DNA from: Parafrankia irregularis
GTDB taxonomy: Bacteria > Actinomycetota > Actinomycetes > Frankiales > Frankiaceae
Direction: 5' to 3'
Assembly: GCF_001536285.1 (NCBI RefSeq)
Contig: NZ_FAOZ01000011.1
Span: 62,001 to 126,000 of the forward strand
Length of the DNA stretch: 64,000 nucleotides
A program made the position numbers and the translations under genes. Under the pieces are notes generated by a model. It saw only the letters and a program-made list of their open reading frames with translations, was not told the origin of the DNA and did no database searches. This document shows, one piece after another, positions 1-64,000 of the stretch (position 1 is the first letter of the stretch; every line of letters begins with the position of its first letter).

Positions 1-1623
1 GGCCACCCGGGCCACTCCGATCATCTGCGGGCCGTACTCGGCCGAGGTCCCGGCGGCGCCGGCACCCGGCTCACCGAAGAAGACACCGGTGTTGTCCTGG
101 CGCTGCTTCCAGGACCCCGGATGGGAGAACGTGGCCTTCTGAACGGCGTCCGTGTAGGCCACCCAGTCGGCCGGCACCGTCACCTGGGGCTGGGCACTCG
201 CGGCGGCGCTGGGAGCCGGGGTGGTCGCCCCCGCCGCCGTGGTGGGAGTCGCGGACGGTTCGGTGCCCGTCGCGCCCGTCGCGGACGTCGTGTCGTCGCC
301 GCTGGGCCGCACCTTCTCCCAGACGACTCCCGCTCCCACCCCGACCCCGAGCGCCACGCCCAGCACGACCAGAGCGATCACCAGGCGGCGCAGGAAGGGC
401 CCCAGCCCGGTGTCCTCGCCGCCGGGATAGTCGTCCTCGAAGTCGTCGTCTCCGACCTCGGCCGGGAAGTCCGGTTCGTCGCCCGGGTCCGCGTCGCCGA
501 AACCGCGCCGACGGGCCGCCGGGCGACGGCGTGGCCCGGTGCCGGCACGCTCCGCTCCGCCCAGGGCATCCCGACCATCGAGATCCCTGCCATCGAGATC
601 GCGGCCATCCGGGTCGGCGCCACGGCCCGCATCCGCGCCACGGCCGGACAGGCCGCGTTCCTGGCCTGCCCGGTCAGGGTCGCGATCCCGGCGGCCTGGG
701 CCATCCGGATCCGCGTCCCGGTAGGAACGAGCGGCGCCGCCCACCGGTTCGACGCGCGGCGGTGCCGTCGCGGAACGCGCCGGTCCCTGTTGGTGAAGAT
801 CCCCACGGGGTCCGGTGCCATATCGCGGATCCGTCCCGGCGGTGTTCGCCGGGACGGGCCACTGCCCCGTACCCACGGCGCCCACAGCGCCCATCGCACC
901 CGTCGCACCAGCGGCACCCGCCGCGCCGAGAGCCCCCTGAGCACCGGTGGCGCCCTGGGGGCGGGGTGACGTGCGCGCCGCGCCTGCCCGCGGCACAAGA
1001 GCGCGCCGCACGGACGTCCCGCCGGAGCGGGTGTCGGTCGGTTCGTCCCAGCCGTTGCCGGGCGGGTAACCACCGGCGGTGGGCCCGGTCGCGGGCTGGC
1101 CCATGGCGGGGAACCGGCCTCCCGCCGGATCCGCGGCAGCCGGGCCTGGTGACGGATGGCCACCGGCGGGCGCGCCAGGTGCGTAGCCGGCCGTCGCGGC
1201 ATAACCGGGCCCCGCGGGCTGGGCAGACGCGAACTGTCCGGTCAGAGGGTCCAGGCCATCCGACGGATAGGCCTGCGGCGGCTGGCCCGGCTGTGGGTAG
1301 CCCGGCTGCGGCTGTCCCTGCTGCGGGTAGCCCGGCTGTGGGTAGCCCGGCTGCGGCTGAGCCGGCTGTCGATACCCCCCAGGCGGATAACCGCCCGGCG
1401 GGTAGCCGCCGTCCTGATATCCACCGCCCGCGGGATGCCCACCCGGATACGGCGCAGCGCCGCCATAGGGATCTCCAGGCTGCGAATCGTTCGGGTGCGG
1501 CTGCGGCTCACGTGAGCCGGGTTCGCCCCAGTACCCCTCGGGTTCCGCGCCGCCCTGCGGGTGCCCCCGATAGCCGGGGCGACCTGGATCTCCAGGGCCT
1601 CCCCTCCATGCACCGTCCGTCAC
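1..1623 (-). CDS. Gly/Pro/Tyr-rich single-pass membrane protein (3' end beyond window)
   Basis: I do not recognise a named family. The minus-strand frame is open from a GTG at 1623, preceded by GGAGG at 1632-1636, to the left edge (541 residues seen). The N-terminal ~150 residues are low complexity with GYPPGG and PQPGYP units. A collagen-like GA-GATGAQGALGAAG run follows, then a charged Arg/Asp/Gly stretch with repeated DLDGRD and an acidic patch (EVGDDDFEDDYPGGED). One membrane segment lies near residues 410-432 (RRLVIALVVLGVALGVGVG). After an Ala/Thr-rich stalk, a folded C-terminal part begins (VTVPADWVAYTDAVQKATFSHPGSW) and is cut by the window edge. The layout, cytosolic low-complexity arm plus TM plus extracytoplasmic domain, is like proteins that accompany actinobacterial Ser/Thr kinases. 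That comparison is inference. Confidence 0.75.
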   Translation of the reverse strand, partial: MTDGAWRGGPGDPGRPGYRGHPQGGAEPEGYWGEPGSREPQPHPNDSQPGDPYGGAAPYPGGHPAGGGYQDGGYPPGGYPPGGYRQPAQPQPGYPQPGYPQQGQPQPGYPQPGQPPQAYPSDGLDPLTGQFASAQPAGPGYAATAGYAPGAPAGGHPSPGPAAADPAGGRFPAMGQPATGPTAGGYPPGNGWDEPTDTRSGGTSVRRALVPRAGAARTSPRPQGATGAQGALGAAGAAGATGAMGAVGAVGTGQWPVPANTAGTDPRYGTGPRGDLHQQGPARSATAPPRVEPVGGAARSYRDADPDGPGRRDRDPDRAGQERGLSGRGADAGRGADPDGRDLDGRDLDGRDALGGAERAGTGPRRRPAARRRGFGDADPGDEPDFPAEVGDDDFEDDYPGGEDTGLGPFLRRLVIALVVLGVALGVGVGAGVVWEKVRPSGDDTTSATGATGTEPSATPTTAAGATTPAPSAAASAQPQVTVPADWVAYTDAVQKATFSHPGSWKQRQDNTGVFFGEPGAGAAGTSAEYGPQMIGVARVA

Positions 1624-2479
1624 CAGACAACCTCCGATTCCGGGACATGCAGGAAAAACCCGCGCGGTATACCGGTGTACCACGCCGTTGCGAGTGCGTT
1701 GCGCGAGCCCCCTTGACATTCGGGCCAGCCGGAGTCGAAATCCCGGCGAACAGCCGGGCCCCCTTCCCCGGATGCGACCTACGCCGAACGCGGCTCACCG
1801 TGCGCGGCACGCAACTCAGCCGTGCCGGCTCAACGCAGCGGGCGACGCAGTCATGACCGCCCAGCGACATCATGACCACATCCAACGGTCGACATGTCAC
1901 GACATCATGCTCCGGCACTCACATCATGCCGCCTTCGCCCGAAAGCAGCACGAACTAGACGGGACCGTCACAGCCTGGCACAAACGTGCCGGGATGCCAG
2001 CCGATCACGCCGGCAGATCTTCCTCCGCCAGGGCCGTGGCCCCCCTTCGCGGCCGCCGGCCGAGGCATTTGTGAGTAGGCCTTCACAACCGCCGCATCAA
2101 TGAGCGACCACCGTCCGGCGGGCCACATCGCGAGACGATGCAACGCACGCGGATCAGATCGGGCGACTGGGGGCGGGATCCCGGCGGGCGGCGAGCGATG
2201 TCCGGCCGCAGCCGACGGATCCGAGCGGCGGCAGACGACGACGCCGCGCCGGCACCACGGAGGCCACGCGCCCCAGACCTCACCCGGGCCGGCCCGTAAC
2301 CTGCGGCGACGGCGTGCCGGGTGACCGCCACAGCGCGATCCGTCCTGGCGGGTTCATGCCGGCCTGACCCACGCATCGGGCAGTATGTCGTGGATCGGAC
2401 ACGCGCCGCGGTGCCTGGCTAAGCGGAACGTTGGTCGGAATTCAGGAATCGCTCAGGGTGCCGGGGGAAAGTGCCTACC
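1624..2479. other. Gene-free 856-bp divergent region with repeated ACATCATG
   Basis: No convincing coding frame was found between the divergent membrane protein and protease genes. The part at 1850-1928 is less GC-rich and holds the palindrome GTCATGAC (1850-1857) and three copies of ACATCATG at 1867-1874, 1902-1909 and 1921-1928. This could be a regulator binding region, but no -35/-10 pair can be assigned with confidence. Confidence 0.4.
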
Positions 2480-4219
2480 ATGACAGCCACGCACGACGCT
2501 CGGTCTCCCTGGGCACCGCCCGACAACCTGCCGGAGCGGACCAGGCCCGAGGCGGCCAGTTCGGAGGGGCCGATGGAGCCGCGGTCGCACGACAACCAGC
2601 AGCCTCCGGGCGGGCCGTCGTCCGGCGCGCCCGCCTCGACGCCCAGCCCCGCCGGGCCTGAGCAGACAGGCGCCTTCCCCGCCGTCCACACTCCGGCTCC
2701 GGTTCCAGCTCCGCCTCCGACCGGTGCGCGCCCCGGCCCGGGCGTCCCAGGTGGCTACTACCCGCCCGGCGACCAGCGGAGCAATCCCTACCCGCAGTCG
2801 GGGGAGCGGCCACCGGTGCACCCGGAGGCCTCCTACCGCCAGCCCTCGCCATGGGCCGCACAACAGGCCTCCACGAGCCAGGGCCAAGGCGAGCAGCGGC
2901 CGGGATACGGCTCCGGCGCCACACCTGGCGGTCCTGGCGGTCCGGGGCAGCAGAGTGCCTGGTGGAGCTCCTCCTGGGGATCGCCGGTCACCCCGCCCGC
3001 GCCCGGTGGGCAGGCGCCCGGATCTCCCGACGGACCTGACGGCTACGGTCGGTTCACACCCGCCACGCCGACGCCGGCGCCTATGCGGCGTCGCCGCCTG
3101 ATAGCCGCAGCCGTGGCACTCGCGCTGGTGTCCGCCGGAATCGGTGGTGGTGTCGGCGCGCTGGTCGCGGGCGACGACTCGCCGGCCGCGGTCGTGTCGA
3201 CCGATTCGGGCCTGCAGCAGGCGACCGGCGGCTCCAGCGGGGTCTCCGAGGCCGCCGACAACACGGTCTCCTCCGCCGCGCAGACCATCCTCCCGAGCGT
3301 CGTGACCATCGCGGAGGAATCCAGCCAGGAGGCCGGAACCGGGTCCGGCACGATCATCCGCTCGGACGGCTACATCCTCACGAACAACCACGTCGTCTCC
3401 GGAGCTGCGAACGGCGGCACCCTCACGGTCACCATGCAGGACGGCCGGACCTTCGACGCGACGATCAAGGCCACCGACCCAAGCGCGGACCTCGCCGTCA
3501 TCAAGATCGACGCCACCAACCTGCCGGCCGCCACCTTCGGGCAGTCCGACGCGCTGCAGGTCGGCGAGCTGGTTGTCGCCGTGGGCAGCCCGCTGGGCCT
3601 CAACGGCACGGTCACCTCAGGAATCATCAGCGCCCTGCACCGCCCCGTGCGCACCGGCGACTCAACTGTTCAGGACCAGACGAACACCGTGCTGGACGCA
3701 ATCCAGACCGACGCGCCCATCAACCCCGGCAACTCGGGTGGCCCGCTGGTAAACAGCAAGGGCCAGATCATCGGGGTGAACACCGCCATCGCGACGGTTG
3801 GCGGCAGTTCCTCGCCCTTCGGTGAGAGCCAGCAGTCCGGCAACATCGGGGTCGGTTTCGCGATTCCGGGCAGCTACGCACAGAAAGTTGCGGCGCAGCT
3901 CATCGACACCGGCACCGCCCGGCACCCCTATTTGGGAGTCAGCGCCAACACCGCGGGTGAGAACACCCGGTCCACGGCGGCAAGCGGCACCGGAGCAAAG
4001 ATCCAGTCGCTGGTCGACGGCGGCCCGGCCGACAAAGCGGGCCTCCGTTCGGGCGATGTCATCACCAAGGTGGGCGATCGGACCATCACGGACATCGATT
4101 CACTGATCGCGGCGGTCAGGTCCCACGACATCGGAAACCAGGTCCAGGTGACGTACCTGCGCGACGGCCAGTCCAACACGGTGACCGTGACACTGCTGGA
4201 ACAACCGCCCAATTCCTGA
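2480..4219 (+). CDS. Membrane-anchored HtrA/DegP-type serine protease with PDZ domain
   Basis: The protein is a trypsin-like periplasmic-side protease of the HtrA family. The first ~200 residues are a Pro/Gly/Gln-rich cytosolic arm. A TM helix follows at about 205-230 (RRRRLIAAAVALALVSAG). The catalytic triad is visible as His in LTNNHVVSG (~303), Asp in SADLAVIKI (~337) and Ser in INPGNSGGPL (~418). A PDZ domain (~480-575, with GPADKAGLRSGDVI) ends the chain. HtrA proteins degrade or process misfolded envelope proteins, with the PDZ controlling substrate access. I chose ATG 2480 for its spacing from the GGGGG tract at 2463-2467; GTG 2471 in the same frame is possible. It is followed after 338 bp by a membrane-tethered sigma-like protein on the same strand. 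Confidence 0.93.
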   Translation: MTATHDARSPWAPPDNLPERTRPEAASSEGPMEPRSHDNQQPPGGPSSGAPASTPSPAGPEQTGAFPAVHTPAPVPAPPPTGARPGPGVPGGYYPPGDQRSNPYPQSGERPPVHPEASYRQPSPWAAQQASTSQGQGEQRPGYGSGATPGGPGGPGQQSAWWSSSWGSPVTPPAPGGQAPGSPDGPDGYGRFTPATPTPAPMRRRRLIAAAVALALVSAGIGGGVGALVAGDDSPAAVVSTDSGLQQATGGSSGVSEAADNTVSSAAQTILPSVVTIAEESSQEAGTGSGTIIRSDGYILTNNHVVSGAANGGTLTVTMQDGRTFDATIKATDPSADLAVIKIDATNLPAATFGQSDALQVGELVVAVGSPLGLNGTVTSGIISALHRPVRTGDSTVQDQTNTVLDAIQTDAPINPGNSGGPLVNSKGQIIGVNTAIATVGGSSSPFGESQQSGNIGVGFAIPGSYAQKVAAQLIDTGTARHPYLGVSANTAGENTRSTAASGTGAKIQSLVDGGPADKAGLRSGDVITKVGDRTITDIDSLIAAVRSHDIGNQVQVTYLRDGQSNTVTVTLLEQPPNS

Positions 4220-4557
4220 GCACCGGGCGGGCGACGGTTTTGGGAAACACCCGGCGGTTTCCGCACCAGCCACCAGGACCACGCCACGCCGGCGATGCCG
4301 GCGCGGATGTGTCGAAGATGCCTTCGTATAAGCTTGCTTCGGTGTCCGATGAAGGGGGATACGGCACCATGTTCAGCGTCAAGCTGACCATGGTGTCGAG
4401 GTGACGACAAAAAATCTTCACAACCTTCACCCCGGCCAGATCAGGCACCTCCTACTATTGAGCCTGCCTGACCGGTGACCAGGCCTGGCGCCACATTGGT
4501 CGCCAAACCTGGTCCCGGCGCCGAGACCAGGAACGTCGTCCCGGGGAGTTGCAGCTG
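4220..4557. other. 338-bp gap between protease and sigma-like gene
   Basis: No coding frame is supported. An A/T-richer part at 4405-4460 (AAAAAATCTTCACAACC and later TACTATTG) probably holds the promoter of the downstream gene, but -35/-10 spacing does not fit a standard housekeeping promoter. The next gene has GGGGAG at 4543-4548. Confidence 0.3.
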
Positions 4558-6012
4558 ATGAACGACGACGCGGACCTGGTGGCCCGTGTTCGGCGTGGTG
4601 ATCGTCAGGCTTTCAACGATCTCTACAACCGCTACGCCGACGACGTCTTCTCGATGTGCCTGCTGATCCTCGGCGACCCGACGGTCGCCAGGGCGGCGGC
4701 CGGAACCGCGTTCGCCCTGGTGGCTCGAACGCGGTTGAATCCCCTCTCCGATCCGACCCGCCTGCGCCCCTGGCTCCTCGAGCTCGCGCGCGGCAGCGCG
4801 CTGGCCTGGTCCGGCTCGCCGCAGGCCCGCAGCGTCCCGGTTCCGCACGGCGTCTCGCCGGAGGAGCTGCTGGACGGTGCCATCGTGCCGGCGCCGACCA
4901 GCCTGCGAACCGGCCTGCAACGCACCTTCGACCGCGCGGCTGTCGCCGCCGCGGCCGCCGCGAACCGGCGGGCCGCGGAGCGCGCCGGCACCGCTGGTCC
5001 TGCTGGTTCCGCCCGAGGCGACGAAGCCACCGTCACCCCGCTCCCCGGCGCGGCAATCCCCGGAAACGCCCCGGCCTTCGGCGGCGCGCCGGCAGGTGCG
5101 CCCCCCGACCCTCGGGTCGCCTTCACCGCCTCTGGCGGCGGGAACGGCGTGGGCGTCCGCGCCGTCGGGCCCGAGGACGCCGTCACACTCGTCTCCCCCT
5201 CCACCGGGCTGCCGGCGGGGCAGCTCGACGAGCAGGCCACACCGCCAGGTGACCGTCCCGACGACGGGTCGGCGACCGGCCTGCCGCTGCTGGCCCTCGA
5301 CCGGGCCCTGGCAGGCTCGAACGCCCGCGGCAACGGATTCTCCGACTTCCGGGCTCGGCCGACCATCGCGGTGGCGGCCGCGCTGGCAGTGGCCGTGGCC
5401 GGGCTCACCGCCGTCATCTCCTGGCCTACCGGGCGCGCCGAGCTGGTGGCCGACGCGGGCACCGGCATGGTGGCGATCACTCCGACGCTCCCCGCCGGCG
5501 CAGGCACACTGCCGACCGCGGCCCAACCGCCGGTCGTGCCGGTGGACGCGCCGCCCTCGCCGACGGTGGCAGGCGCCTACACGAGCCGCCCCGCCACCTC
5601 ACGCCCGACGCAGATCGTCCGTGAGGTCGACGCGCCGAAGCCCTACACCCCGCCGCCGTCGAGGCCCGCACCGGCGCCCACGCCGCCGGCCACTGTTCAG
5701 CCACCGGCGCCCACCCCGGCGCCGCCCACCAGCCAGCCGACCGTGCCGGCCACCGTGGTGCCGACGACACCGCCGGCGCAGACACCCACCGGCCCGTCGT
5801 CGACCACGCCGCCTGACGGCAACGCGCCGACGCCCACGACGGTGCCACCGACGACGACGCACACCACGCCGACGGCCCCGCCGACCTCGGATCCGTCCAC
5901 GCCGACGACCGGGGCACCGACGACTTCGACGCCGTCGTCGTCGCCCACGAGCAGCGATACGAACCGGTTCCCGTTCCCCCTGCCCTGGGCGACCAGTCCG
6001 GTTCCCGTCTGA
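4558..6012 (+). CDS. Membrane-tethered protein with sigma-70 region-2-like N-terminus and Pro/Thr-rich exterior
   Basis: Residues ~1-85 resemble ECF sigma region 2 (LVARVRRGDRQAFNDLYNRY, later RLRPWLLELARGSAL), but no sigma region 4 follows. Instead there is an Ala/Gly/Pro-rich linker of ~180 residues, one TM helix at about 269-291 (TIAVAAALAVAVAGLTAVI) and ~190 extracytoplasmic residues dominated by Pro, Thr and Ser. The acidic/aromatic residues that normally follow helix 2.2 are replaced by small residues (ARAAAGTAFALVA), so promoter recognition is doubtful. ATG 4558 sits 9 nt after GGGGAG; an upstream in-frame TTG 4549 overlaps that site too closely. It may act as an anti-sigma-like or polymerase-binding membrane sensor. 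It could also be a degenerate sigma factor. Confidence 0.75.
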   Translation: MNDDADLVARVRRGDRQAFNDLYNRYADDVFSMCLLILGDPTVARAAAGTAFALVARTRLNPLSDPTRLRPWLLELARGSALAWSGSPQARSVPVPHGVSPEELLDGAIVPAPTSLRTGLQRTFDRAAVAAAAAANRRAAERAGTAGPAGSARGDEATVTPLPGAAIPGNAPAFGGAPAGAPPDPRVAFTASGGGNGVGVRAVGPEDAVTLVSPSTGLPAGQLDEQATPPGDRPDDGSATGLPLLALDRALAGSNARGNGFSDFRARPTIAVAAALAVAVAGLTAVISWPTGRAELVADAGTGMVAITPTLPAGAGTLPTAAQPPVVPVDAPPSPTVAGAYTSRPATSRPTQIVREVDAPKPYTPPPSRPAPAPTPPATVQPPAPTPAPPTSQPTVPATVVPTTPPAQTPTGPSSTTPPDGNAPTPTTVPPTTTHTTPTAPPTSDPSTPTTGAPTTSTPSSSPTSSDTNRFPFPLPWATSPVPV

Positions 6013-6104
6013 CCCATCCGGTCGAGGTCCGGCCCGGTCTCGTCGCGGGCGCCGGACCTCCGAGCGCCCGGTAGCCCGGTAGCCCGGTAGCCGGTTTGGC
6101 GAGT

Positions 6105-6158
6105 CGCAAGAGTGAAGGATGTTGGTCATTCCGACGACCAGAATCCTTCACTCTTGCG
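6105..6158. repeat. Long palindromic element, probable bidirectional terminator (family member 1)
   Basis: Arms of 16 bp (6105-6120 and 6143-6158) are perfectly complementary: CGCAAGAGTGAAGGAT against ATCCTTCACTCTTGCG. The interior (6123-6140) is a second, imperfect palindrome starting TGGTC and ending GACCA. It lies between two convergent genes, as a two-way terminator would, but has no T tract. Related elements occur at 16436-16584 and 37942-37993. The rest of the 6013-6472 gap shows only short GTAGCCCG repeats at 6070-6090 and no gene. Confidence 0.7.
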
Positions 6159-6472
6159 CGTCACCAGGCGACCCTTCGCCCCTTTTGCCCCTCTTGAGAG
6201 GGAATTGCTGGTGCCGCGCGGCGGTGCGGGATCCCTGGTAGCCGGCCGTACGGGTGGGGTTCGCATTCCGTCGGCACGGCTCCGCCAGGCCCATGCTGGT
6301 GGCCCGGATCCGCTGGTAGCCCGGATCCGCCGCGTCTCAGGATTCTGCTACGGGCTCCTCCGGCGACCACGATCCTGAGATCCTGTTCGGCAGCATTGGC
6401 AGCATTGGCAGCCCGGAGCTGTCGACCGCCGGCCCGCGCCCCGGCCTGCCTCAGCGCACCCTGTGGAAGGCT

Positions 6473-8554
6473 TCAGCGCACCCTGTAGAAGACCGTCGTC
6501 ACGTACTGGTCGAAATCGTTGACGCGCAGGTAGAGGCGTAGCTGCCACTGGCCCGGCAGAGGCACTCCGACCCCTTCGGCGACGGCCTGGCCGTCCGCGA
6601 CCCTCACCAGTGGAACGTCCAGGGGCCCGACGCCCGCCGCCGGCAGGCTCAGCTCGCCCTTGGCCTCGACCAGCCGCTGCGGCCGGCCCTGCGGGTCATA
6701 GGTATGGATGCGGATGGTTTCCAGGCCGGTCCTGGTGGGCGCGATCTCGACGTCGACGGTCATCGGGCCGGCGATCGCCGTCCTGGAGAACGGCGGCGCG
6801 TACGACTCCCGACCGGGAATGGTGTTCACGAGGATCGCGGTGACGGTGAGAACGGCGACGCCGACGATCATCTCGAAGATCACGCCTCGACGCAGCCCGG
6901 CGATGGCGAGCGAGGTGACAGCCTGATTCGGTGCCGTCTGATTCGGCGCCGCCTGACTCGAAGGCGGCTGTTCTGAAGCCGGCTGTTCCGAACCAGCCGG
7001 GAAGTGGCGGTGCACCCAGCGCTGGGCCAGCAGGCCCAGGCCCAGCGCACCGAGGACGAACCAGAGCTTGTACAGCAGAAGACGCCCGTACGTCGTGCCG
7101 AACAGTGCTCCGAAGGCACCGATCTCCCGCAGGGTCTGGAAGATCCCGGTCAGCACGATCACGGCGACCGCGACCATCGCGGTCCTGGACCATCGGGGCA
7201 ACACCCGGGCCATCTCGTCGGCCCAGCCGGCCTCGACGGGCTCGCCATCGCCCAGCCCGTCGAGGCCGTAGAGCTTGTTGAGGCCCGGTAGCTCCATGGA
7301 ACCGGCCGCCGAAACGGCTTCCGCACTCGCACTCGTGCCCGCGACGGCCCCCGTGCCCCGGCCGGACGAGACCGCGGCCGGATCCGCGGGGCTGGCGAAC
7401 GAGCCGGGACCCCGGGGGGAGCCCTCGGCGCCGCCGGTGCCGGTGCCGGTGTGACGCGGCCTGGGCCGTCCGAGCAGTGACAGCCCGAGAACGCACAGGC
7501 CGCCGAGCCAGATCGCCATCGCCGTGGTGTGCAGCGTCATCGAGGCGGTCGCCAGCCAGACCAGCCCGCCCGCGCTCGCGTGACCGATCATCGCCATGGT
7601 GGTCGCGAGCACCAGCCCCAGCCCGGCAAGCTCGACCAGCCCTCGCCGGCCCGGCCCGGTCGGCTGGTGGCCAGCGCCGCCGCCCTCACCGCCGCCCTCG
7701 CCGGCAGGCTGCCGCACCCGGCGCAGCAGCGGGACGGCGAGCAGCAGCGCCAACATGCGGATCGCCAGGAGCTGGCCGTAACGATCCTCCAGGGTCACCG
7801 CGATCTGATCGGCGTCCAGGACGGAGGTGATTCCCTCACCCGACGAATACGGCCCCTGAAGCAGCAGCATGCCGATCGCACCGAACAGGCTGAGCAGCCA
7901 GCCGGCGGCGATCAGCCGGACCGGGCCGCGGCGGCGCGCACCGGCCGGCCAGAGCACCGTCAGGAAGAAGGTGGCACCGATCAGCAGGGCCGCGCCGGCG
8001 AAGGTCACCAGCCGGGCCGCGCCCAGCGCCACGCCGACCGCTCGTGATCCGCCGCCGCCCGAGGGCAGCGCCGCGGCCGCCCCGGCGTCGGGCGGCCCGC
8101 CGATGCCGAAGGCGAACGCGCCACCGACCGGATGACTGTCCGCGGAGACCACACGCCAGCTCACAACGTAGGTTCCCGTGCCGAGGCCCGAGCGCAGCGC
8201 GATCGTCACCTCCGACGCCGAGGAGCCGTTCTTCGCCTCACCATCGTCAGCCCGGGCGCCGGTGGCGTCGAGGACGCGAATCGCGTCGGACTTGACCGAC
8301 ACGGCTTCGCTGAAGGTCAACGTCACCCTGGCCGGGGCCTGATCGAGGGCCGCGCCGCCGACCGGGTCGCTGCGCTCCAGCACGGCATGGGCCGACGCCG
8401 GCAGCGCCGTGCCCAGCAGCGCGACGGCGACGATCCCCACGACCGTGAGCACCCGCCGAAGCACGCCGGACAACCCGCCCCCGCCCCCGCCCGGGCTGGG
8501 GCTACGGCGCGGGTGCGTGCGGTGGTCGCTGGCGCATCGATCGGGTCCGGTCAT
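6473..8554 (-). CDS. CopC-CopD fusion, copper resistance/uptake membrane protein
   Basis: The chain joins a periplasmic CopC domain to a polytopic CopD domain. A signal segment at ~31-55 ends LPASA, leaving His56 as the mature N-terminus (HAVLERSDP). That is the classic CopC Cu(II) ligand, and SADSHPVGGAFAF supplies the second His. About eight or nine hydrophobic helices follow from ~165, interrupted by a Gly/Ser/Pro-rich loop near residues 360-420. The last ~120 residues form an extracytoplasmic beta-rich domain. CopC/CopD proteins bind copper outside the membrane and move it inwards or buffer it. The neighbours (YcnI, copper amine oxidase) fit a copper theme. The gene ends facing the sigma-like gene across the palindrome at 6105-6158. 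Confidence 0.92.
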   Translation of the reverse strand: MTGPDRCASDHRTHPRRSPSPGGGGGGLSGVLRRVLTVVGIVAVALLGTALPASAHAVLERSDPVGGAALDQAPARVTLTFSEAVSVKSDAIRVLDATGARADDGEAKNGSSASEVTIALRSGLGTGTYVVSWRVVSADSHPVGGAFAFGIGGPPDAGAAAALPSGGGGSRAVGVALGAARLVTFAGAALLIGATFFLTVLWPAGARRRGPVRLIAAGWLLSLFGAIGMLLLQGPYSSGEGITSVLDADQIAVTLEDRYGQLLAIRMLALLLAVPLLRRVRQPAGEGGGEGGGAGHQPTGPGRRGLVELAGLGLVLATTMAMIGHASAGGLVWLATASMTLHTTAMAIWLGGLCVLGLSLLGRPRPRHTGTGTGGAEGSPRGPGSFASPADPAAVSSGRGTGAVAGTSASAEAVSAAGSMELPGLNKLYGLDGLGDGEPVEAGWADEMARVLPRWSRTAMVAVAVIVLTGIFQTLREIGAFGALFGTTYGRLLLYKLWFVLGALGLGLLAQRWVHRHFPAGSEQPASEQPPSSQAAPNQTAPNQAVTSLAIAGLRRGVIFEMIVGVAVLTVTAILVNTIPGRESYAPPFSRTAIAGPMTVDVEIAPTRTGLETIRIHTYDPQGRPQRLVEAKGELSLPAAGVGPLDVPLVRVADGQAVAEGVGVPLPGQWQLRLYLRVNDFDQYVTTVFYRVR

Positions 8555-8639
8555 GAGGTTTCCGTTCTGAGTGATCTCCGGAGCGGGTGCCCCCGGAGCG
8601 GGTGCCCCTGGCGCCGGTGGCCGGGGGCACCCCAGGTGA

Positions 8640-9410
8640 TCAGGCCCGCCGACGGGTGCTGATCAGCGCGAACGCGCCTGCGGCCAGACCGAGCGCTCCC
8701 AGCACGAGACCGGTGATCCCGAGCGCGCGTGCCGTGCCGTCCGATGTCGACGCCGACGCCGACGCCGATTCGTCGCCCGCCGCCGCGGAGTTCCCGGTGC
8801 CGGCATCCGCGTGCTCGTCGGCGGCACCGTCGTCATGGTCGCTGTCCGAAGCCGCGGCCGCGGTCAGGGTGACGGCCGGTGCCGGGTGGTCCGGCTCGTC
8901 CGTGCCAGGCTTGGCCACGTCGATCCAGCGGACGATCTCGCCGTCGGAGTAGGTCTGCAACGTCTTGAAGACCACCTGGTCGGCGTCGTCCGGCAGCGGG
9001 CCGGCTGAGACGTTGAAGGTGTCGAACTCGCCGGGCCTGATCCCGGCACCGTTCTCGGCTGTCCAGGTGATCTGCGTGACGACCTCGGTGATCTGCGTTC
9101 CGTGAGCGGTGAGCGGCTTCGCCGGCGCGCCCTTGGTCACCTTGTAGGTCCAGCCGGGCTTGGGCTGGACCGTCACCGAGGCGATCGGCGCGTCGGCTGG
9201 GAACTGCACGTCGAGCGCCGTGGTCGACGCGGTGTCGCTCTCGGTCGGAACCTTGAACGTCAGGGTGGTGTAGGCACCCTTGGCCGCCTCGGCCGGAGCG
9301 ACGGTGACATGCGCGGACGCCGGAAGGGCCAGCGCGATGCTGCCTGCCGCGGCGGCGAGCGTGCACAGCGCGCCCCGACGGAGGCGAACTGCGCGGGTGG
9401 TGCGAGACAT
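8640..9410 (-). CDS. YcnI/DUF1775-family copper-binding membrane protein
   Basis: A signal peptide ends LPASA, so the mature protein begins with His (HVTVAPAEA). In YcnI proteins the N-terminal His and a conserved Trp form a copper site; WTYKV and WTAEN are candidate Trp positions here. The DUF1775 beta-sandwich covers roughly 34-170. An Asp/His/Glu-rich then Ser/Ala-rich linker follows, and a C-terminal TM helix ends in RRRA (LGALGLAAGAFALISTRRRA). ATG 9410 was chosen because AGGAGG lies just upstream (9415-9420); the longer frame to 9470 lacks such a site. It is 85 bp upstream of copCD on the same strand, probably one operon: a surface chaperone feeding the CopCD protein. Confidence 0.92.
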   Translation of the reverse strand: MSRTTRAVRLRRGALCTLAAAAGSIALALPASAHVTVAPAEAAKGAYTTLTFKVPTESDTASTTALDVQFPADAPIASVTVQPKPGWTYKVTKGAPAKPLTAHGTQITEVVTQITWTAENGAGIRPGEFDTFNVSAGPLPDDADQVVFKTLQTYSDGEIVRWIDVAKPGTDEPDHPAPAVTLTAAAASDSDHDDGAADEHADAGTGNSAAAGDESASASASTSDGTARALGITGLVLGALGLAAGAFALISTRRRA

Positions 9411-9512
9411 GGGACCTCCTCGAGGACCAGGCTGGTCCTCACGGGTGATCGGACTGGTTGACCCGAGCACCAGGGCCGTGGCACGGCGCGACAGACCGGC
9501 CCGTGCAGCGCG

Positions 9513-9542
9513 ATCGAGCTGCTGATCATCGAGCTGCTGATC
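9513..9542. repeat. Perfect tandem repeat, 2 x 15 bp
   Basis: ATCGAGCTGCTGATC occurs twice back to back in the 181-bp gap upstream of the YcnI gene. Each unit contains the near-palindromic AGCTGCTGATC. It may bind a regulator; no function can be assigned. Confidence 0.6.
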
Positions 9543-9591
9543 ACGGGCGGACCGCCGCGGCGCCTCCGTCCAGGCGGACGCGCGGAACCCG

Positions 9592-10359
9592 CTACCGGGC
9601 TGTCGCCATCACTGCGGACACACCGGCGCGGGGACACGACCCCGGCCGGCGCGCCGGCGGGCCGCGCCAACCAGCGTCGGTTCCCAGCAGGAGAAGGTGC
9701 GCACACCAGCGCGCCCCCGCGCCACCACGACCACCACCACCACCAACGCCGTGGCGACCGCCACGATCGCTGCCGCCGACCCGGCCCAGCGCGGCGGCCA
9801 TGCCGGCAGCGGCGTTGCGCAGCCGGGCCCACGTGCCCGCGCCCGATGCCATCAGCCGTGCGGCGGCCCGCAGGCGAGCCAGGACATCCATGAGCACGAA
9901 CGCGACAACGGCGACGACCCGTTCGACGGCCACGCGCAGCGCCGCCGTCGCCCACAGCCGCCGCTCGCAGCGGCGCAGTGACACGGCCACGCAGCCGGCC
10001 GCGAGGGCATGAGCGGCGATCATGGGCCCGGCCGGGACCAGCTCGGCGAGCAGGTGGGCGCCGGCGCCCGGCCGCGGGCGAGCCGCCCCGGCCGCCTGGT
10101 GGTGATGCGCCTGGAGCGCGAACGCCGTGTGCAGGAGCACCTGGGCGGCCACGACGGCCGCGACCAGGGCGGGCAGTGCCCGCTCCCGGTCGGCGAACCC
10201 GAAGGCCACCCGGATCAGCAGCGCGGTGGCGACGGCGAGCAGCACGACCGGTGGTCGGGGGTCGCCGGCGGCGACGTGCGCCGCGAGTGCGAGGCACGTC
10301 GAGGACACGCCGAACACGGCCGCTCGCGCGAGCCTGCCTGTCCCCCGTGCACCGGTCAT
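9592..10359 (-). CDS. Polytopic membrane protein of the copper gene group
   Basis: Function is not recognised. Several hydrophobic segments are visible (PPVVLLAVATALLIRVAFGF, LPALVAAVVAAQVLLHTAFA, GPMIAAHALAAGCVAVSL, AVERVVAVVAFVLMDVLARL), suggesting five or so helices. A His cluster (LLHTAFALQAHHHQ) between helices could bind metal. The C-terminal 60 residues are Gly/Arg-rich and probably cytosolic. ATG 10359 gives a sensible N-terminus just before the first helix; the frame stays open to 10458. It precedes the YcnI and CopCD genes on the same strand, and similar His-bearing membrane proteins often sit beside YcnI/CopD in actinobacteria. A role in copper handling is inference. Confidence 0.7.
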   Translation of the reverse strand: MTGARGTGRLARAAVFGVSSTCLALAAHVAAGDPRPPVVLLAVATALLIRVAFGFADRERALPALVAAVVAAQVLLHTAFALQAHHHQAAGAARPRPGAGAHLLAELVPAGPMIAAHALAAGCVAVSLRRCERRLWATAALRVAVERVVAVVAFVLMDVLARLRAAARLMASGAGTWARLRNAAAGMAAALGRVGGSDRGGRHGVGGGGGRGGAGARWCAHLLLLGTDAGWRGPPARRPGSCPRAGVSAVMATAR

Positions 10360-10640
10360 CGGTGCAAGCCTGCCACGTGCGGACGTCGCGGTCCGCAAAG
10401 ACCACATCACGACATCAGCGGGTGGACGTAGCTGACACCGGCCGCACTCCGGAATCACGAAAGATTCCCGGCATTATGGACTTCACGCAGCCACGGAGCG
10501 CCGGATCTCCCAGCCCGTCGCTCTCGTCCGAGGCGCAGATAGGGTTCGTTCTCGTACCCCCTCGACCACGACCGGGGAGCCGGCGGTGACGACCAGCCGC
10601 ACCCGGCCGCCGTTGTGTTGGTAACCGAAAGCGAGCGCTG

Positions 10641-11525
10641 ATGGGTACAGCTGCGGGCCTGGGCGCGGGCGGTGAGGCGGGTGACGAGGCGGGCCGCGCC
10701 GGGAGCCCGCCCCCGGGGCGGGTCGTGCGCCTCTACCGATATCCGGTGAAGGGCTTCAGCCCGGAGGAACTGACCGAGGTGTCGCTCACCCCCGGCGACG
10801 GCGTGCCCGGCGACCGGATGTTCGCGCTGGCCCGCCCGGACACGGAGTTCATCGAGGACGAGCCCGTGTTCCTGCCGAAGACCCGCTTCGTCATGCTGCA
10901 GAAGGACGAGGCGATCGCCCGGATCCGCACCTGCTACGACCCCGCGGCCGGAACGCTCACCTTCGGCCTCGGCACCCCCGGCGGGCAGGTCCGCGCCGAT
11001 CTGACCACCCCGGCCGGGCGCGCCGTGTTCGAGGAGTTCGTCCAGTCGCAGCTCGGGCCGGGCCTCGGGGGCCGACCGCGGCTGGTCGCCGCCCGCCGGC
11101 ACCACCGCTTCACCGACGCCGGTGGTGCCGGGGAGGCCTTCATGCACGCCGTCTCGGTCATCAATCTGGCGTCGGTGCGCGACCTCGCGGAGCGGATCGG
11201 GCAGCCGGTCGACCCGCTTCGCTTCCGCGGCAACGTCTACGTGGACGGAATCCGGCCCTGGGCCGAGCTCGACTGGACCGGCCAGGAGTTCGCTCTGGGC
11301 GCGGCCCGGGTGCGGGTTCTGGCCCGTACGCCACGCTGTGCGGCGACCACGGTCAATCCGGACACAGGCGACCGTGACATCCGGATACTCAAGGAGCTGT
11401 CCAGTCACTACGGGCATACGGACTGCGGGATCTACGTCACCGTCCTGACCGGCGCGACACTGCGGCCCGGCACCTCCCTCACGCCGCCGGGCGGATACGA
11501 GGAGGCTCTGCCGTGCGAGTCGTGA
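10641..11525 (+). CDS. MOSC-domain protein (MOSC beta-barrel plus MOSC)
   Basis: An N-terminal MOSC barrel (~27-115, starting VVRLYRYPVKGFSPEEL) precedes the MOSC domain (~125-285). The domain carries GNVYVDG, and RTPRCAATTVNPDTGDRD with the conserved Cys that in MOSC proteins holds the sulfur or molybdenum cofactor. MOSC proteins move sulfur to molybdenum cofactor or act as amidoxime-type reductase components; the exact substrate here is unknown. The first 25 residues are Gly/Ala-rich and may not be translated. The 3' end overlaps the next gene by 13 bp, so the two are surely co-transcribed. Confidence 0.9.
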   Translation: MGTAAGLGAGGEAGDEAGRAGSPPPGRVVRLYRYPVKGFSPEELTEVSLTPGDGVPGDRMFALARPDTEFIEDEPVFLPKTRFVMLQKDEAIARIRTCYDPAAGTLTFGLGTPGGQVRADLTTPAGRAVFEEFVQSQLGPGLGGRPRLVAARRHHRFTDAGGAGEAFMHAVSVINLASVRDLAERIGQPVDPLRFRGNVYVDGIRPWAELDWTGQEFALGAARVRVLARTPRCAATTVNPDTGDRDIRILKELSSHYGHTDCGIYVTVLTGATLRPGTSLTPPGGYEEALPCES

Positions 11526-12160
11526 TCGCGGAGGACTCGGTGCTGCTGCGCGAAGGCCTGCGCCGGCTGCTCACCGAAGCGGGCTGTGAGGTGGTGGCGG
11601 CGGTGGGCGACGGCCCGGGCCTCGTCGACGCGGTCGCGGCGCACCGGCCCGACGTCTCGGTGGTGGACGTCCGGATGCCGCCGTCGCACCGGGACGAGGG
11701 GCTGCGCGCCGCGATCTCCGCACGGGAGAAGGTCCCCGGCTCCCCTGTTCTCGTCCTGAGCCAGTACGTGGAGAAGCAGTACGCCGGCGAGCTGCTGGCC
11801 GACGGCGTGGGGGCGGTCGGCTACCTGCTCAAGGACCGGGTGGCGGACGTCCGCGAGTTCGTCGAGGCGGTGCGGCGGGTGGCCGCCGGCGGGACGGTGA
11901 TGGATCCCGAGGTGGTGGCGCAGCTGCTGGCGAGCAGCCGCCGCAACGACCCGCTGACCTCGCTGACGCCACGCGAGCGCGAGGTGCTCGGGCTGATGGC
12001 CGAGGGGCGTTCGAACACGGCGATCGCGGCGGCCCTCGTGGTCAGCGGCGGAGCGGTGGAGAAGCACATCTCGAACGTGTTCACCAAGCTCGGGCTGGAA
12101 TCGTCGGGCAACGACCACCGCCGGGTCCTCGCCGTCCTCGCCTATCTGCGACGTTCCTGA
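11513..12160 (+). CDS. NarL/LuxR-type response regulator (no cognate kinase nearby)
   Basis: An N-terminal receiver (1-~120) has the acidic pair ED at 7-8, phospho-acceptor Asp in VVDVRMPP (~52) and the conserved Lys in YLLKDRV. The C-terminal LuxR helix-turn-helix (~150-210) reads LTPREREVLGLMAEGRSNTAI. The protein is a DNA-binding regulator switched by phosphorylation. It starts with GTG inside the MOSC gene, and no histidine kinase lies within the window, so its partner must be elsewhere. The downstream copper amine oxidase starts 25 bp after its stop, so MOSC, regulator and oxidase look like one operon. Confidence 0.95.
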   Translation: MRVVIAEDSVLLREGLRRLLTEAGCEVVAAVGDGPGLVDAVAAHRPDVSVVDVRMPPSHRDEGLRAAISAREKVPGSPVLVLSQYVEKQYAGELLADGVGAVGYLLKDRVADVREFVEAVRRVAAGGTVMDPEVVAQLLASSRRNDPLTSLTPREREVLGLMAEGRSNTAIAAALVVSGGAVEKHISNVFTKLGLESSGNDHRRVLAVLAYLRRS

Positions 12161-12185
12161 GCCAGCCCCGCCGGTGGAGGTCGCC

Positions 12186-14351
12186 ATGGCGCCGCATCCC
12201 CTCGACCCGCTCTCGGCCGCCGAGATCAGCCGGGCTTCGGCGCTGCTGCGTGCGGTTGCGCAACTGGGGCCGGAGTTTCGTTTCGTTTCCGTTGAGCTTC
12301 AGGAGCCACCAAAAGCCGCGCTGGTGGCCCGCGAGTCCGAGCGCGAGGTCGCCGACGCGCTCGCGCCGCCGGACCGGCAGGCGTTCTGCGTCCTGTACGA
12401 GCGCGGAACACGGCGGACGCACGAGGCGGTCGTCTCGCTCACCGCGGGCACCGTGGTCGACCTGCGCGTGGTGCCCGGGGTGCAGCCGTCGATCATGATG
12501 GACGAGGTCCTGGCCTGCGAGGACGCCGTCCGCGCCGACGGCGCCTGGCAGGCCGCCATGGCCAGGCGCGGGGTCACCGACCTTTCGCTCGCCATGATCG
12601 ACATCTGGTCCGCCGGGTACACCGGAAGCGACGACGATCCCGCGCGGCGCCGGATCGCCCGCCCGCTCACGTTCGTCCGGGCGGCCCCTGGAGAGAACGG
12701 TTACGCCCGGCCCGTGGAAGGGCTCACCGTCGTCGTCGACCTCGACGCGATGGCCGTGGTCGAAGTCGTCGATCACGCGGCGGCGGGCGACGACGCAACG
12801 GGCGACAACGCCACGGGCGACGATGGACCGGCAGGCGACGCGACGACAGGCCACGCAACGACAGGCCACGGAATCGTGCCGTTGCCGCCCCGGCCCGGCA
12901 ACTACATCCCGGGGCTGATGACCGCCGATCCGGGCAACGTGCCGGCGTTCGACCGGCTACGTGACGATCTGCGCCCGATCGAGGTCAGCCAGCCGCAGGG
13001 AGCGTCCTTCACCCTCGACGGGCAGGCCCTGCGCTGGCAGCGCTGGGAGCTCCGGGTCGGCTTCACGCCCCGCGAAGGGCTCGTCCTGCACCAGATCGCC
13101 TACGTGGACCGGGGACGGCGCCGGCCCCTCATCCAGCGGGCCTCGGTGTCGGAGATGTTCGTCCCGTACGGGGACCCGGCGCCGACGCACCGCGTCAAGA
13201 ACGTCTTCGACATGGGCGAGTACGGGGTCGGCCGGCTCGCGAACTCGCTGCGGCTGGGCTGCGACTGCCTCGGCGAGATCACCTACCTGGACGCGGTCGT
13301 GAACGACTCCGCGGGTGAGCCGGTGACCATCCCGAACGCGGTGTGCATCCACGAGGAGGACACCGGCATCGCCTGGAAGCACACCGACTTCCGGACAGAC
13401 CACGTCGAGGTCCGGCGGATGCGCCGGCTGGTGATCTCGATGATCAGTACGGTGGGTAACTACGAGTACGGGTTCTTCTGGTACCTCCACCTGGACGGCT
13501 CACTGGAGTTCGAGGTGAAGCTGACCGGCGTGATCTCCTCCGGCGCAGTCCGGCCGGGAGCGTCGCCGACCCACGGTGTGCTGGTCGCGCCCGGCCTCTA
13601 CGGACCCAACCACCAGCACTTCTTCAACGTGCGCCTGGACATGGAGCTCGACGGCGGCCCGAACTCGGTCGTCGAGGTCGACTCGGAGCCCGAGCCCCCG
13701 GGCCCGGGCAACCCGACCGGCGTCGCCTGGCGCACGAAGGAGACGCCGCTGCTCACCGAGAGCGAGGCCCAGCGCGTGGTCGACCCGGCCGCCGCACGCT
13801 TCTGGCGGATCACCAATCCCCGCCGGCACGGGCCGCTGGGCCGCCCGGTCGCCTACCGGCTCGTCCCCGGCCACACGGCCCCGCTGCTGGCGCATCCGGC
13901 GTCCCATCAGGCGGCCCGGGGCAGGTTCGCCGCGCGCAATCTGTGGGTCACAGCCTTCGATGAGAGCGAGCGCTTCGCCGCCGGCGCCTACCCGAACCAG
14001 AGCGCGGGCGGTGAGGGGCTCCCGCGGTACGCCGCCGCCGACCGGCCGGTGGCCGACACCGACATCGTCGTCTGGTACAGCTTCGGCGCCCATCACGTCG
14101 TCCGGCCCGAGGACTGGCCCGTCATGCCGGTGAGCCGGATCGGCTTCGAGCTGCGCCCCGACGGCTTCTTCGACGGCAACCCCGCGCTGGACCTCCCTCC
14201 CACCGCACACGACGGCGCACGCCGAGGAACGGACCACGCAACGGACCACGGAACGGGCCACGGAACGAGCCGCGAAGCGCACCGGCCGGCCGCGGGCACC
14301 GGGCGATCCCACCTGGGTGGGGGCACCGCCGAGGGGGCATGCGGTTGCTGA
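12186..14351 (+). CDS. Copper amine oxidase (primary-amine oxidase)
   Basis: The protein oxidises primary amines to aldehydes with release of ammonia and peroxide, using copper and a self-made topaquinone. The topaquinone precursor Tyr is in VGNYEYGFF (Tyr ~426). The catalytic-base Asp is in VFDMGEYGVG (~342). Two copper His are in NHQHFFNVRLDME (~476 and 478), and the third is probably in FGAHHVV. N2/N3-like domains precede the catalytic core. Two unusual insertions are visible: a GDDATGDNATGDD-type repeat near residue 205-230, and a C-terminal tail rich in His, Thr and Gly (ATDHGTGHGTS) ending GACGC. ATG 12186 follows GGTGGAGG directly; no signal peptide is seen, so it is cytosolic. Confidence 0.95.
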   Translation: MAPHPLDPLSAAEISRASALLRAVAQLGPEFRFVSVELQEPPKAALVARESEREVADALAPPDRQAFCVLYERGTRRTHEAVVSLTAGTVVDLRVVPGVQPSIMMDEVLACEDAVRADGAWQAAMARRGVTDLSLAMIDIWSAGYTGSDDDPARRRIARPLTFVRAAPGENGYARPVEGLTVVVDLDAMAVVEVVDHAAAGDDATGDNATGDDGPAGDATTGHATTGHGIVPLPPRPGNYIPGLMTADPGNVPAFDRLRDDLRPIEVSQPQGASFTLDGQALRWQRWELRVGFTPREGLVLHQIAYVDRGRRRPLIQRASVSEMFVPYGDPAPTHRVKNVFDMGEYGVGRLANSLRLGCDCLGEITYLDAVVNDSAGEPVTIPNAVCIHEEDTGIAWKHTDFRTDHVEVRRMRRLVISMISTVGNYEYGFFWYLHLDGSLEFEVKLTGVISSGAVRPGASPTHGVLVAPGLYGPNHQHFFNVRLDMELDGGPNSVVEVDSEPEPPGPGNPTGVAWRTKETPLLTESEAQRVVDPAAARFWRITNPRRHGPLGRPVAYRLVPGHTAPLLAHPASHQAARGRFAARNLWVTAFDESERFAAGAYPNQSAGGEGLPRYAAADRPVADTDIVVWYSFGAHHVVRPEDWPVMPVSRIGFELRPDGFFDGNPALDLPPTAHDGARRGTDHATDHGTGHGTSREAHRPAAGTGRSHLGGGTAEGACGC

Positions 14352-14449
14352 CGGGCGGGCCCCGCGACACGTGGCCCACGCGACACGCACGGCCCCGAAG
14401 GTCATGTCTTGCCCCAGAACGGGGGTACCTGCCCTAGGCTCCGGAAGAT

Positions 14450-14806
14450 GTGAGCCCTGTTCTCGCCTCGAATCGGGCCGGGAACCTCGTCCGTGCTCTG
14501 ATCATCATCGCCATCCTGGTCCTGATCATGCGCACGGCGTACCTGCTCTGGGTCTTCCACACGCCGGCCTGGACGTCCCGCCCGCACGACGTCCAGTACT
14601 GCGGCGGGTGGTACGAGCGAAGCGAGACCCCTGACCTCACCGGGGCCGAGGCCCGCAAGCGCGCCGGTGGCCGGCTCAAGCAGGTCATGCGGTCGCCGGT
14701 GCTGCGGCCCATCACGGCCTACAAGCCCGGATCGGCCTGCCCTCGGTACATCTTCGCGAAGGTCGCCTCCGACACGTACGTGCAGTACGAGATCACCGAC
14801 GACTGA
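14450..14806 (+). CDS. Small conserved membrane-anchored protein, unknown function
   Basis: This 118-residue protein starts at GTG 14450. One hydrophobic segment (LVRALIIIAILVLIMRTAYLL, ~14-35) is followed by an exposed domain containing two Cys (QYCGGWYER, GSACPRYIF) that may pair. The domain has a short conserved look and ends YVQYEITDD. I do not recognise it. It is a single gene between the amine oxidase and a convergent small gene. Confidence 0.7.
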   Translation: MSPVLASNRAGNLVRALIIIAILVLIMRTAYLLWVFHTPAWTSRPHDVQYCGGWYERSETPDLTGAEARKRAGGRLKQVMRSPVLRPITAYKPGSACPRYIFAKVASDTYVQYEITDD

Positions 14807-14866
14807 CCGGCACCCACGCGACCGCGCCCCCGCACAGCCGCCCGCGCCGCCCGGTGGCAGGCCAGC

Positions 14867-14905
14867 GGAGCAGGTCAGCGGGGCAGGTCAGCGGGGCAGG
14901 TCAGC
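14867..14905. repeat. Tandem repeat, 3 x 13 bp, at a convergent gene end
   Basis: The unit GGGGCAGGTCAGC is repeated three times (first copy has one change, GGAGC...). The last unit runs into the stop codon of the minus-strand gene. No terminator hairpin is evident beside it. Confidence 0.65.
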
Positions 14906-15227
14906 GGTGGCTGAGCTTGTTCGCGTGCCGCGCGGCGGCGTGCACGTGGACCCGGGCGTGGATGGAGGTCCGCTGCGCCAGGGCCGCCCGCACGGCGCGG
15001 TGCAGCCCGTCCTCCAGGTAGAGCGTCCCGTCCCATTCGACGACATGCGGGAACAGGTCGCCGTAGAAGGTCGAGTCGTCGTCCAGCAGGACGTCGAGCG
15101 CGAGCACCCGCTTCGTCGTCACGAGCTGGTCAAGCCGCACCTGCCGCGGCGGAATCGCGGCCCAGTCCCGCTGGCCCAGGCCATGGTCGGGATACGGGCG
15201 ACCGTCACCGACCAACTTGAAGATCAC
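14901..15227 (-). CDS. Conserved actinobacterial ParB-like small protein
   Basis: The 108-residue chain begins VIFKLVGDGRPYPDHGLGQRDWAAIPPRQVRLDQLVTTK and contains FYGDLFPHVVEWDGTLYLEDGLHRAVRAAL. The order DQLVTTK...LYLEDGLHRAVRAA resembles the N-terminal ParB/Srx fold (a binding loop then a D-G-x-H-R motif), and close relatives are widespread in actinobacteria. A role is not known to me. GTG 15227 is preceded by AAGGAGG at 15234-15240, which decides the start; the frame continues upstream but without a comparable site. Confidence 0.82.
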   Translation of the reverse strand: MIFKLVGDGRPYPDHGLGQRDWAAIPPRQVRLDQLVTTKRVLALDVLLDDDSTFYGDLFPHVVEWDGTLYLEDGLHRAVRAALAQRTSIHARVHVHAAARHANKLSHR

Positions 15228-15391
15228 CCGGCACCTCCTTACTCGGGGGCGTGAGACTGCCCGACCACAACAGCCTAGAATCCTCCGCCCGCGCGCCGGA
15301 TCCCGGTGTCCTTCCAGCCGCGCGTTGCGCAGACCTTGGGAATTCTGGCCGAAGTTGATCTGAGATGCGGACCTGTAACCAGACGAATGAC

Positions 15392-15420
15392 TTGACCAAC
15401 TCCCCATCTGCCACTTAAGT
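15392..15420 (+). promoter_or_regulatory. Promoter TTGACC-17-TTAAGT for the HugZ-like gene
   Basis: The -35 TTGACC (15392-15397) and -10 TTAAGT (15415-15420) are separated by 17 bp, the optimal spacing for a housekeeping sigma factor. The -10 lies inside the iron box, so repressor binding would block polymerase. The start codon follows 30 bp later. Confidence 0.6.
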
Positions 15421-15433
15421 AAGCCTTACCTGA
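15415..15433 (+). promoter_or_regulatory. IdeR/DtxR-type iron box
   Basis: TTAAGTAAGCCTTACCTGA matches 17 of 19 positions of the DtxR/IdeR/DmdR consensus TWAGGTWAGSCTWACCTWA. Iron-loaded IdeR-type repressors bind such sites. It overlaps the -10 of the downstream heme-handling gene, so that gene should be expressed when iron is scarce. Confidence 0.8.
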
Positions 15434-15449
15434 TGCCAGAGGAGGTCCG

Positions 15450-16427
15450 GTGACGAGTCCCAGCACGGACGTCGACATGCCGGTGCTGGCCGAACAGGCG
15501 AGGACGATCCTCGCCGGCGGCCGGCGCGCGCTGCTCACCCTGCCCTGCGCCAACGTGCGCGGCTGGGCCGGACTCATCGACGACGGCGGCGAGCCGCTGC
15601 TGATCGTCGGGGCGGACAGCCCTCCGGTCCACTGCGCCGGCGCGGGTCGCCGCGCTCGCGTCGACGTCTGCGGCCACAACGGCGAACGCCTGGTCCTCGC
15701 CGGCGTGTTGCGGCTGGCACCGGAGAGCACCGAAGATCTCGTCGATCGCCTGGCCGACCTGGGCCGCACCATCTCGGTGACCGCCGGTGATGTCAGTGAT
15801 CTCCGTGTCCTGTCCCTTTCAGTGGACGACGTCCTGATCTGCCTGCCGGACCGCGCGGAACGCGCAGATCGCGGGCTCGGTGCGGGTCGGGCGGCCCAGA
15901 ACACGGCCACGTCACGCTCCAGGCCGGCCGGTCCCGCGGCGGCCTCGTCCTCGTCGTCCCGCGGGTCCCGGATTGGTCGGTCAGGGCGCGGATCACGGCG
16001 TGCGAACACCGTTCGGCTGGACGGCCGCTGGTCGGCACTCGGCCCCGCGCGCCGGGTCGATCTCAGCTCGTACGCCCTCACCGAGCCCGACCTGATCGCC
16101 GCCTACGCCCCGGATCTGGTCCGGCACCTCAACGATGAGCACGCGGCCCAGGTGCGGCTGCTCGCGGCACACGGCGTCGTGCCCGCCGGGGCCCCGCAGG
16201 AGGTGACCGGTGCGTCTGTGCGGCCGCTCGAGGTCATCGGCGCGTCGGTGACCTCGCTGGACCGCCGTGGGCTCGACCTGTGGCGCATCGACCCCGACGG
16301 CGCACGCCAGGTCCGAGTGGCCTTCAGCGCACCGCTGGTCGAGCCGCGCTCGCTCGGGCGCGAGCTGCGCCTGCTGCTCGACGGGACAGCACACGGAGCC
16401 GACGGGACGACATGCGGAACCGACTAG
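15450..16427 (+). CDS. HugZ-like / DUF2470 heme-utilisation protein
   Basis: The N-terminal part (~10-130) resembles the split-barrel FMN-binding-like fold of HugZ heme oxygenases (ARTILAGGRRALLTLPCANVRGWAGLI). The C-terminal DUF2470 module (~210-310) has LVRHLNDEHAAQVRLLAAHG and a RGLDLWRIDPDGARQVRVAF core. Between them is a Ser/Arg/Ala-rich insertion (~135-190) not expected in the family. Proteins of this type bind or break down heme for iron; the DUF2470 His and Asp (NDEH) are typical. GTG 15450 follows GGAGG at 15441-15445. An iron box over the promoter supports an iron-starvation role. Confidence 0.88.
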   Translation: MTSPSTDVDMPVLAEQARTILAGGRRALLTLPCANVRGWAGLIDDGGEPLLIVGADSPPVHCAGAGRRARVDVCGHNGERLVLAGVLRLAPESTEDLVDRLADLGRTISVTAGDVSDLRVLSLSVDDVLICLPDRAERADRGLGAGRAAQNTATSRSRPAGPAAASSSSSRGSRIGRSGRGSRRANTVRLDGRWSALGPARRVDLSSYALTEPDLIAAYAPDLVRHLNDEHAAQVRLLAAHGVVPAGAPQEVTGASVRPLEVIGASVTSLDRRGLDLWRIDPDGARQVRVAFSAPLVEPRSLGRELRLLLDGTAHGADGTTCGTD

Positions 16428-16435
16428 CTGGCCTG

Positions 16436-16584
16436 AAGAGTTGAGATTCTGGTCGTCAGGGTTCAGGTCGCCCGTCGCGAAACCACGCCAGTCAAGATCG
16501 ACAATCGGCGGCGCGGCCGAGATCGCCACCGTTCGAAGATCATGGAATTTTGGTCGTCCCGACGACCACAATCCTCAACTCTTG
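16436..16584. repeat. Split palindromic element (family member 2) in a 456-bp gap
   Basis: The left part (16436-16457, starting AAGAGTTGAGATTCTGG) and the right part (16549-16584, ending ATCCTCAACTCTTG) are inverted copies about 90 bp apart. The right part holds the core TGGTCGTCCCGACGACCA (16551-16568), which matches the core of the 6.1-kb element at 16 of 18 positions. The rest of 16428-16883 shows no gene I can support. Confidence 0.65.
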
Positions 16585-16883
16585 TCCAGCAGCAGGCCAG
16601 TCGCAGCGGCCTGCCGGGCCGCGGCCCCGCACCGATGACCGAGCGTGACCATGGGAGCAGCTTTGGCCAGCACCGACAGCGTGATCGACCAGCTGTTCCC
16701 GGTCGACGGCACGCCCGAGGGCGACCCCGCCCACCCGAAGATCACCAGCATCGGATGCGCTTTCGCCGTTCGACTCACGGGTCGCCGGCTGGGCACGGGC
16801 ACTGTCCATACCGGGCCCCAGAGGGGCTGCGCCGGGCTCATAATCATCGGCGGACGCACCTGCCCCTCCCGTCCGGAGGTCCG

Positions 16884-17555
16884 ATGCCGCACCCGCCGCT
16901 CCGCCGCACCCGGCCGAACCGGCCGAACCGGCCAGCCCAGCCGACTCCGCCAGCCCACCCGGCTCGGAGAACGTCCGTCGTTCTGAGCGGTCTGCTGCTC
17001 GCCGGCCTCGCTGTCACGGGCTGCTCGTCCGGCTCCGGCTCCGGATCGGGCGCCGGCACCGAAGGCGACAGGAAGACCACGCCTGCCCAGACCGGGGCGG
17101 TCGCCGACGATCGCTCACCGGCGGTGGCCTCCGCGCAGCCCGGCGGGGCACCGGGCAGTCCGGCGGCCGTGCGGACCACGCGCATCAAGGGTGCCGGTGG
17201 GAACGTCGATGTCGGATTCGTCGACCTGCGGGTGGACGGCAGGCTCCTGCAGCTGGATCTGCTCTTCACCCCCCGCTACGCCGACGATCCCGGCACCGAG
17301 ATCTCGCTCTACGAGATGGCCGGCCGGCGCGATGCCAGCGTGACCCTGATCGACACCACGAACCTGCTCCGCTACACGGTGGTGGAGGATTCCGGCGGAG
17401 TGGCCCTGGCCCCGGCCGCAGGCACCACCCGGGCCCGCAACAACGAGGCCGTCTCCGGCACGTACACCTTCGCCGCGCCGCCGGCGAGCGTGACAGCTCT
17501 GGACGTCTATCTCAACGACCAGCTGATCGTCGACGATGCCCCGATCAGCCGCTGA
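16884..17555 (+). CDS. Secreted lipoprotein, unknown function
   Basis: A Pro/Arg-rich N-terminus, a hydrophobic stretch and the lipobox LAVTGCSS (Cys ~46) mark a lipid-anchored protein. After a Gly/Ser/Ala linker, the folded part (~100-223) reads as beta-rich: VDLRVDGRLLQLDLLFTPRY, TNLLRYTVVEDSGG, ASVTALDVYLNDQLIVDDAPI. It has a similar style to domains found before OmpA modules. ATG 16884 has GGAGG at 16875-16879. Its last 20 bp overlap the start of the OmpA gene, so the two proteins are made together and may work together in the envelope. Confidence 0.85.
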   Translation: MPHPPLRRTRPNRPNRPAQPTPPAHPARRTSVVLSGLLLAGLAVTGCSSGSGSGSGAGTEGDRKTTPAQTGAVADDRSPAVASAQPGGAPGSPAAVRTTRIKGAGGNVDVGFVDLRVDGRLLQLDLLFTPRYADDPGTEISLYEMAGRRDASVTLIDTTNLLRYTVVEDSGGVALAPAAGTTRARNNEAVSGTYTFAAPPASVTALDVYLNDQLIVDDAPISR

Positions 17556-18171
17556 CCGGAGCGCCGGGCGGGCCGTCGGGCCGGCGCTCGCCGTCTGTGC
17601 CCTTGCCTGTGTTCTCGTCGGCCCGGGCAGCCCGCGCGCGCTGGGCGCCACGGCCGACCCGTCGGCCGCCGGTCCGACGCGATCCGCGGACGTGCCCGAC
17701 GAACATCTCACCGCGTCGGTACGCGGCCTCGACACCGCCGGGTCGGTGCTGACGATCGATCTGGCCGACGCCGTCAGCCCACTGCACTTCGAGGAACGCC
17801 GGGATGACCAGTTGGTCGTCACGATCAGCGCGGATGTGCTGTTCGCCTTCGACTCCGCCGACCTGACGGACGTCGCCCGCTCCGAGATCACGAAACTCGC
17901 CCCACGGGTCAGGCCCGGCACCGAGACGGTCACCGTGCTGGGTCACACCGACAAGCTCGGCACCCCGGCCTACAACGTGATGCTCTCCCAACGTCGCGCC
18001 GACGCGGTCGCCCGTGTGCTCCGCAGCCTGCTGCCGGCCGGGACGAGAGTTTCGGCGACCGGCCGCGGCGGCGCCGACCCGGTCGCTCCGAACATCCATC
18101 CGGACGGATCGGACGACCCCGACGGCCGCGCGCTGAACAGGCGAGTGCAGATCAGCTTTCCCGCCAGCTGA
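17536..18171 (+). CDS. Secreted OmpA-family peptidoglycan-binding protein
   Basis: An N-terminal signal segment (VGPALAVCALACVLVGPGS) is followed by a short linker, a beta strand region (VRGLDTAGSVLTIDLADAV) and a C-terminal OmpA domain (~95-211). The domain carries LFAFDSADLT, VTVLGHTDKLGTPAYNVMLSQRRADAV and ALNRRVQISF. The Asp and Arg that grip diaminopimelate (HTD, NRRV) are present. Such proteins tie the envelope to peptidoglycan; in mycobacteria the similar ArfA/OmpATb acts in the outer envelope. The start is ATG 17536 inside the lipoprotein gene. Confidence 0.9.
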   Translation: MPRSAADRSAGRAVGPALAVCALACVLVGPGSPRALGATADPSAAGPTRSADVPDEHLTASVRGLDTAGSVLTIDLADAVSPLHFEERRDDQLVVTISADVLFAFDSADLTDVARSEITKLAPRVRPGTETVTVLGHTDKLGTPAYNVMLSQRRADAVARVLRSLLPAGTRVSATGRGGADPVAPNIHPDGSDDPDGRALNRRVQISFPAS

Positions 18172-18265
18172 CCTCGCGCGCCGTTGGCCTTCTCCCCCCG
18201 GCTGCCTACCGGCCTGACCTGACCTGGCCTGGGCCGGGGCCAAGCGTGGCCAGCCGTTCCAACCG

Positions 18266-18345
18266 CGACACCGCGACACCGCGGTTCTGGGGCACCGCGG
18301 TTCCGCGGAACCGCGGCACTGCGGCACCGCGGTTCCGCGGAACCG
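18266..18345. repeat. Nested palindromic direct repeats upstream of znuA
   Basis: A 22-bp unit beginning GCACCGCGGTTCC occurs at 18292-18313 and 18324-18345 (period 32 bp), with shorter relatives (GACACCGCG) before it. The span 18295-18316 is a perfect 22-bp palindrome built from CCGCGG and TTCCGCGGAA. It lies in the gap between the OmpA gene and znuA and may end the OmpA transcript; there is no T tract. The rest of 18172-18431 holds nothing I can name. Confidence 0.6.
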
Positions 18346-18431
18346 GAGGCTGGTGCCGGTTCTGCTCGCGGGTCAGAGCCGGCCCGCGGCATTCGCGCGA
18401 GATTCCGGGTGATCCGGCAATCCACGCTGAT

Positions 18432-18464
18432 TTGACATCCGGATCGACAACCGTTTTCATTTTG
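18432..18464 (+). promoter_or_regulatory. znuA promoter with overlapping Zur-like box
   Basis: A perfect -35 TTGACA (18432-18437), a 17-bp spacer and a -10 TTTCAT (18455-18460) predict transcription starting at about 18467, the A of the znuA ATG. The Zur-like box GACAACCGTTTTCATTTTG (18446-18464) covers the -10. On the opposite strand it reads the same as the site at 27613-27631 at 18 of 19 positions. Confidence 0.75.
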
Positions 18465-18466
18465 CC

Positions 18467-19501
18467 ATGCGCCCCGCCTCACTCCGTGCCGCGGTCGGAA
18501 GACGATCAAAGCGTCACCCCGCGACCGCCCGGCGGGCGTGCCTCACCGCCTCCGTGGTCGCCACCGCACTCACTGCGGGCCTGGCGGCCTGCGGCGGTTC
18601 CGGTGCGGGGTCCTCCGCGGGCAGGGAGGAGTCGGCACCACGCGTCGTGGCGACCACGACCTATGCGGCCGATTTCGCGCGGGCCATCGGAGGCGACGGC
18701 ATCCAGGTCACGCAGATCCTCCGGCCAGGGGTGGACCCGCACGACTACGAGCCCTCCCCAGCCGATCTCGCGGCGATCGCCGACGCGGATCTCCTGATCG
18801 AGAACGGGGTGGGGCTGGAGAGCTGGCTGGACGACGCGATCTCGGCGAGCGGTTTCGACGGTACCGAGGTCGTCATGGCCGACGGGGTCACGATCCGCCA
18901 TCCGGACGACTCCGAAGAGGCCGCCGCGGCCGAGGCGCACGACGAGCATGAGGACCACGAAGAGGGCGATCCACATATCTGGCACGACCCCCGCAACGTG
19001 AAGATCATGGTTGGCAACATCGAGAAGGGCCTCGCCGCCGTTGATCCCGAGAGCTCGGCGGAGTACCAGGCCAATCTCGCGGCATACCGCGCCAAGCTCG
19101 ACGAGCTGGACAGCGAGACCCAGCGCGAGATCGACAGCATTCCGGTGGCCCACCGCAAGCTCGTGACCAACCACGATTCCTTCGGCTACTACGTGCAGCG
19201 GTACGGCCTGGAGTTCGTCGGCTCGATCATTCCCAGCTTCGACACCTCCGCCGAGCTCTCCGGCCGGTCCATCGACGACATCGTCGGGAAGATCCGGGCC
19301 TCGGGCGCCGTCGCCGTCTTCTCCGAATCCTCGCTTCCGCCGCGAACCGCACAGACGATCGGTAGCGAGGCAGGCGTCCGCGTGATCTCGGGCGAGGACG
19401 CGCTGTACGCGGACACCCTCGGGCCAGCCGGTTCCGCCGGCGCCACCTATCTGGAAGCTCAGCGCCACAACACCGACACGATCGTCGACGCACTCCGGTG
19501 A
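18467..19501 (+). CDS. znuA: Zinc ABC transporter substrate-binding lipoprotein ZnuA
   Basis: The protein captures zinc outside the membrane for the ZnuBC transporter. A signal peptide ends in the lipobox GLAACGGS (Cys ~45). Metal ligands of cluster A-I binding proteins are visible as His in VDPHDYEPS, His in DPHIWHDPRN, His in VTNHDSFGYY and Asp/Glu late in the chain (GEDALYAD). A His/Asp/Glu-rich mobile loop (AHDEHEDHEEGDPH) typical of zinc-specific members lies before the second ligand. No Shine-Dalgarno precedes the ATG, and the promoter position suggests a leaderless mRNA. The stop overlaps the znuC GTG (GTGA). Confidence 0.95.
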   Translation: MRPASLRAAVGRRSKRHPATARRACLTASVVATALTAGLAACGGSGAGSSAGREESAPRVVATTTYAADFARAIGGDGIQVTQILRPGVDPHDYEPSPADLAAIADADLLIENGVGLESWLDDAISASGFDGTEVVMADGVTIRHPDDSEEAAAAEAHDEHEDHEEGDPHIWHDPRNVKIMVGNIEKGLAAVDPESSAEYQANLAAYRAKLDELDSETQREIDSIPVAHRKLVTNHDSFGYYVQRYGLEFVGSIIPSFDTSAELSGRSIDDIVGKIRASGAVAVFSESSLPPRTAQTIGSEAGVRVISGEDALYADTLGPAGSAGATYLEAQRHNTDTIVDALR

Positions 19502-20409
19502 GCGGCCCGACCAGCGCCCCCGCCGTCGCGGTACCTGAGCAGGCGAGCACGGATGTCCGGCCCTCGGCCAGCGAACAGACACCCGTCGGCGACCAGCTTC
19601 CCGTCGGCGACCAGCTTCCCGTCGGCGACCAGGCTGCCACCAGCGACCGGGCTGCCACCGGCACCGCGCTCGCCTTCGATGACGCGGCGATCGCCTACGG
19701 CCGCTCCACGGTGCTCCACAGCGTGCACGGCACCCTGCACCAGGGCCGGACGCTGGCGCTCATCGGGCCCAACGGCGCCGGCAAGTCGACCCTGATCAGG
19801 GCCGTGCTCGGGCTGCTCCCCGTGAGCTCCGGATCGATCACCGTGCTGGGCCGGGCACCGGCGGCGGCGCGCCGCGAGGTCGCCTACGTGCCCCAGGCCG
19901 ACACCCTCGACCGGGACTTCCCGATCTCGGTCGGCCAGGTCGTCCTGATGGGCCGCTACCGCGGAATCGGTTGGATCCGCCGCCCGGGCCGAGCGGACCG
20001 CGCGGCGGCCCAGGCCGCGCTGGAGGCCGTCGGGCTGGCCGACCGCAGCCGGGACCGCTTCGGCCTGCTCTCCGGCGGGCAGCGCCAGCGCGTCCTGCTC
20101 GCCCGCGCCATCGCGGCCGAGCCACGCCTGCTGCTGCTCGACGAGCCCTTCAACGGGGTGGACGTCGTCTCCCAGGAAGCCCTGCTCACCGCGCTGGCGA
20201 CCTTGGCCGGCACCGGCACGGCGACGGTCGTCTCGACCCATGACCTGGCACTCGCCCAGACCATCAGCGACCAGGTGTGCCTGTTGAACGGCCGCCAGAT
20301 CGCGTTCGGCCCGGCCACCCGGGCGCTGGCCCCCGACCAGCTGCGCGAGGCCTACGGCGGTGCCGCAGTGGAGATCGGCGGGGCAGGCGTCATCGTGACC
20401 CGAACATGA
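19498..20409 (+). CDS. znuC: Zinc ABC transporter ATP-binding protein ZnuC
   Basis: Walker A is GPNGAGKST, the signature is LSGGQRQRVLLARA and Walker B is LLLLDEPFNGVD, followed by the switch His in VVSTHD. It powers zinc uptake through the two downstream permeases. The first ~55 residues are an unusual low-complexity extension encoded by an 18-bp tandem repeat at 19585-19638 (VGDQLPVGDQLPVGDQ). The ABC domain proper begins near ALAFDDAAIAYGRS. The GTG start overlaps the znuA stop; an internal start at the ABC domain cannot be excluded. Confidence 0.95.
   Translation: MSGPTSAPAVAVPEQASTDVRPSASEQTPVGDQLPVGDQLPVGDQAATSDRAATGTALAFDDAAIAYGRSTVLHSVHGTLHQGRTLALIGPNGAGKSTLIRAVLGLLPVSSGSITVLGRAPAAARREVAYVPQADTLDRDFPISVGQVVLMGRYRGIGWIRRPGRADRAAAQAALEAVGLADRSRDRFGLLSGGQRQRVLLARAIAAEPRLLLLDEPFNGVDVVSQEALLTALATLAGTGTATVVSTHDLALAQTISDQVCLLNGRQIAFGPATRALAPDQLREAYGGAAVEIGGAGVIVTRT
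19585..19638 (+). repeat. 3 x 18-bp tandem repeat inside znuC
   Basis: The unit GTCGGCGACCAGCTTCCC occurs twice perfectly (19585-19602, 19603-19620) and once with changes (19621-19638). It encodes the VGDQLP repeats of the ZnuC N-terminal extension. In-frame expansion would change only the length of this arm. Confidence 0.8.
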
Positions 20410-20429
20410 TCGGCGTGACCCGGACATGA
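20406..20429 (+). other. Seven-codon mini-ORF bridging znuC and znuB
   Basis: ATG 20406 overlaps the znuC stop (ATGA) and opens a 7-codon frame, MIGVTRT. Its stop TGA (20427-20429) overlaps the znuB ATG 20426, again as ATGA. No Shine-Dalgarno precedes znuB, so ribosomes could pass from znuC to znuB by two stop-start steps. It lies on a direct repeat of ATGATCGG. Confidence 0.45.
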
Positions 20430-21400
20430 TCGGAACCGATCTGTTCATCGCGCCGTTCGAGCTGCCGTTCATGTTCCGCGCGCTGATCGAGATCCTGCTG
20501 CTCGGCGCCGTGAGCGCCGGGGTCGGGGTGCTGGTGATGCTGCGGAGGCTGGCCTTCCTCACCGATGTGCTGACCCACGCGGTCTTTCCCGGTGTCGTCG
20601 TCGGGTTCATGATCGGTGGCACCTCCGGAATCGTCCCGGGTGCGCTGGTGGTGGCGGCCGTGGCCGCGGCGGGCTTCACCGCGCTGGCCTCAACCCGGAG
20701 GATCAGCGAGGACGCGGCGATGGCGATGCTGCTCACCGGCTCCTTCGCGGTCGGTGTCGTTCTCGTCTCCCGCCGGGAGTCGTACACCTCGGACCTGACC
20801 GGCTTCCTCTTCGGCCGTCTGCTCACCGTCGACACCACGGACATCACCGTCACGGCGGTGACCGCCGCAGTGGCCGCCGCGGTGCTCGCGCTGGCTCGCA
20901 AGGAGCTGCTGCTGCGTGCGTTCGACCCCGAGGGCGCGCGCGCGGCGGGCTACCCGGTGTGGCTGCTCGACCTCCTCCTGAATCTCGTGATCGCGCTGGT
21001 GGTCGTCGCCGCGGTCCGCGCCGTCGGGACGGTGCTGGTCATCGCGCTGGTGGTGATCCCGGCGGCGGCGGCCCGGCTGATCACCGGGCGGCTCACCGCC
21101 ATCCTGGTGATCTCCGTCCTGCTGGGCCCGCTGTGCGGCTGGCTCGGGCTGGTCGCCAGCTACGAGGCCTCGGTGAACCATGACGTGCGGCTCGCGGCGG
21201 GCGCGACGGTCGTCCTCGTGCTGGTCGCGGCCTATGCGCTCGCCTTCGCCGGGAGCGCGCTGCGCCAGTTCACGGGACGGGCCCGATCACCGCGGTCCCA
21301 GCGGTCCCGACCGTCCCGGCGATCGCAGTCGCCGCGGTCACCGTCGCCCCCTGACCGGCAGGCCTCGGCGACGTCGACTGTCGCGTCCGGAGGTGCCTGA
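20426..21400 (+). CDS. znuB: Zinc ABC transporter permease ZnuB (first copy)
   Basis: This is an ABC-3 family permease with about eight hydrophobic helices (for example ILLLGAVSAGVGVLVMLRR and VLVIALVVIPAAAARL). The family-typical RLAFLTDVLTHAVFPGVVVG lies near residue 33 and the coupling region ARKELLLRAFDPEGARAAGYPVWLLD near 150-175. It forms the membrane channel for zinc with the second permease. The C-terminal ~45 residues are an Arg/Ser/Pro-rich cytosolic tail. The stop overlaps the start of the next permease gene. Confidence 0.93.
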   Translation: MIGTDLFIAPFELPFMFRALIEILLLGAVSAGVGVLVMLRRLAFLTDVLTHAVFPGVVVGFMIGGTSGIVPGALVVAAVAAAGFTALASTRRISEDAAMAMLLTGSFAVGVVLVSRRESYTSDLTGFLFGRLLTVDTTDITVTAVTAAVAAAVLALARKELLLRAFDPEGARAAGYPVWLLDLLLNLVIALVVVAAVRAVGTVLVIALVVIPAAAARLITGRLTAILVISVLLGPLCGWLGLVASYEASVNHDVRLAAGATVVLVLVAAYALAFAGSALRQFTGRARSPRSQRSRPSRRSQSPRSPSPPDRQASATSTVASGGA

Positions 21401-22383
21401 TGGCCCTGCTGGAGTCGTTGGGGGATGACTACATCCGACGGGCCCTCGCCGAGGTCGTGATCGTCGGAGTGCTCTGCGGTGCGGTCGGTGTTCATGTCGT
21501 GCTGCGCCGGCTCAGCTTCCTGACCATGGCGTTGACCCACGCGACGTTTCCCGGGGTGGTCCTCGCCTCGCTGATCGGGATGAATCTGGTGCTCGGCGCC
21601 GGCCTGTTCGGCGTGCTGGTCGTCCTCGCGGTGGTCATGGTCGTCGGGGCGGCGGGCGGCGCGGTCGGCACCGGCGCAACGGGCGGCGGCACCGGCACCG
21701 GGGGCGGCGCGGCGGCCGACCGGGGCGGCTCCGGGGGCGGCCGGGACATCAGCACCGTGACCGGGGTCGTTCTCTCCGCCGGGTTCGCGCTCGGCGTCGC
21801 GCTGATGTCGGCCGAGGACGGATCGAACCGCGACCTCAGCGCCTTCCTGGTCGGGTCCGTCCTCACCGTCCAGACCAGCGATCTCGCGGTCAGCGCGGTC
21901 ACCGCGCTCGCTGTTCTCACCGTGCTGGTGGCGCTGCGCAAGGAACTTGTGCTCGCCGCCTTCGACCCGACCGCGCTGTCCGCCGCCGGCTACCCGCAGC
22001 GAACGCTGGGCCTGGTCCTCCTGCTGCTCGTCGAGGCGGCCGTCGTCACCTCACTGCCCGCGGTCGGCACGATCATGGCAGTAGCACTGATCGTCGGGCC
22101 GGCGTCCACAGCCCGCCTGTGGTGCTCGTCCACCTCGACGATGACGGTGGTCTCGATCGCGGTGGCCATCTTCTGCGGTGTGACCGGCCTCGCCGTCAGC
22201 GAGCAGTGGGACGTCGCCGCCGGCGGCGCCATCGTCCTGACCGTCGTGGCGGTGCTGGTCGCCTCCGTCCCGCTGAGCGCCGCCCTGACCGGACGGACCG
22301 GACGCTCCGGACGGACCGACCGAAGTGGTCGCCGCGGCCACCCGCGGGAGGTGAACGAGCTCGCCCGGGAGGTAGCCGTCTGA
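21400..22383 (+). CDS. Zinc ABC transporter permease (second, paralogous copy)
   Basis: A second ABC-3 permease starts at ATG 21400, overlapping the first permease's TGA. It keeps RLSFLTMALTHATFPGVVLA and LRKELVLAAFDPTALSAAGYP and about eight helices. A Gly/Thr-rich loop (GAAGGAVGTGATGGGTGTG) interrupts it near residue 75-110, unlike its partner. Two unlike permeases suggest a heterodimeric channel rather than the usual ZnuB homodimer. It ends 33 bp before the aminotransferase gene. Confidence 0.92.
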   Translation: MALLESLGDDYIRRALAEVVIVGVLCGAVGVHVVLRRLSFLTMALTHATFPGVVLASLIGMNLVLGAGLFGVLVVLAVVMVVGAAGGAVGTGATGGGTGTGGGAAADRGGSGGGRDISTVTGVVLSAGFALGVALMSAEDGSNRDLSAFLVGSVLTVQTSDLAVSAVTALAVLTVLVALRKELVLAAFDPTALSAAGYPQRTLGLVLLLLVEAAVVTSLPAVGTIMAVALIVGPASTARLWCSSTSTMTVVSIAVAIFCGVTGLAVSEQWDVAAGGAIVLTVVAVLVASVPLSAALTGRTGRSGRTDRSGRRGHPREVNELAREVAV

Positions 22384-22416
22384 AAAACCTTCGACAGGGC
22401 ATCTACGCTGGTCACT

Positions 22417-23631
22417 ATGGAGTTCGCCCAGTCCGACAAGCTCGCTGACGTCTGCTATGACGTCCGAGGCCCCGTCCTCGAGGAAGCGATCCGGCTGGAG
22501 GCCGCAGGCCAGCGCATCCTGAAGCTGAACATCGGCAACCCCGGTCCGTTCGGCTTTTCCGCGCCGCCTTCGGTGCTCGCCGCGGTCGCCGACAACCTGG
22601 CAGCCGCACAGGGCTACAGCGACTCGAAGGGCCTTCTCCCCGCACGCGAGGCCGTCGTCCGGTATTCGGTCGGCAAGGGCCTGACCGGAATCGGACCTGA
22701 CGACGTCTACCTCGGCAACGGCGTGTCCGAGCTGATCATGATGTCGCTGCAGGCGCTGTTGAACGACGGCGACGAGGTGCTCCTGCCTGCGCCCGACTAC
22801 CCGCTGTGGACGGCGGTGGTCTGTCTCTCCGGTGGGCGCGCGGTCCACTACCGCTGCGACGAGTCCGCCGGGTGGAACCCGGACATCGACGATCTCACCA
22901 GCAAGATCACATCTCGCACCCGCGCCATCGTGATCATCAACCCGAACAACCCCACGGGCGCGGTGTACGACCGCCAGGTGCTCGAGGAGATCATCGAGGT
23001 CGCCCGCCGGCACAACCTGATGCTGTTCGCCGACGAGATCTACGACCGCATCCTCTACGACGACGCCGAGCACCACTCGCTCGCCGCGCTCGCCCCGGAC
23101 CTGTTCTGCGTGACCTTCAACGGCCTGTCCAAGTCCTACCGGCTGGCCGGCTTCCGCTCCGGCTGGATGGTGCTCTCCGGGCCCCGCGAGCACGCCACCA
23201 GCTACATCGAGGGCCTGAACATCCTGGCGAACATGCGCCTGTGCGCGAACGTTCCCGGCCAGTTCGCACTGCAGGCCGCGCTCACCGAAGGCGGCGGGGC
23301 CGGCGATCTCGTGCTGCCGGGCGGCCGGCTGCACGAACAACGCGACACGGTCGTGAAGCTGCTCAACGACATTCCGGGTGTTTCCTGCGTTCCGCCGCGC
23401 GGAGCGCTCTACGCGTTCCCCCGCCTCGACCCGCAGATGTACCCGATCCGGGACGACGAGCGTTTCGTCCTGGATCTGTTGCGCACCGAGCGAATCCTGC
23501 TGGTGCAGGGCACCGGATTCAACTGGCCGGATCCAGATCATGTACGGATCGTGACGCTGCCCTGCGTTGACGACCTGACCGACGCCATCGGTCGGATCGA
23601 GCGATTCCTGGGCGCCTACGCTCGCATCTGA
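22417..23631 (+). CDS. PLP-dependent aminotransferase (alanine/aspartate type)
   Basis: This is a fold-type I, class I aminotransferase of usual length (404 residues). The PLP lysine is in FNGLSKSYRLAGFRSGW (Lys ~239), the cofactor Asp/Tyr region is FADEIYDRILYDD, the Asn in NPNNPTGAVYD stacks the cofactor, and the substrate Arg is near the C-terminus (HVRIVTLP). The sequence pattern is that of the AlaA/AspC group (pyruvate-alanine or aspartate transaminase) common in actinobacteria. The precise substrate is not fixed by the sequence. It follows the zinc operon closely but has no functional link to it. Confidence 0.93.
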   Translation: MEFAQSDKLADVCYDVRGPVLEEAIRLEAAGQRILKLNIGNPGPFGFSAPPSVLAAVADNLAAAQGYSDSKGLLPAREAVVRYSVGKGLTGIGPDDVYLGNGVSELIMMSLQALLNDGDEVLLPAPDYPLWTAVVCLSGGRAVHYRCDESAGWNPDIDDLTSKITSRTRAIVIINPNNPTGAVYDRQVLEEIIEVARRHNLMLFADEIYDRILYDDAEHHSLAALAPDLFCVTFNGLSKSYRLAGFRSGWMVLSGPREHATSYIEGLNILANMRLCANVPGQFALQAALTEGGGAGDLVLPGGRLHEQRDTVVKLLNDIPGVSCVPPRGALYAFPRLDPQMYPIRDDERFVLDLLRTERILLVQGTGFNWPDPDHVRIVTLPCVDDLTDAIGRIERFLGAYARI

Positions 23632-23650
23632 GCACCTCCGGCCCACCCGG

Positions 23651-23700
23651 GCTGGACGGGGCTGGACCGGACTGGACCAGGCCGGACCAGGCTGGACCAA
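23651..23700. repeat. Five 10-bp units of CTGGACC-type tandem repeat
   Basis: Five imperfect decamers follow each other (GCTGGACGGG, GCTGGACCGG, ACTGGACCAG, GCCGGACCAG, GCTGGACCAA). The period is about one helical turn, so any bound protein would line up on one DNA face. The repeat sits in the gap just before the DnaA-box cluster. Confidence 0.7.
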
Positions 23701-23738
23701 CCCGGGTCGGGCTGGCGAGGCGGCAGCGGATCGCGGCG

Positions 23739-23782
23739 GTGTCCACAAGGGACCACGCCCTGTGGATAGAACCTGTGGACAA
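23739..23782. promoter_or_regulatory. Cluster of three DnaA boxes
   Basis: Box 1 is GTGTCCACA (23739-23747), 8 of 9 against TTGTCCACA. Box 2 is TGTGGATAG (23761-23769), reverse of CTATCCACA, 8 of 9 against TTATCCACA. Box 3 is TGTGGACAA (23774-23782), reverse of TTGTCCACA, 9 of 9. Three boxes within 44 bp are unlikely by chance in GC-rich DNA. No dnaA, dnaN or AT-rich unwinding region is nearby, so this is not oriC. Confidence 0.6.
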
Positions 23783-25642
23783 CCGGTGGAACAGACACAG
23801 GCGTCGGCCGGCCCGGCGCTGGAGCGCACGGACACACGTGAAACAACGGCACGATCGGACCATCGAGGCCCCGATCAACAACCTCCAGCAACAGAACGTG
23901 ATCGACTGCTGGCTGTAGCCGGGGTCGCCGCGATCGCCGTCGCGGTGCAGGCGGTGCTTTGGCAGCGCTTCCGCCTGCCCCTCTGGTACGACGAGCTGTG
24001 GCGCCCGCACTTCGCCGGCGAGCCCGTCGGGAGCTTCTGGTCCGAGCTCGGGGTGGCGAACGCACCGTCCTCGCTCGGGTCGCTCGCACTGGTCCGGCTG
24101 TGCGGCGAGGTGTTCGGCTGGCACGCCTGGGCGCTGCGGCTGCCCTCGGCCGTCCCGCTGGTGGCGCTCGCCGTGGGCACCTGGCTACTGGCCCGCCGCC
24201 TCACCACCCGGCCCGCGGCCCTCGGGGCGACACTGGCGGTCACCCTCGCCGGCACCATGGTCGACCTCGCCTCCCAGATCAAGCCCTACACCCTGGACGC
24301 CGCCTGCGCCGTCGCCGTGGTCGGCCTGTGGATGGATTCCACGCTGCCCACCCGGCGGCTGATCCGGCGGCGGGTGCTCGCGGGCGTCCTCGCGGTGTTC
24401 TCGCTCCCCGCCCTGTTCCTGATCGTTCCGCTGTTCGTCCACGACACCGCCCGGCCGCTGTGGACCAACCGCGGGCAGCTCAGGTCACGCGGCCCACGCG
24501 CTCTTCTGGGGGAGACGGTGCGTGCGGCCGGCCGGGCCGCTCCGGCGGTGGCGATCGGCGGCGCCCACGCGTTGCTGTTCGTGACGCACCAGTCCGGCCA
24601 GCGGGCCAGCACCTTCTGGAACGACCATTTCCTCGCCGACCGGGGCCCGCTGGAGGCGGCGCGCTTCGTCATCGGCCAGCTCGCCGCGACAGCGGCAGGC
24701 GCGCCGCCCGGGAGCGATCGCTACGACCCGAACCTCGTTCACCCGCTGACCGACTCAACCGACGCGCTGGTCGTCGTTCTCGGCTGCGCCGTCGCGATCA
24801 CCTTCGCGACCGGTGCGATCACGCTGGCCCGGCGCGCGGACGGCCGGGTACTGCTCGTCGCGGTCGGCGGCGCGGAGCTGATGGTCCTCGCGGCGAGTGC
24901 CTGGCGGTACTGGCCCTTCGGCGCCGTGCGGCCGAACACGTTCCTCGTGCCGCTGCTCACGATCGTCTCGGCGGTCGGCGCGGCCACTCTCGCCCGGTCG
25001 CTTCTCGCCCGGTCGCTTCTCGCCCGCTCGCTTCTCGCCCGGTCGCCGGCCCGTGCCCGGTGGACCCGGACGTCGGCCGTGGCGAAGCTGCTGATCCCGG
25101 CGAACCTGGTGATCCTGCTGGCCGCGCTCGCCGTCCCGGTGGCCGGGGCGACCGGGCTGAAGCCGATGTGGGTCGAGCGTGCCGACCGCCGCCCGATCGA
25201 CCTGATGGTCGACGCCACTCTGACCGCCCGCAGCCTGTACCGGCCGGGCGATCTGGTGCTGGTCGGCGGCAGGCTGGCCCGCGCCGGCTGGCTCTACGGC
25301 ATGGAGCTCAGCCAGGACGGCGCCGTCACCACCACGGGCACCGCCGGTTCCTCGGAACCGCGGATTCCGCTCTCCGCCACGGTGTTCCTGACCGCGATCG
25401 GGGACGGGGGCGTCGACCGCGCCCTGAGCCGCCAGGCTCCCGGACCGAACAGCCATGTCCTGATGTTCGTCCTCGCCTACGACCGGCGGGGCACCGAGCG
25501 TGCGTTGGACGAGGCCCGCCAGCGCGGGTGGTGCCCCACCCAGACCCAGGACTTCGAGCTGACCGGCACGCTACGGGTCCTGGCCCGCTGCCAGCCCGCC
25601 GCCAGCGATGAGTCCGCCGGCCGCCGCGGGTCTACCTCCTGA
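23762..25642 (+). CDS. Polytopic GT-C-type glycosyltransferase-like membrane protein
   Basis: After a ~50-residue polar N-terminus, about ten helices are visible, beginning DRLLAVAGVAAIAVAVQAVLW. The first exposed loop has FRLPLWYDELWRPHFAGEP, whose D-E pair fits the acidic motif of GT-C (PMT/ArnT-like) glycosyltransferases that use lipid-linked sugars. A soluble C-terminal part (~470-626) follows. A 15-bp repeat encodes RSLLARSLLARS near residue 410-430. The start is uncertain: GTG 23762 lies inside a DnaA box and GTG 23786 just after it. The sugar and acceptor are unknown. Confidence 0.75.
   Translation: MDRTCGQPVEQTQASAGPALERTDTRETTARSDHRGPDQQPPATERDRLLAVAGVAAIAVAVQAVLWQRFRLPLWYDELWRPHFAGEPVGSFWSELGVANAPSSLGSLALVRLCGEVFGWHAWALRLPSAVPLVALAVGTWLLARRLTTRPAALGATLAVTLAGTMVDLASQIKPYTLDAACAVAVVGLWMDSTLPTRRLIRRRVLAGVLAVFSLPALFLIVPLFVHDTARPLWTNRGQLRSRGPRALLGETVRAAGRAAPAVAIGGAHALLFVTHQSGQRASTFWNDHFLADRGPLEAARFVIGQLAATAAGAPPGSDRYDPNLVHPLTDSTDALVVVLGCAVAITFATGAITLARRADGRVLLVAVGGAELMVLAASAWRYWPFGAVRPNTFLVPLLTIVSAVGAATLARSLLARSLLARSLLARSPARARWTRTSAVAKLLIPANLVILLAALAVPVAGATGLKPMWVERADRRPIDLMVDATLTARSLYRPGDLVLVGGRLARAGWLYGMELSQDGAVTTTGTAGSSEPRIPLSATVFLTAIGDGGVDRALSRQAPGPNSHVLMFVLAYDRRGTERALDEARQRGWCPTQTQDFELTGTLRVLARCQPAASDESAGRRGSTS
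24988..25047 (+). repeat. 4 x 15-bp tandem repeat inside the GT-C-like gene
   Basis: The unit TCTCGCCCGGTCGCT occurs four times (third and fourth copies with one change each), encoding repeated LARS within a cytosolic loop. Being in 15-bp steps, copy changes keep the frame. Confidence 0.8.
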
Positions 25643-25672
25643 CGGAGACATCGGATTCATCAGGAGCTGGGC

Positions 25673-26320
25673 ATGGGCCTCATCCACATCGAGCTGTTCA
25701 CCACCCTCGACCTCGTCGGGCAGGCACCCGGCGGCCCCGACGAGGACCCGGTGGGGTTCCCGTTCGGCGGCTGGCAGGCGCCCCTGCTGGACGAGGTCGC
25801 CGGGGCACAGGTCATGGCCGCGTACGAGGGCACCGACGCCCTCCTGCTCGGCCGGCGGACGTACGAGATCTTCGCCGCCTACTGGCCGCACCAGGAGAGC
25901 GGCGTGGACGGCGGGATCGCCACGCTCTTCAACAGCGTCCCGAAGTACGTGGCCTCCCGCGGCCGGCCCGACCTCTCGTGGGCCGGGTCCACGCGGCTCG
26001 GCCCGGATCTGGCCGGCGCGGTGCGGGAGATCCGGGACCGGCACGAGCACGTGAAGGTCGTCGGGAGCCTGAACCTGGTGCAGACACTCCTGCGCGAGAA
26101 GCTCTTCGACCGGCTTGACCTCTGGGTGCACCCGGTCATGCTCGGCGTCGGGAAGAAGGTGTTCGACGGTGGCGCGGTGCCCACGAACGTCACCCTCCTC
26201 GAACCGCCCGTGGCCAGCCCGACCGGCACTGTGTACCTGCGCTACGGCCTCGCCGACGGCACGCCCGGAACAGGCGACATGGCCGCACCCGATCGCGGCA
26301 CCGGTCGCGACAGCCGTTAG
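25673..26320 (+). CDS. DHFR/RibD-like reductase family protein
   Basis: The sequence MGLIHIELFTTLDLVGQAPG, LLLGRRTYEIFAAYWP, VKVVGSLNLVQTLLREKLFDRLDLWVHPVMLG and GVGKKVFDGG is characteristic of the RibD C-terminal/DHFR-like fold (dihydrofolate reductase family proteins). These bind NADPH; true substrates are mostly unknown. Length is normal (215 residues), with a Gly/Asp-rich tail after ~200. ATG 25673 follows AGGAGC. Its stop overlaps the stop of the convergent minus-strand gene by 4 bp. Confidence 0.88.
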   Translation: MGLIHIELFTTLDLVGQAPGGPDEDPVGFPFGGWQAPLLDEVAGAQVMAAYEGTDALLLGRRTYEIFAAYWPHQESGVDGGIATLFNSVPKYVASRGRPDLSWAGSTRLGPDLAGAVREIRDRHEHVKVVGSLNLVQTLLREKLFDRLDLWVHPVMLGVGKKVFDGGAVPTNVTLLEPPVASPTGTVYLRYGLADGTPGTGDMAAPDRGTGRDSR

Positions 26321-27012
26321 CGCAACGTCGCCGGAGCGCCGCCCGCGGCCCTGGTGCCACCGCCCGAACCAGCGGATGTCACCGTCGAGCTTCCGGCCTG
26401 GGCCAGGGGCAGACCTGTGTGCAGCGACAGCGACTCCCAGGACGTGTCGCCGTCCGCCAACGCCGTCCTCAGCTGGGACTGCAGCTCCGGCAGGGGAACC
26501 TGGGTCCCGTCGAAGAGGTGGGCACAGGTCTGCGCCGCGGCCGCGTAGCGCTCGATCCCGCCGGTGAACATCCCGTTGGCCTGCGGGTCCGGGCCGGCAG
26601 GCAGCCTGTTCGCGGCCTTGGTCTCCGCTGCCAGCTGGGTGCACCGCGGCTGAAGCCCGGCGCCGTCCTGGGCCTCGAGGTAACCCCGGACCGCCGCGAC
26701 GGTCGTGGCGATGCTTGCCCGCAGCCCCTGGGTGGACTGATACCAGTTGGTCAGCTCCGAGGTGTCGAACGCGGCCTCTGCCGGAGCCGCGGTCGCCATG
26801 ACCTCGTGCTCCTCCGAGCCGCCGACGAGCACACATCCGACGACGAGCGTGAGAGCACCGACCAGTGCCGCGCCGGTCGCCGCCGGCGACAGCGGCGGTT
26901 CCGCGATCGGCCGGAACCCCGTCCGTAGCCAGACCGGACGTCCCGCCAACTTCCACCCCCGCCACCCGATGGCGTGCCGGAACCATGATCGGCACAGACT
27001 GAACGCAAACAA
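26317..27012 (-). CDS. Membrane-anchored exported protein, unknown function
   Basis: I do not recognise it. A hydrophobic segment (AATGAALVGALTLVVGCVLVG) near residue 45-65 would anchor it. The exposed part (~80-200) is helical, with regularly spaced Cys (PRCTQLAAETKAAN, AAAQTCAHLFDG) that could pair, and a Gly/Ala/Ser-rich end. The start is weak: the frame opens at TTG 27012 with Trp/Arg-rich residues before the helix, so the true start may lie downstream. Confidence 0.55.
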   Translation of the reverse strand: MFAFSLCRSWFRHAIGWRGWKLAGRPVWLRTGFRPIAEPPLSPAATGAALVGALTLVVGCVLVGGSEEHEVMATAAPAEAAFDTSELTNWYQSTQGLRASIATTVAAVRGYLEAQDGAGLQPRCTQLAAETKAANRLPAGPDPQANGMFTGGIERYAAAAQTCAHLFDGTQVPLPELQSQLRTALADGDTSWESLSLHTGLPLAQAGSSTVTSAGSGGGTRAAGGAPATLR

Positions 27013-27111
27013 TACGGAAAGACTACGGGAGCGTGGGCAGGGCCCCCGCGTCTGTCCTAACCTGCGCGTTCGGAGCCTGTCAGGGAAAGCTCGACACAGC
27101 GGGGGCCGGTC

Positions 27112-27546
27112 TCAGCAGTTGACGAATTCCGGGCGCTGGTTGAGCACCTGGGCGCGCGACGAGACAAACGCCTGGTGCTGGGGGCTACCGACCGCATTCG
27201 GCGGGAAGACGGCGACCCGGTGGCAGTTCTGGAACGCCAACGCCACGCCGAAGTGCCGCTCGAGCGCGGTGCGGATGGACGTACTTGCCATCGCCCGCAG
27301 CAGCTGCCCACTCGCGGCATCGTCCGGCGGCGGTACCTGGTTGTCGACGAACACGCGGGCGGGAGCCTGCGTCGGGACCTGTGCCGGCCCCTGCGCCGTG
27401 CCCTGTGCCGACAGCTCGGCGGCCAGTGTCTCGACCAGCTCGTACGCGAAGGGAAGGGAGGCCCGCACACAGGCGAGGAACTCCTCGTCCGTCAGCTGGT
27501 CCGCGTTCGCGGCCTCGACAAGTTCGGGCGTGACGGTCAACGACAT
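27112..27546 (-). CDS. SCO5389-family conserved actinobacterial protein
   Basis: The sequence MSLTVTPELVEAANADQLTDEEFLACVRASLPFAYE, DNQVPPPDDAASGQLLRAMAST and RHFGVALAFQNCHRVAVFP matches the small SCO5389-type family conserved in Streptomyces and relatives; function is unknown. It normally runs ~130 residues. Here a Gln/Ala/Pro repeat (AQGTAQGPAQVPTQAPA) is inserted mid-chain. ATG 27546 has GGAGG just upstream; the longer frame to 27639 would cross the Zur-like box. It is divergent from zur, and the shared box suggests zinc control, which is inference. Confidence 0.85.
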   Translation of the reverse strand: MSLTVTPELVEAANADQLTDEEFLACVRASLPFAYELVETLAAELSAQGTAQGPAQVPTQAPARVFVDNQVPPPDDAASGQLLRAMASTSIRTALERHFGVALAFQNCHRVAVFPPNAVGSPQHQAFVSSRAQVLNQRPEFVNC

Positions 27547-27612
27547 CTGGGACCTCCGGTGAGACGCACGGTATGGCGACTGATCGCGCCGACAACGTGA
27601 CCCACGGTCGCA

Positions 27613-27631
27613 CAAAATGAAAACCGTTGTC
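27613..27631. promoter_or_regulatory. Zur-like box between the SCO5389-family gene and zur
   Basis: CAAAATGAAAACCGTTGTC differs at one base from the reverse complement of the znuA site (18446-18464). It lies 67 bp upstream of the minus-strand gene and ~77 bp upstream of zur, so it could serve both, including zur autoregulation. Confidence 0.7.
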
Positions 27632-27707
27632 AATGTCATGCCCCCGGATACGACTGGGCGGTTCGCGCGTACTCCAGCCGAGCCGGGTAGATGAGAGAGT
27701 GGATGTC

Positions 27708-28346
27708 GTGGCGAAGGTGGAAGGCGACCGGGTGGGCGCCACAGACGACACGAGCGGCGTAGACGGCACGAGCGGCTCGGGCGGCACGAGCGGCTCAGGC
27801 GGCACGAGCGGCTCAGGCGGCACGTCAGCAGCGTCCGACCAGGGCGCGGTAGAACCGCGCACCTCAGAGCAGCGCGCGAACGGACCCGGCTCCGGTGCGC
27901 CCGGGGGCTCCGCGGGCAGGCGCACCGCCCAGGGGCGCGCCTCCGTCCGGGCGACCCGGCAGGGTGACGCCGTGTCCTCCGCGCTCGCGGCGACGAACGC
28001 CTTCACCAGCGCGCAGGACCTGCATGCCCGCCTGCGCCTGTCGGGCCAGTCCGTCGGCCTGACAACGGTCTACCGGCATCTGCAGGTGCTCGCCGAGCGC
28101 GGCGAGGTGGACGTCCTGCGCCGGGACGACGGGGAGACGGTGTACCGGCGCTGCACCACCGAAGCGCACCACCATCACCTGGTCTGCCGGCACTGCGGTC
28201 ACACCGTGGAGATCGCCGGCCCCGAGATCGAGGCCTGGACGTCGTCGGTGGCGAGCGCGGAGGGTTTCACCGAGGTCGTGCACACCGTCGAGATCTACGG
28301 AACCTGCGCGGAATGCACAGCGGCCGGGCCCACAGAGACGCTGTGA
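27708..28346 (+). CDS. zur: Fur-family zinc uptake regulator Zur
   Basis: The winged-helix part (~75-150) reads QGDAVSSALAATNAFTSAQDLHARLRLSGQSVGLTTVYRHLQVL. It is followed by the metal-binding dimer part with EAHHHHLVCRHCGHTVEI and CAECTAAG. The four Cys make the structural zinc site and the His cluster the sensing site. That, with the site shared with znuA, points to Zur rather than Fur. The N-terminal ~75 residues are an odd low-complexity arm (GGTSGSGGTSGS) from an 18-bp tandem repeat at 27765-27818. GTG 27708 is my choice; GTG 27699 and the longer frame to 27627 are possible. Confidence 0.9.
   Translation: MAKVEGDRVGATDDTSGVDGTSGSGGTSGSGGTSGSGGTSAASDQGAVEPRTSEQRANGPGSGAPGGSAGRRTAQGRASVRATRQGDAVSSALAATNAFTSAQDLHARLRLSGQSVGLTTVYRHLQVLAERGEVDVLRRDDGETVYRRCTTEAHHHHLVCRHCGHTVEIAGPEIEAWTSSVASAEGFTEVVHTVEIYGTCAECTAAGPTETL
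27765..27818 (+). repeat. 3 x 18-bp tandem repeat in the zur N-terminal arm
   Basis: GGCACGAGCGGCTCAGGC is repeated three times (first copy with one change), flanked by half copies. It encodes GTSGSG units of the extra N-terminal arm, which is absent from ordinary Zur proteins. Confidence 0.8.
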
Positions 28347-28382
28347 GCCCGGCCCGCGGTCAGGTCGGTCTGGTCAGTGAGG

Positions 28383-29357
28383 TCAGTGACAGACGGCGCC
28401 CGGGGCGCCGAACCCCGGCTGGGCAAGGTCGAGATCGAGGGTGTTGTTGCGCCCGCTGATTCCCTTGAGATCGATGACGCACTCACGGTTGGTCGCGGTG
28501 TCGGTAACCGTTATGCGCTGCGGGCCGGCGTACATGGCACCGCTGTCCCAGGTTGACGCGCCGGAGCTCGTGAAGACGGCGAACGACGAGATCGGATAGC
28601 CGTTCGAGGACTCGGCGTTACCTCCGAAGATAAGGAACTTGACCCGGTCCTTCGCCGGCGCACGGCCGCCGTCCGTAAGCCGCCCACCGACACGAGCCGT
28701 ACCCGGATCGTTCAGGGTTGCCAGTTTGATGCGGCCAACCCAGGCCGAATACGTCCAGCCGTTTGCATGGTGATCGAAGACGTCGATGTAGAACCGCGAG
28801 TGGACGAATTCCGGGTCCCGGTCGAGCTGCGGGTAGAACTCGAAGGAAAGGCCGGCCGTGCGACTGCCCCAGCTGGTGTTGAGCGTGCCGCCGTGGACGA
28901 GGTCGGGCTGGCTGTCACCCATGAAGTAGCCGTGCGGGAACATGAGGCCCTTGCCGGTCGCGAAGCGCGTGTAGGTCGCGTAGCTGCCGCGCTCCTGACA
29001 GGCGTTGACGTAGGTGTCGCCGGTGCCGGTGGCCCGGTTGTAGTTCTGGCAGGGCAGGTAGGGCTGCTGGGTCGAGCCGAGAACCAGGTCGACGCCGACG
29101 GCGCCCGAGATCGGCACGGGGTTTCCGTTCTGGTCCGTGAGTCCCTCGAAGGGGACGGCGACGCCCAGGCCCCGGGTGGTGTCGCCGGCGTACTGGGTGG
29201 TGTCCGCCGCCCACGCGGGGGTGGATCCCCCCAGGGTCAGCAGGCCACTGCCGGCGAGAAGGACGAGTACGGCCAGGAATCTCCGGCGCGGGCCGGTCGC
29301 CCGGCGGCGGTGATGGTGACGGTGACGGTGCCTTTGCTGCTGCGCGGTTCGCGACAC
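28383..29357 (-). CDS. Secreted protein with twin-arginine-like signal, unknown function
   Basis: From GTG 29357 the product has a His/Arg-rich start, then RRRFLAVLVLLAGSGLLTLGG and a likely cut after TPAWA. The twin Arg before FLAVL suggests Tat export. The mature domain (~230 residues) has four or more Cys (PCQNYNR, VNACQERG, NRECVID, GAVCH) and many aromatic residues (LSFEFYPQLDRDPEFVHSRF, HHANGWTYSAW), typical of a disulfide-stabilised beta-sandwich. I cannot name a family. The frame extends to 29498, but through Pro-rich repeats (GGAAACGGC) that look non-coding. It is convergent with zur. Confidence 0.7.
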   Translation of the reverse strand: MSRTAQQQRHRHRHHHRRRATGPRRRFLAVLVLLAGSGLLTLGGSTPAWAADTTQYAGDTTRGLGVAVPFEGLTDQNGNPVPISGAVGVDLVLGSTQQPYLPCQNYNRATGTGDTYVNACQERGSYATYTRFATGKGLMFPHGYFMGDSQPDLVHGGTLNTSWGSRTAGLSFEFYPQLDRDPEFVHSRFYIDVFDHHANGWTYSAWVGRIKLATLNDPGTARVGGRLTDGGRAPAKDRVKFLIFGGNAESSNGYPISSFAVFTSSGASTWDSGAMYAGPQRITVTDTATNRECVIDLKGISGRNNTLDLDLAQPGFGAPGAVCH

Positions 29358-29589
29358 GACGCTCCCGTAGCTACCTGGACTGGGCGCGGGAAACCAGCGG
29401 CCGACAGCCGGCGGACATCGGCGAGGAAGTTCGCAGATATCCGTGGCGCGGACCTTCGGCGGAAACGGCGGAAACGGCGGAGAAACAAAATCCAGCACGT
29501 TTCATGGCTTCCCGCCGGCCAAGTTACCGGAGAGCGTGTGAAAGCCGGTCGTCCAGGAGCGGAGAATTACCCCAATGGGCGGTACGGGA

Positions 29590-30825
29590 TCACCAGGGCG
29601 CGGTGCCCGTGAGCCCGGCGCAGCCGCGCAGGCTGTTCCACTTGTCGAGGGCCTGGGTACCGGCGGTTCCGGTCAGTGGGCTCGGCGCCCCGTCGACAAT
29701 CCGACCGGGAACCCAGTTCGCCGCGGTCACCGCACGGCCCCGGAACGTCAGCTCGAGTACCCCGGTCTCGGTGTTCGGCCCGGTTCCCGACGCGTAGAAG
29801 ACGAAGTTACCGAGGCCGTACGCGACATAGGCACCGTTGCTGCTCCACCCCGCGCCCTGCAGGACATGCGCGTGCCCGCCGATCAGCGCGTCCGCGCCGG
29901 CCGCGACGAGCGGGGCGACCAGGCTGCGCTGGGCCTGGTTGGGGCAGGTCTCCCGTTCCGTTCCCCAGTGCAGATAGACAATCAGGGTGTCGACGGTGGG
30001 CCGAACCGCACGGATGGCCGCGGCAAGGCGTTCGACGTTCTTCGCCGAGGCGAGGCCAGGCTTGCCGGGACCAGCCGTCCACGCCGTGGCGAGCTCGTCG
30101 TCCAGAACCTGGGTGGCGCCGAAGATCGCGATTCGCTGGCCGTTCACCGTGGTCAGGTACGGGGCGTAGGCCGACGTGTCGTCGGTCCCGATCCCGACGG
30201 TCGGAAAACGCGCCTCGCCGGCGCTGCGCAGCGTGTCCGCGAGGCCGTCCTGCCCGTAGTCCATGCCGTGGTTGTTGGCCATGTTCACGACGTCGATGCC
30301 GGCACCGCTCAATGCGGTGAACGCTGTGGGCGGCGCCCGGAAGACGTAGGTCTTGGTCGCCGGTGTGCCGCCCGTCGTCACCGCCGTCTCCAGATTGACC
30401 ATGGCGAGATCGGCGCCGGCGAGATTCTGCGCCATCGGGCCGACCGCTGTTTCCGGATTCTGCGTGAGTCGCTGCCGCGAGGACCCCTCGAAATGCACAT
30501 CGCCACCGAAGGCGATACGCACCGGATTTCCGGTGGGCTGCCGCGGGCCGTTTCCGACCGCGGCCGGTTCGGCCGGCTTGGATGATTCGGGGGCGGCGGG
30601 CAGGCTGGCCGGCGGGATCACCGCGCCGGCCCGCACCGAGCCATCACCGGCAACCGAGGATCTATTGCCGTCACCCGCGCCCAGCAGGCCAAAGGTGGCC
30701 AGGACCACGCAGGTGACGGCGGCAAGAACGGAGCCGCCCAGGAGGGGCACACCCCAGCTTTCCCTGAATCGTCGACCACGACCGGAGATCGGTCTGGGTC
30801 GGTCGCGCCCCCGACCACCGACCAT
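29590..30825 (-). CDS. CapA-family (poly-gamma-glutamate capsule-like) metallophosphoesterase-fold protein
   Basis: After a short cytosolic Arg-rich start, a TM/signal helix (LLGGSVLAAVTCVVLATFGLLG) leads to a Pro/Ala linker. The CapA domain follows: RIAFGGDVHFEG, DLAMVNLETAVT, VVNMANNHGMDYG, LIVYLHWGTE, ADALIGGHAHVLQG. The Asp/His/Asn residues in these blocks form the metal site of the PGA_cap fold. CapA relatives act in capsule or cell-wall peptide processing; the substrate here is unknown. ATG 30825 has GGGAG 9 nt upstream; the frame extending to 31095 overlaps the LLM gene and is rejected. Confidence 0.88.
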   Translation of the reverse strand: MVGGRGRDRPRPISGRGRRFRESWGVPLLGGSVLAAVTCVVLATFGLLGAGDGNRSSVAGDGSVRAGAVIPPASLPAAPESSKPAEPAAVGNGPRQPTGNPVRIAFGGDVHFEGSSRQRLTQNPETAVGPMAQNLAGADLAMVNLETAVTTGGTPATKTYVFRAPPTAFTALSGAGIDVVNMANNHGMDYGQDGLADTLRSAGEARFPTVGIGTDDTSAYAPYLTTVNGQRIAIFGATQVLDDELATAWTAGPGKPGLASAKNVERLAAAIRAVRPTVDTLIVYLHWGTERETCPNQAQRSLVAPLVAAGADALIGGHAHVLQGAGWSSNGAYVAYGLGNFVFYASGTGPNTETGVLELTFRGRAVTAANWVPGRIVDGAPSPLTGTAGTQALDKWNSLRGCAGLTGTAPW

Positions 30826-30895
30826 CTTCGTGACTCCCGCCCCACGAGAATTCCCGAGCGGAAGCCACACTACCTTGGCAGCCGGCGGCCGCCGG

Positions 30896-31849
30896 CTAAA
30901 GCGACAGCAGCGCCGGGGCCAGCTCGCGCCACTGCCGCCGAGGCAGCCCGCGGCGGTCGAAGTCGAGCACCTGGACGGCCACCTGGTCGGCGCCGGCGTC
31001 CAGATGCTCCTTGACCCGCCCGAGCAGGACGTCGACGTCCCCCCAGGGAACGATCGTGTCCACCAGGCGGTCTGACCCGCCATCGGCGAAATCACCGTCG
31101 GTGAAGCCGTAGCGGCGCAGGTTGTTGGTGTAGTTCGGCAGGCGCAGGTAGGACCCGGTGTGGCGGCGGGCCAGCTCCCGCGCCTCGGTCGCGTCCGGGT
31201 GCAGGACGAACGCCTGCTCCGGCACCAGCAGCTTGCCGGGCCCGAGGACGGCCCGGGCCGCCGCCGTGTGCTCCGGCGGCACGAAGTAGGTGTGCGCGCC
31301 GTCCGCGCGGTCCCGGGCGAGCTCCAGCATCTTCGGGCCGAGCGCGGCCAGCACCCGCGGCTGGGTGCCCTCCGGCGGAACCGCCCGGTACTGCTCGGAC
31401 GCCATCCGGTCCATCTCGTCGAGGTAGGCCCGCATCTGGCCGAGCGGCCTGGAGTAGGTCGCGCCGCGGATGCTCATCAGCTCCGCGTGCGAGACACCGA
31501 GCCCGAGCAGGAACCGCCCCGGGTGGGCCTCGGCGAGCGCGAGCTGCCCGGCGGTCATCGTCAGCGGGTTGCGGGCGAGGATCTGCGCGATGCCGGTCGC
31601 GATCGTCATCCGGCGCGTCGCGGCGAGCATGAGGCCGGCGGTCACCAGCACCTCGCGGCCCTTGACCTCACCCGTCCACAGTGTGGAGTAGCCCAGGTCG
31701 TCCAGCTCCGCGACGGCCTCGCGGACGGTGCCGGCCGGCGAGAAGTCGAACTGGCCGCTCCAGACACCGACCTTGCCGAGCCGCGCCTCGACCGGCGGCC
31801 GGGCGGACACAGGTGCGGAGGCGGAGGCATCACTCGCGTGGTCGCTCAC
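30896..31849 (-). CDS. LLM-class F420-dependent oxidoreductase
   Basis: The luciferase-like TIM-barrel is clear from VGVWSGQFDFSPAGTVREAVAELDDLGYSTLWTGE, TIATGIAQILARNPLTMTAGQLALAEAHPGRFLLGLGVSHAEL and a TIGR-type C-terminal helix. Actinobacterial members of this kind use coenzyme F420; the substrate is not predictable. The first ~20 residues are Ala/Ser-rich. The GTG start at 31849 lies ~110 bp from the start of the divergent dehydrogenase operon at 31957. Confidence 0.9.
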   Translation of the reverse strand: MSDHASDASASAPVSARPPVEARLGKVGVWSGQFDFSPAGTVREAVAELDDLGYSTLWTGEVKGREVLVTAGLMLAATRRMTIATGIAQILARNPLTMTAGQLALAEAHPGRFLLGLGVSHAELMSIRGATYSRPLGQMRAYLDEMDRMASEQYRAVPPEGTQPRVLAALGPKMLELARDRADGAHTYFVPPEHTAAARAVLGPGKLLVPEQAFVLHPDATEARELARRHTGSYLRLPNYTNNLRRYGFTDGDFADGGSDRLVDTIVPWGDVDVLLGRVKEHLDAGADQVAVQVLDFDRRGLPRRQWRELAPALLSL

Positions 31850-31956
31850 GCGGTCACCGTATCGAACCGTCCATGGTCACTTGTAGAGACCGGCCAGTGC
31901 GCCCGCGTCGCCGCGCCGGGTTGCCACCTCCCGAATGAGGGCTATCGTTTGCCGTT

Positions 31957-31967
31957 GTGACCAGTAA
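31957..31967 (+). pseudogene. Severed native 5' end of the E1 alpha gene
   Basis: GTGACCAGTAA here, joined directly to base 33284, reads M-T-S-K-E-L-V-Q-L-L-T-P-D-G in frame with the E1 alpha protein. It is therefore most simply the original start, cut off by insertion of the element at 31968-33283. From this start the disturbed frame runs 421 codons through the element and ends at TGA 33220-33222, overlapping the ATG used downstream. Confidence 0.7.
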
Positions 31968-33283
31968 AGGTAGCGCGCAGGCCCCGTCCTCCAGGGCAGG
32001 GTTAGTGCGTCAACTCCGCGGTCGGGGTGACAGACGCGGGGGGTATTCTGTCGGTTATGGCGAGTCGGGCGGCGAAGCGGGCATACAGGTACCGTTTCTA
32101 CCCGAATCCGAAACAGGTAGAGAACCTCGCAAAAACCTTTGGCTGCGTGCGCTATGTATACAACCGTGCGCTAGCCGAACGGCACCGGGTCTGGGCCGGG
32201 GAGCAGCGCCGGATCAGTCATGCCGAAATCGACAAAATGCTCACAACGTGGAAACGCGAACCGGGCACGCTCTGGCTCGCCGAGCCGTCGAAGGGCCCAC
32301 TGCAGGCGACGCTTCGGCACCTGCAGACCGCGTACGTGAACTTTTGGCAGAAACGGTCCGACTATCCTACGTTCAAGAAGAAAGGAAAGACCACCGACTC
32401 CGCGACCTACTTCCGGAACTGTTTCACCTTCCGGGATGGTCGGATCACGTTGGCGAAGCACGACCGGCCGTTGGACGTCGTGTGGTCTCGTCCGTTGCCT
32501 GCTGGTGCGGTGCCGTCCCAGGTCACGGTGTCCCGGAACAGCCGTGGCCAGTACCACGTCTCGATCCTGGTCGAGGAGTCGATCTCCGCGCTGCCGGCGT
32601 CGGTGGGACGGGTGGGGATCGACGCCGGGGTCACCTCACTGGTCACGCTGTCGACCGGGGAGAAGGTGCCGAACCCGAGGCACGAGCAGCGGGATCGGGA
32701 ACGCCTCGCCCGGGAGCAGCGGGCGCTGTCCCGCAAGGCGAAGGGCTCGGCGAACCGGGCCAAAGCGCGGTTGAAAGTCGCCCGGGTTCATGGTCGGATC
32801 ACCGACCGGCGCCGAGATCATCTCCACAAGCTGTCCACGAGGATCATCCGCGAGAACCAAACGGTGGTCATCGAGGACCTCGCGGTGCGGAACATGGTCC
32901 GGAATCGTTCACTTGCCCGGGCGATCTCGGACGCATCATGGTCGGAACTGCGGCGGATGCTGGAGTACAAGGCCGACTGGTACGGCCGGACGGTCATCGC
33001 CGTCGACCGCTGGTATCCGAGCTCGAAGACCTGCTCGTCCTGTGGGGCACAGGTCGAGGTTCTGCCGTTGAATGTTCGGGAGTGGGCCTGCCGTTGCGGT
33101 GTGGTGCACGACCGGGACGTGAACGCGGCGCGCAACATTCTGGCCGTGGGGCTCACGGTGTCAGCCTGTGGAGACGGAGTGAGACCACCCCGTTCCTAGA
33201 ACAGGGAGGCGTCTGTCGATGAAGCAGGAGAACCCGCCCGCGAGGGCGGGAATCACCGGCCTTCAGGACGGGGAAGATGTCAA
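31968..33283 (+). mobile_element. tnpB-only IS200/IS605-type (IS1341-like) element, 1316 bp
   Basis: The element holds a single tnpB and no tnpA, so it needs a transposase supplied elsewhere. Its ends were set by rejoining the interrupted reading frame. The left end begins AGGTAGCGCGCAGGCC and the right end finishes GAAGATGTCAA; TCAA is also the right-end cleavage tetramer known from IS608. Subterminal inverted repeats CCCCGTCCT (31982-31990) and AGGACGGGG (33265-33273) support these limits, and the right end has a hairpin (33233-33250). As expected for this class there is no target duplication. Confidence 0.8.
32057..33199 (+). CDS. tnpB: TnpB RNA-guided nuclease
   Basis: The ~380-residue protein has the N-terminal OrfB HTH part (YRYRFYPNPKQVENLAKTFG), RuvC-I Asp in VGIDAGVTSLV, RuvC-II Glu in VVIEDLAVRNM, the four-Cys zinc finger (CSSCG then CRC) and RuvC-III Asp in HDRDVNAARNIL. 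All catalytic residues are present, so the nuclease should be active. TnpB proteins use an omega RNA from the element's right end to cut a matching target beside a short motif, which favours retention of the element. ATG 32057 follows a GGGGGG tract. The usual RuvC-II/zinc order is intact and no frameshift is seen. Confidence 0.93.
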   Translation: MASRAAKRAYRYRFYPNPKQVENLAKTFGCVRYVYNRALAERHRVWAGEQRRISHAEIDKMLTTWKREPGTLWLAEPSKGPLQATLRHLQTAYVNFWQKRSDYPTFKKKGKTTDSATYFRNCFTFRDGRITLAKHDRPLDVVWSRPLPAGAVPSQVTVSRNSRGQYHVSILVEESISALPASVGRVGIDAGVTSLVTLSTGEKVPNPRHEQRDRERLAREQRALSRKAKGSANRAKARLKVARVHGRITDRRRDHLHKLSTRIIRENQTVVIEDLAVRNMVRNRSLARAISDASWSELRRMLEYKADWYGRTVIAVDRWYPSSKTCSSCGAQVEVLPLNVREWACRCGVVHDRDVNAARNILAVGLTVSACGDGVRPPRS

Positions 33284-33303
33284 GGAGCTGGTGCAGCTGC
33301 TCA
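33150..33303 (+). ncRNA. Predicted omega (right-end) RNA of the element with guide into E1 alpha
   Basis: In TnpB systems the guide RNA covers the 3' end of tnpB and the right end, and its guide is the DNA just beyond the element. Here the right end contains the stem CCCGCCC-GCGA-GGGCGGG (33233-33250), and the guide would be the first ~16-20 nt of the native E1 alpha sequence after 33283. The 5' limit is a guess. Confidence 0.4.
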
Positions 33304-34358
33304 CCCCGGATGGCCGGCGTACCACCTCGGGAACCGGTCCCGAGGCCGAGTACCAGGCGTTCGTCGCCGAGGTGACCGACGATGACCTGGTCGGCCTCCT
33401 GCGAGACATGACCGTGGTGCGTCGCCTCGACGACGAGGGAACGGCCCTGCAGCGCCAGGGCGAGCTCTCGCTGTGGGCGAGCCTGCGTGGCCAGGAGGCC
33501 GCCCAGGTCGGCTCCGGGCGAGCTCTGGAACCCGCCGACATGGCCTTCCCGTCCTATCGGGAACACGGCGTCGCCTGGTGCCGGGGCGTCGACCCGCTCA
33601 AGCTGTTCGGGCTGTTCCGGGGCACCTCGCTCGGCGCCTGGGATCCGGCCGAGCACGGCTTCGCGCTCTACGCGATCGTCGTCGGCTCGCAGACGCTGCA
33701 TGCCACCGGGTACGCGATGGGCGTCGCCCGCGACGGCGGCGAGGGCGCGGTCATCTCCTACTTCGGCGACGGTGCGTCCAGCGAGGGCGACGTGAACGAG
33801 GCCTTCGGCTGGGCGAGCGTGTTCGGTGCGCCGTTGGTCTTCTTCTGCCAGAACAACCAGTGGGCGATCTCCGAGCCGTACCGGCGACAGAGCCGGGTGC
33901 CGATCTACCAGCGCGCCCGCGGTTTCGGCTTTCCGAGCGTGCGGGTGGACGGCAACGATGTGCTCGCCACCCTGGCCGTCACCCGGTGGGCCCTGCGCCA
34001 GGCCCGGTCGGGAGCCGGTCCGGTGCTGGTCGAGGCACTGACCTACCGGATCAATCCGCACACCACCGCCGACGACCCGTCCCGCTACCGGCCGGCGGAC
34101 GAGCTCTCGACCTGGCGTCGACGCGACCCCATCGACCGGCTGCGGACGCATCTGCGTGCCAGGGGCGTCCTGACCGACGACCTGGAGGCGAGCATCACCG
34201 CGGAGGCGGACTCCACCGCCGCCGACCTGCGGGCACGCTGCCTCGCACTGCCCGACCCGCCCGGCGACGCAGTTTTCGATCACGTGCAGGTTGAGGAGAA
34301 CAATCTGGTTGCCGCCGAGCGCGCCGCGTTCGTGAGTCTTCGGGGAGCGCTGCATTGA
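33219..34358 (+). CDS. Alpha-keto acid dehydrogenase E1 alpha subunit, re-started from the IS end
   Basis: This is the thiamine-diphosphate-dependent first subunit of a branched-chain or pyruvate-type dehydrogenase complex. The ThDP motif GDGASSEGD...NN is intact (ISYFGDGASSEGDVNEAFGW, FFCQNNQWAIS), as are the phosphorylation-loop-like YRINPHTTADDPSRYR and QRQGELSLWASLRGQEAAQVG. The first 21 residues (MKQENPPARAGITGLQDGEDV) come from the IS right end; ATG 33219 has GGGAGG at 33204-33209. Actinobacterial BkdA proteins resume similarity at QLLTPDG, so the enzyme may still work. It forms an operon with E1 beta and E2; no E3 gene is present. Confidence 0.88.
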   Translation: MKQENPPARAGITGLQDGEDVKELVQLLTPDGRRTTSGTGPEAEYQAFVAEVTDDDLVGLLRDMTVVRRLDDEGTALQRQGELSLWASLRGQEAAQVGSGRALEPADMAFPSYREHGVAWCRGVDPLKLFGLFRGTSLGAWDPAEHGFALYAIVVGSQTLHATGYAMGVARDGGEGAVISYFGDGASSEGDVNEAFGWASVFGAPLVFFCQNNQWAISEPYRRQSRVPIYQRARGFGFPSVRVDGNDVLATLAVTRWALRQARSGAGPVLVEALTYRINPHTTADDPSRYRPADELSTWRRRDPIDRLRTHLRARGVLTDDLEASITAEADSTAADLRARCLALPDPPGDAVFDHVQVEENNLVAAERAAFVSLRGALH

Positions 34359-35461
34359 CGACCGACCTGACCATGCGGACCTCGGACGACGGTCACGCCG
34401 ACCGCGCTGACGACAGCCCCCAGGAGCCTCCCCCTGTGGCGCCCACGGCCAGTGCGAGCGTCCGCCGCACACTGACCCTGGCGAAGGCCCTGAACACCGG
34501 TCTGCTGGAGGCCATGAAGGCCGACCCGAAGACCGTGATCATGGGGGAGGATGTCGGCAAGCTGGGCGGCGTCTTCCGGATCACCGACGGGCTACAGGAG
34601 CTCTTCGGTGAGGAGCGGGTGATCGACACGCCGCTGGCCGAGTCGGCCATCGTCGGCACGGCGATCGGGCTGGCGATGCGCGGTTTCCGCCCCGTCTGCG
34701 AGATCCAGTTCGACGGGTTCGTCTACCCGGCCTTCGACCAGATCGTCAGCCAGCTCGCGAAGCTGCACTACCGCTCGGGCGGCCGGATCAGGCTGCCGGT
34801 CACGATCCGCATCCCCTACGGCGGCGGCATCGGCGCGGTCGAGCATCACAGCGAGTCACCTGAGGCGTACTTCTGCCACACCGCCGGGCTGCGGGTCGTC
34901 ACCTGCTCCAGCCCGGCGGACGCCCATCTCATGATCCAACAGGCGGTGGCCTCGGACGATCCGGTGATCTTCCTGGAGCCCAAGCGCCGGTACTGGGAGA
35001 AGGGCGAGGTCGACACCACACCGCTGGCCGACCTCCCGGCAGATCTGCGCACCGATCTGGGTACCTCACGTGTGGTCCGTTCCGGCCAGGACGCCACCCT
35101 GGTCGCCTACGGGCCGATGGTCCGCACCTGCCTGGACGCCGCCGACGTCGCCGCCGAGGAGGACGGGCGCTCGCTGGAGGTCATCGATCTCCGTTCGCTG
35201 TCACCGCTCGACCTCGACCCGGTGATCGAGTCGACCCGCCGCACCGGGCGGCTGGTGGCGGTGCACGAGGCGCCGTCCAACGTGTCACTCTCGTCCGAGA
35301 TCGCGGCCCGGGTCACCGAACAAGCCTTTTACCACCTGGAATCACCGGTGCTACGGGTGACCGGGTTCGACACCCCCTATCCTCCCGCCCGGCTGGAGGA
35401 CCACTACCTGCCCGACGTCGACCGCATCCTCGATGCCGTGGACCGGACGTTCGGCTACTGA
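34355..35461 (+). CDS. Alpha-keto acid dehydrogenase E1 beta subunit
   Basis: The transketolase-like beta subunit begins its conserved part at LTLAKALNTGLLEAMKADPKTVIMGEDVGKLGGVF. It continues with DTPLAESAIVGTAIGLAMRG, FDGFVYPAFDQIVSQLAK, RIPYGGGIGAVEHHSESPEA and, in the C-terminal domain, DLRSLSPLDLDPVIES. With E1 alpha it forms the heterotetramer that decarboxylates the keto acid. The ~35-residue N-terminal extension is Pro/Asp-rich. TTG 34355 overlaps the E1 alpha stop (TTGA), with GGGGAG upstream; ATG 34373 in the same frame is an alternative. Confidence 0.93.
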   Translation: MTTDLTMRTSDDGHADRADDSPQEPPPVAPTASASVRRTLTLAKALNTGLLEAMKADPKTVIMGEDVGKLGGVFRITDGLQELFGEERVIDTPLAESAIVGTAIGLAMRGFRPVCEIQFDGFVYPAFDQIVSQLAKLHYRSGGRIRLPVTIRIPYGGGIGAVEHHSESPEAYFCHTAGLRVVTCSSPADAHLMIQQAVASDDPVIFLEPKRRYWEKGEVDTTPLADLPADLRTDLGTSRVVRSGQDATLVAYGPMVRTCLDAADVAAEEDGRSLEVIDLRSLSPLDLDPVIESTRRTGRLVAVHEAPSNVSLSSEIAARVTEQAFYHLESPVLRVTGFDTPYPPARLEDHYLPDVDRILDAVDRTFGY

Positions 35462-35473
35462 GGGAGATCGCCG

Positions 35474-37033
35474 GTGCCCCATCGACAGTTTCGTCTTCCT
35501 GACCTCGGCGAGGGCCTCACCGAGGCGGAGATCGTCCGCTGGCTGGTCGACGTCGGCGAGACCGTGACCGTCAACCAGCCCCTGGTCGAGGTCGAGACGG
35601 CGAAGGCCGTCGTCGAGATCCCCTCCCCGTTCGCCGGTGTGCTGGTCGAGCGGCACTGCGAGGCCGGCCGCGAGCTCGCCGTCGGCGCACCGCTGCTGAC
35701 CATCGACGCCCCGGGCGACGAGCCGTCGGCCGGGGCGCTGGACGGGCCACCGGCGGCATCCCTGCCGGAGTCCCGCTCCGGGGAGGCCGGGGACGCCACC
35801 ACCGCGCCGGCCAGCGCCGGGCCAGGCAGCGGCGGGCCAGGCAGCGCCGCAGGCCGACCGTCGATGGCCACGGGCCGCACCCCGATGTTGGTCGGCTATG
35901 GTCCGCGCAGCTCCGAGCCGGAGCGCCGCCGTCGGCGTCGCCAGCGCGACGAGTCCGCGAACGGCGGCGCGCCCGCAGCGTCAACGGCAGCCGCGCCTGC
36001 GACAGCCGCATCGCCGGCGCGCTTGGGCCGGGCGGCCGCGAAACCACCCGTGCGCAAGCTCGCTCGTGATCTGGGTGTGGACCTCTCCCTCATCGTCGGC
36101 ACCGGCCCCGCGGGTTCGATCAGCCGGGCGGACGTCGAATCGGCAGCGGCGCGGGGCACAGCGGCTGCCGCGGTCGGCCTCGCCTCCGCGGCACCCTCGG
36201 CACCACCGGCACCCTCGGCACCCCTGGTACCCGCCGCACCCCCGGCGCCGAACGGACACAAAGAGCCCACACGACGCGTGCCGGGAGCAATCCCGGACGA
36301 CGCCAGCTTCGACCCGGCCACCGGTGCCTGGCGGATCCCGGTCACCGGCATCCGACGCACCATGGCACGGGCAATGGCCGCCAGCGTGTTCACGGCGCCG
36401 CACGCCACCGAGTTCCTCAGCGTCGACGTCACGGAGGCCGTGGCGGCGAGGGAACGCATCACGGCGCTGCCCGACTTCGCCGGAGTTCGGGTCACACCGC
36501 TGCTGCTCGTGGCGAAGGCTCTGATCACGGCCGTCCGGCGCCACCCGCTCATCAACGCGACCTGGGTTGACGGGGCCGCCGGCGAGGACGCGGAGATCCG
36601 GGTGCGGCCGGAGATCAACCTCGGCATTGCGGTCGCCGGGCCGCGCGGTCTGGTGGTCCCGAACATCCCCGACGCCGGGTCGTTGGACCTCCCCGGGCTG
36701 GCCCGTGCCCTGCAGTCGCTCACCGAGGCCGCCCGGGCGGACAGGCTGCGCCCGGCCGACCTCTCGGGCGGCACCATCACCATCACCAACATCGGCGTCT
36801 TCGGTGTGGACACCGGCACGCCGGTACTCAACCCGGGTGAGGCCGCGATCCTCGCGCTCGGCGCGATCAGGCCCACGCCCTGGGTGCACCGCGGCGAACT
36901 GGCCGTACGCACGGTGGCGCAGCTCGCCCTCACCTTCGACCACCGGGTGGTGGACGGCGAGCTCGGGTCGGCCGTGCTGGCCGATGTCGGCGCGATGCTC
37001 GCCGATCCCGTGGTCGCCCTGGCCTGGAGCTGA
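35474..37033 (+). CDS. Dihydrolipoamide acyltransferase E2 subunit
   Basis: Domains in order are one lipoyl domain (~1-80, Lys44 in VETAKAVVEI), a long Ala/Pro/Gly linker, an E3/E1-binding domain (~180-220: PPVRKLARDLGVDLSLIVGTGPAGSISRADVES), a second Ala/Pro linker and the catalytic domain (~285-519). The catalytic His490 is in FDHRVVDGELG. It transfers the acyl group to CoA and forms the core of the complex. One lipoyl domain and the GIRRTMARAMAAS entry fit the branched-chain (BkdC-like) or general 2-oxoacid type. It starts at GTG 35474, 12 bp after E1 beta. Confidence 0.95.
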   Translation: MPHRQFRLPDLGEGLTEAEIVRWLVDVGETVTVNQPLVEVETAKAVVEIPSPFAGVLVERHCEAGRELAVGAPLLTIDAPGDEPSAGALDGPPAASLPESRSGEAGDATTAPASAGPGSGGPGSAAGRPSMATGRTPMLVGYGPRSSEPERRRRRRQRDESANGGAPAASTAAAPATAASPARLGRAAAKPPVRKLARDLGVDLSLIVGTGPAGSISRADVESAAARGTAAAAVGLASAAPSAPPAPSAPLVPAAPPAPNGHKEPTRRVPGAIPDDASFDPATGAWRIPVTGIRRTMARAMAASVFTAPHATEFLSVDVTEAVAARERITALPDFAGVRVTPLLLVAKALITAVRRHPLINATWVDGAAGEDAEIRVRPEINLGIAVAGPRGLVVPNIPDAGSLDLPGLARALQSLTEAARADRLRPADLSGGTITITNIGVFGVDTGTPVLNPGEAAILALGAIRPTPWVHRGELAVRTVAQLALTFDHRVVDGELGSAVLADVGAMLADPVVALAWS

Positions 37034-37180
37034 GGGCCCTGAACTTCGCGCATCGCCTCATACACCCCCTCGGGAACAACGGACGCATAGGGGTGCACAA
37101 CGGAGACAGGTATCCCTCCTGGTACGGTTGCGCCTCACACCCGGCATCCGGCTCGACTTCCGCCACGAAGAGGTGAACGC

Positions 37181-37417
37181 ATGACGCGCGTGGAGGCTCT
37201 GCAGGCCGCCGACGAGTTCGTCGCGAAGGTACTGACCTCCGCCAGCACCAGCGGCCGGTTCAACGGGGCGCTCAACCTGGCCGAGCGGGTGGACCTGACG
37301 CTTCGAGTGGCCCGGTTCCTGCTGGAGGGGCAGTCGTCCTCCGAAGCTGACGACATTCTCAAGCGGGACATGCGCAACGAGCTCGACCAGGCCTTCCCGC
37401 CGCTGCGCACCACCTGA
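37181..37417 (+). CDS. Small helical protein, unknown function
   Basis: The product is 78 residues, soluble and strongly helical by composition (VEALQAADEFVAKVLTSAST, LNLAERVDLTLRVARFLLEG, ADDILKRDMRNELDQAFPPL). I do not recognise it. ATG 37181 has GAAGAGG upstream. It is a separate unit after the dehydrogenase operon and ends at a hairpin shared with a convergent gene. Confidence 0.7.
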   Translation: MTRVEALQAADEFVAKVLTSASTSGRFNGALNLAERVDLTLRVARFLLEGQSSSEADDILKRDMRNELDQAFPPLRTT

Positions 37418-37423
37418 GCCCAG

Positions 37424-37442
37424 CCCGCCGCCTGGCGGCGGG
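37424..37442. terminator. GC-rich hairpin between convergent genes
   Basis: CCCGCCG-CCTGG-CGGCGGG forms a 7-bp stem with a 5-nt loop in the 29-bp gap between convergent stops. There is no T tract, as is common for actinobacterial terminators. It would work in both directions. Confidence 0.6.
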
Positions 37443-37446
37443 GCCC

Positions 37447-37806
37447 TCAGCGCAGCGGCCGAAACCGGTCCCCGCGCGCGGCGGCGGCCTCGTGGCCGGT
37501 GGCGATCGTGGCGCCGGCCCCAGGGTGGATCGGGTCCTGGTGCGGCGGCGCCTCGACCTGCATGGTCGGATCCACCAGAATCGCGTCGTCGAGGCTGACC
37601 GGCGGCGGCGTCCCGTGGTCGATCGATTCCTCTACCAGGCGGCGGCGCCACTGGTCGCGGTAGAGCGTGACAGCCAGCCCCACACAGCTGACGATCATGA
37701 AGATCACGCCTACAGCGGTCAGGTCGAGACCGGACGGATCCGCGTTCACGGCGAACGCGAGCACGGCTCCGAAGGCAAAAAGAAGAAGACTCAGCGGGAT
37801 GCCCAT
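37447..37806 (-). CDS. DUF6458-type small membrane protein
   Basis: MGIPLSLLLFAFGAVLAFAVNADPSGLDLTAVGVIFMIVSCVGLAVTLY is the typical start of the two-helix DUF6458 family (MGI.., AFAVN.D.SG.DL..VG). A polar cytosolic tail (~55-119) with Pro/His follows. Function is unknown; such proteins are common in actinobacteria. It starts at ATG 37806. Confidence 0.85.
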   Translation of the reverse strand: MGIPLSLLLFAFGAVLAFAVNADPSGLDLTAVGVIFMIVSCVGLAVTLYRDQWRRRLVEESIDHGTPPPVSLDDAILVDPTMQVEAPPHQDPIHPGAGATIATGHEAAAARGDRFRPLR

Positions 37807-37941
37807 GGGGCCCGTCTACCCCGAAACGGCCGCCATAGCCGCACCTTGCGCGTATCTGCCCACATCGGCCGCCACCGCCGTCTGCAGCACCAAAAACGTG
37901 CGCAAATGACTACAAACAGCACAAAAGATCCCTGGTGATCC

Positions 37942-37993
37942 GCAAGAAGTGGGGGTTTCGGTTGCTGTCGCAGCCGTAATCTTCACTTCTTGC
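37942..37993. repeat. Palindromic element (family member 3) in a 299-bp gap
   Basis: Arms GCAAGAAGTG (37942-37951) and CACTTCTTGC (37984-37993) are perfect inverted copies, and the interior continues as an imperfect stem (CGGTTGC / GCAGCCG). The right side AATCTTCACTTCTTGC resembles AATCCTTCACTCTTGC of the 6.1-kb element. It lies after the stop of the acyl-CoA dehydrogenase gene and may end its transcript. The remainder of 37807-38105 shows no gene. Confidence 0.6.
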
Positions 37994-38105
37994 TCCGGAG
38001 CAGCGGCCCGGTAGCGGATGGCAGCGGCCGACGAAGAAGATCCGCCCGCAGTGGCACCAGGCCACCACGGGCGGATCGGCGATCAGACGAACCGGCGGAA
38101 GCGGA

Positions 38106-39935
38106 TCAGAAGGCCTCTTCGGCCAGCTCCATCAGCCCGAGACCGGTCTTCTCCAGCGTCGTCCGGCGGGTGTGCAGCTCGGGCAGGACATCCGCCGCGA
38201 ACCAGCGAGCGGCCGCGACCTTGCCCTCGTAGAAGGCACGGTCCCGCTCGGACGAGGAGCCCGCCAGGCCGACCAGAGCGGCCTCCGCGCCGCGCAGCAG
38301 CAGCCAGCCGATGATGAGGTCACCCAGGCTCATCAGCAGCCGGGTGGTGTTCAGACCGACCCGGTAGACCTGGGCCGGGTCCTCGGCGCCCTTGGTGAGG
38401 AAGCCGACCAGCTTCGTCACCATCGCCTGGACGTCCTCCAGCGCGGCTCCGAGCGCCTCCCGCTCGGAGCGCAGGGCGCCGTTGCCCGCGTCGCCCTTGA
38501 CGAACTCCTGGATCTGGCCGAACAGCGAGGTCAGCGCCTGCCCCTGATCCCGGACGATCTTGCGGAAGAACAGGTCCTGGCCCTGGATGGAGGTCGTCCC
38601 CTCGTACAGGGTGTCGATCTTCGCATCCCGGATGTACTGCTCGATCGGGTAGTCCTGCAGGTAGCCGGAGCCGCCGAACACCTGCAGCGAGGTTGCCAGC
38701 AGTTCGTAGGAGCGCTCCGAGCCGACTCCCTTGACGATCGGGAGCAGCAGGTCGTTCATCCGCTCGGCGGCCTCGTTCGCCTCGCCGCGGGCCGCGGCGA
38801 GCGCCACCGCGTCCTGGTACGTCGCGGTGAACAGGACCAGGGACCGCATGCCCTCGGCGTAGGCCTTCTGCAGCATGAGCATCCGGCGGACGTCCGGGTG
38901 GTGGATGATCGTGACGCGCGGCGCGCTCTTGTCCGTCGACCGGGGCAGGTCCGCGCCCTGCACCCGCTCGCGGGCGAACTCCAGCGCGTTGAGGTAGCCG
39001 GTGGACAGGGTGGCGATGGCCTTCGTCCCGACCATCATCCGGGCGTACTCGATCACCCGGAACATCTGGGCGATGCCCTCGTGCACGTCGCCGACCAGCC
39101 AGCCGATCGCCGGCTCGCGCTCACCGAAGCGCAGCTCGCAGGTTGCGGAGACCTTCAGGCCCATCTTCTTCTCGAGGTTGGTGACGTAGGCGCCGTTGCG
39201 GGCGCCGAGCTCACCGGTCTCCGGGTCCGGCATGAACTTGGGGACCAGGAACATCGACAGGCCCTTGGTGCCGGGGCCGTGCCCCTCGGGACGGGCGAGC
39301 ACCAGGTGGAAGATGTTCTCCGGGACGTCCCAGTCACCGCTGGTGATGAATCGCTTCACACCCTCGATGTGCCAGGTCCCGTCCGGCTGCGCGATGGCCT
39401 TCGCCCGCCCGGCACCGACGTCGGAGCCGGCGTCCGGCTCGGTCAGCACCATGGTCGCGCCCCAGTGCCGCTCGATCGCCCACCGCGCGAACTTCTTCTG
39501 CCACTCGGTGCCGATGCTCTCCAGGATCGCGGCGAAGGTCGGGCCTGCCATGTACATGAACACGGCCGGGTTCGCGCCGAGGATCAGCTCGGCGGACGCC
39601 CAGGCGATGGTGGGCGGGGCGCCCATGCCACCAAGGTGCGGCGGGAGGAACAGCCGGAACCACTCGCCGTCGAGGATCGCCTGATAGGACTTGCGGAACG
39701 ACTCGGGCAGGGTGATCTCGCCGGTGGCGGCGTCCAGCACCGGCGGGTGCCGGTCGGCGTCCGCGAACGACTCCGCGATCGGGCCGGAGGCGACCCGCTC
39801 CATCTCGGCCAGGACCTCGTGGGCGGTGTCGCGGTCCATCTCCGCGAAGGGCCCGGTCCCGAGCGCCCGGTCCACGCCGAACACCTCGAACAGGTTGAAC
39901 TCGATGTCCCGAAGGTTGCTCCGGTAGTGACCCAT
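38106..39935 (-). CDS. Acyl-CoA dehydrogenase (long form with extra C-terminal domain)
   Basis: The FAD-dependent acyl-CoA dehydrogenase fold is clear: [91 protein letters not shown]. At 609 residues with a C-terminal extension of helices ([29 protein letters not shown]), it belongs with the long FadE-type enzymes of mycobacteria. It should oxidise acyl-CoA in beta-oxidation; the chain length is not predictable. ATG 39935 follows GAGGGGAGGAA. A paired operator lies 53-94 bp upstream. Confidence 0.95.
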
Positions 39936-39987
39936 GGACGGTTCCTCCCCTCGACCTCACCGCCTGATCATGAGCGGCGCGGACGTA

Positions 39988-40029
39988 GTTACTCGCTGGT
40001 AGGTGATGCCCATGCTACCCGCGAGTAAC
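39988..40029. promoter_or_regulatory. Paired inverted operator upstream of the acyl-CoA dehydrogenase gene
   Basis: The 15-mer CTACCNGCGAGTAAC appears twice in opposite orientation (reverse at 39988-40002, forward at 40015-40029), 12 bp apart. Each half has the TTACTC.../GAGTAA look of TetR-family fatty-acid regulator sites. The position in the divergent gap allows control of both the dehydrogenase and the patatin-like gene. Confidence 0.65.
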
Positions 40030-40139
40030 CATCACGGGAAGAAGATCCCAGGACGAAACAGCCAGGGGGCACACAGTCGGCCGCAGATCTGCGAAAGCAC
40101 ACCGTGTCACCCATTTCCGGTACGTCTACTCTTGCGACC

Positions 40140-43100
40140 ATGACGGGGGGCAACGCAGAGCACACGGACGAGTTCGACGAAGGGACCACGCAGGAGATCC
40201 GGCTCGCGGTCGTGATGACCGGCGGGGCGAGCCTGGCCGTGTGGATGGGCGGTGTCGCGCGCGAGATCAATCTCCTCACCGCCGCACGGGCTCACCAGGA
40301 TGACCCCGCCGTCGCCGGTGCCCGTGACTGGTCCGTCACCGACACGGCGGTCGCCACCCGCTGGGCCGCCCTGCTGGCGGCCCTCGACCTCGAGGTCTCG
40401 GTGGACGTCCTGGCCGGCGCCTCGGCGGGTGGCATCAACGTGGCACTGCTGGGCTACGCGAACGTGCAGGACACCGACCTCGGACCGCTGCGCGACCTGT
40501 GGATCCAGCTCGGCTCGCTGCGTGAGCTGATGCGGCGGCCCGACGCGCACAGCTTCCCGTCCCTGCTGCGCGGTGACGAGGTCATGCTTCCGGCGCTGCG
40601 CAGCGCGCTGCAGAGCCTCGACCCGCGCCCGGGGACCGGCACGCCGGTCTCGAACCACGGACCACGGGCCCACTCGGCGCGAACGATCCGGCCGACCTCG
40701 GTGTTCATCACCACCACGATCCTTCGCGGCGAGACCAGCCGCTGGCCGGACGATCTCGGCGGTCTCGTCCGCGACCGCGACCACCGTGGTCTGTTCGTCT
40801 TCGGGGAGGACGACCTCGCCGATCCCGAGGGCGCGGCCCGCCTCGCGCTTGCGGCCCGGGCCAGCGCGGCCTTCCCCGGCGCCTTCGAACCGGCCTACAT
40901 CCCGGTCCGGAACTCGCCGGACAGCGCTCATCCCGACATGGCCGACCATGTGAACGCGGCCGGCGACTTCCACGGCTCGGACGGCGGCATCCTCGTGAAC
41001 CGTCCGCTCGGGCCGGCGCTGCAGGAGATCTTCGACCGGCCCACGCGGGGGCGGCAGGTCCGCCGTGTGCTCACGTATGTGGTGCCGGCACCGAACCCGC
41101 CGGCCGACGGGGCCGACGGGGCGAACGCCGCCGACGCCGCCGACGCGGCCGATGAACCAGCCGACAGATCCCCCCCGTCCGCCGTCGACACCCTGCTCGG
41201 TGCGCTGAGCGCGGCGCTGAACCAGTCCATCTCGACGGACCTGCGCCGCATCAGTGCGCACAACGAGGCGGTGCGGGGGCTGCGGACAAGCCGGCGCCGG
41301 CTCGCCCGTCTCGCCCCGGCCGGCGGGCCACGACTCGCCGACCAGGACGTCTACACCACCTACCGGGCGCAGATCGCCGACCGCGCGGCGGACCTCGTCA
41401 TCGACACGTTCGACCGGATCGTCATCGACTCGCTCACCGCCCCGACCCCGCCGGACGCCGTACCCGCCGACGCGGCCCGGCGGCTCGCCGACGCTCGCGG
41501 ACGCGCCGAGCTCCGGCTGGCGGCCGTCAACGCGGCGACGGCGGAGTTTCCCGACCGACTGCCGGGGGCGCGCGACCTCGGCGAGCTGTGGCGGCTGGGC
41601 CGTCCCGCGGTGGACGCCGTCAAGGGCACGCTGATCTCCATGATCAACGAGGGCTACGTCCTGACGACGGATCCGGACGAACGCCGGGCGCTGAGCGCCA
41701 TCGCCCGGGGAGTGCACGGCGCCGTCGTCGCGCCGCGGGAACAGGCCGGAGCCCAGCTGCTCCCGCTTCCGTCGACGCCCGCGAACAGGGGCGCGTTCAC
41801 GGTGGTCCGCCACACCCTGCGCGACCTCGCCGGGGCGTCGTCGGACGCGGTTGTCGCCGAGGCCGCCAGGCGCTGGCTGCGCGGCGCCGGCGACGCGCAG
41901 ACCAGCAGAACCGATCTGACCCTCGCCTGGAGCACGCTGAGCTCGCTCGCCGAAAGCCTGCGCGGCCTGTTGGACCGGATCGTGGCCCGCTCCGGCAACA
42001 GCGACGGCAACGGCAACGGCGACGCTCCGGGCGACCGGCCGAGGACCGCGGTGGCCGACGGCCGGCTGGTGTCGGCCGCGCTGCTAGCGCCACCACCACC
42101 ACGCGGCCGTCGGACCGGCCTGAGCCTGGCAGCCCGGCGTCAGCGAGCCGCCCAGGGGCTGCGGGACTTCATCAGGTACCTCCCGGCCGACCGGGAGCGG
42201 GCCGCGATCGCGCTGCTCGACCTCCACCTCGTCACCCGCACGCTGACCGGTACCGACGTCATCGACCAGCCGGTCGAGCTGGTCCAGGTCAGCTCGGACA
42301 TCCGATGCGATCTCGATCCGGCCCGCTCCGACGCGCATCACAAGCTCACCGGTCTCGCGCTCGGCTCCTTCGGAGCGTTCGCGAAGTCGTCCTGGCGCGC
42401 GAACGACTGGATGTGGGGTCGCCTGGACGGCGCCGCCTGGCTGGTCCGCATCCTGCTCGACCCGCGGCGACTTGTCTGGTTACGCGACCTGGCGGTGGAG
42501 CGCGCGGGTGGTGACCCCGCCGCCGGCGAGAGCTGGCTCGCCGGGTTCGTCGCGGTGCTGTCGACGATCGCGTCGACACCGGTGACCGAGCCGGTGCTGG
42601 CCGAGCTGGCCTGGCTCGACGACCCGGCTGCCCCGGTACCGCCCGTCCTGCCGGAGACCGCGGCGTGGGTCGCCGCCGGCATTCAGCGCGAGATCGCCGC
42701 CGGTGAGCTGGTGAGCGTCGCCACCGCGGTCCGCGCGGACATCAGGGAGACGGGCGCGGCGGTGGGCCGGAACCGGGAGTTCCTCGACGCGGTGCCCACG
42801 AAAGCCGCCGGTTCCGCCGGTGCTGCCGGTGCCGGGGCTGCCGCTGACGGGGCTGCCACTGACGGGGCTGCCGGTTCCGCGGAACCGGCCGTCGACCGGG
42901 TGGATCCCGCCGACACCGACCGGGTGCTGCGGCTCTGCCACGTCGCGGACGAGCGGCTGACCGACCGGCCGAACAGCCGGATTCTCGTCTCCCTGGTCGC
43001 CCAGACCCTGGCCGTGCTGACCGCTTGGCTGGCGTCGTTGCACGCGCTGCCGTGGCCCTTCCGCCCGGCCGCCTTCGTGGTGCGCACCATCACCCGGCTG

Positions 43101-43307
43101 CTCTATGCCGCTGTCGACGACGCCGTCCGCCACCGCCACCGGGTGACCACCGGCCTGGGAGTGATCATGCTCGTCGGTGGTCTGGCGGTCGCCGTCACCC
43201 AGGGTGGCGTGGTCGGCGGGCTCGGAGTGCTGGCCACCGCGGCAGGGCTGGCGCTGGTCGGCCTGACGAGTTGGCGCACGGTCGTGGGCAGCCGGCGCCG
43301 GTCCTGA
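40140..43307 (+). CDS. Patatin-like phospholipase, large actinobacterial type
   Basis: The patatin lipase core occupies ~15-330. It has an oxyanion loop (AVVMTGGASLAVWMGGVAREI), the nucleophile Ser95 in AGASAGGIN (GxSxG) and the dyad Asp281 in HGSDGGILVNRP. A long helical region with no known motif follows, and near the C-terminus two hydrophobic helices (LGVIMLVGGLAVAVTQGGVVGG and the next) probably anchor it. At ~1055 residues it belongs to the large DUF3376-type patatin proteins of actinobacteria. Substrates are probably membrane lipids. An Ala/Gly repeat (GAAGAGAAADGAATDGAAG) lies near ~905. ATG 40140 lacks a clear Shine-Dalgarno; GTG 40104 is possible. Confidence 0.9.
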   Translation: MTGGNAEHTDEFDEGTTQEIRLAVVMTGGASLAVWMGGVAREINLLTAARAHQDDPAVAGARDWSVTDTAVATRWAALLAALDLEVSVDVLAGASAGGINVALLGYANVQDTDLGPLRDLWIQLGSLRELMRRPDAHSFPSLLRGDEVMLPALRSALQSLDPRPGTGTPVSNHGPRAHSARTIRPTSVFITTTILRGETSRWPDDLGGLVRDRDHRGLFVFGEDDLADPEGAARLALAARASAAFPGAFEPAYIPVRNSPDSAHPDMADHVNAAGDFHGSDGGILVNRPLGPALQEIFDRPTRGRQVRRVLTYVVPAPNPPADGADGANAADAADAADEPADRSPPSAVDTLLGALSAALNQSISTDLRRISAHNEAVRGLRTSRRRLARLAPAGGPRLADQDVYTTYRAQIADRAADLVIDTFDRIVIDSLTAPTPPDAVPADAARRLADARGRAELRLAAVNAATAEFPDRLPGARDLGELWRLGRPAVDAVKGTLISMINEGYVLTTDPDERRALSAIARGVHGAVVAPREQAGAQLLPLPSTPANRGAFTVVRHTLRDLAGASSDAVVAEAARRWLRGAGDAQTSRTDLTLAWSTLSSLAESLRGLLDRIVARSGNSDGNGNGDAPGDRPRTAVADGRLVSAALLAPPPPRGRRTGLSLAARRQRAAQGLRDFIRYLPADRERAAIALLDLHLVTRTLTGTDVIDQPVELVQVSSDIRCDLDPARSDAHHKLTGLALGSFGAFAKSSWRANDWMWGRLDGAAWLVRILLDPRRLVWLRDLAVERAGGDPAAGESWLAGFVAVLSTIASTPVTEPVLAELAWLDDPAAPVPPVLPETAAWVAAGIQREIAAGELVSVATAVRADIRETGAAVGRNREFLDAVPTKAAGSAGAAGAGAAADGAATDGAAGSAEPAVDRVDPADTDRVLRLCHVADERLTDRPNSRILVSLVAQTLAVLTAWLASLHALPWPFRPAAFVVRTITRLLYAAVDDAVRHRHRVTTGLGVIMLVGGLAVAVTQGGVVGGLGVLATAAGLALVGLTSWRTVVGSRRRS

Positions 43308-43326
43308 GCACCCACGCCCGTCAGGA

Positions 43327-43346
43327 GACGTCTCTCAGGAGACGTC
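43327..43346. terminator. Hairpin at a convergent gene end
   Basis: GACGTCT-CTCAGG-AGACGTC is a 7-bp perfect stem that overlaps the last codons and stop of the minus-strand lipoprotein gene. The sequence also forms a direct repeat of CAGGAGACGTC. It lies between convergent stops and probably ends transcription both ways. Confidence 0.5.
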
Positions 43347-43958
43347 CGCCCAGCGCATTCCGCCGTCGGACTCGCGCAGGCAGGACACCGGCCGCCCGCC
43401 CGCACCCTGGACGATCTTCCCGACGTCGTCGGGGTCGCACTCGCTGCCGGGCTGGGGCCCGGCCTGCGCCGACTGCGAGGGCGTCTCGGGGGACCAACGG
43501 CCGGAACTGCCCACCTGTGCCCCCGCGACCTTCGGCTCCGGTGCCGGAACGCAGTAGAGGAGCAGGCCGTTGACGGCCATCGCGGGCTCGACATCGAGAT
43601 CCGGGATGCACGCCTCGCCCAGGAAGACCGGGGACGGCGCCACCGAAGGCAGACCGGAGACGGGCAGCCCCGTCGACGCTGCGGCCGGCCCGGTGGCGGC
43701 GGTTCCGGGCGTGGCCGCCGAGCCCGCCCCGGTCCCGCCGGTCGTGCCGGTCCCGCCGGTCGGAGCAGGCGTTGACGCCGGCGCCGGCACCGTCGGCGAC
43801 GGGCCAGCGGCGGCGGCCGCGGCGGCCGCGGCGGCCGGCTGGGCGCCCGTGCTCGAGGTGTCGGCGCCCGACTGCGCGCACCCCACCAGCGCCCCCGCGA
43901 ACAGCACGCCGACGATCACGACATGACAGGCCCTACCGGACGGGCGAGTGCTGGTCAC
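43335..43958 (-). CDS. Lipoprotein with Ala/Pro/Thr linker, unknown function
   Basis: The lipobox ALVGCAQS (Cys ~27) follows a hydrophobic signal. An Ala-rich run and a PAPTGGTGTTGGTG-type linker lead to a small C-terminal domain with four Cys (GEACIPDLD, LLYCVPAPE, GSECDPDDVG, PVSCLRESD) that likely forms two disulfides. I do not recognise the domain. It starts with GTG 43958 and is convergent with the patatin gene. Confidence 0.75.
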   Translation of the reverse strand: MTSTRPSGRACHVVIVGVLFAGALVGCAQSGADTSSTGAQPAAAAAAAAAAGPSPTVPAPASTPAPTGGTGTTGGTGAGSAATPGTAATGPAAASTGLPVSGLPSVAPSPVFLGEACIPDLDVEPAMAVNGLLLYCVPAPEPKVAGAQVGSSGRWSPETPSQSAQAGPQPGSECDPDDVGKIVQGAGGRPVSCLRESDGGMRWADVS

Positions 43959-44245
43959 CGCGCCACTCCCCTCGCAGGCCCTGGCTCTCGGCCTCAGATC
44001 CAGCTTAGGTAGCTCCAGGCGCCGGATGTCGCTACTTTCCGGGACCAGTACCCAAACGGACCGGCCCCGGCCGGTGCCGGGCTGTCGTCGTCGCTGCCTC
44101 CTCCGGCGCTGGTCGATGGCTCCGTGACAGCGCGAGAACGCCGTCCGCAGGTGTCTCTCTACCCCGCGACACGCCCATCGCCACCATCAGGCCCGATGCG
44201 GTCCGTGGACGTCCGGCGGGGGTACCGGCGGGGGCACCGGCGCGG

Positions 44246-44872
44246 TCAGTGGGTCTGCGCCGGCACCGCGACGGTGGTGCCCGCCAGCTCCAGCACGGCG
44301 AGCTCACCGGTCGCGGTGAGCTCGGAGGTGACTGCCGCCAGATCGGCCGGCTCACGGGGCGGGATCGGCACCGCGTCGGACAGCGTGCCGAGTTCGATCC
44401 AGCCCATCAGCTCCTCGGCGCCGGTCAGGCCGAAAACGGCGCGGACCTGGTCGCTTTCGGGTAGCGGCACGGACTTCCACGCGGACGCGACACCCTGGGC
44501 GTGGGCGGCGAGGCAGATGTTCTGCGCCGCGGCGGCGGCGGAGGCGTCCTGTTCGGCGCGGGGAACCCGGGCGCCCGGCACCCGTGAGGCGATCACGGCG
44601 ATGAGGGCCGGCGAGCGGGTCGCCTTGCCGGCGGCCTTGCGGACCACCGGCTCGGCCAGTTCGCCGACGGCCTCGGCCGCCTGGCGGATCGCGTCGGCGA
44701 GCGCGGCGCGCGCCTCGCCGCGCACCACGACAAACCGCCACGGGCGCAGCGTCTTGTGATCGGGTGCGGTGGTCGCGGCCGCAAGCATGACCGCGAGCTG
44801 TTCGGTGGTCGGGCCCGGCTCCACCAGGCGGGTGGCGGTGCGGCGGGTCATCAGGCAGGTCAGGGCGTCCAC
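44246..44872 (-). CDS. Nitroreductase-family FMN oxidoreductase
   Basis: The chain begins VDALTCLMTRRTATRLVEPGPTTEQLAVMLAAATTAPDHKTLRPWRFVVVRG, the standard nitroreductase opening with the FMN-binding RR.. and P-x-x... core. It continues AAAAAQNICLAAHAQGVASAWKS and ELMGWIELGTLSD. It resembles the YdjA/TM-like small group (~190-210 residues). The substrate is unknown. GTG 44872 has GGAG 5 nt upstream. It is divergent from a MarR gene, and the shared palindrome suggests that MarR controls it. The gap 43959-44245 on its 3' side holds nothing I can name. Confidence 0.9.
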   Translation of the reverse strand: MDALTCLMTRRTATRLVEPGPTTEQLAVMLAAATTAPDHKTLRPWRFVVVRGEARAALADAIRQAAEAVGELAEPVVRKAAGKATRSPALIAVIASRVPGARVPRAEQDASAAAAAQNICLAAHAQGVASAWKSVPLPESDQVRAVFGLTGAEELMGWIELGTLSDAVPIPPREPADLAAVTSELTATGELAVLELAGTTVAVPAQTH

Positions 44873-44928
44873 GTTGCTCCGTTCGACTCGGGATCCGAGC
44901 ACTGGCGAGGCTCGCGCTTCCCATTTCA

Positions 44929-44943
44929 ATGAGGTTCCCTCAT
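44929..44943. promoter_or_regulatory. Palindromic operator in the nitroreductase-MarR divergent gap
   Basis: ATGAGG-TTC-CCTCAT is a perfect palindrome with a 3-bp centre. A -10-like CATAAT (44941-44946) overlaps its right arm. Its place between divergent genes, one of them a MarR regulator, fits an autoregulated MarR site. Confidence 0.6.
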
Positions 44944-44958
44944 AATAGGGCAGGCTCC

Positions 44959-45495
44959 ATGCTTCATGCCTCGCCAGAGTCCCTTGCTTCACAGATCGCA
45001 GCTACTTCACAGATCGCAGCGAAAGGCGGACCTCGGGCGATGCCCCCACCCGACACCGGCGACCCGGTCATCGACCTTGTCCTCGCCGTGGGCCATCAGG
45101 TCAGGCGCGCGGTCAACGAGGCCCTGCGCACGGGCGCCGGCCTCACGCTCGCCCGCCTGAAGGTGCTGCGCCTCGTCGCGGATCGGGGGCCCGTCCGACC
45201 TCGCGACCTGGCCCAGGCCGTCGCCGTCGCGCCGCGGACGATGACCGAGACCGTCGACGGGCTGGAGGCCGATGGCCTGGTGTGCCGCCGGGTGGATCCC
45301 ACCGACCGGCGGGCGATCCTGCTGGAGCTGACGCCGCTGGGCCGCGCCACGCTCGACCGCGCGCAGACGCACGCCTCGGGTGCCGTCGCGCACTTCACCG
45401 GCGCGCTGTCCGCGGACGAACGGGCCACTCTGGGCCGTTTGCTCCGGCTCCTGCTCGACAACGCGTCCGCTGGTAACACACGACCGTTACCGTGA
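44959..45495 (+). CDS. MarR-family transcriptional regulator
   Basis: The winged-helix DNA-binding domain (~35-165) shows LTLARLKVLRLVADRGPVRPRDLAQAVAVAPRTMTETVDGLEADGLVCRRVDPTDRRAILLELTPLG, the typical MarR recognition helix and wing. It probably represses the divergent nitroreductase gene and itself. The start is uncertain: ATG 44959 is a few bases after the predicted transcript start, while ATG 45040, after a direct repeat (CTTCACAGATCGCAG), gives a more typical N-terminus. The ATG at 44929 lies in the operator and is rejected. Confidence 0.85.
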   Translation: MLHASPESLASQIAATSQIAAKGGPRAMPPPDTGDPVIDLVLAVGHQVRRAVNEALRTGAGLTLARLKVLRLVADRGPVRPRDLAQAVAVAPRTMTETVDGLEADGLVCRRVDPTDRRAILLELTPLGRATLDRAQTHASGAVAHFTGALSADERATLGRLLRLLLDNASAGNTRPLP

Positions 45496-45547
45496 GACGA
45501 TCACAGGGGCCGTTCCGACCGAGGAGGCCACCGTATCCAGCTCCGCC

Positions 45548-46483
45548 ATGGTGGGTGAGCGCACCCGATCCGGCCGCGACACCGCTGCCGCGATCGTCGA
45601 TGTGCGCGGCCTCACCAAGCGGTACGGGCGGGTGGCGGCCCTGCAGGACGTCTCGTTCACCGTCCCCGCGGGGGCGGTGACGGGTTTCCTCGGCGCGAAC
45701 GGGTCGGGCAAGACCACGACTCTGCGCATCCTGCTCGGTCTGGTCGCGCCCACCAGCGGAAGCGCACTGATCCATGGCCGCCCCTACCGGGAAATGTCGG
45801 ACCCGGCGAGGACAGTGGGCGCCGTGCTGGAACCGACCGCTCACCCTGCCCGCACCGGGCTGGATCATCTGCGCTGCCTGGCGCTCGCGCTCGGCCTGCC
45901 ACGCCGGAGCCGCCGGCACGCCGTCGACGAGGTGCTCGGCACGGTCGAGCTCACCGCGGCGGCGGATCGGCCGGTGGGGGCCTACTCACTGGGCATGCGC
46001 GGGCGCCTCGCCATCGCGTGCGCCCTGCTCGGCGATCCCGAGCTGCTCGTCCTCGACGAGCCCGCGAACGGCCTCGACCCGGAGGGAATCCGCTGGCTGC
46101 GGCGCTTCCTGCGGGACTGGGCCGCGCAGGGGCGCAGTGCGCTGGTGTCCAGCCATGTGCTGGCGGAGGTCGCACAGACGGTCGACCACGTCGTGATCAT
46201 CGACCGGGGCCGGGTGGTGCTGGCCGCGGAGGCCGCCGCGGTGGGCGCGGGCCGGGTCGAGGTCCGCACGCCGCAGGCGGACCAACTCGCCCAGCTGCTC
46301 GGCGGCGCGGGTGTCGTGCGCACCGGCCATGACTCGCTTCGGCTGCCGTACGGCTCGGCCGAGCGGGTGGGGCAGCTGTGCGCGCTGCACGGAATCCCCC
46401 TGGTCGAGCTGCACACCACCGGGCCGGACCTTGAGCGGGCCTTCTTCGAGCTGACCGGTCGGGCAGCCGGTGGCGCCGCATGA
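45548..46483 (+). CDS. ABC transporter ATP-binding protein (DrrA/CcmA-like exporter)
   Basis: Walker A is GANGSGKTTT, Walker B is LLVLDEPANGLDPEG and the switch His is in VSSHVLAEV. The signature region reads YSLGMRGRLAIACALL, the SLGM-R variant common in bacitracin/antibiotic-type exporters rather than LSGGQ. The C-terminal ~80 residues form the DUF-type tail seen in BcrA/DrrA proteins. It pairs with the overlapping downstream permease. ATG 45548 is ~16 nt after the nearest Shine-Dalgarno (GAGGAGG, 45525-45531), so the true start may differ slightly. Confidence 0.92.
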   Translation: MVGERTRSGRDTAAAIVDVRGLTKRYGRVAALQDVSFTVPAGAVTGFLGANGSGKTTTLRILLGLVAPTSGSALIHGRPYREMSDPARTVGAVLEPTAHPARTGLDHLRCLALALGLPRRSRRHAVDEVLGTVELTAAADRPVGAYSLGMRGRLAIACALLGDPELLVLDEPANGLDPEGIRWLRRFLRDWAAQGRSALVSSHVLAEVAQTVDHVVIIDRGRVVLAAEAAAVGAGRVEVRTPQADQLAQLLGGAGVVRTGHDSLRLPYGSAERVGQLCALHGIPLVELHTTGPDLERAFFELTGRAAGGAA

Positions 46484-47205
46484 GAGCCGGCGGCACCACG
46501 AAAACGCGGCAGCATCTGGTGGCCACCGAGCTCCTCAAGATTCTTACTGGCCGGTGGCAGCTCGTCGGGCTCCTGGCGGTCCTCGCCGTCCACGCCCTGC
46601 CACTGTTGCTGTGGGGCGCCCAGGCGGAGCCGGCGCTCGAGTGGAACGGCCTGCGCTCCCGCTCGGGCTGGCTGCTCGCCTACGCGATGATGTTCTTCGG
46701 TGTGGTCCTGACCTCCAGCGAGTTCCGGTTCCGCACGGTCACCCACTCCTGGCTCATCACCCCCGGCCGGGTGCGAGTGCTGGTCGCCCAGGTCACGGTC
46801 GTGGCCCTGATCGGAGCCCTCCTCACCACCGCCGTCTTCACGGCCTGGTGGCTACGCGGCGCCAGCCGGCACGGTGCGGCCGCGATGCGCGCGGGCCGTC
46901 CGGCCGAGGTGCTGTCGGCGTATCTCATCGTGGTCGTCGTCGTGTGCGCGACAGGAGTCACCGGCGCGGCGCTGGGTGCCATCACCCGCAGCCTCGGCCT
47001 CGCCGCCGCGACCATCGCCCTGTGCGGCCTGGTCGAGGCCGTGTCCGACGGGGGCCGGTTCCACGGTCCGGTCACGGCACCATCGGGTGTTCTGCTCTGG
47101 CCCACCACCGAGACGAACGCCACCTCCCTGTCCGCCGCGATCGCGTGGGCCGTCATCCTGACCGCCGTCGCGAGCGCCTCACTGCGACGGGATCTGCCAT
47201 CCTGA
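46480..47205 (+). CDS. ABC-2-type transporter permease
   Basis: About six hydrophobic helices are seen (LVGLLAVLAVHALPLLLWG, GWLLAYAMMFFGVVLTSSEF, VLVAQVTVVALIGALLTTAVF, AYLIVVVVVCATGVTGAALG and others), with SSEFRFRTVTHSWLITPGR before the second exposed loop, as in ABC-2 exporters. It starts at ATG 46480, overlapping the ATPase stop, so the two make one exporter. The substrate is unknown; peptide or drug export is usual for the class. Confidence 0.88.
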   Translation: MRAGGTTKTRQHLVATELLKILTGRWQLVGLLAVLAVHALPLLLWGAQAEPALEWNGLRSRSGWLLAYAMMFFGVVLTSSEFRFRTVTHSWLITPGRVRVLVAQVTVVALIGALLTTAVFTAWWLRGASRHGAAAMRAGRPAEVLSAYLIVVVVVCATGVTGAALGAITRSLGLAAATIALCGLVEAVSDGGRFHGPVTAPSGVLLWPTTETNATSLSAAIAWAVILTAVASASLRRDLPS

Positions 47206-47309
47206 ACAGCCCTCAGCCCGATTCCGTGATGTGGCATAGGTCACTGCCGGCACGGCGCGTCTCCGCATCCCTTTCCGCTCGGCACCACGATCGGCCTACG
47301 ATCCCGCAC

Positions 47310-50300
47310 ATGGCGCTGTGCCCGACATGCGGGGAGCAGGGGAACCCCGATCGAGCGCGCTTCTGCTCCGAGTGCGGGAACCCGCTGCCCGTCGCCGGCA
47401 GCGGCGCACGCAAGATCGTCACAATCATGTTCGTCGACATCACCGGGTCGACAGACATGGGCGAGAAGATCGACTCCGAACAGCTGCAGCAGGTCATGTG
47501 GCGGTTCTTCACCACCGTCCGCGAGGTCATCTACGCCCACGGCGGATCCGTCGAGAAGTTCATCGGGGACGCGGTGTTCGCCGTCTTCGGCATCCCGGTG
47601 CTGCACGAGGACGACGCGCTGCGCGCCGTCCGGGCCGCGCTGGACATCCGCACCGCGATGGAGGAGCTCAACGCCGAATTCCACCGCGATCTGGGCCTTC
47701 GGCTGCGGGTGCGGATCGGCATCAACACCGGCGAGGTGACCGTCGCCGGCGGCGGCGCGACGGGTGACCCGGTCAACGTGGCCTCCCGGCTGGAGGAGGC
47801 CGCCCCGCCGGACGAGATCTTCATCGGCGACAGCACCTACCGGTTCGTCCGCCACAGTGTCACGGTCAACCCGGTCGGGCCGCTGGTGGTGCAGGGCAAG
47901 CGAGAGCCGGTGCGGGCGCACCGGCTGATCGGGCTGCGCAACCCGACGGCCGGCCCCGGCCTGCGGGAGCCCGTGCAGGGGTTCGCGGCGCCGGTGATCG
48001 GCCGCAACCGCGAGCGCCGTCGCATCCAGGACGCCTTCGAGGCGGTCGTGGAGGAACGGACCTGCCACCTGTTCACCGTGCTGGGGCCCGCCGGCATCGG
48101 CAAGTCCCGGATGGTCGGCGAGTTCTGCCAGTCCATCACCGGCCGCGCGACCGTGCTCTCCGGCCGTTGCCTGTCCTATGGCGAGGGCATCGCCTACTGG
48201 CCGCTGATGGAGATGGTGCGCCAGGCCACCGGCATGTCCGCCGACGAGAGCGCGCCGGACGGCCGCCTGCGCCTCAAGAGGCTGCTCGCCGGCGTCCCGC
48301 AGGCCGCCGAGGTGGTGGACGCACTCGCCCCGCTGGTCGGGCTGGGTGGCGCGGAGCTGGGAACCCAGGAGAGCTTCTGGGCGGTGCGCACCTTCTTCCA
48401 GGCGCTGGCCGAGCAGCGGCCGCTGGTGCTGTGGTTCGACGACGTCCACTGGGCCGAGCCGACCCTGCTGGATCTGATCGAGCACGTCGCCGACTGGTCC
48501 CGCGACGCTCCCATCCTGCTGCTGTGCCTGTCCCGGCCCGAACTGCTGGAGGATCGGCGCCAGTGGGGCGGCGGCAAGCTCAACGCCACCTCGATGCTGC
48601 TGGCACCGCTCACGGAGGACCGCTGCCACCGGCTGATCCGTACCCTGATGGGTTCGGACGACCTGGATCCAGCCCTGGTCTCCCGGATCACCACCTCGGC
48701 GGCGGGCAACCCGCTGTTCGTCGAGCAGATGGTCGCCGCGCTCGTCGACGACGGCCTGCTGCGCCGGGAGGGCAACCGGTGGATCGCCGCCGGCAACCTG
48801 CGCGGCGTCACCGTGCCGCCGACCATCTCGGCGCTGCTCGCGGCCCGTCTCGACCGCCTCGACCCGCCGGAGCGCCAGGTCCTGGAACGGGCCGCGGTCG
48901 TCGGCGAGCGCTTCTACCTGGACGCCGTGGTGGAGCTCTCCGAGCCGGCGGAGCGGCCCTACGTCCTGGATCACTGCCTGTCGCTCGTCCGCAAGGAGCT
49001 GGTGCATCCCGACCGCTCGGACCTGCCGGGAGTGGAGGCGTACCGGTTCCTGCACGTCCTGCTGCGTGACTGCGCCTACCAGACGACGTCCAAGCGCCAG
49101 CGCGCCGACCTGCACCAGCGGTTCGCCGGCTGGCTGCAGGCCCGGATGGTCGGCGGCCCGGGTGAGCACGACGAGCTGGTCGGCTACCACCTGGAGCAGG
49201 CGTACCGCTACCGGGTGGAGCTCGGCCAGCGCGACAGCGAGATGGTGGAGCTCGGCCGGTCCGCCGCCACCTGCCTGATCGAGGCGGCCGACCGGGTTCG
49301 CCAGGGTGACGAGACAGGCGCCGCGCAGCTGCTGAAGCGCGCGATCACGCTCCTTCCTGAGACCGACCCGCTGCGGCTTCGCGCGGAGATCGACCTCGGC
49401 TGGGCGCTGTACTCGTTCGGCCGGCTCTCCGATGCCGAGCGCATCCTGCGCCAGGTCAGTGAGCGGGCCCGGCGCGCCGGGGAGGACGGGCTGCGCGCCC
49501 ACGCCCGCCTCGCGCACCTGCGGGTGCTGTTCGCCACCGATCCGGAGGGCCTGGTGGCGAGCACCCTCACCGAGGCCACGGCGGCACTCGCCTCCTTCGT
49601 CCGCGACGGCGACGACGTCGGGGCGGCGCTCGCCTGCCGCAGCCAGAGTGCCGCGTACGGCGCCGCCGGGCAGTTCGCCGCCGCCGAGAAGGCCCTGGAG
49701 AACGCGGTGCGGCACGCCGAGGAGTCCGGGGTGCCGAGGGCCGCGCACTCGTTGCGCCGCGAGCTCGTTCTCCTGCTGAGCCTCGTGCCGAGCCCGGTGC
49801 CCTTCTCGATCGTGAAGGCCACCGCGATGCTGGAGGCGGCCGGTGACGACCGTGGCCTGCGCCGGGCGGTTCTCGCCCAGCTCGCGCTGCTCAACGCCAT
49901 GTCAGGCGACATGGAGGCCGCCCGCACCCACCTCAAGGACGCCGACGAGCTGATCGGGGACATCCGCGGCGCCCGGACGGACCCGTTCCACAGCGGTTTC
50001 GTCGTCGCCCGGGTCGCGCTGCTCGCCGACGAGCCGGAGATCGCCGAGCGCGAGCTTCGCCGCAGCTGCCGCCAGCTGTCGCGGATGGGCGAGCGCGCGC
50101 ATCTGGCGACCCGGGCCGCCCTGCTCGCCGACGTCCTGGTCCGGCTGGGCAAGCTGGAGGAGGCGACCAAGTACGTGAACCGCTGCCGGGACGCCGCCGC
50201 GGGTGACCAGCTACCGGCGCAGGCCGGCTGGTGCTCGGTGCACGCCCGGCTGCTGGCGATCTCCGGCCGGGACGCCGAGGCCCTGCGGTTCGCCGACACG

Positions 50301-50513
50301 GCCTGCGATCTCGCCAGCCGCACCGACGACGTCGACGGGCAGGGCACCGCCCTGCTGGCCCGCGCCGAGGTGCTCTACCGGGCCGGGCGCAAGGAGGACG
50401 CCGCGGAAAGCCTGGAGGCCGCCGCGGCGCGCTTCCTCCGCAGGGGGAACCGCGCCGCCGCGACGATGGGCCGGCGGCTGTTCGAACGCCTCAACGCGGA
50501 GCATCTCGGCTGA
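47310..50513 (+). CDS. Zinc-ribbon / class III nucleotide cyclase / AAA ATPase / TPR signalling protein
   Basis: Residues 1-25 form a CPTCG...CSECG zinc ribbon. A class III adenylyl/guanylyl cyclase domain (~35-200) has both metal Asp (Asp43 in MFVDITGST, Asp87 in KFIGDAVFAVFG) and the transition-state Asn/Arg in DPVNVASRLEEAA, so catalysis is likely. A P-loop ATPase follows (~250-600, GPAGIGKSRMV, Lys265), with LWFDDVHWAEPTLLDL as Walker B. The rest (~620-1067) is helical, TPR-like. This cyclase-AAA-TPR layout is common in actinobacteria. ATG 47310 was chosen because it starts the zinc ribbon. Confidence 0.93.
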   Translation: MALCPTCGEQGNPDRARFCSECGNPLPVAGSGARKIVTIMFVDITGSTDMGEKIDSEQLQQVMWRFFTTVREVIYAHGGSVEKFIGDAVFAVFGIPVLHEDDALRAVRAALDIRTAMEELNAEFHRDLGLRLRVRIGINTGEVTVAGGGATGDPVNVASRLEEAAPPDEIFIGDSTYRFVRHSVTVNPVGPLVVQGKREPVRAHRLIGLRNPTAGPGLREPVQGFAAPVIGRNRERRRIQDAFEAVVEERTCHLFTVLGPAGIGKSRMVGEFCQSITGRATVLSGRCLSYGEGIAYWPLMEMVRQATGMSADESAPDGRLRLKRLLAGVPQAAEVVDALAPLVGLGGAELGTQESFWAVRTFFQALAEQRPLVLWFDDVHWAEPTLLDLIEHVADWSRDAPILLLCLSRPELLEDRRQWGGGKLNATSMLLAPLTEDRCHRLIRTLMGSDDLDPALVSRITTSAAGNPLFVEQMVAALVDDGLLRREGNRWIAAGNLRGVTVPPTISALLAARLDRLDPPERQVLERAAVVGERFYLDAVVELSEPAERPYVLDHCLSLVRKELVHPDRSDLPGVEAYRFLHVLLRDCAYQTTSKRQRADLHQRFAGWLQARMVGGPGEHDELVGYHLEQAYRYRVELGQRDSEMVELGRSAATCLIEAADRVRQGDETGAAQLLKRAITLLPETDPLRLRAEIDLGWALYSFGRLSDAERILRQVSERARRAGEDGLRAHARLAHLRVLFATDPEGLVASTLTEATAALASFVRDGDDVGAALACRSQSAAYGAAGQFAAAEKALENAVRHAEESGVPRAAHSLRRELVLLLSLVPSPVPFSIVKATAMLEAAGDDRGLRRAVLAQLALLNAMSGDMEAARTHLKDADELIGDIRGARTDPFHSGFVVARVALLADEPEIAERELRRSCRQLSRMGERAHLATRAALLADVLVRLGKLEEATKYVNRCRDAAAGDQLPAQAGWCSVHARLLAISGRDAEALRFADTACDLASRTDDVDGQGTALLARAEVLYRAGRKEDAAESLEAAAARFLRRGNRAAATMGRRLFERLNAEHLG

Positions 50514-50548
50514 ACAGCACCTGCACCTCGGCTGGCCCAGCACCTCGG

Positions 50549-51493
50549 CTAGGTCTTCTCCGGCCGGGGCAGCGGGTTGAGCCGGGCGGTGCCGTAGGTG
50601 AAGCCGGCCAGATCGATCGTCTGAGGTTCGGTCGGCGCGAACGCCGACCCACCGTCGCCGAAGGCCGCCTGCAGGAGGAAACCACCGATCCGCAGATCGT
50701 TCGAGATCCGCGGGTTGAACTTCTCCTTGTGGGCCAGCGCACCGTCCAGCCAGATCAGGATCACCCCGTCGGCGAAGCCCTCGAAGTTGAGCTTCACCCC
50801 CTGTTCGACGCACACCCACCGGCCGGTCGGCCAGTACCAGGAGGCTTTCCCGATCACGTTCAACGGATGGTCCGGGCGAGCGGTGTTCGCGTAGACCAGG
50901 CCCGCGCCGCCCTCCCGCCAGGCGAATCTCGTCGCCAGCCCGCTGCGCAGGGTCTCGGTACGCTCACGGTTCTTCACGATGGTGCCGAAGAATCCGGGCA
51001 GCCGGCCGCCCTTGCCGAAGTCGAACGCCTCCGGAAACCGGAGGTAGTAGCGCAGGTACAGCTCGTACGGCGACCGCAGCGTGTGGTCGACGAACAGCTG
51101 CGTCCCGCCGTAGGTCGTCCCGTCGCGGTAGATCCGCCGGTCCTCCGGGTTCGCGGCGTCCACTGGGAGCGAGACACGCAGAAACGACGGAAAGCGGGGG
51201 TCGTCCGAGCGCATGATCTCGGCCCGGTCCAGCCCGAAGGTCATCCGGTTGGTGGGGACCAGCGCCTTGCCGAAGAACTCACGCGACGCCGCTGGATCGG
51301 CGAGGGTCCGCCCGCGTGCCGCCACGGGTGCCGCGGTCGCGGCCGGGCTCGCGGTGGCGTCGGGCGGAAGCACCTCACTCGCCGGGTCGAAGCGTCGATC
51401 GGCCGGGAGGATCCCGCATCCGGCGGCCGCCGCCAGGGCCAGTGAGCCGACGGTCGAGGCGAGCAGCGCCCGCCTCGACCCGCCGCTGCTCAT
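50549..51493 (-). CDS. PL14-like polysaccharide lyase lipoprotein
   Basis: A twin-Arg start (GGSRRALLASTVGSLALAAAAGCG) ends in a lipobox Cys, so the enzyme is exported and lipid-anchored. The ~220-residue domain has the PL14/alginate-lyase-like beta-jelly-roll style: ELYLRYYLRFPEAFDFGKGGRLPGFFG, ATRFAWREGGAGLVYAN, GRWVCVEQGVKLNFEGFADGVILIWLDGALAHK. The pattern of Tyr, Arg, His, Lys and Trp fits a uronate-binding cleft. Such lyases split acidic polysaccharides or free blocked nascent chains. It overlaps the upstream UDP-sugar dehydrogenase gene by 4 bp (ATGA), tying it to polysaccharide synthesis. Confidence 0.8.
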   Translation of the reverse strand: MSSGGSRRALLASTVGSLALAAAAGCGILPADRRFDPASEVLPPDATASPAATAAPVAARGRTLADPAASREFFGKALVPTNRMTFGLDRAEIMRSDDPRFPSFLRVSLPVDAANPEDRRIYRDGTTYGGTQLFVDHTLRSPYELYLRYYLRFPEAFDFGKGGRLPGFFGTIVKNRERTETLRSGLATRFAWREGGAGLVYANTARPDHPLNVIGKASWYWPTGRWVCVEQGVKLNFEGFADGVILIWLDGALAHKEKFNPRISNDLRIGGFLLQAAFGDGGSAFAPTEPQTIDLAGFTYGTARLNPLPRPEKT

Positions 51494-52902
51494 ACGTTCG
51501 GACGGCCGAGCGCGTGGTAGATCCAGCCCGCGTCACGCCACCGCTGCGGGTCGAGGGTGTTACGGCCATCGATGATCACCGGCCGGCGCACGAGCGAGGT
51601 GAGCAGTGACGGCTCGATCTCCCGGAAGTCCGCCCACTCGGTCAGGTGCAGGACGATGTCGGCGTCGGCGACGGCCTCCGAGACCCCGGCGGCGTAACGC
51701 AGGTCGGGGAACTTGCGGGCGGCGTTCACCATGGCGGCCGGGTCGTAGACCGTCACCCGGGCACCGGAGCGACGCAGCGTGTCGGCCACGTCGAGCGCGG
51801 GCGAGTCGCGGATGTCGTCGCTGTTGGGCTTGAACGCGGCGCCGAGCACGGCGACCCGCCGCCCGGCCGCGCCACCACCGAGCAGATGGATGGCGAGCTC
51901 CACCGTCCGCGTGCGGCGACGCAGGTTGACGGTGTCGACCTCGTCCAGGAAGCGCAGCGCGTCACCGGCGCCGATCTCCGCCGCCCGGGCCTGGAACGCG
52001 CGGATGTCCTTGGGCAGGCAGCCGCCACCGAAGCCGAGGCCGGCCCCGAGGAAACGCCCGCCGATCCGGGTGTCGTACGACAGGGCCGAGGCGAGGGTCT
52101 TCACATCGGCACCGGCGACCTCGCAGACCTCGGACATCGCGTTGATGAAGGAGATCTTCGTGGCGAGGAAGGCGTTCGCGGCGACCTTCACCAGCTCCGC
52201 CGTGGCGAAGTCGGCGACGACGGCAGGCGTGCCCGAGGCCAGCGCGGTGGCGTAGACCGCCCGCAGCGTGGCCTCCACCCGCTCCCGGCGCCCGGTCTGG
52301 ACCCCGAGGTCGGTGCGGTCCGCGACGCCGTACCACTCGTCGTCGGCGGGCAGGCCGAAGACCAGGCGGTCCGGGCGCAGCGTGTCCTCGACCGCGAAAC
52401 CCTCCCGCAGGAACTCCGGGTTCCACGCGAGATCGACCTCGGGGGCCTCACGGGCCAGCCAGCCGGCGAGGCGCACCGCCGTGCCGGCCGGGACCGTCGA
52501 CTTGCCCACCAGCAGGGAGCCGGCCTTCGGCCCGGCGGCGAGCAGCGCCTCGACCGCACCGTCCACGTAGGTCATGTCGGCGGCGCCCGAGTCCGGCCGC
52601 TGCGGGGTGCCCACGCACAGGAAGTGCACGTCGGCGTCGGCCGCGTCGGCGAACGACGTGGTGAACGCCAGCCGGCCGGTCTCCAGGTTCTTGCGCAGCA
52701 GCGCTTCCAGGCCGGGCTCGAAGAAGGGCACCTCGCCTTCGGACAGCCGGCGTGCCTTGTCGGGGTCGACGTCGACCCCGACGACGTCGAAACCGAGCTC
52801 GCTCATGCAGATCGCGTGCGTGGCACCCAGATACCCGGTGCCAATGACGCTGATCCGAAGTGGTGCAGTCACCGGCTCGGTGCCCGCCGTATCGGTCCCC
52901 AT
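51490..52902 (-). CDS. UDP-glucose/GDP-mannose-type sugar dehydrogenase
   Basis: NAD binding is shown by ISVIGTGYLGATHAICMSELGFDVVGVD. The catalytic Cys295 is in GFGGGCLPKDIRAF, with AEVDLAWNPEFLREGFA and LGAAFKPNSDDIRDSP as further family blocks. At 470 residues it fits UDP-glucose 6-dehydrogenase, which makes UDP-glucuronate from UDP-glucose with two NAD. GDP-mannose dehydrogenase (AlgD-like) is a close alternative, and the sequence alone does not decide. It provides the acidic sugar for the nearby GT2 synthase. ATG 52902 has AGGTGGGGGGAA upstream. Confidence 0.92.
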   Translation of the reverse strand: MGTDTAGTEPVTAPLRISVIGTGYLGATHAICMSELGFDVVGVDVDPDKARRLSEGEVPFFEPGLEALLRKNLETGRLAFTTSFADAADADVHFLCVGTPQRPDSGAADMTYVDGAVEALLAAGPKAGSLLVGKSTVPAGTAVRLAGWLAREAPEVDLAWNPEFLREGFAVEDTLRPDRLVFGLPADDEWYGVADRTDLGVQTGRRERVEATLRAVYATALASGTPAVVADFATAELVKVAANAFLATKISFINAMSEVCEVAGADVKTLASALSYDTRIGGRFLGAGLGFGGGCLPKDIRAFQARAAEIGAGDALRFLDEVDTVNLRRRTRTVELAIHLLGGGAAGRRVAVLGAAFKPNSDDIRDSPALDVADTLRRSGARVTVYDPAAMVNAARKFPDLRYAAGVSEAVADADIVLHLTEWADFREIEPSLLTSLVRRPVIIDGRNTLDPQRWRDAGWIYHALGRPNV

Positions 52903-53284
52903 GGTGTTCCCCCCACCTAGCTTCTGCCGTCAGGCCGCGGAGCGCATTGTGACTCGTCCACGTTTCGTTGGGGTGAGCGGGGTACCGGAGAGAAGGGCGC
53001 GCCCCGACCCGCGACTAGTCAACTACCAACAGTAGTAGTTGGGTACGTCCGGGTTACAAATGAGTGACACCCATTCAGGAAGGTTGTGGCTACTGCTACC
53101 GTCCTGCCTGCCGTCGCGTTGCTTCAGGTCAAGGTATTGACAACGCCACCCGCAAAGGGAAGCGGCGGGTTGCAGGGGGTAACCCAAGGGCTGGCGCGCC
53201 CGACGGTTCACGCACACTCTCCAGCTCCTCGCCGACGAACTCTGTGATCTCGGTTACCCACGCTCGGGGGGAGCGGAATTTCGC
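52903..53284. other. 380-bp divergent control region with hairpins and a structured leader
   Basis: The gap between the dehydrogenase and the GT2 synthase has an inverted repeat CAACTAC/GTAGTTG (53020-53026, 53035-53041), a TTGACA at 53137-53142, and two hairpins that share bases. In the first, ACCCGC (53148-53153) pairs with GCGGGT (53165-53170). In the second, GGGTT (53167-53171) pairs with AACCC (53181-53185). These exclude each other, which hints at a switching leader for the synthase gene. It does not match any riboswitch I know. Confidence 0.45.
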
Positions 53285-54559
53285 ATGGAGTGGCTCGGCG
53301 ATGCGGTGCAGTTCATCCGCGATCATCGCTCTCTGGTACCGCTCGGAATCGCCGGTGTCGTGTCCTGGGTGGTCTGGCTCACACGCCGGATACTCTCGAC
53401 CAGATACCGACCTATACGAAATAATTTCCGGACGACGACGTCCGTTGTGGTTCCTTCCTTCCGGGAGGATCCGGACGTCCTGATGCGATGCCTGGAAACG
53501 TGGCTCGCCCAGGAGCCGAACGAGATCATCATCATCCCCGACATCGAGGACGCGGAGCTCATCGCCCGGCTCGCGATGCGCGCCGATCCGACCGTTCGGG
53601 TGATCCCCTTCGTCCACGAGGGCAAGCGGTCCGCGCTCGGCGTCGGCCTGTCCGCGGCGACGATGGACATCGTCGTCCTCTGCGACTCCGACACCGCGTG
53701 GGAGCCCGGGCTCCTCGCCGCGGTCCAGATGCCCTTCATCGATCCGCAGGTCGGCGGAGTGGGCACCCGGCAGAACGTCTACGAGCCACGCAGCAGCGTC
53801 TGGCGACGGGTCGCGAACTGGCTGGTCGACATCCGCTACCTGGACTACGTGCCCGCCCAGGGACGGGTCGGCGCCGTCGCCTGCCTTTCCGGGCGCACCG
53901 CGGCCTACCGGCGTTCCGCGATCCTGCCGGTGCTGCACAACCTGGAGCACGAGTTCTTCCTCGGCCGGCGGTGTATCGCCGGCGACGACGGCCGGCTCAC
54001 CTGGCTGGTGCTCGCGTCCGGCTACAAGACGATGCACCAGCACACAGCCCATGCGATGTCGATGTTCCCCGACAACCTCCGGGCCTTCATCAAGCAGCGG
54101 GTGCGCTGGAGCCGGAACTCCTACCGCACCTACCTCACCGCCATCTACAAGGGATGGCTGTGGCGGCAGCCGCTGGTCACCCAGGTCAGTGTGCTGCAGA
54201 TCGTCCTCACGCCCGTGACGATGGGCGTCGCGATGACCTACTTCGTGCTGTGGATGTTCCGGCCCGAGGCCAACGCACCCATCATCGCGATCTGCTGGCT
54301 GCTGCTCGGCCGTCTCATCCGCGGGCTCTCACACCTGCGGGAGCACCCGCGCGACATCTTCATCCTCCCGCTGACCGTGCTGATGATCATTGTGATCGCT
54401 CTGCCGATCAAGACCTGGGCCTTCGTGTCAATGAACAAGCAGGGCTGGCTTACTCGCAGATCCGACCTCATCGGCGGGGAGGGGCAGACCGACGCCTCGA
54501 CCCGCACCGGAGCCGCGGCACGCCCGGCGGCCGCTCCGGCAGCGGGCGGTGCCCTGTGA
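53285..54559 (+). CDS. Processive GT2 polysaccharide synthase (hyaluronan/Alg8-like)
   Basis: An N-terminal helix (LVPLGIAGVVSWVVWLTRRI) leads to the GT-A domain: TTSVVVPSFREDPDVLMRC, Asp134/Asp136 in VVLCDSDTAWEPG, GDD (233-235) and the Q-x-x-R-W motif QRVRW (271-275). Three to four C-terminal helices (VLQIVLTPVTMGVAMTYFVLW and later) complete it. These are the hallmarks of processive synthases that polymerise and extrude polysaccharide, such as HasA, NodC and Alg8. No PilZ domain is fused. ATG 53285 has a G-rich Shine-Dalgarno. It overlaps the beta-helix gene, so it is likely the lead gene of an EPS operon. Confidence 0.92.
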   Translation: MEWLGDAVQFIRDHRSLVPLGIAGVVSWVVWLTRRILSTRYRPIRNNFRTTTSVVVPSFREDPDVLMRCLETWLAQEPNEIIIIPDIEDAELIARLAMRADPTVRVIPFVHEGKRSALGVGLSAATMDIVVLCDSDTAWEPGLLAAVQMPFIDPQVGGVGTRQNVYEPRSSVWRRVANWLVDIRYLDYVPAQGRVGAVACLSGRTAAYRRSAILPVLHNLEHEFFLGRRCIAGDDGRLTWLVLASGYKTMHQHTAHAMSMFPDNLRAFIKQRVRWSRNSYRTYLTAIYKGWLWRQPLVTQVSVLQIVLTPVTMGVAMTYFVLWMFRPEANAPIIAICWLLLGRLIRGLSHLREHPRDIFILPLTVLMIIVIALPIKTWAFVSMNKQGWLTRRSDLIGGEGQTDASTRTGAAARPAAAPAAGGAL

Positions 54560-56406
54560 GGGCCGCCGTCTCCCTCGTCTTCGCCGTCCTCGCCGTCGTC
54601 ACCGGCGCGATCCTGCTGCCGGCGGCGCCCGCCCAGGCGTCACCCGTGGCGCCCCTGCCGCCGGTCAGCTCCGCGGACGCGAAGAAGCAGTCCGAGCTGG
54701 TCGACGCGGAGGACATCCGGCTGCGGTCCATGTTCGCGCGGTTCGGCGTGCTCACCGAGCCGACGCTGGTCGAGACCACCGGCAGCCTGCCCACGCTGCT
54801 GTTGCCTGCGCGCAAGGAGCCCTACAGCGCGGAGGACGTCATCGCGGCCGGCGGCGGGCGGCACGAGGTGGACGGAGCAGTGATGTTCACCACCCACGTG
54901 CTGGTCGGCCCGCAGGCCAGGCTCGTGATCGACGCCAGCGTGCGCACCCTGCGGCTGGCCAGCGGGGCGTCCGGATTCGCCTCCGTCGCGGCCTGGCGCG
55001 GGGGGCTGGAGTTCGCCGGCGCCTCACCGCAGGACCCGCTCACGATCATCGGCTGGGACGTCCAGAACCTTGAGCCGGACTCCCTCACCAACGATGGGCG
55101 GGCCTACGTGCGCACCATGGGCGGTGAGCTGATCGTGCGCAACACCAGTGCCAACCACCTGGGCTTCTGGAACGGCCGGACCGGTGGGATCGCCTGGACC
55201 GGAAGCAAGGGCGAGCCGAGCACCGGCGGCGCGGCCAACTCGACCTTCAGCGACAACATCTACGGTGCCTACATCTCGGGCAGCGAGGGCATCCAGATGG
55301 TCGGCGTGCGGCTGGTCGACAACGAGCGCTCCGGCCTGGCCGTCCACCGGGACGCCATCACCACCCTGGTGTCCGGGGTCACGTCGTCGCGCAACCACGG
55401 CGACGGCATGACCATCGACCGGGCGTCCTCCTCCCGGGTCATGCGCAGCACGGTGACCGACAACAGCGGTGACGGCATCTCCCTGGATGGCCGTGGCCTC
55501 GGCGTGGTCGCCACGGCGACCGGTGTGACGGTCAACCAGATCAAGGACACCCTCATCGAGGAGAACACCATCTCCGGCAACGGCCGGTACGGGATCCGGG
55601 TCGTCGGCGGTGAGAACACCATCGTCCGGAAGAACAAGATCAGCGGAGGGCAGCTCGGCATCCTGGTCAAGAGCGGCGCCAACGGAACCCAGGTCACCGC
55701 CAACTCGATCAACGGCGCCACGGAGGCCGGCATCCAGATCGGCCCGGACGCGCGCCGCACCGCGATCACCGAGAACTCGATGGCCGACGGCCGGCTGGGC
55801 GTCATCACCCAGGACGCCACGACGACCATCATCAGCCGCAACCTGGTACGCGGGGCCACCGACTTCGCGATCACCGTCCGCGGGTTGGCGGACGACTCGG
55901 TCATCCAGTGGAACAACCTGGGCGGTGAGGGCTGGCGTGCGGTCGACACCCGGCAGTCCACCGGGATAGATGGGCACGACGTCCACAACAACGACACGCA
56001 GGCCTGGGTGGAACGTGAGCCGCAGCACTGGTACACGCTGATCCGCCGGCACCCGGCGCTCCTGGTGTGGGGTGCCGTGGCGCTGTTCCCGATCGCCGGC
56101 GCCTGGACCCGCCACCGGGCCCGCCGCCGGCCGCCAAGCCATCCGTACCCGGAGTCGGAGCTGCTGGTCCGGCGGCTGACCGGCGGCACGATGCGCCCCG
56201 CCCCCGCCTTCTCCGGCATCCCCGGGCAGCGCGATGCCTCGTTCGACCTGTTCGGCACCGCCGAGCCGGCGGATGATGTCACCGGCCACGCCGGGCAGCC
56301 GGGAACCGGACAGCCGGAGACCAGACAACTGGAGACCGTCGGTCCGCCGAGCGACGACCCGCACAAGCTTCGCAGCCAACGGTCCGAGGGAGAGTCCAGC
56401 GCGTGA
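54556..56406 (+). CDS. Membrane-anchored parallel beta-helix protein (AlgG-type epimerase-like)
   Basis: A signal peptide ends PAQAS. From ~150 to ~480 the chain is a right-handed parallel beta-helix with NTF/NTI/NRISG-like turns (LVRNTSANHLGFWNG, EENTISGNGRYGIRVVGGENTIVRKNKISGGQLGILV). A TM helix follows (HPALLVWGAVALFPIAGAWTRHR, ~500-522) with a Pro/Gln-rich tail. The layout mirrors AlgG/AlgE-type C5-epimerases of alginate systems, which act on the growing acidic polymer outside the membrane, but a lyase is possible. GTG 54556 overlaps the synthase stop. Confidence 0.85.
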   Translation: MRAAVSLVFAVLAVVTGAILLPAAPAQASPVAPLPPVSSADAKKQSELVDAEDIRLRSMFARFGVLTEPTLVETTGSLPTLLLPARKEPYSAEDVIAAGGGRHEVDGAVMFTTHVLVGPQARLVIDASVRTLRLASGASGFASVAAWRGGLEFAGASPQDPLTIIGWDVQNLEPDSLTNDGRAYVRTMGGELIVRNTSANHLGFWNGRTGGIAWTGSKGEPSTGGAANSTFSDNIYGAYISGSEGIQMVGVRLVDNERSGLAVHRDAITTLVSGVTSSRNHGDGMTIDRASSSRVMRSTVTDNSGDGISLDGRGLGVVATATGVTVNQIKDTLIEENTISGNGRYGIRVVGGENTIVRKNKISGGQLGILVKSGANGTQVTANSINGATEAGIQIGPDARRTAITENSMADGRLGVITQDATTTIISRNLVRGATDFAITVRGLADDSVIQWNNLGGEGWRAVDTRQSTGIDGHDVHNNDTQAWVEREPQHWYTLIRRHPALLVWGAVALFPIAGAWTRHRARRRPPSHPYPESELLVRRLTGGTMRPAPAFSGIPGQRDASFDLFGTAEPADDVTGHAGQPGTGQPETRQLETVGPPSDDPHKLRSQRSEGESSA

Positions 56407-57569
56407 TGAGCCGTCGCCCGGTCCGTTCGCACCGCCGTCGGCGGACCATGAGCATGGCCGCGACCAGCATTCTCGCCGGAGTCGCGGTCGCGGTGACCTC
56501 CTGCGGGTCGGAGAACGGGTCGAGCCCCGCCCCGGATAAAGAGGCACCGGGATCGACCGCTCGTCCGCGAGTCGACCCCTCAGACACCGCCACGGCGTGG
56601 GCCAGCCCCGGCCCGGACCCGTTCGCGACGGCCACCGCCTCGTCGGCCGCCGCCGGCGGCATCACCTGCCCGGCCGGTGGCACCACCGTCAGTGACGCGG
56701 GCGACCTGCGCAGTGCGCTGGCCACGGCGAAACCGGGCACCGTCATCCGGATCGCCGACGGCGTCTACAAGGGGAAGTTCAAGCTCACCGCGACAGGCAC
56801 CGAAGCCGCGCCGATCTGGCTGTGCGGCTCGAAGGACGCGATCCTCGACGGCACCGAGGACGACGACCAGGTGAACTACGTCCTGCACCTGGACGGCGCA
56901 TCCTGGGTCCGGGTGGTCGGCTTCACTGTGCGCAACGGGCAGAAGGGAGTGATCGGGGACCGTCTCCAGCATTCGATCATCGCCCAGCTCCGGGTCAACA
57001 CCATCGGCGACGAGGCGATCCATCTGCGGACCGCAAGCTCCGACAACACGGTCGTCGGCAACGTCATCCGGGACACCGGAAACCGGCGGGAGAAGTTCGG
57101 CGAGGGCGTCTACATCGGCAGCGCCGAGAGCAACTGGTGCACCTATACGGACTGTGAGCCCGACCGCAGCGACCGCAACTCCGTCATCGGCAACGACATC
57201 GCCGGTACGACCTCCGAGAACATCGATATCAAGGAGGGCACGACCGGAGGTGTGGTCCGCGGGAACACCCTCTCCTCGGACGCTCTGGTCGAGGCCGACT
57301 CCTGGATCGACGTGAAGGGCAACGGCTGGCTCGTCGAGGACAACATCGGGACGGGTGGCGGAACCCTGGAGGACGGAATCCAGACCCACGTCATCAAAAA
57401 GGACTGGGGGCGGCAGAACACCATCCGCCGTAACACGCTGACTGTTAACGCAAAGGGCTTCGGCGTTTACATCCACGACGGCGACAAGACCCAGAACATC
57501 GTGGGATGTGACAACCAGGTCACCGGTGCGCAGTCCGGGCCGTCGAACATCGACTGCACGGACAGCTGA
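56406..57569 (+). CDS. Secreted beta-helix lipoprotein (PL6/PL9-like polysaccharide-active)
   Basis: After a lipobox (VAVTSCGS) and an Ala/Pro/Thr linker, a parallel beta-helix begins at ITCPAGGTTVSDAGDLRSALATAKPGTVIRIADGVYKGKFKLTATGTEAAPIWLCG. That opening is characteristic of PL6/PL9/chondroitinase-like and related beta-helix lipoproteins. Turns with N-[ST] ladder follow (NTVVGNVIRDTGN, TTGGVVRGNTLSSDA, NTIRRNTLTVNAKG). It is an extracellular enzyme or binding protein for the same polymer. ATG 56406 is used; GTG 56403 overlaps the previous stop. Confidence 0.82.
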   Translation: MSRRPVRSHRRRRTMSMAATSILAGVAVAVTSCGSENGSSPAPDKEAPGSTARPRVDPSDTATAWASPGPDPFATATASSAAAGGITCPAGGTTVSDAGDLRSALATAKPGTVIRIADGVYKGKFKLTATGTEAAPIWLCGSKDAILDGTEDDDQVNYVLHLDGASWVRVVGFTVRNGQKGVIGDRLQHSIIAQLRVNTIGDEAIHLRTASSDNTVVGNVIRDTGNRREKFGEGVYIGSAESNWCTYTDCEPDRSDRNSVIGNDIAGTTSENIDIKEGTTGGVVRGNTLSSDALVEADSWIDVKGNGWLVEDNIGTGGGTLEDGIQTHVIKKDWGRQNTIRRNTLTVNAKGFGVYIHDGDKTQNIVGCDNQVTGAQSGPSNIDCTDS

Positions 57570-57599
57570 CGCCGGCTCGGGTCAGGGCAGGTGTGCGCT

Positions 57600-57633
57600 T
57601 CAGGGGACCATGGCGCTCAGGGGACCATGGCGC
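57600..57633. repeat. Tandem repeat, 2 x 17 bp, at a convergent gene end
   Basis: TCAGGGGACCATGGCGC occurs twice (57600-57616 and 57617-57633), carrying the stop of the minus-strand gene in its second copy. It looks like a recent duplication; no terminator is obvious. Confidence 0.7.
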
Positions 57634-57892
57634 GTAGCCGTACCTGCTCCTGCAGCCAGTACAGCTCCTGCGCCCACAGGCGCAGTCGGGCCACCGCCGC
57701 CAGCTGCGCCGCCAGCGCCCGGGCGACCTCGGGCCGGGTGAGATTCTGCAACGACTCGGGCGGCCATCGCCAGTCGGCGCCATCATGAGCCGCGCGCCGG
57801 TAGGCAGCCCCGAGCAGGGCGACCTCGGCCAGCGCGAAGTCGACCTGCTCGGTCACCATCGCGAGGCGGGCACGCAGGTCCTCGGTGCTGAT
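57617..57892 (-). CDS. Small conserved protein with a possible AUC start codon
   Basis: Reading from ATC 57892 gives ISTEDLRARLAMVTEQVDFALAEVALLGAAYRRAAHDGADWRWPPESLQ, an amphipathic helical protein rich in Ala/Leu/Arg. ATG 57859 is the conventional alternative (80 residues). A strong GGGAGG at 57899-57904 sits 6 nt before ATC, with no ATG, GTG or TTG in frame near that site. I do not recognise the family. The unit lies alone after the EPS gene set. Confidence 0.6.
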   Translation of the reverse strand: MSTEDLRARLAMVTEQVDFALAEVALLGAAYRRAAHDGADWRWPPESLQNLTRPEVARALAAQLAAVARLRLWAQELYWLQEQVRLRAMVP

Positions 57893-58186
57893 GGGAAACC
57901 TCCCTACCGTCGACCGCCCTGGGAGATCAGGGGATCAGGAGTTCGGCGGGGCCTAAATCATCATGGGCCGCCGGACATCCTCTCCGGAATCGTACGAGCA
58001 TTCGGGTGGCGCGCACAGCACGGGATTGCCCACACTTCGGCGAGCCGGCACCGGGTGGGTGATTACCCGACGGGGGTGAGCGAGGGGCCCGGGCCGGTGA
58101 GTATGTGAGGTGACCTCCAGGTCGGGTAAGCGGACCTGCGGGGGCCAAACCGGCACCCTTCCAGCCCGATCACCAGGGGGGGACCG

Positions 58187-58726
58187 GTGGATCTGACGTC
58201 ACCAGCAATCCTGATCATGCTCAGCTTTCCGCTCATCGCGATGATCGGAATGCTGATGATGAGCAGGATCGAAAGGAGCCTTTCGGCGGTAGGACCACGC
58301 AAACGGTCGATCGCGGACGAACCGGTTCCAACCCGCTCGGCTTCGGCAGGTCCGGCGGACGGCACGCCCCACGAAGCCGGCAACGAACCAGGTCGGGCCC
58401 CGATGAGCCAGACCGGGCTCAGCCAGACCGGGCTCAGCCGGGCCGGGGTCGAGGTGATCGAGGTGGTCGAGGGCTCACCCGGCGGGCCGTCGAGCGGCCT
58501 CCTCGACCCGCAGGCGACCGGCGAGACCGGTCTCGCGGACAAGTTCGGCGAAGGCGGGCAGGGCCGCGCGGATGCGCAGCTCGGTGTGGACACGGCGCAG
58601 CAGAAGCTCCGCCCGGAGGAGGGCGGCAAGGCCCGCGATGTCCACCGACGCAAGATCGCCGACATCCACCGTCACCACTCCGCCGCCCCGGCCCAGCAGC
58701 TCGCCGATCTGCTCGCGGAAACGTAG
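58187..58726 (+). CDS. Short membrane protein with low-complexity tail (tentative)
   Basis: GTG 58187 follows a long G tract. The first ~25 residues form one helix (PAILIMLSFPLIAMIGMLMMSRIE). After that the chain is polar and contains SQTGLSQTGLSR from a short tandem repeat (58399-58434), and then runs antisense to the STAS gene, where its composition looks accidental. The part up to about 58470 may be a real single-pass membrane protein; the rest is doubtful. Confidence 0.4.
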   Translation: MDLTSPAILIMLSFPLIAMIGMLMMSRIERSLSAVGPRKRSIADEPVPTRSASAGPADGTPHEAGNEPGRAPMSQTGLSQTGLSRAGVEVIEVVEGSPGGPSSGLLDPQATGETGLADKFGEGGQGRADAQLGVDTAQQKLRPEEGGKARDVHRRKIADIHRHHSAAPAQQLADLLAET

Positions 58727-58894
58727 CCTGCCGACGGTGTCGAACTCGCCACCGAGCTCGATGACGACCTCGTCGCCGGTCCGCCGCACCGTCATTCGCG
58801 TCGCTGTCGCGTCGACCCGCACCTGTGGCCCCCGGGATGTCCGTCCGTCGCAGCACGGGCAACCATCCCGTGGGCTGGTCACAGAGAGTAACAT
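58475..58894 (-). CDS. STAS-domain (anti-sigma-factor antagonist-like) protein
   Basis: The STAS fold is seen in VRVDATATRMTVRRTGDEVVIELGGEFDTVGRLRFREQIGELLGRGGGVVTVDVGDLASVDIAGLAALLRAELLLRRVHTELRI. The DLASVDIAGLAALL region holds the Ser/Asp site that anti-sigma kinases phosphorylate in SpoIIAA/RsbV proteins, here with Asp-Ile-Ala rather than Ser. A CPCC motif stands near the N-terminus (DGCPCCDGRTSR). No anti-sigma kinase is nearby. The start is ATG 58894 (frame to 58936), above an AT-rich promoter-like stretch. Confidence 0.8.
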   Translation of the reverse strand: MLLSVTSPRDGCPCCDGRTSRGPQVRVDATATRMTVRRTGDEVVIELGGEFDTVGRLRFREQIGELLGRGGGVVTVDVGDLASVDIAGLAALLRAELLLRRVHTELRIRAALPAFAELVRETGLAGRLRVEEAARRPAG

Positions 58895-58984
58895 GGGCGC
58901 GGTAATCATTGAACTACTGTTACTGATTGTTGCCACCGCGGGGCCGCGCCGGCCCGAAGCGGGGCGGGCGGGACGGGATCAGCC

Positions 58985-60637
58985 TCAGGCGGAGCGGAGC
59001 AGACTGATCAGCGCGTTGGTGGAGCTGTCGTGCCGCAGCGGCACCGAGTGATCGGTCAGCTCGGGGATGATCCGCCCGGCGAGCACCTTGCCCAGCTCGA
59101 CACCCCACTGGTCGAAGCTGTTCACCCCCCAGATCACGCCCTGGGTGAAGACCTTGTGTTCATAGAGGGCCACCAGCTGCCCCAGCGTGAACGGATCCAG
59201 CCTGGACGCCAGCAACGTGGTCGTCGGCCGGTTCCCGGCGAACGTGCGGTGCGCGACGAGCTCCGGCGCGACGCCCTCGGCCGCCACCTCCGCGGCCGTT
59301 TTGCCGAACGCGAGCGCTTCGGTCTGGGCCAGGAAGTTGGCCATCAGCAGGATGTGCTGGTCGACCTCGCCGACACCGGGGTGGTTCGGCCGCACAAAGC
59401 CGATGAAGTCGGCCGGGACCACGGTCGTTCCCTGGTGCAGGAGCTGGAAATAGGCATGCTGACCGTTGGTTCCGGGCGTGCCCCACACCACCGGGCCGGT
59501 GGGCACCTGTACGGGCCGGCCATCAAGATCAACTGACTTGCCGTTGCTCTCCATGTCGAGTTGCTGCAGATACGCCGGGAAGCGGGCCAGGTACTGGCTG
59601 TAGGGCAGCACCGCGTGCGTCTGGGTACCGAAGAAGTCGCGGTACCACAGGCCGAGCAGGCCGAGGAGAACCGGAATGTTCCGTTCGAACGGGGCGGTCC
59701 GAAAATGAACGTCCATCGCGTGGAAACCGGCGAGCATCTCCCGGAAGTGCGCCGGGCCGATCGCGACCATCAGCGACAGGCCGATCGCGGAGTCCATGGA
59801 GTAACGCCCGCCCACCCAGTCCCAGAACTCGAACATGTTGGCGGTGTCGATACCGAACTCGGCCACCTTCTCCGCGTTGGTCGAGACCGCGACGAAATGG
59901 GCCGAGACGGCCTTCTCCCCGAGCGCCTCGGTCAGCCAGGAGCGGGCGGCCCGGGCGTTCGCGAGGGTCTCCAGGGTCGTGAAGGTCTTGGACGCGACGA
60001 TGAAGAGGGTCTTCGCCGGGTCCAGGTCGTGGGTCGCCTCCCAGACGTCGGTCGGATCGACGTTGGAGACGAACCGGACCGCGATCGAGCGGTCGGTGTA
60101 GTCCCGTAGTGCCTCGTAGGCCATGGCCGGGCCGAGGTCGGAACCACCGATGCCGATGTTCACGATGGTGGTGATGTGCTCGCCGGTAGCACCCGTCCAC
60201 ACTCCGGATCGGACCCGGTCCGCGAAGGCCGACATCCGGTCGAGCACCGCGTGCACCTCGGGCACGACGTCGACCCCGTCCACCCGGATGCTGACGCCCG
60301 CCGGGGCACGCAGCGCGACGTGCAGGACCGGCCGGTTCTCGGTCACGTTGATCCGCTCGCCGCCGAACATCGCCTCGATGCCCGACCGCAGCCCGGCCGC
60401 TTCGGCGAGCGCCACGAGCAGCTCGATCGTCCGAGATGTGACGATGTTCTTGGAATAATCCAGATAAAGGCCATCCGCCTGCACGGTGAATGACTCGGCC
60501 CGCTTCTGGTCATCGGCAAAAAGCTGGCGCAGCGTCACCCCGGAGATCTCCGTGTGGTGCGCGGCGAGCGCCGCCCACTGGGGGGTCCGTTCCACGGCCG
60601 TTCCCGCCGCGCGGGCGGTGGTCTCGGTGTTCGCCAT
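58985..60637 (-). CDS. pgi: Glucose-6-phosphate isomerase
   Basis: The enzyme converts glucose-6-phosphate to fructose-6-phosphate. The family signature [16 protein letters not shown] and substrate blocks [26 protein letters not shown] and [17 protein letters not shown] are intact, and length (550) is normal for the GPI fold. The active-site Glu is near HREMLAG and the Lys in [15 protein letters not shown] 60637 has GGAAGGG upstream. It is on the minus strand, divergent from the kinase genes. It also feeds central sugar supply relevant to EPS, although it is not part of that operon. Confidence 0.98.
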
Positions 60638-61021
60638 GACGTGGGGCCCTTCCTCGATGGCAGTGCTCCCGTGCGGCCGCGTCCCCGCGCGCCCGCACGG
60701 CCGAACACCTGTCGACGATGACCAGCATGCTGCAGTCGTCCATCTGACGCGCCTGCCGGGTCGCTACCAGGGGCGGAATGGGGGGTATGAGGCCGTAGTA
60801 TCGCCGGGAAAGCGCTGATGGCCCCGCATTGGCAGCAGGCGTCCCGCGATCGCGCGTGACGCGGGCGACCAAGGCGGAACCAGCACCATCCAACACGGCA
60901 ACAGATGCGAACCAACCGCGGGGCTGCGCAGACACAATCCCGCACGATGTGGCCCTCGGGTGTCACCACCGCGTGGTGATCATGGTGACGACCCGGCAGC
61001 CGGTGACGGACGGAACCGACC
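60638..61021. other. 384-bp divergent gap between pgi and kinase gene
   Basis: No protein-coding frame is supported. It probably carries both promoters, but I could not assign -35/-10 pairs. A short inverted pair CCCGCG/CGCGGG lies near 60842-60870. Confidence 0.3.
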
Positions 61022-63676
61022 TTGCTTATCGACAGATCTCTCGTAGAGGCGGCGCTCCCTGGCTACGCGGTCGAGGGGGACCTCGGCAAGGGAGGCTACG
61101 GCCTCGTGCTCGCCGGCCAGCACCGGCTCATCGGCCGCAAGGTCGCCATCAAGATCCTCCTAGACACGAGCGACGACCCCGATCTACGTGCGCGTTTCCT
61201 TTCCGAAGCCCGAGTCCTCGCCGAGCTCGACCATCCGCACATCGTGCGCATCCACGACTACGTCGAGCACCAGGGAACCTGCCTGCTGGTGATGGAGCTG
61301 CTCTCCGGCGGCACGCTGAAACAGCGGATGGCCACCGGGAAGCTCTCCCCGGAGACCATCTGCGCCATCGGCATCGCCGCGTCAGCCGCGCTCGCGACCG
61401 CGCACAGCCACGGCGTGCTCCACCGGGACGTCAAGCCCGACAACATGATGTTCGACGGCGCCGGCCTGCTCAAGGTCACCGACTTCGGCATCGCGAAGAT
61501 CTTCGACGGCGCCGAGACGACCGCCAGTGCCATTCTCGGCACGCCGCGCTACATGGCCCCCGAGCAGATCATGGGCGGGCGACTGTTCCCCTCCACCGAC
61601 CTGTACGCTCTGGCCGGCGTCCTCTACGAGATGCTCGCCGACAGGCCGCTGTTCGGCCGGCAGATGGCCGTGCAGCCACTGACACATCACCACCTGAGCG
61701 TGATGCCCGAACCGCTCACCATGGTGCCCGCGCCGATCTCCGCGGTCATCATGCGCACCCTCGCCAAGGAGCCCGGCGCCCGCTTCTCGGACGCGTCGGA
61801 GCTCGCCCAGGAGCTCGCCGCCGCGGGCACCCGCTCGTTCGGCCCGGGCTGGTTCGCCCGCTCCGAGGTGAAGGTGCGGGTGGATGACGACATCCGCGCC
61901 GCGCTGGGCGGCACCGGTACGGGCATGCAGTCGGGCGCCGCCCCGACGGTTCGCGCCAGTGGCGGCTTCCCGACCGGTGGCCCCGGCGGCATGGGCGGCC
62001 CGAGCTACCCGCCGGGATCGGGCCAGCAGGGACCCGGCCAGCCCGCGGGCGGCGGCTACCGCGGCCAGCCGCAGGGCGGGCCGCAGGGCCAGCCGCACCC
62101 GGGCTACCCGGGCACGGGCGCCCAGCTGCCCGGTATGAGCCGCCCCGGCCAGCCCGGCTACAACCAGGCCGGCTACAACCAGCCCGGTTACAGCCAGCCC
62201 GGTTACAGCCAGCCGGGCTACGGCCAGCCCGGCGGCAGCACTCCGCACCCACGACCACTGCAGGGCCCACCGAGCACGACGCCCGCGCCCGGCCCGCTCA
62301 CGCCGCCAGGCTCGACACCACATCCGCGCCCGGTGGGGCCGCCACCAGGCTCGACACCGCAGCCGGCGCCACTGGGGCGTCCCGGGCCGACCCGTCCCTT
62401 TCCCGGCCAGCCGGGCCAGGGCGGGTCGAACTTCGGCGGCCAGGGCTGGGGCGGCGCGAACGCGGCGCCGACCCAGCGCCCGCCGGCGCAGAACGTTCCG
62501 CCGGGGAGCCAGCGGCCGCCCGGCCACCGCAACCAGGACAGCAACGACAACAGCCGCACCCTGATCATCGCGGCGGTCGTCTTCGTTCTGGTCGTCGCGC
62601 TGACGGTTGGCCTCGTCGTGGCCCTGTCCGGCGGAGGCGGCAAGGACGACGGCGGCGACGAGGTCCGCTCCAGCCCGGCGAACGCTGTCGCCTACAGCGG
62701 AGCGGCTGTCACCGTGCAGGGGCTGAGCCCTTACAGCCTCTCGATCGACGACCAGGGCGCGCTGCTGATCACCAGCCTCGCTACCGACCGGCTGCAGAAG
62801 ATCTCCGCCACCGGTTCGGTGTCCGACCTCGCCGGCACCGGCTCGGGCGGGTTCAGCGGCGACGGCGGGCCCGCGACCGCCGCGAAGCTCGACGGTCCGG
62901 GTTCCGCGGTGACCGACGGGAAAGGCAACATCTACATTCCCGACGCGCGGAACTACCGCATCCGGAAGATCGCCTCGGACGGGACCATCAGCACGATCGC
63001 GGGCACCGGCGTCGCCGGGTATTCGGGTGACGGCGGCCCGGCGACCGCCGCGCAGCTCAAAAGCGCGGAAAAGCTGGCTGTCGCCCCGGACGGATCGATC
63101 TACATCGCGGACTACGAGAACCACCGCATCCGGAAGATCGGCACGGACGGAATCATCACCACGATCGCCGGCACCGGCGTCGACGGCTACTCCGGAGAGG
63201 GTGGCCCGGCCACGGCCGCCACGCTGAACGGCCCGAACGATGTCGAGGTGGCCAGCGACGGCACCCTCTACATCGCCAATCTCGGCAGCGACACCATCCA
63301 GAAGATCAACACGGACGGAACCATCCACACCGTGGCCGGAACCGGCGAGCAGGGCTATTCCGGCGACGGCGGCCCGGCAACCAAGGCCCAGCTCTCCATT
63401 CCGTCGGTCTCCGTCGGCAGCAACGGCACGCTCTACATCGCCGACTACGGCAACAACCGGATTCGCAAGGTGGACGCGAACGGCACGATCACCACCATCG
63501 CCGGCACGGGATCCGAGGGCAGCTCCGGTGACGGCGGCCCGGCGACGGAGGCCAAGTTCACCGATCCGAGCTCGGTGGTCGAGGACTCCACCGGGGCGCT
63601 CTACATCGCCGATTCGGGCAACAACCGGATCCGGCGCATAGCCCCCGACGGCACGATCACGACGATCGCCGAGTAA
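61022..63676 (+). CDS. Membrane Ser/Thr protein kinase with extracellular NHL beta-propeller (PknD-like)
   Basis: The kinase domain (~10-285) has the Gly loop GKGGYGLVLAG, ATP Lys44 (VAIKIL), catalytic Asp136 in HRDVKPDN, DFGIAKIF and APEQ. A Pro/Gly/Gln-rich arm follows (five 15-bp repeats GYNQPGYSQ at 62156-62230), then a TM helix at ~514-536 and an extracellular NHL propeller (~560-884) of about five repeats (GTGVAGYSGDGGPATAAQLKSA). The same order is seen in mycobacterial PknD, a sensor of external signals. The TTG start is weak, and GTG alternatives nearby exist. Another kinase gene follows directly. Confidence 0.95.
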   Translation: MLIDRSLVEAALPGYAVEGDLGKGGYGLVLAGQHRLIGRKVAIKILLDTSDDPDLRARFLSEARVLAELDHPHIVRIHDYVEHQGTCLLVMELLSGGTLKQRMATGKLSPETICAIGIAASAALATAHSHGVLHRDVKPDNMMFDGAGLLKVTDFGIAKIFDGAETTASAILGTPRYMAPEQIMGGRLFPSTDLYALAGVLYEMLADRPLFGRQMAVQPLTHHHLSVMPEPLTMVPAPISAVIMRTLAKEPGARFSDASELAQELAAAGTRSFGPGWFARSEVKVRVDDDIRAALGGTGTGMQSGAAPTVRASGGFPTGGPGGMGGPSYPPGSGQQGPGQPAGGGYRGQPQGGPQGQPHPGYPGTGAQLPGMSRPGQPGYNQAGYNQPGYSQPGYSQPGYGQPGGSTPHPRPLQGPPSTTPAPGPLTPPGSTPHPRPVGPPPGSTPQPAPLGRPGPTRPFPGQPGQGGSNFGGQGWGGANAAPTQRPPAQNVPPGSQRPPGHRNQDSNDNSRTLIIAAVVFVLVVALTVGLVVALSGGGGKDDGGDEVRSSPANAVAYSGAAVTVQGLSPYSLSIDDQGALLITSLATDRLQKISATGSVSDLAGTGSGGFSGDGGPATAAKLDGPGSAVTDGKGNIYIPDARNYRIRKIASDGTISTIAGTGVAGYSGDGGPATAAQLKSAEKLAVAPDGSIYIADYENHRIRKIGTDGIITTIAGTGVDGYSGEGGPATAATLNGPNDVEVASDGTLYIANLGSDTIQKINTDGTIHTVAGTGEQGYSGDGGPATKAQLSIPSVSVGSNGTLYIADYGNNRIRKVDANGTITTIAGTGSEGSSGDGGPATEAKFTDPSSVVEDSTGALYIADSGNNRIRRIAPDGTITTIAE
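62156..62230 (+). repeat. 5 x 15-bp tandem repeat in the kinase linker
   Basis: Units encoding GYNQP/GYSQP/GYGQP follow each other (62156-62170, 62171-62185, 62186-62200, 62201-62215, 62216-62230). This lies in the cytosolic Pro-rich arm, so changes in copy number keep frame. Confidence 0.85.
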
Positions 63677-63733
63677 GCCGGAAAAAGACATGCCCCGAAC
63701 GAATCGGAACAGCAGCGTGCGGAGAATGGCCCG

Positions 63734-64000
63734 GTGACTTCCATCGACCTGGGGCGAGTCGCCGGCGCGCTGACCGGCTACGAGCTCGGAGCGGAGCTCG
63801 GGCGCGGCGGTTTCGGCGCCGTGCTGGCCGGGCGGCATCGCCTGATTGACCGGGATGTCGCGGTCAAGGTCCTGCTGGAGCCGGCCGGCGCCCACGGCGG
63901 GGACGACAGCGACCTGCGGGACCGGTTCCTCTCCGAGGCCCGCGTCCTGGCCGGCCTGGACCACCCGCATGTCGTGCGCATCTACGACTACGTCGAGCAG
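63734..64000 (+). CDS. Second Ser/Thr protein kinase (5' part only)
   Basis: From GTG 63734 (GGAGA 9 nt upstream) the frame runs to the window edge (89 codons) and reads as a kinase N-lobe: LGAELGRGGFGAVLAGRHRLIDRDVAVKVLLEPAG, with the Gly loop and ATP Lys in VAVKVLL, and the helix AC region RFLSEARVLAGLDHPHVVRIYDYVEQ. It is closely related to the upstream kinase (GGxGLVLAGxHRLI, EARVLAxLDHPHIVRI), so the pair arose by duplication. The downstream domains are beyond the window. Confidence 0.95.
   Translation, partial: MTSIDLGRVAGALTGYELGAELGRGGFGAVLAGRHRLIDRDVAVKVLLEPAGAHGGDDSDLRDRFLSEARVLAGLDHPHVVRIYDYVEQ

Follow-up and report, generated by a model that had tools for sequence, protein, structure and literature searches.

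Sigma factors of the ECF48, ECF52, and ECF53 groups of Actinobacteria are tethered by a transmembrane (TM) segment of their own and carry a proline-rich exterior, as described in PMC8999054. SCO4117 is an example of this fused layout (PMC5826349), and proteolytic activation has been predicted for sigmas of the ECF48/52/53 type (PMC8999054, PMC5826349). In class I anti-sigma factors, helix 4 binds sigma regions 2.1/2.2, whereas helices 1 and 3 contact the sigma4 domain; the main function of regions 2.1/2.2 is given in the same source as binding of the β′ clamp helices (PMC7406223). A sigma factor made of two polypeptides, SigO-RsoA, is listed in PMC10141391. Among HtrA proteases, DegS is activated by OMP C-termini bound to its PDZ domain, and in DegP the C-terminal portion of the substrate binds PDZ1 (PMC11642142).

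The 64,000-nucleotide window of Parafrankia irregularis DNA analyzed here contains a gene (4558..6012, + strand; ATG start, 484 amino acids) for a protein that combines a sigma region 2 (sigma2) domain, a segment corresponding to anti-sigma helix 4, a TM helix, and an exterior rich in Pro, Thr, and Ser (P/T/S). The original prediction presented a sigma-like module tethered in the membrane as a new layout, but that layout is already known from ECF48/52/53 (PMC8999054) and SCO4117 (PMC5826349). Among known systems, the fused ECF sigmas of Actinobacteria come closest to this family; for a membrane protein with sigma2 only, we found no description in the open-licence literature. What goes beyond the first reading is the retained anti-sigma helix-4 segment together with the conserved hydrophobic C-terminus. 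Our leading explanation, on which we consider the case evenly balanced, is that a sigma/anti-sigma fusion is no longer a sigma factor and has turned into the partner of a dedicated HtrA.

Protein layout and the sigma2 domain

All parts of the protein are encoded on the + strand, and the ATG is preceded by a Shine-Dalgarno-like GGGGAG. The sigma2 fold, delimited by profiles, models, fold matches, and dN/dS, occupies residues 1-85 (4558..4812) and includes the region 2.2 helix (residues 41-58 with A46, G49, and T50; 4678..4731), which was placed by alignment and model. It is followed by the helix-4 segment (residues 97-134; 4846..4959), a cytoplasmic linker that is unconserved by dN/dS (residues 136-266; 4963..5355), a single TM helix (residues 269-287; 5362..5418; hydropathy 2.42 at 269), and the exterior (residues 293-484; 5434..6009), for which no Pfam domain was found. 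The exterior comprises 192 residues, 110 of them P/T/S (57%), confirming the TM helix and the P/T/S exterior of about 190 residues that had been read from the sequence. The protein ends in PVPV (5998..6009), a putative PDZ ligand of the form x-phi-x-phi-COOH. An inverted repeat with 31-nt arms, 84% complementary and 8 nt apart, lies 3′ of the gene (6097..6166) and is not listed by the terminator scan, which needs a T run. No promoter or terminator consensus was found at 4150-6500, a weak test in GC-rich DNA.

Residues 2-82 match NCBIfam models of ECF sigma factors (best E = 1.2e-6), with every match falling well short of the curated cut-off. A Pfam scan of the 484-amino-acid protein gave no match at E ≤ 1, and only one of 23 family members matched Pfam Sigma70_r2, at E = 0.053, so the domain is to be considered diverged. 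AlphaFold2 modeling of residues 1-135 yielded a mean pLDDT of 89.4 and a pTM of 0.85 with a 23-row alignment and a weaker model (77.9 and 0.77, respectively) with an 8-row alignment; with each alignment, part of the set of five models received poor scores. Foldseek searches of the PDB with either model returned no match at E ≤ 0.001, and the top rows for both were ECF sigma factors (4lup_A, TM-score 0.82 by target, for one of the models). VIA-align superimposed residues 1-91 on 1or7_A (88 residues at an rmsd of 2.0 Å; Z = 10.6), compared with Z ≤ 3.9 for non-sigma rows; PhyR (9cb6_C) was a weak fold match (Z = 5.2). The NCBIfam matches, the AlphaFold2 models, and the 1or7_A superposition identify the N-terminus as ECF sigma region 2, in line with the original prediction and with the HMM search and structure prediction that it had proposed as checks. 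The protein thus has the sigma2 domain that characterizes ECF sigma factors, though diverged beyond Pfam.

Distribution and selection

A profile match at E ≤ 1e-5 is present in 33 of the 35 Frankiaceae genomes, and a search at the order level returned the same 35 genomes. The gene itself was assigned to 32 of them, in which homologs retain the sigma2 domain, as the sigma reading demanded, and the 32 loci were read. No copy was counted for G002, G014, or G016 (63% complete); the match in G002 was set aside because it covers residues 4-78 only (E = 1.9e-6). Rechecking these three with the family profile gave much weaker matches only, those in G002 being at E = 3.4e-10 or weaker vs 5e-57 or better in family members.

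We calculated dN/dS part by part in 12 chosen pairs: sigma2, 0.00-0.08; residues 86-135, 0.02-0.26; linker, 0.34-0.78; TM stretch, which is short, 0.00-0.75; and exterior, 0.46-0.79. Purifying selection acts strongly on the cytoplasmic module, and the exterior is unconserved in sequence. The possibility of a chance open reading frame was rejected given this selection and the presence of the gene in 32 of 35 genomes. We also rejected a decaying, functionless remnant of an ECF fusion, to which we assign next to no probability: the missing sigma4, the missing zinc finger, and the replaced core-contact motif described below would fit decay, but the breadth of distribution argues against it and the sigma2 values of 0.00-0.08 contradict it.

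Missing sigma4 and zinc finger, and a replaced core-contact motif

With a cut-off of E ≤ 1e-8, a class-wide profile search produced matches in 83 of 393 genomes. Outside the family, 20 loci were fetched and 22 matches, mostly the best-scoring ones, were read. Five of these are ordinary ECFs, and 17, chosen by the HxxxCxxC pattern, are long proteins with a TM segment and an exterior, which we denote full-length relatives. Their layout is sigma2-sigma4-zinc finger-TM-exterior; one of them matches Pfam Sigma70_r2 at 2.3e-14 and, weakly, Sigma70_r4_2 at 0.041. Two different fused sigma/anti-sigma genes occur in tandem in G299 and G081 (L104, L106), with starts about 1.6-1.7 kb apart, and G014, one of the Frankiaceae genomes counted as lacking the short form, encodes a full-length fused sigma/anti-sigma (L109, 2815-4428) near a gene that, by sequence impression, is GroEL-like.

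A profile was built from the residues that separate sigma2 from the zinc finger in the 17 relatives. It recovers all five ordinary ECFs, which had been left out of its building (E = 1.4e-14 to 3.5e-6), and these residues are therefore sigma4. None of the 32 family proteins, two of which are cut by contig ends, matches the profile at E ≤ 1, consistent with the absence of region 4 noted from the sequence at the outset. The zinc-finger pattern HxxxCxx[CH] is likewise found in none of the 32 proteins, which hold one or two Cys each. Hence, sigma4 and the zinc finger are absent together in the family and present together in the full-length relatives. With respect to the ECF48/52/53 layout, the 484-amino-acid protein possesses the TM segment and the long C-terminal extension, and the zinc-finger anti-sigma domain (HxxxCxxC) is lacking in 32 of 32 family proteins.

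Region 2.2 is altered as well. Positions 46/49/50 are A/G/T in all 22 main-group rows (A..GT), whereas the full-length relatives have D (94%), Q (71%), and D (88%) there (D..QD); the most divergent member, from G015, has T, Q, and T, that is, the Q of region 2.2 is retained. The basic helix 2.4 (about ARNEALRRLR) is changed to ARGSALAWSGS in the family, with the basic residues gone. The D..QE of region 2.2 is presumably among the sigma residues that contact the β′ coiled-coil. As reported in PMC6411747, residues making this contact are conserved among sigma factors. The family thus lacks two features of sigma factors, the sigma4 domain and the region 2.2 core-contact motif. With that motif replaced and helix 2.4 stripped of its basic residues, the sigma2 module is unlikely to bind RNA polymerase as a sigma factor.

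These changes bear directly on the proposal that a surface signal is passed to polymerase through the tethered module, either alone or with region 4 supplied by a second polypeptide. The preserved sigma2 fold, the precedent of the two-polypeptide SigO-RsoA (PMC10141391), and the region 2.2 Q of the divergent G015 protein are compatible with this proposal. It is opposed by the A/G/T of the main group and the loss of the helix 2.4 basic residues, set against the conservation of β′ coiled-coil contacts among sigmas (PMC6411747), and by a search for a split-sigma partner, in which the sigma4 profile found nothing at E ≤ 1e-3 when run against the 32 family loci in all six frames (4289 ORFs). We find transfer to polymerase unsupported and regard it as very doubtful.

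A retained segment related to anti-sigma helix 4

In an hhalign comparison, the family segment after residue 97 aligned with the post-zinc-finger segment of the 17 full-length relatives with a score of 26.4 (E = 5.7e-5, probability 66%), compared with a mean of 9.6 (sd 2.0, maximum 15.7) in 100 column shuffles. The retained segment, with the pattern HGVSPEELL..VPAP.SLR..L.RTFDRA at residues 97-134, corresponds to the H3-H4 linker and helix 4 of the fused anti-sigma domains. The post-zinc-finger part of the relatives aligns with RsiW, end included, at E = 0.14, which is weak alone; the sole other row of this search was an unrelated protein (E = 1.5). When nine such segments were tested, all nine matched the RsrA model (best 6.3e-5, below the curated cut-off and weak alone), eight the general anti-sigma model, and four the zf-HC2 model of Pfam. 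Both AlphaFold2 models contain a helix at residues 114-134, and the pTM and the homology suggest that it is packed on sigma2. Taken with the absence of sigma4 and the zinc finger and with the contacts described in PMC7406223, the helix-4 homology indicates that the family combines sigma2 with the helix covering it and lacks both sigma4 and the anti-sigma part that would pair with sigma4.

In the sigma2 tree, which is not decisive (114 columns, long branches), the family and the fused group each form one clade and are not nested; holding the two groups together was not rejected by the AU test (p = 0.111). Descent from an ECF52-like fusion is therefore not proven, the helix-4 homology speaking for it and the sigma2 tree showing no nesting.

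The sigma-like domain of PhyR binds NepR, freeing an ECF sigma. The Frankia protein could act as a comparable sigma mimic if its sigma2 part, cleaved by HtrA, bound a free anti-sigma and so released a real ECF sigma. Such a role would fit the strong conservation of sigma2, the weak fold match to PhyR, and the replacement of the core-contact motif in a fold that keeps the 2.1/2.2 face bound by helix 4 of anti-sigmas; however, the protein's own helix-4 segment would occupy that very face, and a cognate anti-sigma was not identified. We consider the mimic rather unlikely. It is a special case of the leading explanation, so the probabilities that we attach to that explanation and to its rivals overlap.

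The HtrA neighbor and the hydrophobic C-terminus

An HtrA-type protease is encoded 338 bp upstream of the sigma2 gene (2480..4219, + strand). It has an N-terminal TM segment, a trypsin domain, and one PDZ domain (residues 483-572 by domain match; 3926..4195, + strand), and by its H, D, and S motifs and its PDZ it qualifies as an HtrA, as first read. We take YLGV of this PDZ to lie at the expected position of the carboxylate-binding loop. All 32 family loci carry HtrA on the upstream side of the sigma2 gene, and GNSGG is present in all 32 proteases (GNSGGP in 31, GNSGGA in G015). The gap between the two genes is 263-805 bp in 31 loci and 2497 bp in G015, which we count against the leading explanation. 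In G015 (L070, upstream of 8292), a secreted protease of 659 residues, sedolisin-like by sequence impression, is encoded between the two genes on the same strand.

Near the full-length relatives, within the few kilobases fetched, HtrA was found in none of 15 loci. Conversely, none of 569 ORFs from 20 other HtrA loci (18 outside Frankiaceae and two other Frankiaceae copies, in G014 and G024; some cut by contig ends) matched the family profile at E = 0.01, and in the control the profile found 32 of 32 family proteins. Within these 20 loci, the pairing of the sigma2 gene with HtrA looks lineage-specific. Several of the 20 HtrA genes adjoin, by sequence impression, TatB or a response regulator. 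In the window, genes resembling CopC/CopD and YcnI (sequence impression) occupy 6473-9470 on the - strand; the CopC/CopD-like gene has matches in 26 of the 32 family loci, with varying orientation and spacing.

The final residue is V/I/L/M/F in 28 of the 30 complete family proteins and A in the other two (L049 and L050, cut by contig ends, were dropped from the 32; the 30 C-termini are related, not independent, so a binomial figure overstates the pattern), and position -3 belongs to the same class in 16. Further inside the same tails, the share of these residues is 7.4%. As controls, such a final residue occurs in none of the 17 full-length relatives, in 7 of 44 window genes (the sigma2 gene among them), in 40 of 296 neighboring genes, many of them orthologs and all predicted by a simple GC rule, and in none of nine neighbors with P/T/S tails. 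Differing endings keep the hydrophobic class (PVPV, PVSV, PIFI, TANL/I/M, TLIL, LTSV). A hydrophobic free C-terminus amid a varying tail is how a PDZ ligand behaves. The family has the free hydrophobic terminal residue of such ligands, and the C-terminus looks like a ligand for the PDZ of the adjoining HtrA, which is likewise located on the outside, binding itself being predicted.

The protease cannot be identified from the end pattern alone, and the C-terminus could instead signal to a tail-specific protease of the Prc/CtpA type, given that Prc and RseP process IutY, which is also a fused ECF (PMC8999054). The presence of HtrA upstream in every family locus argues against this alternative, which we view as distinctly improbable. 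The same linkage, along with the C-terminal pattern, would also be expected if the protein were chiefly a regulator or anchor of HtrA, with the tail as a built-in PDZ ligand setting protease activity and sigma2 as a cytoplasmic docking domain; but most of the conservation resides in residues 1-135 rather than in the tail, and we hold this view to be somewhat unlikely.

Proposed mechanism and implications

The conversion of a sigma/anti-sigma fusion into an HtrA partner could work as follows. Helix 4 would cover sigma2 in cis, giving a closed two-part cytoplasmic module, and the exterior C-terminus would dock in the HtrA PDZ. Docking could lead to cleavage of the exterior, comparable to the initial cut of RseA by DegS, and a site-2 protease would then cut the TM segment; alternatively, docking might activate HtrA itself. 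Once released or rearranged, the sigma2-helix-4 module would bind a partner instead of directing RNA polymerase. In this model, the protein is an HtrA-docked membrane module, probably cleaved, with an output other than ordinary sigma activity. A more specific version, a self-docking surface receptor that carries its own PDZ ligand and, upon HtrA cleavage, yields a sigma2-helix-4 mimic that titrates an anti-sigma or some other partner of sigma2, strikes us as unlikely; if true, it would mean that a sigma/anti-sigma pair had become a signal carrier that does not transcribe.

Overall, the earlier reading stands as to the sigma2 domain, the lack of region 4, the TM helix, the exterior, the HtrA, and conservation, falls as to the novelty of the layout, and is unsupported as to the transfer to polymerase. 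The family separates the contact between sigma2 and anti-sigma helix 4 from the ability to transcribe, which are usually joined in ECF signaling, and a sigma-like annotation in Frankia need not denote a sigma factor. If the C-terminus is an HtrA ligand, a single residue would offer a simple genetic handle on partner choice by an actinobacterial HtrA.

Comparison with known systems

In SigO-RsoA (PMC10141391), as in the Frankia protein, a sigma region forms a separate polypeptide, but there the partner is known, whereas none was found for the Frankia protein, which also has a TM segment. With ECF52/48/53 (SCO4117), the family shares the N-terminal sigma2, the helix-4-like segment, the TM helix, the Pro-rich exterior, and the actinobacterial host; it differs in lacking sigma4 and the zinc finger, in the replaced residues of regions 2.2 and 2.4, and in having HtrA next door, a hydrophobic C-terminus, and an exterior without a Pfam match. 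To the part of the class I anti-sigmas RsiW and RsrA that follows the zinc finger, the family's segment corresponds, but the zinc-finger part and its ligands are missing. The DegS-RseA-sigmaE system offers a membrane-anchored HtrA with a single PDZ (DegS: PMC11642142) and a single-TM partner whose cytoplasmic part contains an anti-sigma helix-4 segment. Unlike in that system, the Frankia loci fetched have no separate sigma4-bearing gene, sigma2 is present in cis and seems incapable of core binding, and the partner would supply the PDZ ligand with its own C-terminus, cleavage being predicted. By analogy, the family may function most like the substrate side of the DegS-RseA pathway, with a self-contained sigma2-helix-4 module.
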